The notes under the pieces are model-generated. The model saw nothing but the letters and a program-made list of their open reading frames with translations. It did not search any database and was not told where the DNA came from. From a virus, in IMG/VR virus record IMGVR_UViG_3300003410_000058, positions 1 through 20,981 of that record: a stretch of 20,981 bases of DNA. One strand, written 5' to 3'. A program made the translations under genes and the position numbers. Positions 1 through 20,981 of the stretch are shown here, piece by piece. The first letter of the stretch is position 1; each line of letters opens with the position of its first letter.

Positions 1-678
1 AACAATGTAGTCGATATTAAACCATTCCAAAAGCCTAAAAAACAGGTTGAAATACTTCCAAGAAATAGAAATCAAGAAAGCTACGTGTTATCACTGCTCG
101 ATCAAACGAAAGACATAGTCTTTGGCATCGGTCCAGCAGGAACTGGCAAAACTCTATTGGCTGTGCAAGTAGCTGTCAAAATGTTTAAAGAAGGTGCTGT
201 TGACAAGATTATTGTTACACGCCCGGCTGTTTCGGTTGACGAAGATTTAGGATTCTTACCAGGTACGCTAGAAGAAAAAATGGCACCATGGACAAGACCT
301 ATCTTTGACGTACTAAAAGAGTATTTTAGTGCAGCTGAGATCACTGGAATGATTCAGGAAGGCATCATTGAAATATCACCATTAGCATATATGCGTGGTA
401 GAACTTTCAAGCGTTCGTTTATTTTAGCAGACGAAATGCAGAACGCAACACCAAACCAGATGAAGATGTTGTTAACACGTCTAGGCGAAGAGTCTATGAT
501 GGCAGTAACAGGCGATCTCAATCAAGCAGATAGATTAAAAGATAATGGCTTAATTGATTTTACTAATCGATTAGAAAACGGCAATCAATCATGTTTGGAC
601 ATAGTCCACTTTGCGCAAGGAGATATCGAAAGACACGCAGCAGTTAAGGCTGTCCTTCAAGTTTATGGTGATGAATAA
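1..678 (+). CDS. phoH: PhoH-like P-loop ATPase, 5' end cut by window edge
   Basis: The reading frame is open from the first base, and the residues before the first possible GTG start at 85 (IKPFQKP..., then LPRNRNQ) look like the usual PhoH N-terminal lead-in, so the gene probably begins left of the window; 225 codons are visible. A Walker A motif GPAGTGKT lies at codons 44-51 (bases 130-153) and a Walker B-like ILADE at codons 141-145. PhoH proteins are cytoplasmic ATPases related to the helicase domain of RNA/DNA helicases; they are common in marine T4-like phages, where their role is unsettled (phosphate stress or RNA metabolism have been proposed). It is the only rightward gene here and its last 35 bases overlap the convergent dCMP deaminase gene. 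Family assignment is firm; function is not. Confidence 0.93.
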   Translation, partial: NNVVDIKPFQKPKKQVEILPRNRNQESYVLSLLDQTKDIVFGIGPAGTGKTLLAVQVAVKMFKEGAVDKIIVTRPAVSVDEDLGFLPGTLEEKMAPWTRPIFDVLKEYFSAAEITGMIQEGIIEISPLAYMRGRTFKRSFILADEMQNATPNQMKMLLTRLGEESMMAVTGDLNQADRLKDNGLIDFTNRLENGNQSCLDIVHFAQGDIERHAAVKAVLQVYGDE

Positions 679-1096
679 CTTCAACATCTGACTTGTTCAA
701 AAAATCAATGCCCTGTGTGCTACGATATTCATTTTTGTAGTACACAGTGGCTATTCCACTTTGATATATTAGTTTAGCACAGTCAATACAAGGCTGGTGT
801 GTAACAAACATTGTTGCACCCTCTCCGCTTTCGGGACTTTTTGCTAGTTTAGCAATTGCGTTAGACTCGGCATGTAGTACTTCTGGTTTAGACTTTAGAA
901 TAGTATTGCCCCAATCGTCCTCACCATTCCATTCTTCGCAACAGTTGTCCCATCCTGCGGGCATGCCGTTATATCCAATAGATATAATACGATCATCCTT
1001 AACAACAATAGCGCCCACTTGTAGACGCTGTGCTGAACTTAGTTGTGCAAAACGTTCTGCAACGTCCATGTATGCTTCAATAAACTTAGGTTTCAT
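644..1096 (-). CDS. cd: Deoxycytidylate (dCMP) deaminase
   Basis: A 150-residue zinc enzyme that would convert dCMP to dUMP, feeding the thymidylate synthase encoded in the same array. The zinc site is visible as HAE at residues 75-77 and PCIDC at 102-106 (H75, E77, C103, C106). The substrate-side signature GYNGMPAGWDN follows at residues 41-51. I chose the ATG at 1096 because it forms an ATGA overlap with the stop of the preceding gene; the open frame extends back to 1171, but that stretch lies inside the preceding gene. It is shorter than T4 Cd (about 193 residues), which is usual for marine T4-like phages. It is the last gene of the leftward array and its 3' end overlaps the end of phoH. 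Confidence 0.94.
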   Translation of the reverse strand: MKPKFIEAYMDVAERFAQLSSAQRLQVGAIVVKDDRIISIGYNGMPAGWDNCCEEWNGEDDWGNTILKSKPEVLHAESNAIAKLAKSPESGEGATMFVTHQPCIDCAKLIYQSGIATVYYKNEYRSTQGIDFLNKSDVEVIHHHKLEGQP

Positions 1097-1332
1097 TTTG
1101 ACCATTCCAATATAAACATTGTTAATAATTTGTCTGTAGGTAAGATTAAAGTCATGCCCTGCATCTTGCATTTATTCTTAGAGCACCATGCTAATAGTTT
1201 ATCGACAGTTTCTTCAGCACCCCAAAACTTGTAGTCTGTTAGAATTATTAAGTGTCCAGGGTCTTCGTGAAGCACACTGTCTGCTATAATGAATCGATTG
1301 ATTTTCCAATCTGCAAGTATGTCTTCATTCAT
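1093..1332 (-). CDS. Small hypothetical phage protein (79 aa)
   Basis: I do not recognise this family. The start at 1332 was chosen because its ATG overlaps the preceding stop as ATGA; a longer start at 1386 would overlap the upstream gene heavily. It encodes MNEDILADWK at the N-terminus, ends LEWSK, and alternates short hydrophobic strands (RFIIAD, LIILTD, MTLILP) with a helical segment rich in Trp, Lys and Cys (LLAWCSKNKCK), which suggests a small alpha/beta fold. No signal peptide or membrane segment is evident. Its stop overlaps the dCMP deaminase start (ATGA at 1093-1096), so translation is probably coupled within the nucleotide-metabolism array. Function is unknown. Confidence 0.7.
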   Translation of the reverse strand: MNEDILADWKINRFIIADSVLHEDPGHLIILTDYKFWGAEETVDKLLAWCSKNKCKMQGMTLILPTDKLLTMFILEWSK

Positions 1333-1556
1333 TTTAACAACATTAATAGGTATTCGTGTTTTGTGTATATTAGAGGCCAACTCCACCCTTTGATAGGGGG
1401 ACGTCCGTTTTGATCATATAGTATATGCACAATATGGTATTTTGTTAACCATATACGTTTTTTGCTAAAACTACTGTAAACAGGCAACCAAGCAAACTTT
1501 TCTTCATGTCGCTCTTGGTCGTTTAGCTTACTGCCGTAGTAACCATGTCCCATCAT
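1329..1556 (-). CDS. Small hypothetical phage protein (75 aa)
   Basis: Unrecognised 75-residue protein, rich in aromatic and basic residues (GHGYYGSKL near the N-terminus, then RIWLTKYHIVHILY and KGWSWPLIYTKHEY). There are two adjacent ATG codons; the first, at 1556, overlaps the preceding stop as ATGA. Its own stop overlaps the next ATG at 1332 the same way. The dense aromatic content hints at a compact binding module, but nothing identifies a substrate. Its unbroken place in the overlapping gene array, between a possible dUTPase-fold protein and dCMP deaminase, supports it being a genuine gene and loosely suggests a role in DNA precursor supply or takeover of host metabolism. Confidence 0.68.
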   Translation of the reverse strand: MMGHGYYGSKLNDQERHEEKFAWLPVYSSFSKKRIWLTKYHIVHILYDQNGRPPIKGWSWPLIYTKHEYLLMLLK

Positions 1557-2296
1557 TCTGGTAAATCTATGTCTTGGTGCTTAATTTTATAAGTTTTCTT
1601 TTCTTTAACATATTTGGTCCAGCCTTTAAATGTCATTTTGTGCATAGCTGTAATTGCATTATTTCGTATCCATGCTAATTCACTTGCATTGCCTGTTCTA
1701 AGAAGTACCGGATCTCTTTTAATAGGAATCATTTGTACCAGAGGATCGCCTTGTTTAATAAATGTATACTTGTTTTCTTTGAGCATTACATTAATAGGAG
1801 AATGAAGTCCGCCGAGATCATGATCAATAATACCTGGCATCGCTTCAAAATTTACATCCTCATGATAAAACATCGGAAGATACAAAATACTCCATCCTTT
1901 TTTAGACCAAGTTCTCCATGGATTGTCTAATTTTAAAGGAGTTCTTACACGATATTTCTTTTCAAGAAAATCTCCAATTTGTTCTTTAGAATGTATTGCA
2001 TTATTATATGTTGGATCACTATATCTACCAAAGATATTGTCTCCTTGCGGAGTAAACTCCATGTCACACCATGCAGGTATCACATAACCTAATGAAAGAT
2101 AATCTTTAATACCTGGGCATGCTTTTACAGTTTTTATACTATCAATCATATGAGTTTGTTTATCAACAAACGCTGGTAAATTTTTAAAACGTGTTGGTAG
2201 AAAATTAGAAGCAGGTGTAATAGGTGCATATTTTCTTACAGCCCAATTATCACACTCGAAATTAATTTCAGGAGTTTTTTTAAAAAGATTAAACAT
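1553..2296 (-). CDS. Conserved phage protein with a dUTPase-like segment
   Basis: A 247-residue protein with no confident family name. Residues around 155-195 read PGIIDHDLGG, then INVMLKEN, then FIKQGDPLVQMIPI. This follows the order and spacing of the third conserved segment of trimeric dUTPases and dCTP deaminases (PGxIDxDYxG, a beta strand, then GDRIAQxxI). The tyrosine that stacks on uracil is replaced by Leu, and I cannot find clear counterparts of the other dUTPase motifs (the PRSG loop or the glycine-rich C-terminal arm). A non-enzymatic beta-barrel or a DUF6065-like family is therefore also possible. The ATG at 2296 directly follows the thymidylate synthase stop, and its stop overlaps the next gene (ATGA). 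The neighbours TS, DHFR and dCMP deaminase fit a nucleotide role, but this is inference. Confidence 0.75.
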   Translation of the reverse strand: MFNLFKKTPEINFECDNWAVRKYAPITPASNFLPTRFKNLPAFVDKQTHMIDSIKTVKACPGIKDYLSLGYVIPAWCDMEFTPQGDNIFGRYSDPTYNNAIHSKEQIGDFLEKKYRVRTPLKLDNPWRTWSKKGWSILYLPMFYHEDVNFEAMPGIIDHDLGGLHSPINVMLKENKYTFIKQGDPLVQMIPIKRDPVLLRTGNASELAWIRNNAITAMHKMTFKGWTKYVKEKKTYKIKHQDIDLPE

Positions 2297-3163
2297 TTAT
2301 ACCGCCATCGGTGCTTTAATACTATCCATAGGATCGTAATTATTCAGTTTATATTGTGCAGGCACAGTCTTTACAAGCTCGTCTAAATTAGTAAACGCAG
2401 GCATTTCTAGTGTAGGACCAGCAACTGGTGTTCTTATAATCTGCTGCTTTACTTGTTCAAAGTGATTTTGGTAGATGTGACAATCGCCACCAGTCCAAAC
2501 AAAGTCACCGACCTTCAACCCAAGAAGTTGTGCAAACATATGTGTGAGAAGACTGTAGCTGGCTATGTTAAAAGGTACACCCAAGAACATATCAGCGCTG
2601 CGCTGATACAATTGACAACTTAGTTCACCGTCTTGAATATGAAACTGAAACATAGTATGACAAGGAGGCAATGCCATTACATTTACTCTGTCAGCATTCC
2701 AAGCACTTACAATATGACGTCTACTATTGGGGTCATAGTACATATTTTCCAGTACTTCTGCAATTTGATCTACAAATCCAAGTGCAGCATCCCAGGTTCG
2801 CCATTGATGCCCGTACACAGGTCCTAGGTCCTTTACTGTATCTGTGTTAACATAGCCTAGGTCTTTTGCTTGTTTGTTGGCATTAGCAGTCCATATGGTG
2901 TTTTTGCCCACTAGTTCTTCACGTGGCTTACCGTAATGTATCTCAGCTAGCCTACGTTCGTCACTTGAACCTTCCAAGAACCATAGCAGTTCACTTACTA
3001 CACTCTTCCAAGCAAGCTTCTTTGTAGTAACAGCAGGAAATTCGTTGCGCAAATCAAAACGCATTTGATGTCCGAATACACCGCGTGTGCCTACACCTGT
3101 TCTGTCGTCACGATCTTTGCCATGTAGTAAAATATGATGTAATGCGTCTAAATACTGTTTCAA
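2297..3163 (-). CDS. thyA: Thymidylate synthase (ThyA type, TTG start)
   Basis: A 288-residue ThyA-family enzyme that would methylate dUMP to dTMP using methylene-tetrahydrofolate. Visible features are the phosphate-binding DRTG at residues 20-23, GPVYGHQWR at 114-122, the catalytic cysteine C168 in LPPCHTMFQF, QLYQRSADMFLG at 184-195, PFNIASY at 197-203, and the C-terminal IKAPMAV that closes over the active site. I chose the TTG at 3163: it gives MKQYLDAL, aligning with the E. coli start MKQYLELM, it lies about 6 bases after AGGAA, and it overlaps the DHFR stop as TTGA. The upstream in-frame TTG at 3184 is less likely. The DHFR-TS order matches T4 frd-td. Confidence 0.97.
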   Translation of the reverse strand: MKQYLDALHHILLHGKDRDDRTGVGTRGVFGHQMRFDLRNEFPAVTTKKLAWKSVVSELLWFLEGSSDERRLAEIHYGKPREELVGKNTIWTANANKQAKDLGYVNTDTVKDLGPVYGHQWRTWDAALGFVDQIAEVLENMYYDPNSRRHIVSAWNADRVNVMALPPCHTMFQFHIQDGELSCQLYQRSADMFLGVPFNIASYSLLTHMFAQLLGLKVGDFVWTGGDCHIYQNHFEQVKQQIIRTPVAGPTLEMPAFTNLDELVKTVPAQYKLNNYDPMDSIKAPMAV

Positions 3164-3654
3164 TCTGCTTTCCTTTTCTTCCAAATTTCAAAAGTTACAT
3201 CGTCGTGTGCTTCTGACCAAGTTTTTTCAAACAAACTTTCAATTTTTCTAATAGGCAAGTGTGCATCACACTCGTATGTGCCTGGAATACGACTAATATA
3301 AAACTCGTCAATAACGCCCAGTGTCTGTTCAATAACATTAGGACCACCGATTACCCAAGTAATCAATCCACTGTACTTAGCTTCAACGCTGCGCACACCT
3401 TCAATAATATCACCGTTGACGAAATCATCTGCAAGCGGACAGTTTTCAGGCTTGCTGGTTACAACAACGTTCTTGCGTTTAGGCATAGGCTTTGGCATGT
3501 CCGGATCGAGATATGTTGCACTGCCCATTACCACTACATGACCTACAGTGTTGTCTTTGAACCATTGAAAGTCACGTTTGACGTGCGGCCACGGAAGTGT
3601 GCCTTTGTTGCCTACTCCGCCGTTCTCGTCACATGCTAATATTGCTTTAATCAT
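3160..3654 (-). CDS. folA: Dihydrofolate reductase
   Basis: A 164-residue DHFR (T4 Frd equivalent) that reduces dihydrofolate to tetrahydrofolate with NADPH, regenerating the cofactor consumed by the thymidylate synthase next to it. Signature elements are the N-terminal [28 protein letters not shown] with the presumed catalytic acid D28, VVMGSATY for the NADPH phosphate region, and [10 protein letters not shown] with the glycine pair. Length is typical of bacterial and phage DHFRs. Its ATG overlaps the ferredoxin stop (ATGA at 3651-3654), and its own stop overlaps the TS start (TTGA), so the two enzymes should be translated together. Confidence 0.95.
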
Positions 3655-3998
3655 TCTATTACCTTTACTGGAATAATTCCAAATTCCTCATATTTATTAG
3701 GTACGCCATCAAATGCTTCATGATCTGTCATAGGGTCTTTTTCTTCTGTAATATTTACGCCCCATTCAGAAACTTCTCTATTAATAGCATCCCATTTTTC
3801 TCGTTCATCAAACTCAAGAGCACTATCTAATACAATGGCACTCACTGGACACTCTGGTTCACAAACACCACAGTCGATACATTCGTCTGGATTAATTGCT
3901 AAAAAATTATCTGCTTCGTAAAAACAATCAACTGGACAAACTGAGATGCATGTTGTATGTTTGCATTGTACACAGTTGTCAGTTACTAAGTATGTCAT
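3651..3998 (-). CDS. fdxA: 7Fe ferredoxin, FdxA type (3Fe-4S plus 4Fe-4S)
   Basis: A 115-residue soluble electron carrier closely resembling Azotobacter FdI and proteobacterial FdxA. All nine cysteines of that family are present: C9, C17 and C50 would bind the 3Fe-4S cluster and C21, C40, C43 and C46 the 4Fe-4S cluster, with C12 and C25 as the extra conserved ones. The long C-terminal tail with NITEEKDP is also typical. One difference: the acidic residue of AvFdI (D15) that couples protonation to the 3Fe cluster is Thr16 here. The gene lies between clamp loader and DHFR with one-base and ATGA overlaps, so it is an integral member of the array. Likely an auxiliary metabolic gene taken from a host; the redox partner is unknown. 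Confidence 0.95.
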
Positions 3999-4912
3999 TA
4001 TAACCTCGCTAATCTAATTAATGTTGCGGCTAAGTTAATTTCTGGATCTGCAACTAATGCATGATCTACTAACCCTTGTTTAATAGTTAGCACTGCGCTG
4101 TCCTGTTGTTCTTCGTTTCCGAACAGCTCGATGTTGTCATACAGCCAACGATAGATTTCATCCATCTCTTCTGGCAATACTTGGCTACAAATAAGTTTAC
4201 GTGCTTCTGTAATTTTACCTGCTTTAAACAAGTCCACCATCTCAAGTTTATAGTCACTTGTTGACGCATCTGCGTTCTTAGTAATCAGTGTACCTGTTTG
4301 CGACTCCAATTGCACAGTGTTGATACATTTACGCAAGTCTGGATAGTAAGCCTTGACATACGTATCTAAGGTGTCTAGTTCAAACTGTACGCTCTCTGTA
4401 AGCAGGATCTCTGCCATACGTGCTGTAAACTCTACCTGATCAATCTTAGCAATGTGCATGTGCTGACAGCGACTGTGGATAGCTGGCATAATCTTGTTAG
4501 GATAGTTACAGGTTAGGATAAAGCGCACACTGTGACTGTAGTCTTCCATCAAGTTACGTAGTGCAGGCTGCACACTGTTGATGTTCATGTAGTCTGCTTC
4601 GTCAATAAGCACAACCTTAAAGTCACCAAACGGCATAGTCTGACAGAATGTAATAAGTTTGTCAACCCATTCAATCTTACGTGCTTCTTTAGATCCGTTA
4701 GCAATCATAACGTCAGTGTCTTGCACATCAAGTTGATTGATAAGAATCTTAGCAATAGTTGTTTTACCTAGCCCTGCACTACCACTCAACAAAATATGCG
4801 GAATACTACCACTGTCAATCCAACCTTTGATTTGTTCACGCTGCGATTCGTCACGAAACACGTACCCATCTACACTTTTAGGACGATACTTTTCTACCCA
4901 TAATTCTTTCAT
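3998..4912 (-). CDS. 44: Sliding-clamp loader ATPase subunit (T4 gp44-like)
   Basis: A 304-residue AAA+ protein close in size to T4 gp44 (319 residues). It begins [10 protein letters not shown], the RFC/gp44 signature, followed by Walker A GSAGLGKT at residues 44-51, Walker B VVLIDEAD near residue 105, sensor 1 ILTCNYP, and the SRC arginine finger (HSRCQH). It would load the ring-shaped sliding clamp onto primer-template DNA for the phage polymerase, using ATP. In T4 it works with gp62, whose gene is normally adjacent; I see no gp62-like gene next to this one, so it may lie elsewhere, be very divergent or be absent. The ATG at 4912 lies 4 bases after the upstream stop, and its TAA overlaps the ferredoxin ATG by one base. 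Confidence 0.95.
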
Positions 4913-4916
4913 TAGT

Positions 4917-5420
4917 TTATCCTTCTGTTAAGTCGTACTTAAAGTTTTGTGTTGTACTGTTAATAGCAATTTGTTTTGCACCATTGCGTATGTGAAAATG
5001 TGTAGCCATAGGAGTTAGCGGACTTAATGTTACTAGCGTTTTTATACTGTCTGATTTTCTCATTAGTTCGCCTACCTTGCCAATAAGTTCTTTTCCTGCG
5101 CCGCGCTTGCGACTCCATACAGTATAAGCAACTGCTGTATCTGCATCTTCTTTAAAATATGCGTTTTGACTCATAAGATCTAGTTCTTTAGTACTGCAAG
5201 GTATGTCATTTGTGTAAGCAATACAAATAATTCCTTCAATTTCATCTTGATACTTTAGCCCGTATATTTTTCTTCCATAGTTAGTACGCCATTCTAAATC
5301 AAGTTCCGGACGTACCGGATCTTCACTTACATCAATATCTTCTAATTCAACTAGCTCAGTAACTTTAACCCATCCAAAGAAGTTGTCAATTTTATTCTTA
5401 AACTTTTTAACTTTACTCAT
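4917..5420 (-). CDS. GNAT-like acyltransferase domain protein
   Basis: A 167-residue protein whose second half resembles the GNAT acetyltransferase fold. It has a beta strand AVAYTVW (96-102), the R-x-x-G-x-G/A-type acyl-CoA pyrophosphate loop RKRGAGKEL (104-112) at the start of a helix, a strand LVTLSPLTPMA (129-139), and HFHIRNGAKQI (141-151), as in the final GNAT helix and strand. The N-terminus is basic (SKVKKFKNK). The target is unknown: it could modify a host or phage protein, or be a non-enzymatic relative. The ATG at 5420 overlaps the preceding stop as ATGA. The fold is a reading of motifs, not a confirmed match. Confidence 0.72.
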   Translation of the reverse strand: MSKVKKFKNKIDNFFGWVKVTELVELEDIDVSEDPVRPELDLEWRTNYGRKIYGLKYQDEIEGIICIAYTNDIPCSTKELDLMSQNAYFKEDADTAVAYTVWSRKRGAGKELIGKVGELMRKSDSIKTLVTLSPLTPMATHFHIRNGAKQIAINSTTQNFKYDLTEG

Positions 5421-5704
5421 TCGACCAACTTACTCCATATCTTTAGTTTATCACGTTTAGTAGCTATTCTAGCATCAATTTCTTCTTTTGTCAACAAGCC
5501 ACACTCGATCATTAGATCAATCAAACATTGTACATCGCCCACTTCTTCTAGCAGTTTGGTGCGATTGTTGATTGCAATTTCGTTGTCTTCTAGTGCTTGT
5601 TCAATTGTATCAAACTTGCGAATAATTTTACTACAGCGTTGTGCAAGTTCGCCGCACTCTTCCATAGTAATAACCATAAGCTCTTGTAATTTGTTTAATG
5701 GCAT
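5417..5704 (-). CDS. MazG-like nucleotide pyrophosphohydrolase (95 aa)
   Basis: A small all-alpha NTP pyrophosphohydrolase of the MazG type, which would hydrolyse (d)NTPs or related nucleotides to monophosphate and pyrophosphate with Mg2+. The metal-binding pattern is visible as EECGE (E15, E16, E19) and EEVGD (E53, E54, D57) on two predicted helices. At 95 residues it is a single-domain form. Phage MazG proteins have been linked to removal of non-canonical nucleotides or to altering host alarmone/nucleotide pools; which applies cannot be read here. Its ATG at 5704 overlaps the exonuclease stop by one base and its stop overlaps the GNAT-like gene start (ATGA). A second MazG-like gene lies at 7168-7524. 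Confidence 0.85.
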   Translation of the reverse strand: MPLNKLQELMVITMEECGELAQRCSKIIRKFDTIEQALEDNEIAINNRTKLLEEVGDVQCLIDLMIECGLLTKEEIDARIATKRDKLKIWSKLVE

Positions 5705-6243
5705 TAGCGTTGAACTCCTAGTTCTTTGTATGCAAACTGCACACCCTTTGCTTGGAAGTAAGCGTCTGCTAGTGCGTTGTGCAAGTCAGTCTGTTGCAGA
5801 ACTTTGCGTGGATCGACTTTACAGCATCCGAAAAGTGTACGAGCATCTTTGATTTGCCAAAACTGCCAAGGAATGGGAACACCTAGCATACGATACATAT
5901 CTTCCATAATAGTCAAGTCAAAGCCATAGCCTTGTCCCCAGATAGTATCAACACCTACGCTCCATTTGCTTACTTGACGCAGTGCTTCTTCTACAGTCAC
6001 AGCACCAGTCTGATCAAATGCTTCTTCCATTGCTTTAGGATCTTGTTTAGCCCACCATGCAATAGTATCATCGCTTGTGGTACGTCCTAAGCGATCCTGA
6101 TCGTCTACACTAACTTTAAGATAGAGTTCACTGTGTGGCTCACTATCGTCAAATGGATTAAATTTGATTGCTCCTAAACTTAGTACAGTACAACTGGGTT
6201 TTGTATCCAGTGTTTCTAAGTCAATCATTCCGTGAGTAGCCAT
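5704..6243 (-). CDS. dexA: DEDDh 3'-5' exonuclease, DexA-like
   Basis: A 179-residue RNase H-fold exonuclease. The DEDDh acidic residues are in place: D8 and E10 in MIDLET, D109 in GFDLTIMED, and H155 with D160 in LHNALADA. TSDDTIAWWAKQDP near residue 56 and QFWQIKDARTL near residue 127 recall T4 DexA (STIEWWKNQSPEA and KFWNQRDIRT there), although this protein is shorter than DexA (227 residues). It would degrade single-stranded DNA 3' to 5', helping host DNA breakdown or end processing; a generic Rnt/DnaQ-like role is the alternative. The ATG at 6243 lies two bases after the 53-residue peptide's stop, placing it second in the array. Confidence 0.88.
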   Translation of the reverse strand: MATHGMIDLETLDTKPSCTVLSLGAIKFNPFDDSEPHSELYLKVSVDDQDRLGRTTSDDTIAWWAKQDPKAMEEAFDQTGAVTVEEALRQVSKWSVGVDTIWGQGYGFDLTIMEDMYRMLGVPIPWQFWQIKDARTLFGCCKVDPRKVLQQTDLHNALADAYFQAKGVQFAYKELGVQR

Positions 6244-6245
6244 AA

Positions 6246-6407
6246 TTAGCCCTTCCTATTTTCTTGTCCAATGCCCGAGATGATAAGGAATATATAAAGA
6301 ATAGGCCAAGCCCATCCAGTTAGGTATCCTGTAATGTGTAGTGTCATTAGTGCAATGCCTGTAAGTCCTGTTGTACCTAAGCCTGCTGTTTGTGGTGTAA
6401 TTTTCAT
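6246..6407 (-). CDS. Small membrane peptide (53 aa), first gene of the array
   Basis: A 53-residue ORF starting ATG at 6407 behind a strong ribosome binding site (AAGGAG with 6 bases to the start). The protein begins MKITPQTAGLGTTGL and has a hydrophobic stretch from about residue 15 to 46, including YLTGWAWPILYIFLIISG, ending in a charged QENRKG tail. It could cross the membrane once or twice; there is no cleavable signal peptide. I do not recognise a family. A 62-codon frame in the same region (6256-6444) is a shadow: it lacks a ribosome binding site and has no hydrophobic pattern. The gene stands immediately behind the promoter at 6431-6459 and two bases before the exonuclease gene. Function is unknown; a small inner-membrane effector is possible. 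Confidence 0.82.
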   Translation of the reverse strand: MKITPQTAGLGTTGLTGIALMTLHITGYLTGWAWPILYIFLIISGIGQENRKG

Positions 6408-6411
6408 GAAA

Positions 6412-6456
6412 ACTCCTTAGCTTTATACATATTATAACGTACAAATGCTAAGGAGT
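6412..6456. repeat. Perfect 10-bp inverted repeat around the -10 box and ribosome binding site
   Basis: ACTCCTTAGC at 6412-6421 and its exact reverse complement GCTAAGGAGT at 6447-6456 flank a 25-base spacer. One arm lies in the spacer of the promoter and overlaps the -35 box; the other contains the Shine-Dalgarno sequence of the 53-residue gene. It could be a repressor operator, or a hairpin that hides the ribosome binding site only in transcripts reading through from upstream. Confidence 0.8.
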
Positions 6457-6459
6457 CAA
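6431..6459 (-). promoter_or_regulatory. Sigma70-type promoter for the leftward nucleotide/replication array
   Basis: Reading leftward, the -35 box TTGACT (6454-6459) and a perfect -10 box TATAAT (6431-6436) are separated by exactly 17 bases. The start of transcription would be near 6424, giving a very short leader before AAGGAG and the ATG at 6407. This is the best host-type promoter in the window and points to early expression by unmodified host RNA polymerase. Confidence 0.85.
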
Positions 6460-6467
6460 GTGTTAAT

Positions 6468-7166
6468 TTAGATATTTTTTTCGTTATAAATTTTGCTTCG
6501 AAAGTCGTTAGTCAAGTCAATCGGTTGTGACGAATTAAAACTATCAACAACTTTTTTAGCCAATACATAATGATTATCTATAGTCATATGATTTAATCTA
6601 GGGTCAAACCCTGTTTTTCTATAAAATTTAACCAACGTTTCGGCAGAAGCAAATTCTGCATCACACACATGCTCTGTTAAATTTCCATACACCCCTGGAT
6701 AATCAGCAAACCCAGGAACTACTAAAAACTTTACACCAGGTCTTGAAATTATCAAATATTGTATAGCATAAACATATGCAGTATATTGTATATCGTCTAA
6801 CTGATTATTCTGTAAGTGTGTGACATATTGTTTTAAAGCTAATTCGTGTTCTTTTGGATGTGCGCCAGATTTCATGTTGCTAAAGTTGCTTAGTGCAGGA
6901 TCATCTGGAAAAAACCATTTTCTATTAGGACTTGTCGGCTGTATAATAACATAGTCATTTTTTGAAAAATTATTACAGTTCTCTATTAATTTTTTAAAAA
7001 TGTAATCATTTGCTACGCCAAATTGCGAAAAGTTTTCAATGTTGTCTTGGTCAATATTTAAACTTTCTGCAACAAGGTCTAACCAATTTTTTTCATAATG
7101 CCATATATTCTCGTGTCTAAAAGAAGACCCGATACTATAACTATCTCCAAATACCCACAGTTTCAT
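6468..7166 (-). CDS. SGNH/GDSL-type hydrolase domain protein
   Basis: A 232-residue protein starting MKLWVFGDSYS, the block I motif of SGNH hydrolases with candidate nucleophile S9. Other matching features are a Gly/Asn pair (QFGVANDY), DYVIIQPTSPNRKW where block III is expected, and NHMTIDNHYVLAKKV near the C-terminus carrying the candidate catalytic histidine with a nearby Asp. SGNH enzymes are esterases or lipases acting on sugars, lipids or acyl chains; no signal peptide is seen, so it acts in the infected cell or in the particle. The substrate is unknown. Surface polysaccharide or lipid modification is a guess. Codon use is more AT-rich by eye than in the flanking genes. The ATG at 7166 lies one base beyond the upstream MazG-like stop. 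Confidence 0.75.
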   Translation of the reverse strand: MKLWVFGDSYSIGSSFRHENIWHYEKNWLDLVAESLNIDQDNIENFSQFGVANDYIFKKLIENCNNFSKNDYVIIQPTSPNRKWFFPDDPALSNFSNMKSGAHPKEHELALKQYVTHLQNNQLDDIQYTAYVYAIQYLIISRPGVKFLVVPGFADYPGVYGNLTEHVCDAEFASAETLVKFYRKTGFDPRLNHMTIDNHYVLAKKVVDSFNSSQPIDLTNDFRSKIYNEKNI

Positions 7167-7167
7167 A

Positions 7168-7524
7168 TTATGCTTTTACAAATTTGTCTAGTTCAGGCGC
7201 TTTCCAATTTGACGGTTTCAATACTTTCCCGTCTTCTCTCTTGCGCACTTTGCCAGTCTCTGGATCAATCTTTGCAAAGTTTGTGTCCATTACTTCTTCC
7301 CATGCGCCTTCTCCGTCAAATCCGCCTGCTCTGATAGCACCCATAGTAACAACTAGGATATCTACTAGTGCATCAAGTTGTTCTACCTTGTCATCTGCTG
7401 CTACCGCTTCTACAAGCTCGCTTACTTCTTCGTCAATAAGCGACAAGTACATCTTGTAGTTTGCGTCACTAGGCTCTTGGTCACACGCTTTTTGAAACGT
7501 GTCAATATCTTTAAATGGATTCAT
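7168..7524 (-). CDS. MazG/HisE-like nucleotide pyrophosphohydrolase (118 aa)
   Basis: A second all-alpha NTP pyrophosphohydrolase, not closely similar to the one at 5417-5704. The metal-binding helices are visible as DEEVSELVEA (E32, E33, E36) and EQLDALVD (E48, D51, D55). The C-terminal half has the pattern GEGAWEEVMDTNFAKI, then GKVRKREDGKVLKPSNWKAPEL, typical of phage phosphoribosyl-ATP-pyrophosphohydrolase-like proteins, where the DGK segment contacts substrate. It would hydrolyse (d)NTPs or modified nucleotides. The start is supported by GAGGAAC before the ATG at 7524. The gene sits between GroES-like and SGNH genes and could share a transcript with both. Confidence 0.88.
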   Translation of the reverse strand: MNPFKDIDTFQKACDQEPSDANYKMYLSLIDEEVSELVEAVAADDKVEQLDALVDILVVTMGAIRAGGFDGEGAWEEVMDTNFAKIDPETGKVRKREDGKVLKPSNWKAPELDKFVKA

Positions 7525-7533
7525 TTGTTCCTC

Positions 7534-7932
7534 TTACATGAATGCTGATGGGTCAATTGTTGCATGTTCGCCGTCACCGTACTCTCCGCCGATTTGAACG
7601 CCTTCTGGTTTCTCGTTTGATACTGCTAGAATACTCTCGCTTTCTACCATACGATATTCTTTTTCGCCTGTTCCGTCGTCGACTAGCATACTGCGTGTCC
7701 AACGTCCGTGTTCTATAAGAATCCAGTCACCTGCTGCATACTCGTCTTTGTTGTCTGGACCTTTATCATATACTCTAGCCCACCGAGGATAGATGCCCCG
7801 AGTCGTGCCGTCGTCGTCCTTGATGATAAGTCCGCCCGCAGTCTTTTGTTCGCCAAAATACATATCAGTCACAAGTACTCTGTTTCCGATAGCACGTAGA
7901 CTGCCTTCGATTGCATTAAGATTTATAGCCAT
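7534..7932 (-). CDS. groES: GroES-like co-chaperonin (T4 gp31 counterpart)
   Basis: A 132-residue protein with the GroES fold signature: a start strand LRAIGNRVLVTD (12-23), the mobile-loop region with KTAGGLIIKDD (30-40) that contacts GroEL, GDWILIEHG (68-76), and the closing strand ESESILAVSNE (97-107). The C-terminal tail of about 25 residues extends beyond bacterial GroES (about 97). In T4, gp31 replaces GroES to let host GroEL fold the major capsid protein; the same job is likely here. Its ATG overlaps the preceding stop by one base (TAATG), coupling it to the 139-residue protein upstream. Confidence 0.9.
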   Translation of the reverse strand: MAINLNAIEGSLRAIGNRVLVTDMYFGEQKTAGGLIIKDDDGTTRGIYPRWARVYDKGPDNKDEYAAGDWILIEHGRWTRSMLVDDGTGEKEYRMVESESILAVSNEKPEGVQIGGEYGDGEHATIDPSAFM

Positions 7933-8351
7933 TATTCACCTTTAGGTACAAAGTTGCCGTTTTCGTCTTCTACCCATGCATCAGCTTCATCAAGCATCTC
8001 TTGTTCTGCTGCTGTTAATGGAGCGTCAATGACAGCTTCATCTTTTTTAGTACTGGTTGCAGCTTTTTTTGTAGGGGTTTTCGCCGCAGATGGAATATCT
8101 TCTTGTGGTTTATTAGATCGAGCTCTGCCGCTAGAATCTTGTACTGATCCTGCTTGTGCATAATGCTCTGCCACAACTTCTTCACGTTTTTTAATAATTT
8201 GACCACCTGGGCCTAGTTCGTCGCCGCGAGCATTTACTCGAGCATTACCAACCGCAGGTGTTAGTTCATTGCGTTTTCTAAGCAGATCCATGTCTACTTG
8301 TTTGCCTCGCATACTTCTGTGCTGTTTTTTAGCTGCTGATACTTTTGACAT
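7932..8351 (-). CDS. Conserved T4-like marine phage protein (139 aa), function unknown
   Basis: A 139-residue hydrophilic protein beginning MSKVSAAKKQHRSMRGKQ, with a central region VNARGDELGPGGQIIKKREE that I recall as conserved in marine T4-like phages without an assigned role. Residues 80-110 are a low-complexity Ala/Lys/Thr linker (AAKTPTKKAATSTKK) and the C-terminus is acidic (LDEADAWVEDENGNFVPKGE). The basic N-terminus and acidic C-terminus would suit a nucleic-acid or assembly factor, but this is speculation. A strong ribosome binding site (AAAGGAG, 7 bases before ATG) and coupling to the co-chaperonin gene support the call and hint at a link with virion assembly. Confidence 0.75.
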   Translation of the reverse strand: MSKVSAAKKQHRSMRGKQVDMDLLRKRNELTPAVGNARVNARGDELGPGGQIIKKREEVVAEHYAQAGSVQDSSGRARSNKPQEDIPSAAKTPTKKAATSTKKDEAVIDAPLTAAEQEMLDEADAWVEDENGNFVPKGE

Positions 8352-8365
8352 ATCTTTCTCCTTTA

Positions 8366-8383
8366 ATTATATACTTACTTATC
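8366..8383 (-). promoter_or_regulatory. Weak candidate promoter before the 139-aa protein
   Basis: Reading leftward, GATAAGTA (8376-8383) differs by one base from the GATAAATA late-promoter core found before three tail genes and stands 25 bases before the ATG at 8351, the same distance. A TATAAT string (8366-8371) follows, but no -35 box lies at a suitable distance. Either or neither may be functional. Confidence 0.3.
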
Positions 8384-8900
8384 TCAAGAACTCTCTCCAA
8401 TCCAGGTCAAACTGGATTGAATTAATACGATGTACACCTATCAAATACAACACATAACTTGCTACACTTGATCCGCGTCCTACGCCCCATACAATATCAT
8501 TCTCACGCATAAAGTCTACAAGATAGATCATATAACGTAACAAGTTCATCATTCCTCTACCTTCAAACTCTGCAAGTTCTTCAGCGGACCTTGCTGTTTC
8601 GTCTTGTGTAGTACATTTTGTAAGAACGTAGTTGTGTACGTTTAGTGTTTTGTATTCATCAGGCATAAACCATTCACCTTGACATACACCGTCAAAAGTC
8701 TTTTGATCTACATCTAGGGGAATATATTTCTGTAGTTTGTCAAAGCCTTGTTCTTCCATCGCAGCATTGAACTTGTCTACATCGTCGTCAGCATCACACA
8801 ACACTACATGCACCTTATCCGCATGACCACTATAGATCATATCGACTAAGTCTTTGTTTGTAAATCGTGGAATACCAAGTTTGTCAGTTTTCATAAGCAT
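8379..8900 (-). CDS. DnaE-like (Pol III alpha) fragment protein, lacks catalytic aspartates
   Basis: A 173-residue protein whose C-terminal 50 residues match bacterial DNA polymerase III alpha at the start of the palm: YMIYLVDFMRENDI, then GVGRGSSVASYVLYLIG, then FDLDWREFL, corresponding to DnaE YFLIVWDFIR, GPGRGSGAGSLVAY, and the FERFL stretch. The protein stops exactly where DnaE would continue to the PDFDxDF motif carrying catalytic aspartates, so it cannot polymerise alone. The middle part (GEWFMPDEYKTLNV) also resembles the DnaE segment before the palm. No remaining DnaE sequence follows; a different gene lies 28 bases downstream. It is intact with clean boundaries, so it is more likely a conserved repurposed fragment than decay. 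A nucleotide- or primer-binding role is plausible but unproven. Confidence 0.8.
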   Translation of the reverse strand: MLMKTDKLGIPRFTNKDLVDMIYSGHADKVHVVLCDADDDVDKFNAAMEEQGFDKLQKYIPLDVDQKTFDGVCQGEWFMPDEYKTLNVHNYVLTKCTTQDETARSAEELAEFEGRGMMNLLRYMIYLVDFMRENDIVWGVGRGSSVASYVLYLIGVHRINSIQFDLDWREFLR

Positions 8901-8909
8901 ACACTTATT

Positions 8910-9149
8910 TTAACTTACATTAATTAAATCGTCAAGTCCTGATTCGCCATTTTCTTGATTTTTCTGACGTTCGTATTCGACGGCACGGCGTGTTTGTACT
9001 TCTTGTTTGTAGATTTCTAAGAAGTTTGAGATTTGATGTTGTACTCCAGGATTTGCAGTCATAAAGTATCTGCGTTGGAGTACAACTATTTTTTCTTCTA
9101 ATTCGTTTATAGTAAGATCTGCTAAACTATCAACCAACGGATTAATCAT
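8910..9149 (-). CDS. Conserved small helical phage protein (79 aa)
   Basis: A 79-residue protein starting MINPLVDSLADLT at 9149, where ATG overlaps the upstream stop (TAATG); an in-frame start at 9206 would lie inside the upstream gene and is rejected. Residues 10-65 are predicted strongly helical with heptad-like leucines (LTINELEEKIVVLQRRYF), then KQEVQTRRAVEYERQKNQ, and the tail is acidic (GLDDLINVS). It looks like a coiled-coil adaptor or assembly factor. I believe similar proteins exist in marine T4-like phages without a firm function. It is coupled to the fibre-like gene upstream. Confidence 0.72.
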   Translation of the reverse strand: MINPLVDSLADLTINELEEKIVVLQRRYFMTANPGVQHQISNFLEIYKQEVQTRRAVEYERQKNQENGESGLDDLINVS

Positions 9150-9736
9150 TAGGTGTATTGTCCTCTGTATTCTGCATATACAGTTGTTCCTTGATTGTAT
9201 GTCCAAAAATCAATGATTATAGGATTAGTACTACTGTCTACAGTAGCAGTTGCAACGCCGCCTACTCTAGGATAATCTGCACTATATTTAATTATTCCGC
9301 CGCCATCGACCGTAAACGTTACAGTTTTAGCAGTGTCATTGCCTAACATCTGAACAGTCATTTTAGCAACATGATCTCTTTCAGGCCAATCTGAAAGTGC
9401 AAAGTTAATAGTGCTGTCGCCTTCAGATAAATTAATATTCATGCTTTGGTAGTGTCCGTTTAAAAAACTAATATTCATTCCACTAGTAGCAGCACCGATG
9501 TTATGATACTTTTCAGTGTTTAGTGAAAAATTAGCATTTGTAACATCACTACCTAAAAAATCATTCGATTCGTTTAGTTTAGCAGTATTAGCTTGGAGAG
9601 CAGTTATTTCACTAGTTGCTGTTGCTAATCCTGTTTTAATAATTGTGAAGTTGTCGCGAAATCCTTGAGTGTCGTTATCGACACCTGCTACTGGATATGC
9701 TCCATCAATTGTTCCACTTATAATATTGCTTGGCAT
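9149..9736 (-). CDS. Virion/tail-fibre-like structural protein (195 aa)
   Basis: A 195-residue protein with no cysteine. Its N-terminal region (GAYPVAGVDNDTQGFRDNF) followed by a helical segment (ITALQANTAKLNESNDFLG) resembles adaptor segments of marine T4-like structural proteins. The C-terminal 110 residues are beta-rich (MNISFLNGHYQSMNINLSEG, then KTVTFTVDGGGIIKY) and end in a WTYNQGTTVYAEYRGQY strand. The ATG at 9736 has AGAGGA 7 bases upstream, and a late-promoter-like CGATAAATA stands 19 bases before it. It is likely a tail fibre or baseplate-attached component, inferred from composition and neighbours. Confidence 0.75.
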   Translation of the reverse strand: MPSNIISGTIDGAYPVAGVDNDTQGFRDNFTIIKTGLATATSEITALQANTAKLNESNDFLGSDVTNANFSLNTEKYHNIGAATSGMNISFLNGHYQSMNINLSEGDSTINFALSDWPERDHVAKMTVQMLGNDTAKTVTFTVDGGGIIKYSADYPRVGGVATATVDSSTNPIIIDFWTYNQGTTVYAEYRGQYT

Positions 9737-9754
9737 GTTAATTCCTCTTTTGTA

Positions 9755-9763
9755 TATTTATCG
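9755..9763 (-). promoter_or_regulatory. T4-type late promoter core before the 195-aa structural gene
   Basis: CGATAAATA on the minus strand, in the 30-base gap after the large structural gene and 19 bases before the ATG at 9736. The same nine bases occur before two other tail genes. T4 late promoters have TATAAATA as their only core element, recognised by the gp55 sigma factor. Confidence 0.65.
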
Positions 9764-9766
9764 ATG

Positions 9767-12700
9767 TTACACATTGAATTGGTAATTTGCGAACAGTACA
9801 AATTTCTCAACATCGCTGTTTTCTGTTTGTTTGACAATATATCTGTCTATATCGTAGTTGATTATTTTAGGATCAAAACCATAGTTTTTAATGTTATTGA
9901 TTATACTTGCTGCTTCGCCAGGTTTGCAATAACAAATAGGTATAGCAGTTATGTAGTCTAATTCTTCAAATCCTGTTTGTGCAGTACGCATCCATAATGG
10001 AAGATAGTTTCTTTCTTCTTCGCCAATAGTTTTAATATTTGCTCTCATATTATCTATACTACTTATGTATCTAACAGAATCGTTTGATTGGCTAACATTG
10101 ACAGCATTAGAATCTGTTTTAATAGTGTTGGTTTTAGGTCTAAAGCGATAAGGTTCGCTTTCTCCTTTTTGCAGTTCAATTGTTACTGTTCCGCCATCAC
10201 GCACTGTAATTTCAAAATCTGCATCGTCAACATTAAGTTCTTCTTCAGCAGGCGCACGAGTGTCGATTATTATTTCGTCAGTTTGACCAAATACAAATCT
10301 TACAGTTGATCTAGTACCGATTGCTAATTGATTATACCCTGCATTAAATCTAGTTGCATCGTCTACTACTGCATATTGTATACTATCTACAGTAATTTTT
10401 TCTTTGTTTTTTATTTTAAAACTTTCAGCCGTCTTTGTGTTAGCAACAGTCGAGTTTGCAGGATCTTTAACTTCTATATATACCACTTCGTATATTGTAT
10501 CTGAAGTTGCACTTTCCTTTGCTACAGCACTTTTAATGTCGCCAAGTATATATTTTTTACGCTTGTGACCTTTAGCTGCCGCAGCAATAAATTTATCAAT
10601 AGAAGCTGCTTCTACGCCTGCATAAACAAGCATATCTAAATTTTTCTGTATGCCGAACGTAGTATCGCTCGGTCGATAAATTTTATTAGGAGTAAACACT
10701 TCAGGGTTACTAATAAAGTTTTTATAGTAAGTTTTTTGATCTGTTGGTAGCATCGGACGCATGTAAATATCAGTATATTTCGTTCTATTTAAATCTACAA
10801 CATTTAACGAAAATTCACGTTCAATTGCTGTATAGTTAAATCGATCTCTTGCTTCAACTGTAAATTTATAGCTTCGGTCAAATGTAGTATCACCTGGTAA
10901 ACTACCGTCCCAAGTAACTGCTAAATTTTCAAACGTGGTTAATCCAGGATTGTCAACAGTGCCAAACTGTCTTGGTGTACCAATTATTTCACCGTCGTAG
11001 TTAAGTGTTAGACCAAATGGCAGTTTTCCTGACTTTAAAGTATAAATCATAGCAGTGTCTGGCACTGTTGTTTCTGCTATTAATTTCAAAGTACTTGTAA
11101 AGTTAGCATTGATATTTCCTAAATCAGCAGGCGTAATCCAATTGATATTACTATCAATTTCGCCAATTACACGCACTTCAAATGTTTTGACAGTACTAGG
11201 TATATCTATTTCATCATTAGATGCAACAATTAAATTCTTAAAGAAACTATCTTTAGCAAATAATGAAATACCTATATTTCTGCCATTATTCAATTGTGAA
11301 ATTAGATTTTTATCTAAAGTTATTTTATCTTCGTTATCTCTTATAAGAGTTGCAACTATATCACTACTGTCTGAACCTGCAAAAAAGTCTTGTATATTTG
11401 ATCTTATTCTCGAATACGATGTACTAGGCACTCTAATACGCCAATTTAAATCGTCGATTACTGTAATATATGCTGTGTCATTATATTCTGCTTCTAGTGC
11501 TTGCTCTGTTGCAGTAATTCTATCAGCTAAACTAAGATCTTCTAGTGTTTCTGCAACTTCTTGCCAGTTTGCACTTATGAAATCTAATTGTACAATACCC
11601 TCAACTAATATGTCGTCACCGAATTCGTCTTTTTGTGAAGCTGTACTGTGCGATACTGTACATTGGTATATTTTTCCGTCGCCACCTGTCTCGATAGTAT
11701 TGATAACATAATCGCCTATAAAATAATTTTCGTTTACTTCTATCACTCGTGGAGAATATGCTGGCAAAAATGGATCATTGGCTGTAGTCTGAGTAACTTG
11801 CCACTCTATGTAAGGAGTAAATGTATTAAGAGTATATGTTTCTGTATTACTAAATCTTAATGTTCTATTAGTATATTTTGTTTTAGCTGCTTCTGTTAAT
11901 CTACTAATAAAAATATGATCTTGCCCAACTGTTGCAGTTTGACTTAATTGTAAATTAATACTAGGAGCAAGTGTTTCGTCAACAAATATGATATCATAAT
12001 CTGTATTTCTAGCATCAACGTTAGTAACTGTATATTGTCTTTTACCTAACAGAATCTTTTTACCAACTAATTCAAATAGGTCATTGGTGCCGTCTATGTC
12101 GCCAGTTAAATCAATTTTATTAATTTTAAAACTATTATTGCCTAATAATACATCTTCGTAAAAGTTTGCAAATATTGTAACTGTTTCTAAGTCTGTAGTT
12201 ATTCTAGTTGCTCTCACAGTAAATCTATAATTTTGTGTAATAGCAGGCTGATAAGGAATGCGTCCGATAACTTCGCCAGTTTGACTGTCTAATTCCATTC
12301 CTGGAGGCAATTCACTTGGAGTGCCATCATCATTTACATCTTCGAGTGTGTAAACCACAACACCTTCTAATGTCCAGTTATCTACAATTTCTAAATATAT
12401 TGTTGTATAATTATTTGCTCGTTTAAATCCTAAGTCCGTAGGTGTGATCCATACAGGAGTTCTTACATTTGTGTTATCAGCAGTAAATACACCTGTGCTT
12501 GCTTGCATAATGGTATTGTCTGCTTTTAAATAGTCATCGCCGACTAGATAAATTTTAAATTCACGTCTTACAAAGTTTTCGCCGTCTGTAACTGTAACAG
12601 CAAACGGATAGTATCTATTTAATTTTCTTAGATTTGCAGTAGGTTCGTTATAATCAAAATCAACAGTGTCATAATAAAAACTACCGTAACCGTTTGAGCT

Positions 12701-13279
12701 GGTTACTGAATAGTCTATCGGAACGCCAGAGAATGGAGCACTATCATAACCTCCTCCAATATTTCGTTTATCTAAACTGAGCAATGGCTCAGTAGTGCCT
12801 TGCAGCCTTCCGTCATCTGATAGTGTAATACCTACCGGAAGTGTGCCATCGCCATCAGCAATAAAATATGAAAGTTCATCGCCTGCACTTAAATCAGAAT
12901 CAGTTGCTACTAACTGATAATCGACAATTTCGTTATCGAGGATAAACAAGCTATTGTTTGAACCAATTGGCAATAGTCCTTCGTTAGTTTGCCATGTAGG
13001 ACTATCTGGACCAGTAACTACAAACTCAATAGTACAGTCTTGAAAACCTTCGTCGGTTGTTGCTCGGAACACAGCATTAAATGTTGTATCATATGCAACT
13101 TCATATACTGTGCCTACTATTATATTATTTTCTAGTCTTGACCCTGTGGGAATTTTGCCACTAATTAATTCTACGTCAGCAGTAATACCATTTGCTAATG
13201 GCAACGGAATATTAACCTGAGTTCTTTCGATTAGTGTTCTAAGACGATTTCCAGTTGCAACATTCCATAATTTTAACAT
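9767..13279 (-). CDS. Large virion protein with Ig-like (He_PIG-type) modules
   Basis: An 1170-residue protein, probably a long tail or baseplate fibre. Beta-sandwich modules recur with the putative Ig pattern LPxGxxL..DGxxxGxP followed by a YxFTVxAxD strand: around residues 40-90 (GKIPTGSRLENNIIVGT), 145-240 (GTLPVGITLSDDGRLQG and FAVTVTDGENFVRREF), about 325-370 (ELPPGMELDSQTGEVIGRIP), and about 740-810 (KLPFGLTLNYDGEIIGTP). Two copies of a W-ITP-x-DLG motif precede the latter modules. The last 95 residues (NYLPLWMRTAQTGFEELDY, then IPICYCKPGE, then DIDRYIV) form a distinct domain that I associate with marine T4-like structural proteins. No signal peptide. The start is supported by AAGGA before ATG and a late-promoter core 23 bases upstream. 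Confidence 0.85.
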   Translation of the reverse strand: MLKLWNVATGNRLRTLIERTQVNIPLPLANGITADVELISGKIPTGSRLENNIIVGTVYEVAYDTTFNAVFRATTDEGFQDCTIEFVVTGPDSPTWQTNEGLLPIGSNNSLFILDNEIVDYQLVATDSDLSAGDELSYFIADGDGTLPVGITLSDDGRLQGTTEPLLSLDKRNIGGGYDSAPFSGVPIDYSVTSSNGYGSFYYDTVDFDYNEPTANLRKLNRYYPFAVTVTDGENFVRREFKIYLVGDDYLKADNTIMQASTGVFTADNTNVRTPVWITPTDLGFKRANNYTTIYLEIVDNWTLEGVVVYTLEDVNDDGTPSELPPGMELDSQTGEVIGRIPYQPAITQNYRFTVRATRITTDLETVTIFANFYEDVLLGNNSFKINKIDLTGDIDGTNDLFELVGKKILLGKRQYTVTNVDARNTDYDIIFVDETLAPSINLQLSQTATVGQDHIFISRLTEAAKTKYTNRTLRFSNTETYTLNTFTPYIEWQVTQTTANDPFLPAYSPRVIEVNENYFIGDYVINTIETGGDGKIYQCTVSHSTASQKDEFGDDILVEGIVQLDFISANWQEVAETLEDLSLADRITATEQALEAEYNDTAYITVIDDLNWRIRVPSTSYSRIRSNIQDFFAGSDSSDIVATLIRDNEDKITLDKNLISQLNNGRNIGISLFAKDSFFKNLIVASNDEIDIPSTVKTFEVRVIGEIDSNINWITPADLGNINANFTSTLKLIAETTVPDTAMIYTLKSGKLPFGLTLNYDGEIIGTPRQFGTVDNPGLTTFENLAVTWDGSLPGDTTFDRSYKFTVEARDRFNYTAIEREFSLNVVDLNRTKYTDIYMRPMLPTDQKTYYKNFISNPEVFTPNKIYRPSDTTFGIQKNLDMLVYAGVEAASIDKFIAAAAKGHKRKKYILGDIKSAVAKESATSDTIYEVVYIEVKDPANSTVANTKTAESFKIKNKEKITVDSIQYAVVDDATRFNAGYNQLAIGTRSTVRFVFGQTDEIIIDTRAPAEEELNVDDADFEITVRDGGTVTIELQKGESEPYRFRPKTNTIKTDSNAVNVSQSNDSVRYISSIDNMRANIKTIGEEERNYLPLWMRTAQTGFEELDYITAIPICYCKPGEAASIINNIKNYGFDPKIINYDIDRYIVKQTENSDVEKFVLFANYQFNV

Positions 13280-13301
13280 TAAATAGATTCCTTATACAAC
13301 G

Positions 13302-13310
13302 TATTTATCG
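13302..13310 (-). promoter_or_regulatory. T4-type late promoter core before the 1170-aa virion gene
   Basis: CGATAAATA on the minus strand in the 39-base gap between two structural genes, 23 bases before the ATG at 13279. It is identical in all nine bases to those at 9755 and 18644. Confidence 0.65.
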
Positions 13311-13318
13311 GAAATATG

Positions 13319-14077
13319 TTATACAGCAATTGTGCCGAGATCAAGTGTTGTAGTATTAGGTGTAAGTATAGACCCGCCGTCTACATCAGTATTAACTATT
13401 AAATATTCTAATATATTAGACACAGTAGGAAACATTTGACCAAAGTCTGCCACGTTGTCTCCGAGAATGTTACGTATATCAATGTTGTGGACCAGGCCTG
13501 TCACGTTTCCTACAACATTACCTGTTACGTTTCCTACAACATTACCTGTTACGTTCCCTGTTAAAGGACCATTAATTCCGGAACTAGTAATAGTGCCTAC
13601 ATTTAATAGATTATTTGCCTGTGCATCAAGATCACCACTTAATTGAGGAGATAAATCTGATACCAAATCGGTAATACCTGTATACTCAACAGTAAGCACA
13701 CCGTCTACAATCTCTGTGCTAATGTCTGCTCCACCAGTTATAGTTAATGCTGCACTATCCTCTAATACAACATCACCTGTGTCAGCAGTAATAGTCAAAT
13801 CACTTACACCACGGTCTGCGGCTATCACAATCTTATTATCATCAGCAGTCAATGTTACATTTGAACCAGCACTAATTTTTTTAAACTCTAAGTCATATGA
13901 ACTTCTACGGAAGAATAAGCCTTCTCCAGTGTCTCCTAAGTTACTAGCAGACGTTTGTTCATCATCACGTAAGTCTAACTCTTCAAAGTTTGAATTAATT
14001 TTGATCATTGCTTCACGAAGATCATCACCTGTTCCATCGTTTGCAACATTGCCTATATTAATTAATTGTACTGCCAT
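13319..14077 (-). CDS. Tail-fibre-like protein with GNVTGNVV repeats (252 aa)
   Basis: A 252-residue beta-rich protein. The first 35 residues (INIGNVANDGTGDDLREAMI, then KINSNFEELD) are the same kind of adaptor module seen in the 67-residue protein at 18660-18863, probably a trimer-forming or attachment head. A beta-helix-like middle (LTITADTGDVVLEDSAAL) follows, then a GNVTGNVVGNVTG repeat encoded by a 24-bp tandem DNA repeat. The C-terminus (TVSNILEYLIVNTDVDGG) is distinct. A likely fibre or spike component. The ATG at 14077 is placed by AGGAAG upstream and lies two bases after the protease stop, so the two are probably co-translated. Confidence 0.8.
   Translation of the reverse strand: MAVQLINIGNVANDGTGDDLREAMIKINSNFEELDLRDDEQTSASNLGDTGEGLFFRRSSYDLEFKKISAGSNVTLTADDNKIVIAADRGVSDLTITADTGDVVLEDSAALTITGGADISTEIVDGVLTVEYTGITDLVSDLSPQLSGDLDAQANNLLNVGTITSSGINGPLTGNVTGNVVGNVTGNVVGNVTGLVHNIDIRNILGDNVADFGQMFPTVSNILEYLIVNTDVDGGSILTPNTTTLDLGTIAV
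13497..13562. repeat. 24-bp tandem repeat, about 2.75 copies, within a fibre gene
   Basis: The unit CCTGTYACGTTTCCTACAAC plus ATTA repeats at 13497-13520 and 13521-13544, with a partial third copy to 13562 that has one base change. Each unit encodes eight residues of the GNVTGNVV series in the minus-strand gene. The period is a multiple of three, so copy-number changes keep frame. Confidence 0.85.
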
Positions 14078-14078
14078 T

Positions 14079-15629
14079 TTATCTTCCTAATTTCATTTGA
14101 ACATTACTATTGAACTTGTTAAATGCAAATCTATTTTCGCCACCTAACAAACTACGTGTGTCAGTATAAGCAACTGCGCTTGCAGTGTCGTATAGTTGTA
14201 CAGTTTTAGCAGTAGAGTTAATAAACGACAACCCTTGTGCAGGCGTTGCATTGGGATTTAATTGAAGCCACAATGCTAGTAATCCTGCAACTTGTGGACT
14301 TGCCATACTTGTGCCGCCTATGTTATTAATTAAGAATGTAGCATCTGCTGGATAAGGGTTGTCAACTAAGGTAGCACCAAATCTATTAGTTGTACTCATT
14401 GCACTCATAATATCTGTGCCTGGAGCATACACACTTACACCTGGACCGCACTCTGAACTAGCTGATTTTTGTTCTAATCCTCCTGTGTGTTCTGCACTAT
14501 CAATGTTGCCTACTATATGTGCTTCGTCGTCATAAGGACTAGAACCTCTTTGATAAGATACTGAGCCAGTATTTGCTGCCATAAAGTTATCATAGTCATC
14601 GCCGCCTGCAACATCAATCTTATGACTCCTGTTTCCTGCTGCAACACACACATGTATTCCGGCATCAATCATTAATTGCACATCAGCATCAACTGATGCT
14701 AGCCTTAAATTTGTTGCAAATCTGCCATTGCTTGTAGTTGGTGGCAATCCAAATGCCCAACGTTTTGCTGTGGTATCAATATCTGTACCTGTTTTTAAAT
14801 CGCCTCTGTATGTAAGGTTAGTAACAGTATCATAACGTCTTAAATAACCCCAACTGTGATTAACAACTGTTGGTCTTTTATAACCTGTTGCAGGATCTAC
14901 TGCTTTAGCATTGTGCCACGCTATAATAACGTCAGCCATAGCAGTAACAGTGATACCGCTATTTGGATCTGTTGGGCCTTCTAAGCCAGCTAATTTTATA
15001 CTATAAATTTTAGCGTTTTTGGCCCAGCCATATGTTTTGCCTGCCAGTGTGCCAGCAACGTGTGTGCCGTGTCCGTCATAGTCTGTGTAATGTTCTGGCG
15101 GCATTGTTCCAGAAACACCACTTACATCAAACCAGTCAATTTCTTGTACTCTGCTTACTCCATCAGCATCTTGAAATTCTGGATGATCAGCTTGTATGCC
15201 GCTATCTACAATAACAACATCAACACCTGTGCCGTCTAGTGTGTAATTATATCCGCCTGTAACGTTGACACCAGTATAGGGATTAGTAGCTTCGTTCATT
15301 CTACGCATGCCCCAATTTAAAAACTCGCCGCGGTCCAGTGTGGTTTTTGTAAACAGACCAGTTTGCTCGGCTCTAACTCCGATACCTGTATCTGGATCTA
15401 AATCGGGCAGCAAATCAACACCATAAACTCTTGAATCATTTTTCAGTGCTTCTGCTTCGTCGTCTGTTAAATTATAATGTGTGTTACGAGTATTAGTAGC
15501 ACGTTGATCTGCAACGTTAACAGTGCGTCCAGGTATTGCTCCAGCTCCTGTAGTTGCAATCATTTCTTGATTAAATGCTACGTGATCTACACCTCTGTTT
15601 AAACTTACAATATATTCTTTTTCACTCAT
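14079..15629 (-). CDS. Subtilisin-family (S8) serine protease
   Basis: A 516-residue subtilase with the full catalytic set: D142 in VVIVDSGIQADHP, H187 in YDGHGTHVAGT, oxyanion Asn N333 in VAAGNRS, and nucleophile S441 in GGTSMASPQVAGL. The first 100 residues (KEYIVSLNRGVD, then YNLTDDEAEALKNDSRV) resemble the I9 propeptide inhibitor fold, so it may mature by self-cleavage. There is no signal peptide, consistent with action in the infected cell or as part of the particle. It lies between fibre genes, so plausible roles are cleavage or maturation of fibre proteins, or digestion of host surface proteins during adsorption. The T4 prohead protease (gp21) is unrelated. ATG at 15629 follows AGGAAAATAAA. 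Confidence 0.95.
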   Translation of the reverse strand: MSEKEYIVSLNRGVDHVAFNQEMIATTGAGAIPGRTVNVADQRATNTRNTHYNLTDDEAEALKNDSRVYGVDLLPDLDPDTGIGVRAEQTGLFTKTTLDRGEFLNWGMRRMNEATNPYTGVNVTGGYNYTLDGTGVDVVIVDSGIQADHPEFQDADGVSRVQEIDWFDVSGVSGTMPPEHYTDYDGHGTHVAGTLAGKTYGWAKNAKIYSIKLAGLEGPTDPNSGITVTAMADVIIAWHNAKAVDPATGYKRPTVVNHSWGYLRRYDTVTNLTYRGDLKTGTDIDTTAKRWAFGLPPTTSNGRFATNLRLASVDADVQLMIDAGIHVCVAAGNRSHKIDVAGGDDYDNFMAANTGSVSYQRGSSPYDDEAHIVGNIDSAEHTGGLEQKSASSECGPGVSVYAPGTDIMSAMSTTNRFGATLVDNPYPADATFLINNIGGTSMASPQVAGLLALWLQLNPNATPAQGLSFINSTAKTVQLYDTASAVAYTDTRSLLGGENRFAFNKFNSNVQMKLGR

Positions 15630-15643
15630 TTTATTTTCCTATA

Positions 15644-18619
15644 TTATGCTGCTGCTGCAACTGTTACCCAAGCACCGCCTAGATATGCTACTAATGTGTT
15701 CTTTGCGTTTGAAGCAGGATCCCATCCTGTTCCGTCTGCTACTGCTATCATACCGTTTACTGGATTAGCAGGTTCTGCATTCAATGGTGTTAATGTTAAT
15801 GTATCACTAAACATTGCATAATTTGTAGCGTCTACCATTAGAGCACTGTCATCTGCAAACACACTACCTGTTACATCGCCTGCTAATGCACCTGTATGAT
15901 TGCCTTGTGCGCTGCCTACTAGAGTACCGTTAACTGTTGCATTGTGTATTGTTACTGCTTGGCTACGCGAACTTGATGTAGTACCAATCACAACATCGCC
16001 TGCTGCACTAGTAGCATTAATTGCAATATTTGCCACGTCAGCAGGATTGCCTGGAGTAACTGGTTGAGTAGTTAACTCAATATAATTTATGCCAGCTTGA
16101 TCCATTTGTATCTTGCTTAGTCCGGCATCATCTGTACCTGCGTTAATATTAATAAATCCATCAACATTTACTGTTAAATCGTCACTTGTGTGATTTTCAA
16201 TAGTTGTCGCTTTAATAAGTGTACCAGATATATTAGCAGATACAATCGGACCAACAATTGTGCTTGACTGACCATCTATCAATACAGTACTGTCATCGCC
16301 TACTACGCTACCTTTTAAATCACCAGTAACGCCACCTTGCGCTGTGAGATTTGTAGTAATTGGTCCAAAAAATCTAATATCATCTGCTGTTAGATTAATT
16401 ATTCTGTTTGTGCCGCCGGGTCCGATACTAATTGCATTGCCGTCGCCTGTAGCAGTAGTAATACTCATACTGTCGTCTGCTGTAATATTACCTGATACTA
16501 CAGCCGGCATTGCTACTGTACCGTTTATTGTTGTAGTACTGCCGCTATTACCAATTGTAATTGTTGTAGCATCGTCTTGTCCTATCGTAAGTGCTGTGTT
16601 GTCAATATTACCGTTAACATTGCCTGTTAATTCGCCTATAACATTACCAGTTAATAATGCGTTAAATGTTCCGTCTACTGTTGTAGTATTACCTGCCTTA
16701 CCGATAGTAACATCGCCAGTTGTAGCACCTGTGCCGATATTAACTGTGCCGGTTGCTGCACCATTAATATCTACTCCGGCAGTTGACGTAATGTTAATGC
16801 CACTGTCGCCGACTGTTACATCCCCACTTGATGCGTCACCTAAACTAACTGTTCCGCCTGCACCTCTGTAGATGTTTAGTGCAGCACTGTCTCTACCTTG
16901 TACAGTAGTTGTAATTACTTCTATGTTTTCAACATCGCCTACTACTTTGCCTGCAACACCGTCTACAAGTACTGTACTATCATCTCCAAATACACTACCT
17001 GTTACATCACCGTCAAATGTACCTGTAACTTCTAAGTTGCCATCAACTTTTACTTTACCCACTGGTAACAATTCAATATCAGTTGTAACACTTACAATTT
17101 GTACAAGACCATTGCCGCCCATTGTAAGTGTGCCAGTTGCAGTAACATTACCGTCTGTCATTACAAGATCATCAGTTGATACTGATAAACTTCCTACAAC
17201 ATAATTAGCCTCAAGTCTATTAGCAAGTAGAGTAGCGTCATCAGTAACTATCCACTTGCCACCAAAGTTTTCTGTCCATACTAATGATCTGTTTGGCGAT
17301 GTTCCTCGCTCGATTTCAATACCTGAAGTAGTTAGCGTAACTCCTGCACCTGCTTCACCTTTGTTAAGTGTAATAACATTGTCAGTAATATTTGTATTTG
17401 TAGTTTCGATGTTTGTAGTTGTACCTGTAACTGTTAAGTTACCTGCAATAGTAACATTGTTAAAGTTTGAAGTACCAGCTGCTGTTGTTATGTTTCCGTC
17501 GAATGTTCCTTCATGTAGCCCTGTCCATGTACCATTTTGATAAACTTGCAATCTAGAAGTTGTAGTATTGTAAATTACATCGCCTTCTTGTGCAGCGATT
17601 GCTAGTTGATCGACTGCTGTAGTAGAAGAAAACTTGAACGGAACTCCGCCTTGTATTTTTACTCTGTTGCCTGCCGTAATAGCCAAGTCGGTGCTTGCTG
17701 TTAATTGTGCAATTCCAATTGCTTCGCTTAAATTAACAGCATCAGTACTAATATCATCTGTATTAACTGTTACAAAGTTTGCTTCATTGAATGGGAATTC
17801 TTCCGTTCCTATTGCGCCGCCTTGTGCAAATTCTGGAGTTAGTGTGTCTAATAGTCTAGCAGTACCAATGCTTACTGTATTGCCATTAGTAGGAAGTATA
17901 ACAATATCGTCGCCTTCGATATATCCTGTGGTTGCACCAAAATCTATATCGCCTACAATCTTACTTGCAACAGCATCTACTAATAGTGTACTGTCATCGC
18001 CAAAAACACTGCCTTGTATATCTGTTACAAAAACACTGCCGTCGTCGAATAAACCGGATAGTTGTGCATCTAAATCAGCTTCTCTTAGATATCCAATATC
18101 GTCTGTAAATTCTGATAAGAAAGTCGGTGCGCCTTCTAACGCTGCATAAGTTATTTTAGAAGTTTCTGCATTGAATACAATCTCTCCATTGTATCCTCGA
18201 AGGTTTCCTTTTAGCGTAGTAGCAACAATTTCATTAAATCTTGCCGCAAGTGAACCTACGTTACCTACGCCAGATTCACTTGGTACGATGCTAGTATCAA
18301 CTGTAATAGTATCAATTTCGATATTGCCTAGGTCACTCAGAGGTCTATACTCTAATCCAGTACCATCAGCTTTTACTTTTACAAAGTAGTTTGGAGAGCC
18401 TATAAACGAACTAGGAGTGTCTGTTAAATCTGCAAATGCTTGTGCAACAAGTCTATTTCCAGCAACTCTAATATCAGCAGCATTGATTGTTCCTATTGCG
18501 GTAATATTCTGCACACCAACAATACTGTTGTCTGCAAGATTTAAATTATCCCCAGCTTGGATTTCTTTAATTTTATTGTTATCTGTAGTATCAAGTACTA
18601 GGGGAAATCTATTTGCCAT
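15644..18619 (-). CDS. Large repetitive tail-fibre protein (991 aa)
   Basis: A 991-residue, Gly/Thr/Asp/Val-rich protein with virtually no Cys and no hydrophobic segments, as expected of a trimeric phage fibre. It begins MANRFPLVLDTTDNNKIKEI with GDNLNLADNSI, a start I recall from marine T4-like fibres. A module of the form GSVFGDDSTxLVDxxxxxxVGDI occurs four times (roughly residues 205-230, 545-570, 780-800, 920-940), separated by beta-helix-like strands such as GDVTVGDSGINITSTAG. Near the middle is a small domain QEGDVIYNTTTSRLQVYQNG, and a related one (NPVNGMIAVADGTGWDP) closes the protein with LGGAWVTVAAAA. It probably forms part of the host-recognition apparatus. A late-promoter core lies 25 bases before the ATG. 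Confidence 0.88.
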   Translation of the reverse strand: MANRFPLVLDTTDNNKIKEIQAGDNLNLADNSIVGVQNITAIGTINAADIRVAGNRLVAQAFADLTDTPSSFIGSPNYFVKVKADGTGLEYRPLSDLGNIEIDTITVDTSIVPSESGVGNVGSLAARFNEIVATTLKGNLRGYNGEIVFNAETSKITYAALEGAPTFLSEFTDDIGYLREADLDAQLSGLFDDGSVFVTDIQGSVFGDDSTLLVDAVASKIVGDIDFGATTGYIEGDDIVILPTNGNTVSIGTARLLDTLTPEFAQGGAIGTEEFPFNEANFVTVNTDDISTDAVNLSEAIGIAQLTASTDLAITAGNRVKIQGGVPFKFSSTTAVDQLAIAAQEGDVIYNTTTSRLQVYQNGTWTGLHEGTFDGNITTAAGTSNFNNVTIAGNLTVTGTTTNIETTNTNITDNVITLNKGEAGAGVTLTTSGIEIERGTSPNRSLVWTENFGGKWIVTDDATLLANRLEANYVVGSLSVSTDDLVMTDGNVTATGTLTMGGNGLVQIVSVTTDIELLPVGKVKVDGNLEVTGTFDGDVTGSVFGDDSTVLVDGVAGKVVGDVENIEVITTTVQGRDSAALNIYRGAGGTVSLGDASSGDVTVGDSGINITSTAGVDINGAATGTVNIGTGATTGDVTIGKAGNTTTVDGTFNALLTGNVIGELTGNVNGNIDNTALTIGQDDATTITIGNSGSTTTINGTVAMPAVVSGNITADDSMSITTATGDGNAISIGPGGTNRIINLTADDIRFFGPITTNLTAQGGVTGDLKGSVVGDDSTVLIDGQSSTIVGPIVSANISGTLIKATTIENHTSDDLTVNVDGFININAGTDDAGLSKIQMDQAGINYIELTTQPVTPGNPADVANIAINATSAAGDVVIGTTSSSRSQAVTIHNATVNGTLVGSAQGNHTGALAGDVTGSVFADDSALMVDATNYAMFSDTLTLTPLNAEPANPVNGMIAVADGTGWDPASNAKNTLVAYLGGAWVTVAAAA

Positions 18620-18643
18620 TCTTTAAAATCCTATTGTTATACA

Positions 18644-18652
18644 TATTTATCG
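18644..18652 (-). promoter_or_regulatory. T4-type late promoter core before the 991-aa fibre gene
   Basis: CGATAAATA on the minus strand within the 40-base gap 18620-18659, 25 bases before the ATG at 18619; identical to the cores at 9755 and 13302. It is embedded in a near-palindrome (ATAC...GTAT). Confidence 0.65.
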
Positions 18653-18659
18653 TATCTCA

Positions 18660-18863
18660 TTAAAGTGCTGCGATCCTAGCCTGAAAGTCTGCAAAGCTTG
18701 TTGCAGCAGCTACTTCTGTTTGTAGTGTTGCTAAACTAATAAAAGCTTCGTCAGCGGTATACAACTCGTCGAAGTTGTCATTTGCTTTGTCAAATGCTGT
18801 GCGCAACGGATCGCCGTCACCTTTGTTTGCACTAGTACCTAGATTAATTGTTTGCTTTGCCAC
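18660..18863 (-). CDS. Small fibre-type protein (67 aa, GTG start)
   Basis: A 67-residue protein starting GTG at 18863 behind AAAGGGG. It consists almost wholly of the adaptor module INLGTSANKGDGDPLRTAFD, then KANDNFDELYTAD, that also opens the 252-residue fibre protein, followed by a helical end (LATLQTEVAAATSFADFQAR). It could be a free-standing trimerisation or attachment piece, or a remnant of a longer fibre gene. The 20-base overlap with the upstream 50-residue gene, in another frame, suggests translational coupling. I associate similar short proteins with marine T4-like phages. Confidence 0.72.
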   Translation of the reverse strand: MAKQTINLGTSANKGDGDPLRTAFDKANDNFDELYTADEAFISLATLQTEVAAATSFADFQARIAAL

Positions 18864-18996
18864 GGTCTGCCCCTTTGTTGACTTGTATTCTTAGTTTGCC
18901 CGCAGTAGCAACTACTTGTCTGCCTTGCGGATTTTTAGTGTCATTGCTGGCTTTTACGCCAGCTTTGATTAATTTGTCTACTGATTTTTTATCCAT
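18844..18996 (-). CDS. Small basic protein (50 aa), unknown function
   Basis: A 50-residue frame: ATG at 18996, overlapping the TAA of the preceding fibre gene (TAATG), stop at 18844. The product is short and lysine/arginine-rich (MDKKSVDKLIKAGVKASNDT, later GRQVVATAGKLRIQVNKG). It fills the otherwise empty 132-base gap between two fibre genes and has the same stop-start coupling seen elsewhere in the genome, which is the main support. No family recognised. Confidence 0.65.
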   Translation of the reverse strand: MDKKSVDKLIKAGVKASNDTKNPQGRQVVATAGKLRIQVNKGADRGKANN

Positions 18997-20981
18997 TAGT
19001 GTTTACCTACTACAACTTCAACTGTGCCTTTGTCACCGTCAAGTTTGTCTTCTAGTGCTTTACCAATTACACTGCCAACAGTTGGTGTATTGTTAACAAT
19101 AGCATAACCTGGAACATTACTTGCTACAAGCATATCGCCTTTTGCAACTTTGCCAATTACATTACATGGTACACGCCCTTGTAGTGCTATTGCAACAACG
19201 TTGTCGCCTTCACAATGCGAGTTCATTAGGTGTGCTGGGTTAGTCGATACAACGCCTGCTACACGATGTGTACCGTGTGTTGTACTTTGTGTAACTTCAG
19301 CTGCGCCGCCAAACTCAATAACTGTGCCAGGAGTATACTCTGCATCAGCCAAGTAATTCTCTGCCAAGTCAGCGTAGTATGATTCAGTTGCAGTACCACG
19401 GAACAATGTTGCATAAACATCTTTGTACTTTTTAGTTGCACTACCAATGTCATATGTATTATCAGTATCAGGCACTATGCCTGTTGAGCTAAAGATAGCA
19501 GGTACAACACTTGATGCACTACCTGTGTCAGCAGTAACAATGCCTACTTGTCCAGCAGTAGTTTTACCAGTGTTAGCGCCAATTGCAATAGCTGTACTTG
19601 CAGCACCTTTTTCACCTGGTGCTTCAATAAAGCTTGAATAGATCCAGTCAACTCCAAGTACTTTCTCACCTGTAAAGTTTGAAGTACCTTGCAAAATACT
19701 TTCGCTAATACCAGTGCCGCCGATGCCTACACTGCCTTTTACCAACATATCTGGGTATGTAGGTGAGCCGCCGCCAGTGCCGCCCACTGCTGTAAATATC
19801 AAACCTTGTGATGGTGTTTTTACTTGTAATGTTAAACTATCTAAACTTAACACTTCGTAGCTACTATCACCGCCAAGTATTAAAGAGTTGACCTGTATGG
19901 TACCTTCTTGATCTGTCTTTACAATACTATTGCCTTCTCCAGTAACACTTATGTTACTAATGCCATATGTGCCGTCACCTGTTTTGACCAGTGCTTCGCC
20001 TGCATCGCTGGCTGCTAATATTTCAGCAGTAAAGTCAGCATCTAATAATCCAGTGCCTTCATCTACAATTGTACTAAACGGTATTTCACTTACTACTCCT
20101 GAGCCATCTGCACTTCTGCCTAAAACAGTATCAGTTGCAATATTTTCCAAGTCTATTAAACTAACACTGCCTGATTTAACAGTTACCCAACCGTCTGTAA
20201 CTTCAAACTTAGCATCATCAAAGCTTGCACTACCTAAGTCACTTTGACTAATGCCCGTAGCATCTACTCGTGTAGTTGCAGCATTTAAGTTTAGTTTACT
20301 TTGTGCAATTTGTGCTGTTCCTGATACATCAGCATTAACAACTGAACCTGTTGCAACAGACATGTTGATTTCAACTTGTCTACCATCTCCTGCTGTTCTA
20401 GTGGTGGTAATAACAACATCACTAGACTCTGCTGCAACACCATTTGCCCATTCATCAACTGGACCATCGAGAACATTGCCTTGCTTTCCGCCTGGTGCTG
20501 TGAGTACATCTGCTGCGGGGCCATCTGCAGGCTTGCCGTCACTGAATACTCCTGTTAAAGGTTCATATGTTATTTCAACAATATTCCCTTCAATTCCAAC
20601 TAATCCATCTTTATAATCAACAACAGTGCCTGTTGCACCTGATATAGAACCAGTAATTACATCAGATACTGCAAACCCGCCGCCTAAAATACTTCCGGCT
20701 TCTAAAATAAGTTTCTTATTTCCTGTTGAAACCAGCAATTGGTTAGCTGCAATATTATTATACTCAACACTACGCAAGTCTTTGATTTCATCATTGCCTC
20801 CACGGCCTTCGTCAACATAAGATTTAGTTGCAGCATCTGCATCATTAACAGGAGTACCTAAGTTAGTAATAGTATTGCCTGCTGCGTTTAAGTCGTCTGT
20901 CATTGGTACAGCACCGTTAGGAGCAAGCACACCTGGCCCAAGTTTGTTAGCAACAGGAGCACCAGTTACATCGTAACCCAA
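18996..20981 (-). CDS. Tail-fibre protein, N-terminus beyond right edge
   Basis: The frame is open to the last base of the window, so the true start lies outside; 661 residues are visible. Near the visible start, ITNLGTPVNDADAATKSYVD is the classic phage tail-fibre repeat motif. A beta-rich shaft follows. The C-terminal 170 residues begin TYDIGSATKKYKDVYATLFR, pass through YYADLAENYLADAEYTPGTV, and continue with VAGVVSTNPAHLMNS and ALQGRVPCNVIGKVAKGDML. This resembles the C-terminal region of other T4-like marine fibres and, weakly, the G2-type (intramolecular chaperone) autoproteolytic domains of phage appendages. Likely a host-contact fibre. Confidence 0.87.
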   Translation of the reverse strand: MGYDVTGAPVANKLGPGVLAPNGAVPMTDDLNAAGNTITNLGTPVNDADAATKSYVDEGRGGNDEIKDLRSVEYNNIAANQLLVSTGNKKLILEAGSILGGGFAVSDVITGSISGATGTVVDYKDGLVGIEGNIVEITYEPLTGVFSDGKPADGPAADVLTAPGGKQGNVLDGPVDEWANGVAAESSDVVITTTRTAGDGRQVEINMSVATGSVVNADVSGTAQIAQSKLNLNAATTRVDATGISQSDLGSASFDDAKFEVTDGWVTVKSGSVSLIDLENIATDTVLGRSADGSGVVSEIPFSTIVDEGTGLLDADFTAEILAASDAGEALVKTGDGTYGISNISVTGEGNSIVKTDQEGTIQVNSLILGGDSSYEVLSLDSLTLQVKTPSQGLIFTAVGGTGGGSPTYPDMLVKGSVGIGGTGISESILQGTSNFTGEKVLGVDWIYSSFIEAPGEKGAASTAIAIGANTGKTTAGQVGIVTADTGSASSVVPAIFSSTGIVPDTDNTYDIGSATKKYKDVYATLFRGTATESYYADLAENYLADAEYTPGTVIEFGGAAEVTQSTTHGTHRVAGVVSTNPAHLMNSHCEGDNVVAIALQGRVPCNVIGKVAKGDMLVASNVPGYAIVNNTPTVGSVIGKALEDKLDGDKGTVEVVVGKH

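Follow-up and report, generated by a model that had tools for sequence, protein, structure and literature searches.

Gene organization at the fdxA locus

The DNA analyzed here, referred to below as the window, is an IMG/VR virus record of 20,981 bases. It carries an array of replication and dTMP genes (Table 1), and within this array lies an intact reading frame, running from an ATG start to a TGA stop, for a ferredoxin of the FdxA family. A preliminary description of the window had credited this protein with the nine cysteines of the Azotobacter ferredoxin I (FdI)/FdxA family, and all nine are present in FdI spacing: Cys 9, 12, 17, 21, 25, 40, 43, 46, and 50 correspond to C8, 11, 16, 20, 24, 39, 42, 45, and 49 of FdI, giving the 7Fe pattern CxxCxxxxCxxxCPxxC followed by CxxCxxCxxxCP. 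The Pfam domains found are Fer4 and DUF3470 (PF11953, 37.1 versus a cut-off of 23.2), the NCBIfam equivalog FdxA_Protbact (NF045490) is matched at 136.3 bits (cut-off 135), and phmmer retrieves FdI structures with an E-value of ~1e-34. An AlphaFold (AF2) model built from 31 phage sequences (pLDDT 84) superimposes on Azotobacter FdI with TM-scores of 0.83/0.90 at 1.4 Å, its top 24 PDB matches are all FdI (1.4-1.5 Å), and the structural alignment yields ∼53% identity. These comparisons confirm the reading frame as an intact FdxA-family ferredoxin, predicted to be of the 7Fe type. The plant-type 2Fe-2S domain Fer2 has no match in the window FdxA, for which Pfam gives the two domains above only, and no grouping with PetF was found. 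Family membership and fold thus rule out a PetF-like phage ferredoxin, in agreement with the initial assignment to FdxA.

Table 1. Features of the window and of the 84-kb contig (G001) assigned to the same phage
Feature	Position	Strand	Basis or remark
PhoH-like gene	1..678	+	Pfam; 5' end off window, far border of array
dCMP deaminase	644..1171	-	Pfam and PHROG; member of array
Thymidylate synthase ThyA	2297..3184	-	Pfam
Dihydrofolate reductase (DHFR)	3160..3654	-	Pfam, synteny; downstream neighbour of fdxA
fdxA, 7Fe ([3Fe-4S][4Fe-4S]) ferredoxin, 115 aa	3651..3998	-	ORF, Pfam, NCBIfam, phmmer, model
DUF3470 extension, C-terminal, residues 67-106	3681..3800	-	Pfam; typical of proteobacterial FdxA
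Nine-cysteine cluster-binding region, Cys9 to Cys50, Thr16 at FdI D15 position	3849..3974	-	Alignment to FdI
Clamp loader subunit, T4 gp44-like	3998..4912	-	Synteny anchor; upstream neighbour of fdxA
3'-5' exoribonuclease-like (Rv2179c-like)	5704..6243	-	Pfam; syntenic, upstream of gp44
MazG-like pyrophosphohydrolase and GroES-like/gp31-like genes	7168..7932	-	Syntenic block
Radical-SAM protein, weak B12-binding match	G001 13170-14774
A-type carrier (IscA)	G001:56461-56826
QueD-like protein	G001 62234-62683

The overlapping start and stop signals noted earlier on both sides of fdxA are borne out to the base: 1 nt is common to the gp44 stop and the fdxA start (TAATG, 3996-4000), and 4 nt are common to the fdxA stop and the DHFR start (ATGA, 3651-3654). 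Because of these overlaps, fdxA is probably produced together with the replication genes. An 84-kb IMG/VR contig (G001, locus L002) holds the whole gene array of the window, with 100% identity in every protein compared, and we treat it as the window's own phage.

Several other genes of this phage are worth recording. A stand-alone protein of 173 amino acids (window 8379-8900, minus strand; PHROG 11127, DNA polymerase) is kept in nearly all syntenic loci, and its GVGRGSSVASYVLYLIGVHRI stretch resembles a piece of bacterial Pol III alpha. A subtilisin-like protease (window 14079-15629, minus strand; PHROG 3677, protease) lies amid tail-fibre-type genes. Adjoining the phage IscA gene, a 424-aa protein (G001:57374-58648, minus strand; L098) has a start resembling a signal peptide and a haem-c-like CxxCH motif.

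Conservation of fdxA among phages

A scan of IMG/VR revealed at least 596 viral stretches encoding FdxA relatives. Loss of cluster cysteines was looked for in these relatives and none was found, all nine being kept in 80 of the 80 copies examined, and the median dN/dS of fdxA is 0.07 (44 pairs). The synteny survey placed gp44 upstream of fdxA within 5 kb at 58 of 80 loci, at 20 of those 58 within 20 nt. fdxA is thus a conserved phage gene under purifying selection; the number of relatives, the synteny, and the dN/dS rule out a recent chance capture and agree with the initial view of an established phage gene embedded in a replication/dTMP array. The PHROG family that matches FdxA, phrog_8732, is annotated as of unknown function in the library used, and fdxA has therefore likely been overlooked in hundreds of contigs.

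The phage record collection returned only seven FdxA matches, with no convincing isolate record among them: three longer records are bacterial-looking, and the other four are short unannotated faecal records with 47-68% query cover. The inspected stretches of Acinetobacter phage MD-2021a (CAKLQH02/CAKLQF02) and of Microcystis phage MaAM05 (MW495066) carry chromosomal housekeeping genes, and both were rejected as isolate phages with FdxA, the first looking like a mislabelled bacterial contig and the second apparently being one too. Phage-labelled records of this sort mislead searches for phage metabolic genes.

Iron-sulphur and electron transfer genes in related phages

At some loci fdxA occupies other positions. 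Four of them (L063, L065, L071, and L075) share the order SufT-like (PF01883), fdxA, FTR1/EfeU-like, Nfu, adenine phosphoribosyltransferase (Apt), and A-type carrier, the FTR1/EfeU-like gene being missing from L075. This gene, directly downstream of fdxA (L065:8275-8910 / G016:36619-37254), encodes a short putative iron permease with a partial match to the family model. On contig G113 (locus L369), a ferredoxin-NADP reductase gene (fpr, 4001-4708) is separated by 7 nt from fdxA (4716-5057), with radical-SAM reading frames on both flanks; the same contig encodes a family B DNA polymerase, ThyX, a QueD-like protein, and a SAM synthetase (L397:587-1687, minus strand).

FPR-like genes share a contig with fdxA on G002, G007, G008, G010, and G016, and a scan starting from FPR located fdxA on G090, G095, G099, G104, and G113. 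Seven of the eight contigs of at least 179 kb that were checked for both genes carry both, G018 having FdxA only. Contigs found through FPR carry FdxA in 6 of 35 cases overall, in 4/4 at lengths of at least 180 kb and in 2/31 among the short ones, and the low overall figure is likely explained by short fragments. The phage FPR matches PF00175, has ferredoxin-NADP reductase as its best NCBIfam match (below the equivalog cut-off), and finds solved ferredoxin-NADP reductases (4f7d, 2bgi, 1a8p) as its best PDB matches. FPR is nearly missing from the phage record collection (nine matches, several of them bacterial-looking); an unverified record of Pseudomonas phage Y12 has an FPR match.

Genes for cluster assembly accompany fdxA as well. 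An A-type carrier is present on 17 of the 19 fdxA contigs of at least 60 kb, including that of the window's own phage, IscU on 9/26 contigs and Nfu on 7/31; desulfurase-family proteins are encoded on G002 and G090, and locus L005 has an iscS-iscU pair with an IscS-type desulfurase. Flavodoxin, the usual alternative electron donor, was found on just one of 21 contigs. Radical-SAM matches number 23 on G010, 18 each on G008, G016, and G019, 16 on G015, 10 on G018, and one in the window's phage. Arrays of radical-SAM/SPASM-like genes, 18-23 per contig, were seen on G016 (L101-L111), G008 (L082-L095), and G010 (L112-L120). Contig G007 (237 kb), which carries both FdxA and FPR, gave no radical-SAM match; this weakens radical SAM as the only client of FdxA and suggests that there may be others.

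The preliminary description had recommended a check for Nrd or another Fe-S-dependent enzyme elsewhere in the window's genome. On the 84-kb contig, a partial genome, this brought to light the single radical-SAM gene; NrdB was not found there, nor were FPR and IscU, and the two places occupied by FPR in G008 and G010 are without it on this contig. A close relative, G002 (FdxA 75%), has FPR, two IscU, IscA, and a desulfurase-family gene.

A proposed role for FdxA

We propose, with a probability of about 0.5, that electrons pass from NADPH through FPR, either viral or host, to FdxA and from there to phage Fe-S assembly and radical-SAM enzymes. The observations behind this are the identity of fdxA, its conservation, purifying selection, and synteny, and the FPR, IscA, IscU, desulfurase, Nfu, SufT-like, and radical-SAM genes co-encoded in relatives; the electron path and the clients are what we infer. 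ISC assembly requires electrons from ferredoxin. This need, taken together with the support that a ferredoxin and its NADP reductase give to the radical-SAM enzyme MiaB (cited in PMC10470005), favours the FPR-FdxA chain. The fdxA product is predicted to be a working low-potential 7Fe ferredoxin, and would act as a soluble carrier between FPR and its clients, with NADPH as the source. Its electrons would be used to assemble clusters on the phages' IscU and A-type carriers (persulphide reduction and the coupling of [2Fe-2S] to [4Fe-4S] clusters) and to activate phage radical-SAM enzymes reductively. In phages that do not have an FPR of their own, and the window's phage may be one, FdxA would be charged by the host FPR. 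We counted against this proposal that the commonest position of fdxA adjoins DNA/dTMP genes rather than Fe-S genes, that the 84-kb contig of the window's phage showed neither FPR nor IscU nor NrdB, that G007 gave no radical-SAM match, and that so few of the FPR contigs (6/35) carry FdxA.

The phages with FdxA, which are uncultured, aquatic, largely marine, and have bacterial hosts, may thus carry out some of their iron-sulphur chemistry themselves while infecting the host. A wider picture, which we put forward tentatively and at somewhat less than even odds, is that a widespread, uncultured lineage of large aquatic T4-like phages has a largely self-supplied Fe-S economy. In it, an iron permease-like protein, cysteine desulfurase, IscU, A-type carrier, Nfu, and SufT-like protein would build clusters, FPR and FdxA would supply electrons, a SAM synthetase would contribute in one case, and dozens of radical-SAM enzymes would be the clients, with FdxA as the most constant electron-transfer part.

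Alternative roles, bacterial kin, and residue 16

FdxA could instead serve dNTP synthesis, either by maintaining or reactivating the cofactor of the phage class I ribonucleotide reductase, in the manner of YfaE, or by feeding ThyX. A link to nucleotide synthesis had been raised at the outset, and part of it stands: the window's fdxA sits in a dTMP array, a minor separate lineage (L053-L060) places a thyA-like gene, dCMP deaminase, and fdxA next to one another, ThyX lies directly downstream of fdxA in many loci, and NrdB is found on 8/21 contigs, including 5/5 of those of at least 179 kb tested. The neighbouring genes speak against it. A single slot between fdxA and dcd/phoH (window 2297-3654; loci L002-L081) is filled by either DHFR-ThyA or ThyX, and the 58 syntenic loci divide into 29 with ThyX, 24 with ThyA (usually accompanied by DHFR), five with neither, and none with both. 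Along the FdxA tree, the type of thymidylate synthase switches some 11 times and fdxA is retained throughout, which rules out ThyX as its constant partner, and a neighbour that is constantly replaced is an unlikely reason for keeping the gene. Moreover, neither DHFR nor ThyA needs a ferredoxin, fdxA placed elsewhere lies in the Fe-S assembly operon or in the fpr-fdxA operon between radical-SAM genes, and the NrdA-NrdB genes of G008 are far from fdxA and have a glutaredoxin neighbour of their own. YfaE, the small ferredoxin thought to maintain or reactivate the class I ribonucleotide reductase cofactor, is a 2Fe-2S protein. A search for literature on ThyX with ferredoxin yielded nothing useful. 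Overall we consider a role in dNTP synthesis unlikely.

A second alternative is a host-directed gene without a dedicated viral partner, whose product would top up the host FdxA pool for electron flow or oxidative-stress repair, or feed a lipid desaturase or oxygenases. The protein search and phylogeny suggested earlier for finding the donor lineage bear on this. Our bacterial sample comprised 35 named genomes reached via a ThyA scan; within it, the best match to the window FdxA is that of the alphaproteobacterial Roseibium (64-66%), in the usual CarD context, followed by other alphaproteobacterial FdxA at 47-59% and gammaproteobacterial ones at ∼50%. By sequence, the kin of phage FdxA is alphaproteobacterial FdxA, with the donor placed to class level only in this sample and on a low-resolution tree. 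Such kinship would suit a host-directed gene, as would the many phages in which no FPR is seen, an acyl desaturase gene 4-5 kb from fdxA on G016, and the 2OG-oxygenases that are frequent fdxA neighbours. Yet viral FPR and Fe-S genes accompany fdxA, and the phage copies are diverse and largely apart from the bacterial ones: phage and bacterial labels change three times on the tree versus 22.8 times when shuffled, on a weakly resolved tree of few columns where some intermixing with alphaproteobacterial-type FdxA is seen. This suggests an old acquisition followed by long evolution in phages, and we regard the host-directed role as similarly unlikely. The closest bacterial ThyA (69%, L198) sits in a Marinimicrobia assembly, possibly a hint to the host or else a phage contig.

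The window FdxA has Thr16 in place of the Asp15 that adjoins the 3Fe cluster of FdI, a residue that is common, yet not obligate for FdxA/FdI membership. Among phage copies this position is Asp in 72/87 and Thr in 15/87, and it is Asp in 24/24 scorable bacterial copies. The residue had been read correctly in the preliminary description; about nine Asp/Thr changes on the FdxA tree make it a recurrent substitution and no special mark of the window's phage. That FdxA is non-catalytic, a redox or iron sensor, a regulator, or a structural part, might draw on this Thr, absent from the 24 bacterial copies, which could alter 3Fe proton coupling, but is very improbable given the Asp retained in most phage copies and the nine cysteines, FdI fold, and strong purifying selection expected of an electron carrier.

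Comparison with known systems

The reading we prefer, a chain from FPR through FdxA to Fe-S assembly and radical-SAM enzymes, can be set against several known systems. Phage FdxA resembles Azotobacter vinelandii ferredoxin I and proteobacterial FdxA (NF045490) in its nine cysteines, their spacing, the DUF3470 tail, and the fold; it differs in being encoded in a replication array, in the Thr at the D15 position (in the window), and in a C-terminal tail that is longer in some phage clades. The PetF-type ferredoxins of cyanophages are likewise phage-borne and feed reductive enzymes, but they are 2Fe-2S proteins of unrelated fold and their hosts are phototrophs. A Nitrospirota-phage from Lake Baikal encodes a 4Fe ferredoxin 86% identical to that of its host, which was read as serving dark carbon fixation, and a second phage population there has one gene for Fe-S biosynthesis and another for a desaturase (PMC7678222). 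The former is also a phage-borne Fe-S ferredoxin; unlike phage FdxA, it appears from its identity to the host protein to have been acquired recently.

A precedent at the level of gene content comes from the marine T4-like phages for which Nishimura et al. (2017; PMC5332604) proposed an Fe-S network; their genes include A-type carrier, IscU, grx, and paaD (SufT family), together with as many as 12 radical-SAM genes on a single phage. Ferredoxin appears nowhere in the main text of that paper, which does not appear to name a reductase; relative to the phages described there, those studied here also have FdxA, FPR, Nfu, an IscS-type desulfurase, and FTR1-like genes. Fe-S-rich gene sets in marine phages have thus already been published, and what appears to be new, in the open literature covered, is the FdxA/FPR branch, the conserved location of fdxA within the replication array, and how large the family is. 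Across these loci fdxA stays fixed while the adjoining thymidylate synthase changes type. What powers the phage radical-SAM and Fe-S enzymes is left open in the main text of Nishimura et al., and a conserved FdxA with a matching FPR is a concrete candidate for the electron source. The bacterial FPR/ferredoxin system for MiaB (cited in PMC10470005) follows the same path, from NADPH through a reductase and a ferredoxin to a radical-SAM enzyme, with cellular rather than phage proteins.
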